Part shown: positions 1 through 10,015 of the stretch, piece after piece
How positions within the stretch are numbered: position 1 is the first letter of the stretch
Layout of the letters: every line of letters begins with the position of its first letter
Assembly (NCBI GenBank): GCA_017613855.1
Contig: JAGACY010000245.1
Coordinates: forward strand, 1 to 10,015
Reading direction: 5' to 3'
DNA from: Pseudomonadota bacterium
GTDB lineage: Bacteria > Myxococcota > Bradymonadia > UBA4248
DNA: 10,015 nt
Notes under the pieces: generated by a model
What the model saw: the letters and a program-made list of their open reading frames with translations, nothing else
The model's database searches: none
What the model was told of the DNA's origin: nothing
Made by a program: the position numbers and the translations under genes

Positions 1-26
1 AATGCGAAATTATTTGAAAATCACCG

Positions 27-54
27 GTAGAGACGTTTCGCAAAACGTCTCTAC
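27..54. repeat. Perfect hairpin, GAGACGTT/AACGTCTC family
   Basis: A perfect inverted repeat: the 12-base arm GTAGAGACGTTT (27-38), a 4-base loop CGCA, and its exact complement AAACGTCTCTAC (43-54). No T-tract follows, so it is not a typical terminator. A second, weaker member with GACGTTCC/GGAACGTC arms lies at 9091-9108. Similar AGACGTT...AACGTCT hairpins are, from general knowledge, common dispersed intergenic repeats in several bacterial phyla. I infer a small mobile or dispersed palindromic repeat. Confidence 0.8.
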
Positions 55-73
55 TTACGGTTTTGTCATCCCC

Positions 74-109
74 AATTGCGCATTGCGCATTGCTCATTGC
101 TAATTAAAT
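74..109. repeat. Heptamer array GCGCATT (4 units, degenerating)
   Basis: AATT at 74-77 is followed by four 7-base units: GCGCATT, GCGCATT, GCTCATT, GCTAATT (78-105), then AAAT. This is the reverse complement of the AATGCGC word used in the arrays at 4125-4156 and 4291-4315. The units drift from left to right, each changed by one base from the one before. Confidence 0.85.
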
Positions 110-110
110 C

Positions 111-134
111 GCGCGGCGTATGCAATAGCCGCGC
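111..134. repeat. Bulged hairpin, copy 1 (GTAT...ATA family)
   Basis: GCGCGGC (111-117) pairs with GCCGCGC (128-134). Inside it, an unpaired G118 precedes TAT, and ATA closes the other side around the short core GCA. It shares GCGGCGTAT and ATAGCCGCGC with the copy at 9967-9997. It is the first half of a back-to-back pair with 136-171. Confidence 0.8.
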
Positions 135-135
135 T

Positions 136-171
136 GCGCATGGCGTATCCCCCTAAGGGGATAGCCTGCGC
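136..171. repeat. Bulged hairpin, copy 2 (GTAT...ATA family)
   Basis: GCGCA (136-140) pairs with TGCGC (167-171) and GGC (142-144) with GCC (164-166). G145 is unpaired, then TATCCCC (146-152) pairs with GGGGATA (157-163) around the loop CTAA. The frame matches copy 1, but the inner stem is CCCC/GGGG. It begins one base after copy 1 ends. Confidence 0.82.
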
Positions 172-337
172 CCCAACAATATCCATTTTATTATAGCACA
201 AAAATCCCCTTTTTACACTGACAATTCCCACGTGATAAATCCTGTTGCCCACACTTGCCTACATTGGGGATTTTGGTTTAAACATTTTGCGTCGGCGTTC
301 AGTAGAATGTGGCATTTATTTTGGGGTATGCATGCAG

Positions 338-364
338 GCAGCTTATACGGCGTATAACGTCTGC
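338..364. repeat. Palindrome TTATACG-G-CGTATAA with outer stem
   Basis: TTATACG (343-349) and CGTATAA (351-357) are exact reverse complements around one G. An outer GCAG (338-341) / CTGC (361-364) pair extends it as a hairpin with a 1:3 internal loop. It could be a dimeric regulator's operator about 210 bp before nrdJ, or a diverged relative of the GTAT...ATA hairpin family. The sequence does not decide between these. Confidence 0.5.
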
Positions 365-403
365 TTCGCACTTACATTCTGGTTCACAAGACAATGATGC
401 ACT

Positions 404-428
404 GCGCATTGCCAATTGAACATTAAAT
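404..428. repeat. Degenerate heptad array
   Basis: GCGCATT (404-410), GCCAATT (411-417) and GAACATT (418-424), then AAAT, keep the 7-base spacing with ATT in the last three places. The first unit is identical to the units at 78-91. This looks like a decayed array of the same kind. Confidence 0.5.
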
Positions 429-569
429 TTCACCCCCAATTGGAGAGAGGTGTTGCGGCATGTCTCTGCATTTGCCACTTTCTTTAAATTCAAAAGGTAC
501 TGAATTCAAAGCACTTTGCCTTGGGACTGCAAAATCTAACGATTAACCACTCACAACCAACGACTAGAA

Positions 570-3500
570 ATGCAATTCACACGAATCTTCACAGCCAATC
601 TTTCCAATCCTCTCGAAGGCATCGAATTCGAAACCCGCACGAGCCAACTGCGAAATATCGATGGTACCTCCGGTTCCCAATCCATTTTGATCAAAGTCCC
701 GAGCGACTGGTCACAGATGGCGTCCGACATTCTGGCTCAGAAATACGTGCGGAAAGCCGACATTCCTGCGGCAACAAAACGCATTCCCGAAGCCGGCATC
801 GAACCCTGGCTGCAGCGCAGCATGCCCGATCGCGAAATACTCGATTCGATGGATGAATCATCGCGGTTTGGCGCCGAAACGGACGCGCGTCAGATTTTCC
901 ACCGCATCGCCGGATGCTGGGCATACTGGGGCGTCAAAACCGGTACATTTGATGATGCAAATGCTCACATTTTTTATGACGAAATGGTCTATTTGCTTGC
1001 CCACCAGATGGCGGCCCCCAACTCCCCGCAGTGGTTCAATACCGGCCTGAACTGGGCTTACGGCATTTCGCGCCCGCAGCGCGGACATTTCCGTGTCAAT
1101 CCCGAAACCAAGGTTTGCGAGGAAGTGCTCGATCCCTACGAGTATCCGCAGGCACATGCTTGCTTTATCCAGTCGGTCAAAGACGATTTGTGCGGCAAAG
1201 ACGGCATCATGGATTTGTGGCAGAAAGAAGCACGACTGTTCAAATTCGGTTCGGGAACGGGAACGAATTTTTCCAAAATACGCGGTTTCGACGAGCCACT
1301 TTCATGTGGTGGAAAATCCTCGGGATTGCTCAGTTTTCTGCAGATCGGCGATGCCGCAGCCGGTGCCATCAAATCGGGTGGGACGACGCGCCGTGCCGCC
1401 AAAATGGTCTGCCTCGATGCCGACCATCCCGATATCGAATCGTTCATCCGCTGGAAACGTACTGAAGAAGAAAAGGTCGCTGCACTCGTTACTGGCTCCC
1501 AGATTACACACAAATACGTCGAGCAAATGAAATCCGACGTGGCCGGTGCCAAAGCGGAGCTGAATGAAGGCGCAGCCGATCCGCATCAGAACAAAGCACT
1601 GCGCACCACCTTGAGGGACGCCGTCAAAGCCGGTGTGCCCGAGCCACTGCTCTATCGGACGCTGCTGGCGCTTCAGACCGGCAGTCCCATGCCCGAAATC
1701 AAAACGTTCGATGCCTCATGGGAAGGCAATGCCTATCAGAGCGTCGGCGGCCAGAATGCCAACAATTCCGTGCGTCTCAATGCCAAATTTATGGATGCCC
1801 TCGAGCATGACGGTCTTTGGTCACTCACACGCCGCACCGACGGCTCCGTCTCGCGCACGATTCGCGCCCGCGAACTGTGGGATGAAATCGCTTACAACGC
1901 CTGGGCCTGCGCCGATCCCGGCATCCAGTTCGACACGACGATCAACGACTGGCACACCTGCCCGCAGTCAGGCCCCATCCGCGCCAGCAATCCATGCTCC
2001 GAATTCATGTTCCTCGACAATTCGGCATGTAACCTCGCGTCCATCAATCTCGTCAAATTCCAGACACCTGATGGTAAATTTGATTCTGATAAATTCGAAG
2101 CCGCTGTCATTTTATATACCGCTGCACTCGACATCACCGTCACGATGGCACAGTACCCCAGTGAAGAAATCGCGCGCCAGAGCTACCTGTTCAGACCGCT
2201 CGGCCTCGGGTTTGCCAATCTCGGTTCGCTCTGCATGCGCTTTGGATTCCCTTACGACTCCCCACAGGCAAGGGCGCTCGCTGCCGCCATTTCGGGCCAT
2301 GCCACAGCCGTCTGCTATCGTACAAGCGCACTTCTGGCCCGCGATTTGGGCACCTTTGACGGCTATGAAGTCAATGCCGCCGACATGAAGCGCGTCCTGC
2401 GCAACCACCGCCGTGCAGCTTATCTCGCACCGCGCGATGCTTACGAATCCCTCAGTGTCCCGCCATCCATGCCACCCGAGACAGCATTCGACCGCGATCT
2501 CTTGCATCGCTCACAAAAAACATGGGACGAAGTCATCAAGCTCGGCGATGAATACGGTTTTAGAAATGCCCAGGTCACATGCCTGGCCCCGACAGGTACC
2601 ATCGGTCTGTTGATGGATTGCGACACGACGGGCGTCGAACCCGATTTTGCGCTCGTCAAATTTAAAAAACTCGTGGGCGGCGGCTATTTCCGCATTATTA
2701 ACACCGCCATTCCCGAAGCACTGCACCGCCTTGGGTATTCGCAGGAACAAATCGACGACATCAGCCACCATATTCTGGGCCATGCCACACTCAAAGGTGC
2801 ACCCGGTGTTCATCACGATGCACTTCGCATGCTCGGTTTTGACACAGCTGCACTCGACAATATCGAAAATGCACTCAAATCGGCATTCGATATCCACTTT
2901 GCAGTCGCACCCTATGTCGTCGGGCGAGATTTCTGTAAAAATCGCCTCAAAGCGACCGATGCACAATTGGACGATCCCAATTTCGATTTGCTGACGTTCC
3001 TCGGGTTCACCCCCAACCAGATTGCACAGGCAAATCGCTATGCCTTTGGTACCATGACCATCGAAGGCGCACCGCATCTCAAACCCGAGCATCTGGCCGT
3101 TTTCGATTGTGCCAACCGCTGCGGTGAGCTGGGAACGCGCTTTATTCCCGCACTTGCACATGTCACAATGATGGCTGCCATTCAGCCGTTGATTTCGGGT
3201 GCCATCTCCAAAACCATCAATTTCCCGGGCGATGCATCGGTACACGATATCGAGCGCATGCACCTGTCCGCCTACAAAATGGGGCTCAAAGCCATTGCCA
3301 TTTACCGCGATGGTTCCAAGCTCTGCCAACCACTCAACTCGACCAAAGTCTTCGATTTCGAATCCATCGCCGAAGAAGAAGAAACTGCTCCGCAGCCTGC
3401 CGAAACCAAAGAACCAACTGGCGCGCCCCATGCCAACCGTCGTAAACTTCCGTCGAGACGCAGCGGTTACACACAAAAAGCCTCGCTCAATCAGAATAAT

Positions 3501-4097
3501 ATTTACCTGAGAACCGGCGAATATGCCGACGGTTCGCTGGGAGAAATCTTCATCGACATGCACAAGGAAGGCGCAGCATTCCGAAGCCTCATGAACTGCT
3601 TTGCCATCGCCGTCAGTCTCGGTCTTCAGCATGGCGTGCCCCTCGAAGAATACGTCGATGCCTTTGTATTTACGCGATTTGAACCTTCCGGGCCTGTGGC
3701 CGGCCACTCGACCATCAAATTCGCAACATCCATTATCGACTACATTTTTAGGGAACTTGGCATTACCTACCTGGGCAAAACCGAACTGGCACATGTCAAC
3801 CCAGACAATTTGCCCGACAATGAGGATGACAACGAATTCTCAGTGCCTTATCTGCCCGGATTCGAAGGCCGCCGCACACCGCATCACTTGTCCAGTGCAA
3901 CACCTGCCAATCAGCAGCCGTCTGCAAATTCACGCCCAGAGTCGCACCGCCACAGCGAATCCCGCGATAGCCGCACCATTGCGCGTCTCAAAGGCTATGA
4001 GGGTGACCCCTGCCCCGAATGCGGCAATTTCACGATGCTCCGCAACGGAACATGCCTCAAATGCGACAGCTGCGGCGCTACGAGCGGATGCTCTTAA
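570..4097 (+). CDS. nrdJ: Vitamin B12-dependent (class II) ribonucleoside-diphosphate reductase
   Basis: Cytoplasmic class II ribonucleotide reductase, which makes deoxyribonucleotides using an adenosylcobalamin-derived thiyl radical and no oxygen. The 1175-residue length fits the large NrdJ subfamily. The N-terminal part (1-80) has the family WSQxASDILAQKY segment. The ten-stranded barrel carries the redox pair C198 (HACFIQSV) and C487 (SACNLASINL). The radical site is NPCSEF, with N474, C476 and E478. The loop PTGTIG is at 674-679 and GGQNANNS at 393-400. A hydrophilic linker (about 928-970) leads to a TSCPD-type domain (about 975-1065). A second linker leads to a C-terminal Cys cluster (C1148, C1151, C1162, C1165, C1168, C1174), probably metal binding or a thioredoxin-facing shuttle. 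The ATG at 570 gives the usual N-terminus but has no visible Shine-Dalgarno. No second reductase subunit or nrdR is nearby. Confidence 0.97.
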   Translation: MQFTRIFTANLSNPLEGIEFETRTSQLRNIDGTSGSQSILIKVPSDWSQMASDILAQKYVRKADIPAATKRIPEAGIEPWLQRSMPDREILDSMDESSRFGAETDARQIFHRIAGCWAYWGVKTGTFDDANAHIFYDEMVYLLAHQMAAPNSPQWFNTGLNWAYGISRPQRGHFRVNPETKVCEEVLDPYEYPQAHACFIQSVKDDLCGKDGIMDLWQKEARLFKFGSGTGTNFSKIRGFDEPLSCGGKSSGLLSFLQIGDAAAGAIKSGGTTRRAAKMVCLDADHPDIESFIRWKRTEEEKVAALVTGSQITHKYVEQMKSDVAGAKAELNEGAADPHQNKALRTTLRDAVKAGVPEPLLYRTLLALQTGSPMPEIKTFDASWEGNAYQSVGGQNANNSVRLNAKFMDALEHDGLWSLTRRTDGSVSRTIRARELWDEIAYNAWACADPGIQFDTTINDWHTCPQSGPIRASNPCSEFMFLDNSACNLASINLVKFQTPDGKFDSDKFEAAVILYTAALDITVTMAQYPSEEIARQSYLFRPLGLGFANLGSLCMRFGFPYDSPQARALAAAISGHATAVCYRTSALLARDLGTFDGYEVNAADMKRVLRNHRRAAYLAPRDAYESLSVPPSMPPETAFDRDLLHRSQKTWDEVIKLGDEYGFRNAQVTCLAPTGTIGLLMDCDTTGVEPDFALVKFKKLVGGGYFRIINTAIPEALHRLGYSQEQIDDISHHILGHATLKGAPGVHHDALRMLGFDTAALDNIENALKSAFDIHFAVAPYVVGRDFCKNRLKATDAQLDDPNFDLLTFLGFTPNQIAQANRYAFGTMTIEGAPHLKPEHLAVFDCANRCGELGTRFIPALAHVTMMAAIQPLISGAISKTINFPGDASVHDIERMHLSAYKMGLKAIAIYRDGSKLCQPLNSTKVFDFESIAEEEETAPQPAETKEPTGAPHANRRKLPSRRSGYTQKASLNQNNIYLRTGEYADGSLGEIFIDMHKEGAAFRSLMNCFAIAVSLGLQHGVPLEEYVDAFVFTRFEPSGPVAGHSTIKFATSIIDYIFRELGITYLGKTELAHVNPDNLPDNEDDNEFSVPYLPGFEGRRTPHHLSSATPANQQPSANSRPESHRHSESRDSRTIARLKGYEGDPCPECGNFTMLRNGTCLKCDSCGATSGCS

Positions 4098-4104
4098 TCT
4101 GTGC

Positions 4105-4156
4105 GGAATGCGGAATTGTTTTTTAATGCGCAATGCGCAATGCGCAATGCGCAATT
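4105..4156. repeat. Repeat block A copy 1: GGAATGCGGAATT plus AATGCGC x4
   Basis: GGAATGCGGAATT (4105-4117), a G, a T-run, then four exact AATGCGC units (4125-4152) closed by AATT (4153-4156). It starts 8 bases after the nrdJ stop. The same layout recurs at 4272-4315 with three units, and a fragment resembling its left part opens the window (1-15). Confidence 0.88.
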
Positions 4157-4183
4157 GAATCGCAATTCTCCAATAGAATAGAC

Positions 4184-4204
4184 ACGCCTGGAAGGCGTTT
4201 TATT
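4184..4204 (+). terminator. Possible rho-independent terminator of nrdJ
   Basis: ACGCCT (4184-4189) can pair with AGGCGT (4193-4198) around a GGA loop, and the right arm runs into TTTTATT. The stem is short but GC-rich, and it lies 87 bp past the nrdJ stop and ahead of the Omp85 gene. I infer a weak terminator separating the two transcription units. Confidence 0.5.
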
Positions 4205-4216
4205 CGTAAAAAATAG

Positions 4217-4241
4217 CCGGGTGTGCCGCAGGCGCGCCCGG
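4217..4241. repeat. GC-rich hairpin with GCC-GCA-GGC core
   Basis: CCGGGTGTGCC (4217-4227) pairs with GGCGCGCCCGG (4231-4241) around GCA: an 11-bp stem if two G-T pairs are allowed. Its core TGCCGCAGGCG also occurs, on the other strand, in the hairpin at 8977-9011, so the two may share an origin. It lacks the bulged G/GTAT frame. No T-tract follows. Confidence 0.6.
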
Positions 4242-4271
4242 ATCGGAATGAATGTGCAATGGGCTGTGAAG

Positions 4272-4315
4272 GGAATGCGGAATTATTTTTAATGCGCAAT
4301 GCGCAATGCGCAATT
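4272..4315. repeat. Repeat block A copy 2: GGAATGCGGAATT plus AATGCGC x3
   Basis: GGAATGCGGAATT (4272-4284), an A, a T-run, three AATGCGC units (4291-4311) and closing AATT (4312-4315). It is a near-exact direct repeat of 4105-4156, 167 bp downstream, with one heptamer fewer and a shorter T-run. Confidence 0.88.
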
Positions 4316-4358
4316 AAAAGACTTTATTCTTTAGAAATACCATTGGGAATGTCACAAT

Positions 4359-4394
<36 letters not shown>

Positions 4395-4404
4395 CACGCT
4401 CATG

Positions 4405-4432
4405 ATGCATTACTCATTACTAATTACAGATT
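4405..4432. repeat. Degenerate heptad array (ATGCATT, ACTCATT, ACTAATT, ACAGATT)
   Basis: Four 7-base units with ATT at the end of each. The middle two differ by one base, as do the matching units at 92-105 (GCTCATT, GCTAATT). It ends directly in the A-rich run before the Omp85 gene, so it may also supply promoter sequence. Confidence 0.6.
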
Positions 4433-4437
4433 AAAAT
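4410..4437 (+). promoter_or_regulatory. Weak candidate promoter for the Omp85 operon
   Basis: TTACTC (4410-4415) and TAAAAT (4432-4437) are spaced 16 bases apart, 44 bases before the Omp85 start. Both hexamers are imperfect and lie in a repeat array, so this is a tentative sigma-70-like match only. Confidence 0.22.
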
Positions 4438-4469
4438 GTTATCATTCCCCCTTGGTTTGAACCATCCGT

Positions 4470-4483
4470 GAGGTCGGGGTTTG
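4470..4483 (+). promoter_or_regulatory. Ribosome binding site deciding the TTG start of the Omp85 gene
   Basis: GAGG at 4470-4473 lies 7 bases before TTG at 4481. An in-frame TGA at 4469-4471 blocks any earlier start. A rival ATG at 4517 has AGGTG at 4508-4512, so both starts have support. TTG is preferred because it adds Lys and Arg to the signal-peptide n-region. Confidence 0.5.
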
Positions 4484-7400
4484 CAGGATAATCAAAAACT
4501 AAAAATCAGGTGTCACATGCTGGCGGCTATTGCCGCCATTGCCTTGCTATGCCCTGTTTTACCTGCTTCCGCACAGGATTCCAATCCACCGCAAAATCTT
4601 GCCGGAGATACCTATTTCGACTTCGCATTCCGGGATGAGAAAAACATCATTCAGCACAAAATATTGGGCCAAAACCGCGAAGAAATGCTCGCCCAATCCA
4701 ATGATGATACACCTCAGAATGATGAAGAAGAGTCTGACGATCATTCGGATAATCCTGAGGTAACCCCATCTGATGGGATTGGCCAGACTTCTTCGGGTAA
4801 TGGACTCACATCAGCGAATGAAGATACTACGGATGAACCATCAGACAAGGATTCCCCTACTGAACAGACGAATTCCCCTACTGAACAGACGGATTCCCCA
4901 ACTGAACAGACGGATTCCCCAACTGAGCTGACAGATTCCTCAACAAAGCAGACGGATTTCCCAACTGAACAGACGGATTCCTCAACAAAGCAGACGGATT
5001 TGCCAACTGAGTTGACAGATTCTTCAACAGATCAGACGGATTCCTCAACTGAACAGAATGAAGAATCGCCGCTTGCCAGGCTAAAACGCACGGATATTGT
5101 TACCTATCGTGTGGCCGACTTGACGATCGATTGTGACCTCAAATACTGTGAAGATAAGGAAAATGTCGAAAAATTACTGCGTGCTACCGGACTGCAGCTG
5201 GGGCATGAAACGACTAACGTCGATCTGGCGATTTCGATCGAGCGCCTCAGAAAAACGCGTTATTTTTCCAATATTTTTCAGGAACTGACGTTCGAAGGAA
5301 AAGACAGGGTCAAAGTTCATTTTCGTACCGTACCTCACACGGTTATTCGAAAAGTCATTATCGAAAAAAGCGGTTCGCTTTATAAATCGGAAGTCAAAAA
5401 ACGCATGATATTGCGCCCGGGCGGTATTCTCTACCCCAGGACAGCTATCTTGCGCGGAATGACAGTCGACGAAATTCCCAAAGAAAAACTCATTACCATG
5501 GCGCTCGAAGACCAAATCAAAAGTCTCGAACGCATCTACAGCAAAGAGGGATATTTCGACGCCGAAGTGACCATCACAACCACGGAAGTTGAACCCAATC
5601 TCGTGGATCTGCACGTCAGCGTCAACAACGCCGAAAGCTATGTCCTTGGGCAAATTTATGTGCGAGGGCATTCGATAAAATCCTATTCCGAGATAGAAGA
5701 TACATTCCGTTCCGGATTTGGTTTCTTTGGCGGTGTTACCAAAGCAGAAATAGAAGACGCCGTCGAAAAAGTTCTTCAGGAATACCGCAAGGACGGATAC
5801 TACCAGACGAAAATTGAATTCGTCTCCCGGCGCGTTCCCGAAAAGAAAACCGTCGATGTCTTTCTCGATATCAAAGAATCCGTACAATGGGATGTCCAAT
5901 TCGAAGGCAATGAAGTTCTTTCCGCAAAAGAACTCGCGGAATCATTGACGTTCGAGAGTTCCGGATACGTCGATCACAGTGAAGTCGAAGCCTCTGCCGA
6001 AGCACTGCAGCAAGCCTATATTTCTGCCGGTTATTATTGGGCACAAGTCACTGGCGAGATGCTTTCGAGCTACGCCAACGGAACGCACGTCATAATTTTT
6101 AAGATAAAGGAAGGCGAACGCGCAGAAATCGGTCAGATTTCTTTTGCCGGTGCATCCGCGATTTCTCATGATGAACTCATGAACATCATCAGCAGCACCG
6201 AATACTCTGCCTTTGGTTCCGGGGCATATCCTCAGCGTTCGATGATTGCAGATGACGCCGCCAATATTGTCGATGCCTACAGGGAAATCGGCTACCTCAA
6301 TGCGGATGTCACCGGCTGGACACTCGAACCCCTCAACCCCAACGGCCGTCTCCTGCTTACATTCATCATCCATGAGGGCGAACGTTCGCACTTTGCACAT
6401 CGGCAGATTCGCTATACAGACCGCGAAACTTATGACCGTTTTGATGTCCTCATCGATAAACCCGAGAATGATATTTTCAGCGATTCGACCTTCAGAACTG
6501 AGCGTGCTGCCATTACCAAACAACTGCGCGCCCGTGGACATGCCACCATCTCAGATCGCGTCCGATGCACATCCTACGCATCCGATGGCAGCATTGCGAG
6601 TACAGATACCTGCGAAATTGCCGATTTCTCAAGTGCATGCCTCCCCGATGACCTCGTCGCCATGTGTGAATTCATCGAAACCAGAAATGGCACCATGGAA
6701 CGATGTAAACGCCATTTTGATACCGAATACGGCATCGAAGGCGAACCCAAATGCGAACTGCAAAATGGCGTCACCGGAACCGAAGTCGACGTCGAATACG
6801 AAGTCACACTCGGCCCCAAATACTCATTCGGAGATACCTTTATACACGGCAATGTCGTCACCAGAGAGTGGGTCGTCAATCAGGACATCCCTTTCAAAGC
6901 AGACGAAACATTCGATTATAACCGCGTCATTGATGCACGAAGTCTCTTAAGACGCCGTACCATCTATTCATCGGCATCTCTCAATGTCATTGGCGTCGAC
7001 GATGATCTCACAACCCAATCCGAAAGCGGCGATTCGACGTCCACGACCGAACGCCCCGTCCCCATTGTCGTCACACTCGAAGAAGGGGAACGAAGATGGT
7101 TCGATTTCGCACTCGGCTTGCAGTATACCGGCGGTGACTGGATCGCCACTGGCGAAGTCGAATATGTCGAAGCCAATCTCCTTGGCACCGGCTGGCAGCT
7201 CTCACTCCTGCTCATGCCCGAAGCGCGCATCTTTAAAGGAAGCCAGTTCGTCCTCAATCAAAAACTCAATCAAAACTTCTTTACCCTGCTCTCCCTGACG
7301 ATCCCCGTCATTCCGGCAAGCGGATTCAATATTATTTCCCAGTGGTTTTACGATCTCAGGTTCATCCCCAAAACCAACAAGGAAGAATTGGGATGGCTCG

Positions 7401-8218
7401 TCGAACTCCAGTGGCAGCTCAATAAAGCATGGTTTACGGCACTTGCATTCGAGCTCGAATCCTCATCCACGGCTTCGGCTGTCGACGAAAACACGAGTTA
7501 CAGTGCATGCTATCCATTTACTTTTTTCTACGGGAAATGCCCATTCGACAACAACAGCGCGCTCTTCACGGTTTCGATCACGCCACGGGCCAGTTACGAT
7601 GGCCGCGATAACCCACTCACCCCAAAATACGGCGTCTTTGCCGAAGCCAAAGTCAAATTTGCATATGCAGACAACGTCGGCTTCTATGTCAAACCTGAAG
7701 CACATGCTTCCTTCGTCTATACTTTTTGGAAATATTTCACACTCGCCTTTAATATGCGATTCGGAGTCAGCTTCCTCAAAGATAATTCTGAGCTGCCCTA
7801 CATCGATCGCTATTTCCTGGGCGGTTTGAATATGCGTGGTTACGAAGACGAAGCACTCGGACCTCGGCTCATCAACGATATTGCCCCAACCGTTGCCACC
7901 GATGAAGCTGGCGGCGGCGAAGTTTTGTTCAATTTTACAACCGAAATCCGATACCCAATTTGGAATGATATCGGCCTGTATGGCGCCTTATTTGTCGATA
8001 TGGGAGCACTCACACCCTATCAGCCAACAAATTATTCACCGGGCGCATTTGCTGAGGAACTTTTTGTCAACCAAATGCGTTATACTGCAGGGATGGGATT
8101 GAGATGGCTCATTAGCGAAGCAATCCCTCCCATCGTGCTGGATTACGGTTTTATCATCAATCGCCGGCGCGGCGACCCAATCGGAGGGTTCAGTATCAAT
8201 GTCGGCTATACCTTCTAA
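4481..8218 (+). CDS. Omp85-family outer membrane assembly protein (BamA/TamA-like), about seven POTRA domains
   Basis: Outer-membrane barrel protein of the Omp85 superfamily, which inserts or assembles other outer-membrane proteins. Residues 1-32 form a signal peptide (KLKIR, hydrophobic core, ASA-QD cleavage). Residues 33-123 are acidic and probably disordered; 124-193 are ten heptapeptides of the form DSPTEQT. POTRA-like units follow at about 205-285, 286-382, 385-465, 468-545, 548-633, 635-778 and 780-868. Units 2-5 show the Y-x3-GY-x3-V pattern (YSKEGYFDAEV, YISAGYYWAQV); units 1, 6 and 7 are more divergent. Unit 6 carries an insertion with six Cys. The barrel (about 870-1245) has MRGY at 1118-1121, the conserved lid-loop motif, FVDMG at 1171-1175 and a C-terminal Phe. 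It is longer than E. coli BamA (about 810 residues, five POTRAs). It overlaps the next gene by 20 bases. Whether it is the main BamA or a dedicated paralogue is not decidable here. Confidence 0.93.
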   Translation: MQDNQKLKIRCHMLAAIAAIALLCPVLPASAQDSNPPQNLAGDTYFDFAFRDEKNIIQHKILGQNREEMLAQSNDDTPQNDEEESDDHSDNPEVTPSDGIGQTSSGNGLTSANEDTTDEPSDKDSPTEQTNSPTEQTDSPTEQTDSPTELTDSSTKQTDFPTEQTDSSTKQTDLPTELTDSSTDQTDSSTEQNEESPLARLKRTDIVTYRVADLTIDCDLKYCEDKENVEKLLRATGLQLGHETTNVDLAISIERLRKTRYFSNIFQELTFEGKDRVKVHFRTVPHTVIRKVIIEKSGSLYKSEVKKRMILRPGGILYPRTAILRGMTVDEIPKEKLITMALEDQIKSLERIYSKEGYFDAEVTITTTEVEPNLVDLHVSVNNAESYVLGQIYVRGHSIKSYSEIEDTFRSGFGFFGGVTKAEIEDAVEKVLQEYRKDGYYQTKIEFVSRRVPEKKTVDVFLDIKESVQWDVQFEGNEVLSAKELAESLTFESSGYVDHSEVEASAEALQQAYISAGYYWAQVTGEMLSSYANGTHVIIFKIKEGERAEIGQISFAGASAISHDELMNIISSTEYSAFGSGAYPQRSMIADDAANIVDAYREIGYLNADVTGWTLEPLNPNGRLLLTFIIHEGERSHFAHRQIRYTDRETYDRFDVLIDKPENDIFSDSTFRTERAAITKQLRARGHATISDRVRCTSYASDGSIASTDTCEIADFSSACLPDDLVAMCEFIETRNGTMERCKRHFDTEYGIEGEPKCELQNGVTGTEVDVEYEVTLGPKYSFGDTFIHGNVVTREWVVNQDIPFKADETFDYNRVIDARSLLRRRTIYSSASLNVIGVDDDLTTQSESGDSTSTTERPVPIVVTLEEGERRWFDFALGLQYTGGDWIATGEVEYVEANLLGTGWQLSLLLMPEARIFKGSQFVLNQKLNQNFFTLLSLTIPVIPASGFNIISQWFYDLRFIPKTNKEELGWLVELQWQLNKAWFTALAFELESSSTASAVDENTSYSACYPFTFFYGKCPFDNNSALFTVSITPRASYDGRDNPLTPKYGVFAEAKVKFAYADNVGFYVKPEAHASFVYTFWKYFTLAFNMRFGVSFLKDNSELPYIDRYFLGGLNMRGYEDEALGPRLINDIAPTVATDEAGGGEVLFNFTTEIRYPIWNDIGLYGALFVDMGALTPYQPTNYSPGAFAEELFVNQMRYTAGMGLRWLISEAIPPIVLDYGFIINRRRGDPIGGFSINVGYTF
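4850..5059 (+). repeat. 21-bp tandem repeat encoding ten DSPTEQT-like heptapeptides
   Basis: Inside the Omp85 gene, residues 124-193 are ten consecutive 7-residue units: DSPTEQT and variants such as DSSTKQT, DFPTEQT, DLPTELT and DSSTDQT. At the DNA level this is an in-frame 21-bp minisatellite. It lies between the signal peptide and the first POTRA, so it would be a periplasmic, hydrophilic, low-complexity linker. The first four units are nearly identical and later ones have drifted, suggesting recent expansion at one end. Confidence 0.92.
8183..8201 (+). promoter_or_regulatory. Ribosome binding site for the GspH-like gene inside the Omp85 gene
   Basis: GGAGGG (8183-8188) precedes ATG at 8199 by about 10 bases, within the last codons of the Omp85 gene. 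The overlap of 20 bases predicts translational coupling. Confidence 0.65.
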
Positions 8219-8933
8219 AAATAATGCCCTTAGAAAGGGCATGACCCTCATGGAAATCATGATCGTGCTCGTCATCATGGCCACAATCATGGCACTGGGG
8301 GCTTATGGATTCGGATTCCTCGGGGCTGCCGATGTACGTGGTGATGCACTCAAACTCAGCTCCTCTATTCGATATATCTTTAATATGGCTGCCACTTCAA
8401 ACGCCACACTACAAATGCAGTTCGATTTCGACGAACAATCCTTCATCATCGAGCAACTCGATGTCAATGGCGGACTCAGTAACGAGGAACTCAGCGGCAC
8501 AACGATGAAAGCCAAACAATCCGGTTCTATGAACAAAAGACCGGATCGCGTCGATCGCCTCGATGATGAGGATTCCAAATTCGGAAAAGTCACTCGCACC
8601 ACCGTCGAAAAATTATCAGCCTGGGACAACTATAGCGACAACGAGGATGAGTCTAATCCTACCTATAAACTCTCCGACGGCGTCTTTTTTATTGGCCTCA
8701 TGACATCCCATCATGACGAAATTCAAACCGAAGGCATCGGAACCATCAACTTCTTTGCCAACGGTTTTGTCGAGCGCAGCGTCATCATTCTCGGAGACGA
8801 ACTCGCCAAAGAAGGCAGCGACGGCGCCACTTATTATTCCATTTCACTCAACCCACTCACCGGACAATCTTCGGTCACACCCGGTTACATGGAAATCTCA
8901 TCGACTTTCTTCGAAGAGGAAGAAGATCGATAA
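8199..8933 (+). CDS. Type IV pilin-like pseudopilin, GspH/FimT-like
   Basis: Inner-membrane prepilin destined for a type II secretion pseudopilus or a related type IV-like filament. The 14-residue leader ends in RKG. Predicted prepilin peptidase cleavage is after G14, leaving mature MTLMEIMIVL with Glu at +5 (E19). The +1 residue is Met instead of the usual Phe. A hydrophobic helix covers about 15-37. The segment VRGDALKLSSSIRYIF (46-61) and the ending YSISLNPLTG (213-222) fit the GspH family. Residues 110-160 form an acidic, Asp/Glu-rich insertion. At 244 residues it is longer than many GspH proteins (about 170-200). The start overlaps the Omp85 stop by 20 bases and has an internal ribosome binding site, so the two are probably co-translated. 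FimT or another minor pilin is the main alternative. Confidence 0.85.
   Translation: MSAIPSKNNALRKGMTLMEIMIVLVIMATIMALGAYGFGFLGAADVRGDALKLSSSIRYIFNMAATSNATLQMQFDFDEQSFIIEQLDVNGGLSNEELSGTTMKAKQSGSMNKRPDRVDRLDDEDSKFGKVTRTTVEKLSAWDNYSDNEDESNPTYKLSDGVFFIGLMTSHHDEIQTEGIGTINFFANGFVERSVIILGDELAKEGSDGATYYSISLNPLTGQSSVTPGYMEISSTFFEEEEDR
8226..8240 (+). repeat. Small perfect hairpin in the GspH-like leader codons
   Basis: GCCCTT (8226-8231), loop AGA, AAGGGC (8235-8240). It lies 8 bases past the Omp85 stop and within the codons for the prepilin leader. No T-tract follows. It may be chance, or a hairpin affecting expression across the gene junction. Confidence 0.4.
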
Positions 8934-8942
8934 CACGCCTAT

Positions 8943-8971
8943 TTTTTCTATAATCTCTTTTTTCTTATAAT
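8943..8971 (+). promoter_or_regulatory. T-rich tract with two TATAAT hexamers
   Basis: TATAAT occurs at 8949-8954 and 8966-8971, inside a repeated TTTTTTCT(TA)TAAT pattern in the spacer after the GspH-like gene. Neither has a good TTGACA at the right distance. It could be a weak internal promoter for the GspI-like gene, or simply AT-rich spacer. Confidence 0.25.
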
Positions 8972-8976
8972 AGATG

Positions 8977-9011
8977 CCCGGCCTATCCGCCTGCGGCAAA
9001 TACGGCCTGGG
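8977..9011. repeat. Bulged hairpin, copy 3 (reverse orientation)
   Basis: CCCGGCC (8977-8983) pairs with GGCC (9004-9007) and GGG (9009-9011). TAT pairs with ATA, next to an unpaired C9003, which is the complement of the G bulge in the other copies. The inner part is CCGCCTGCGG with a small right-side bulge. Read on the minus strand it has the frame G-TAT...ATA, as in copies 1 and 2. Confidence 0.7.
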
Positions 9012-9039
9012 TGCGCGCCTATCTGCAATACGGCGCGCA
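9012..9039. repeat. Bulged hairpin, copy 4 (reverse orientation)
   Basis: TGCGCGCC (9012-9019) pairs exactly with GGCGCGCA (9032-9039). TA/TA pairs follow, with unpaired C9031 and a small loop. It begins on the base after copy 3 ends, making a second back-to-back pair, this time in the opposite orientation to the pair at 111-171. Confidence 0.78.
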
Positions 9040-9090
9040 ATCTTTGATTCTTTGCATTTCCCTCATTTTCCCCATAATTCTCTTTGTACT

Positions 9091-9108
9091 GACGTTCCAT
9101 GGAACGTC
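9091..9108. repeat. Palindrome GACGTTCCATGGAACGTC
   Basis: A perfect 18-bp palindrome. With its flanks (GTACT on the left, TCTCC on the right) it aligns with the hairpin at 27-54, so it is a second, partly decayed member of that family. It contains an ATG (9099-9101) in frame with the GspI-like gene, which makes that earlier start doubtful. Confidence 0.75.
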
Positions 9109-9134
9109 TCTCCCGCATTTCCCTCATTCAGCGC

Positions 9135-9935
9135 ATGAAACTCAAAGGCTTTACATTGCTCGAACTGATGATCGCGATTTTCATTCTCGCTTTGTCAGTG
9201 ACGATCCTTTTGGGAACGCAGAATACTTCTATGCGCATGATGGGGTATGCCAATAACACGGCTGTCGTGACCATGCTCACGAGAGCCAAAATGCAGGACA
9301 TCGAATACGAAGTTCAGCGCCAGATTGCTGACGAAGGCATCAAAGAAGATTACGTCAACACCATCGACGGAGATTTCCGTGATGAAGGCTACGATGATAT
9401 CTCCTGGTCAGCACTCATCCAATCCATCGAACTCTCCGATGATGCCGCCAACAATTTCGTCGAAAGCGTCACCAACCAGATCTACGGCACCGGCGATGAA
9501 GACGGTACATTAAGCGGCAATACGACGATCACCCAGTTCCTCCCCATGATGGTCAGCTTCCTGCCAACCATCATTAACCAGCTCGGCCAGCGCATCCGAA
9601 AAATCACCCTCACCACGACATGGGATTATCTCGGCGTCGAGCAAACGCTGACAGTCTCACAGTTTGTCGTCGTACTCGAAGTCGATGCCGCCTCGGGTGC
9701 AAGTGGTTCTTCGGTCACCAATTCCGGCAAGGAAGCCGAAGATACGCCCGACGATACCAATTCTGATTCCGATTCCAAAACAGATTCCAAATCCAAAAAG
9801 TCGGGATCCAAATCAGACAGTAAAAAAGAACCCGAAAAAATCAGCGGAAAAACCCGATCCTTAAAATCACACGGTTCCACCCCGAATGCATCCGCACCAT
9901 CACCCCCCAGTCAGACAGGAGGCCCCAATGGCTAA
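9135..9935 (+). CDS. Type II secretion minor pseudopilin, GspI-like, with long low-complexity tail
   Basis: Inner-membrane pseudopilin. From ATG 9135 the leader is only MKLKG, cleaved before F6, giving mature FTLLELMIAIFILAL with Glu at +5 (E10). The segment RIRKITLTTTWDYLGVEQTLTV (154-173, with flanks) matches the GspI pattern of a basic residue, beta strand and conserved Trp. Residues 60-130 are an acidic insertion, and 184-266 are a Gly/Ser/Asp then Lys/Ser tail. Total length is 266 residues, against about 120-130 for ordinary GspI. An in-frame ATG at 9099 would add 12 residues but sits in a repeat palindrome; neither start has a Shine-Dalgarno. The gene follows the GspH-like gene by 201 bp, in the usual H-I order of gsp operons, and its end overlaps the next coding region by 8 bases. 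It might also be a generic PulG-like minor pilin. Confidence 0.82.
   Translation: MKLKGFTLLELMIAIFILALSVTILLGTQNTSMRMMGYANNTAVVTMLTRAKMQDIEYEVQRQIADEGIKEDYVNTIDGDFRDEGYDDISWSALIQSIELSDDAANNFVESVTNQIYGTGDEDGTLSGNTTITQFLPMMVSFLPTIINQLGQRIRKITLTTTWDYLGVEQTLTVSQFVVVLEVDAASGASGSSVTNSGKEAEDTPDDTNSDSDSKTDSKSKKSGSKSDSKKEPEKISGKTRSLKSHGSTPNASAPSPPSQTGGPNG
9684..9932 (+). other. Low-complexity C-terminal tail of the GspI-like protein
   Basis: Residues 184-266 begin with DAASGASGSS, pass through acidic DTPDDTNSDSDSK, then Lys/Ser-rich KSKKSGSKSDSKKEPEK, and end in Pro/Ser/Gly. No folded domain is recognisable. It would lie in the periplasm at the free end of the pseudopilin. Confidence 0.75.
9917..9930 (+). 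promoter_or_regulatory. Strong Shine-Dalgarno for the next coding region
   Basis: AGGAGG (9917-9922) lies 5 bases before ATG 9928. This is the best ribosome binding site in the window, and it sits inside the last codons of the GspI-like gene. Confidence 0.75.
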
Positions 9936-10015
9936 AACACATCACTTCTGGCATCTCATGGGGGGAGCGGCGTATGACCATAAGGTCATAGCCGCGCGGG
10001 GGGAAAATGAGGTAT
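9928..10015 (+). CDS. Start of next gene in the operon (partial), possibly GspJ-like
   Basis: An open frame starts at ATG 9928, overlaps the GspI-like stop by 8 bases, and stays open to the window end (29 codons, MAKTHHFWHLMGG then AAYDHKVIAARGENEV). No prepilin leader or membrane segment appears in what can be seen. Codons 14-24 are supplied by the hairpin at 9967-9997. By gene order (H, I, then J) a GspJ pseudopilin is expected here, but that is inference. An alternative start, ATG 10007 in another frame, follows a six-G run. The frame at 9928 could then be a short leader peptide. Confidence 0.4.
   Translation, partial: MAKTHHFWHLMGGAAYDHKVIAARGENEV
9960..10004. repeat. Bulged hairpin, copy 5, flanked by 7-bp direct repeats
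   Basis: GCGGC (9967-9971) pairs with GCCGC (9991-9995). G9972 is unpaired, then TATGACC pairs with GGTCATA around the loop ATAA. Its two ends, GCGGCGTAT and ATAGCCGCGC, are identical to those of copy 1. GGGGGGA occurs exactly at 9960-9966 and 9998-10004, directly flanking the 31-base element like a target-site duplication. Confidence 0.82.

Follow-up and report, generated by a model that had tools for sequence, protein, structure and literature searches.

Integron attC sites combine variable sequence with a kept structure, an extrahelical base and a choice of strand, and they carry GTTRRRY / RYYYAAC boxes. The described REP families keep, to our knowledge, a consensus sequence. In the available portions of two sources (PMC3686654, PMC3733652) REPs are defined by a GT[A/G]G tetranucleotide plus a palindrome. 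According to the accessible part of a third (PMC6006769), a separate REP family belongs to each tnpA_REP gene, bulged hairpins are among the known types of REP, and the REPs of some Y1 subclasses are without the GT[A/G]G consensus. The E. coli TnpA_REP is described as binding one folded strand and requiring the bulge (PMC8266576, excerpt), and REPINs are reported to conserve their ends while a paired spacer varies by compensatory changes (PMC3116915, excerpt). Template switching is reported to be able to create and maintain perfect stems (PMC8794818, excerpt).

The hairpin family described here is present at up to about 1000 copies per genome and keeps a bulged frame, arm length and pairing, not a consensus sequence. 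It resembles attC sites in keeping structure while sequence is free and in its extrahelical base, and differs from them in that an integron integrase scored over the curated cut-off in none of the eight genomes that carry it. Like REPs with their TnpA_REP/RAYT, its copies are short palindromes, numerous and intergenic, with the bulged stems seen in some REP families, and the likeness extends to a single-strand logic (one REP strand is recognised) and to placement on the 3'-end side of genes. In contrast to REPs, the stems of the family differ among most copies of one genome, neighbouring copies are direct rather than inverted, simple copies are without the GT[A/G]G foot, and a cognate Y1 gene was not found. 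Since simple copies fail the foot test, while bulge, single-strand logic and placement are alike, we call the family REP-like rather than REP. It also shares with REPINs conserved ends, an inner part that is variable yet paired, and dispersal, but a REPIN consists of two REPs in inverted orientation, separated in the described case by 71 or 110 bp, whereas a copy of this family is one bulged TAT/ATA hairpin. CGTC-tagged repeats similarly have stems of 8-9 bp, with no association to a transposase gene reported in the available part of PMC3733652; the present family differs from them in flanks unconserved above 0.25 bit, in its GTAT/ATA frame and in its long variable inner stem.

The window, by which we mean the whole 10,015-nt stretch of DNA analysed, encodes a vitamin B12-dependent ribonucleotide reductase (570..4097, +), a BamA/Omp85-like outer membrane protein (4481..8218, +) and, in a type II secretion-like operon, a pair of prepilins (8199..8933 and 9099..9935, both +). 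GspH was the top NCBIfam match of the first prepilin and the second had weak XpsI/GspI matches, in both cases under the cut-off. Relatives were found by aligning the BamA-like protein, which gave 11 loci. Nine of these (L001-L009) represent eight genomes (G001-G008, UBA4248 among them) and matched at 57-94%, with UBA4248 at 94% over its best segment, while L010 and L011 were distant (28% and 24%). Judged by BamA similarity, G001-G008 would form one clade; the label Bradymonadales was attached to one homologous protein.

Five hairpins in the window

A sequence-only reading had placed five hairpins in the window, and all five exist. Hairpins 1 (111..134; arms GCGCGGC/GCCGCGC, core GTATGCAATA at 118-127) and 2 (136..171; core 145-163 with a CCCC/GGGG stem) form a direct tandem on the plus strand, hairpins 3 (8977..9011; core 8984-9003) and 4 (9012..9039; core 9020-9031) form another on the minus strand, and hairpin 5 (core 9972-9990) is again on the plus strand, spanning 9960..10003 with its flanking G runs (9960-9965 and 9998-10003). 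The unpaired G that the reading saw before TAT in every copy is present as described in hairpins 1, 2 and 5; in hairpins 3 and 4 it is found on the minus strand, that is, in the complement only, and the unpaired base on the plus strand is a C after ATA.

A covariance model (R1) was built from 40 copies, none of them taken from the window, and its best five among the 20 window matches listed were exactly these hairpins: hairpin 2 (135-173, +, E 5.2e-5), hairpin 4 (9010-9041, -, E 1e-4), hairpin 5 (9962-10000, +, E 1.2e-4), hairpin 3 (8978-9009, -, E 0.016) and hairpin 1 (111-134, +, E 0.036), the sixth match having an E of 3.1. Each stretch was also folded as a single DNA strand and compared with 200 dinucleotide shuffles. 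The pair at 111-171 gave a z of -5.3 (hairpin 2 alone, 136-171, -3.7), the pair at 8977-9039 a z of -2.8 with 1 of 200 shuffles as good (hairpin 4 alone, 9012-9039, -3.7), and hairpin 5 (9967-9997) a z of -4.7. Hairpin 1 alone (111-134; z -1.45, 20 of 200 shuffles as good) and hairpin 3 alone (8977-9011; z -0.7, 39 of 200) folded unremarkably.

UBA4248 carries all five hairpins at the same places and thus shows no movement over the closest distance available. Hairpin 1 is identical between the two, and the sole difference across hairpins 1 and 2 is the loop of hairpin 2. A G-C pair replaces G.T in hairpin 3 of UBA4248, where the arm is poorer, and hairpins 4 and 5 each have one extra arm mismatch there, which is drift. 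The window, L001, L002, L003 and L008 all have the hairpin 5 site, where the left flank and arm are kept, while the inner stem changes from GACC/GGTC (window, L001) to GGGC/GCCC (L002) or GGCC/GGCC (L003, L008). A second hairpin adjoins this site in L003 with an identical core, including a common ATA to AAA change, and in L002 the cores of the two neighbouring hairpins differ. Since the reading frame across hairpin 5 is open and, by eye, reaches a prepilin-like motif in L001, L002, L003 and L008, hairpin 5 may code for part of a leader peptide. Rfam gave nothing at the window hairpins, only tRNAs on seven related loci and nothing to E 0.5 on 11 composite loci, in agreement with the earlier reading, which did not recognise the consensus as a named family.

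Copy number and distribution

Copies were counted with the pattern GCGTATN{3,20}ATAGC, with the reversed pattern as control. Genomes G001-G008 contained 979, 866, 1051, 790, 267, 810, 540 and 802 copies, against 79, 121, 140, 32, 17, 96, 54 and 79 for the control, so the possibility raised beforehand that a genome might hold only a few copies gave way to a range of 267-1051 in all eight. The 87 other relatives had at most 29 pattern copies and were mostly at or under their own control, the highest being G070 with 29 copies against 14. The covariance search that had been proposed as a check found the family in the same eight genomes (102-148 matches per 150 scored candidates in each) and gave 0 matches in nine of nine other relatives. 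The family is thus limited to eight related genomes among 95. We found no description of the repeat in the literature covered, most subscription journals lying outside that coverage.

Structure and covariation

Two samples were compared, the first of 40 stretches and the window (720 kb) and the second of 40 new stretches (782 kb); the contigs came mostly from earlier match lists, and densities are therefore not those of a random sample. Copies were picked by CGTAT...ATAG plus the next base pair, so that these positions carry no weight as evidence. The two samples yielded 200 and 182 copies, and seven control cores yielded 2-37 and 1-38. Members of the family have an outer stem, GC-rich and at most 8 bp long, followed by one unpaired G, then TAT paired with ATA around a free inner stem and a short loop.

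The claim that pairing is kept while the stems change was borne out by strong compensatory change in two sets of copies. Where 11 bases lie inside (40 copies), the inner pairs 15/25, 16/24 and 17/23 were formed in every copy, and both sides had changed in 21, 12 and 16. The covariation score was 0.484 against 0.120 in shuffles, which leave the relatedness of copies in place, and 0.450 against 0.125 in the second set, with 0 of 500 shuffles as high in either; it was also above all slid versions, and the 13-base class behaved likewise. Pairs changed on both sides were not above shuffles in the first set (485/500) or the second (139/500), nor were pair types in the first set (350/500). Both the abundance of the family and its covariation are firm.

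Outer pairing at position 8 was formed in 78 of 174 copies (expected 50) and 69 of 146 (expected 42), and at position 9 it fell under expectation (25, expected 44; 28, expected 34). The 320 copies outside called genes had 245 distinct cores, and no flanking position outside the stem was conserved above 0.25 bit.

Strand asymmetry and genomic placement

Mismatches were unevenly divided between the strands. At outer positions 3-7 of the bulged-G strand, G.A outnumbered C.T mismatches by 112 to 12 (74 to 10 in the second sample), and at inner positions 1-4 by 34 to 0 (18 to 1). The arms are purine-rich and independence predicts about 99 G.A and about 43 C.T for the first outer set, so arm composition accounts for most of the outer G.A, and the signal there is the shortage of C.T (12 against about 43). 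G.T exceeded A.C only mildly (61 to 44). Tandem GA/GA occurred 17 times in outer and 15 times in inner stems of the first sample, where shifted CG/GC and GC/CG were commoner among outer double mismatches, and 16 times in the second, with zero CT/CT or TC/TC. Among 203 triloops on the bulged-G strand, 109 were GNA and 6 were TNC. Such GNA loops are described as very stable in DNA (Yoshizawa 1997, as cited in the accessible part of PMC6479982); their value as a DNA-only signature was weakened by 44 of 103 other intergenic triloops being GNA or TNC. The flanks of the bulged-G strand are A-rich and T-poor. From the rarity of C.T relative to G.A, and from loops that are GNA and not TNC, the bulged-G strand is the strand under constraint.

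Genes were called with our own caller, so that the counts, which include copies at the ends of stretches, are approximate. The mapping to intergenic sites that had been suggested placed 174 of 200 copies in the first sample and 146 of 182 in the second outside called genes, even though non-coding DNA made up only about 24% and about 16%. Relative to the gene, 58 copies were sense and 50 antisense in the first sample and 39 and 53 in the second (97 and 103 in total). This indifference to the gene strand points to DNA rather than transcripts, and suggests single-stranded DNA as the active form of the hairpins. Of the co-directional cases, 69 of 108 and 67 of 92 had the copy nearer the 3' end of the upstream gene, and divergent gaps held the fewest copies per kb (0.85 and 0.63, against 1.48-2.12). 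No T-run followed the hairpin (T was 5-13% at +9 to +14), and with neither a T-run nor an orientation along the gene the copies do not have the features of intrinsic terminators.

Arrays and the sharing of cores

Neighbouring copies were spaced 15-19 nt apart in 60 of 67 cases in the first sample and 41 of 53 in the second, so that two 8-nt arms abut. Their orientation agreed in 64 of the 67 cases and in 51 of the 53, making 115 of 120 close neighbours.

Cores were shared far more between neighbours than at a distance. In the first sample they were identical in 9 of 64 neighbours against 0.6% of distant pairs, with the neighbouring arms 0.49 alike against 0.475 at random; the second sample gave 7 of 51 against 22 of 2054, or 7 of 36 against 6 of 1424 for cores of at least 16 nt, with arms 0.52 against 0.48 alike. 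When both cores were at least 16 nt, the combined samples had identical cores in 13 of 78 neighbouring and 20 of 5979 distant pairs. Limiting the comparison to left arms at most 5/8 alike left identical cores in 8 of 67 neighbouring and 16 of 5399 distant pairs (Fisher p 2e-10), and 3 of 2000 resamplings reached 8, so the sharing is statistically clear, though it rests on 8 pairs. Arms were at least 7/8 alike in 5 of the 13 identical neighbouring pairs, which may be plain tandem duplications, and at most 4/8 alike in only 4. Template switching, or else recombination specific to hairpins, may have left a natural record in the separate behaviour of cores and arms.

The composite element

A composite of the form GGGGG-hairpin-GGGGG-loop-CCCCC was observed in 24 copies among the stretches and related loci, some of them preceded by a further GC hairpin, with a foot of GTAG in 12 of 24 and GTCG in 4 of 24. 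A composite from G003 matched 23 contigs of G002 at 71-98% identity (40 of 444 candidates scored), the genes near composites being mostly 71-86% identical between G002 and G003, with one block at 95%. The composite pattern fitted 15 of 17 places in G002 and its strict form 14. In these 14 strict copies the left block was 93% and the right block 97% identical, against 28% and 35% for the outer flanks. Such dispersed, near-identical composites with unrelated flanks are the best evidence for spread, and suggest that the composite is mobile. The likeness between the composites of G002 and G003 fits recent spread and strong constraint equally. Three G002/G003 places were aligned (upstream of bamA, the end of L002/L003, where L002 runs out, and one composite site) and showed no empty site; divergence was too great at two of them and the other ran off a contig.

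The 14 strict G002 copies had 10 distinct tips of 10-37 nt. Eight of the 14 copies share AGCC/GGC with a differing loop, five have a longer palindrome within the AGCC/GGC base and one has another stem. Wholesale tip replacement was rejected as a general rule, since the eight vary in the loop alone. The tips of L114 and L118 contain the palindrome AGAGACGT and that of L119 a similar one (compare window 25-54). Of four closely alike composites in G001, three have the stem TTTGC/GCAAA in common but other loops, and the fourth has a different stem. An autonomous element bounded by composites was also considered and rejected, the frames between composites in L009, L089 and L090 reading, on inspection, as ordinary cellular genes. 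One exact-pattern copy precedes a baseplate gene in a 43-kb predicted phage contig and was the sole match in a viral collection.

Search for an associated enzyme

The sequence-only reading had likened the hairpins to REP-type elements moved by a RAYT. The REP-like part of this proposal stood, as the copies form an intergenic, strand-asymmetric family with REP-like placement, but no cognate RAYT was found among 14 Y1 genes. These 14 matches to the Y1 domain (PF01797) came from six of the eight genomes; G002 and G004 had none and hold 866 and 790 pattern copies. The flanks of 11 Y1 genes were inspected by eye. Ten adjoin other palindromes, and the eleventh, L052, has another palindrome upstream and three GTAT hairpins downstream. 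Seven of the 14 Y1 genes had a family hairpin within 300 bp, as did 246 of 668 called genes (37%), and hairpins on both sides within 1 kb were found for 0 of 14 (44 of 668 called genes). The comparison is a weak one, since only 7 of the 14, all in MAGs, have about 1 kb visible on each side.

No integron integrase scored over the curated cut-off in the eight genomes, and sub-threshold matches in seven of them are probably XerC/XerD. A Y2 transposase (IS91/Y2) was found in none of the eight, nor in the control genomes. No enzyme was linked to the family by searching the eight genomes for Y1 and integron integrase. None of 104 array starts carried a GT[A/G]G foot up to 3 nt from the 8-bp stem; at array ends, the complementary tetranucleotide followed in 6 of 110.

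Discussion

We favour, tentatively, a lineage-specific REP-like family in which the bulged-G strand folds and an enzyme recognises it, the composite is mobile, and cores pass by template switching. Where a region becomes single-stranded, the bulged-G strand would fold into the form recognised by a cellular enzyme, the bulged G and the TAT/ATA frame distinguishing that strand from its near-palindromic complement. Dispersed new copies, chiefly of the composite (GGGGG - hairpin - GGGGG...CCCCC), would be made by an enzyme. Within arrays, cores would move from one hairpin to its neighbour, for which replication template switching between the common GCGTAT and ATAGC frames is the simplest route; such switching would also hold the arms paired. 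It is unlikely, though worth stating, that the unpaired G and TAT/ATA are instead the recognition or exchange module of a non-RAYT enzyme that swaps cores between stems and spreads the composite through chromosomes and phages. Two questions become testable with this family: how pairing survives in palindromic repeats of changing sequence, and whether a RAYT is needed for the spread of repeats that fold as single-stranded DNA.

Classical REPs moved by a RAYT (Y1) are a possible if doubtful account, under which the gene would be absent from the assemblies, lost, too diverged for PF01797, or have flanks out of view. In its favour, 7 of the 14 Y1 loci end early on one side and the genomes are MAGs of unstated completeness; the account also draws on the 3'-end-side placement with fewest copies in divergent gaps, on the GTAG or GTCG foot of 16 of 24 composites, and on precedents in the available literature for bulged REPs and for Y1 subclasses with REPs without GT[A/G]G (PMC6006769, in part) and for the kept ends and varied paired spacer of REPINs (PMC3116915, in part). 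It has to contend with the lack of flanking hairpins on both sides of any Y1 gene and of a clear enrichment within 300 bp (7 of 14 against 37%), with the other palindromes that adjoin Y1 genes by eye, with the abundance of the pattern in G002 and G004, which are without a Y1 match, and with simple copies that are footless and direct, not inverted. A neutral by-product, in which template switching makes and repairs palindromes with no protein recognition, we consider quite unlikely: the perfecting of palindromes should erase a single bulged G, yet the G is kept. Such switching can create and maintain perfect stems (PMC8794818, in part), and the local sharing of cores and the palindromic longer tips are as it would leave them, but alone it leaves unexplained the TAT/ATA frame, the arm length, the 267-1051 copies per genome only in these relatives, and the dispersed composites with unrelated flanks.

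An RNA-level element, that is, a hairpin at the mRNA 3' end acting in processing or stability, is very unlikely. Its palindromes would fold in transcripts of either strand and copies do lie nearer the 3' end of the upstream gene (69 of 108 and 67 of 92), but orientation is unbiased despite the strand-specific folding asymmetry, no T-run follows, divergent gaps hold copies too, and Rfam gave no match. It is extremely improbable that the copies are recombination sites of an integron, attC-like and read in the form of a folded single strand with extrahelical bases. The logic of variable sequence, kept structure, extrahelical base and strand choice is the same, but none of the eight genomes has an integron integrase over the curated cut-off, and the copies lie scattered, either alone or in short arrays, rather than between cassettes.

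The host group is little studied, and several members come from animal guts; the sources given in four of the eight related genome records are buffalo rectum, roe deer omasum, goat omasum and cattle colon.

An open frame crosses hairpin 5 (window 9960-10003, forward strand) in the window (9927-10015) and, at four related loci (L001, L002, L003 and L008), continues into a prepilin-like gene, and because of this frame the hairpin may code for a leader peptide. At L052 and L054, Y1 (transposase) domains were observed within long frames whose repeated palindromes encode AGDAGVSPA-like units, looking like REPs inside coding frames. The BamA-like gene of the window also contains tandem repeats (4807-5078, unit of 21 bases), which encode a TEQTDSP-like linker.

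Composites, in which the family hairpin is set among G runs, were observed in several placements. On a predicted phage contig (L164), one composite with its front GC hairpin (2210-2293) lies ahead of a baseplate gene, the longest frame of which overlaps it. Two composites at L009 (3262 and 9521), about 6 kb apart and in inverted orientation, have nearly identical upstream flanks, which suggests a segmental duplication. A composite subclass in genomes G002, G003, G004 and G006 retains a CGCGCA/GAGCA-like internal loop beneath the variable tip.

The window holds a second palindrome type, AGAGACGTT...AACGTCTCT (25-54 and 9086-9111), and similar palindromes were found in the tips of two G002 composites (L114 and L118), with a less clear likeness in a third (L119). 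Short intergenic tandem repeats of the AATGCGC/AATTCCG type (window 73-105, 4120-4157, 4286-4314 and 4356-4393), which are reminiscent of the short tandem repeats of cyanobacteria, are resembled by numerous copies in G001.
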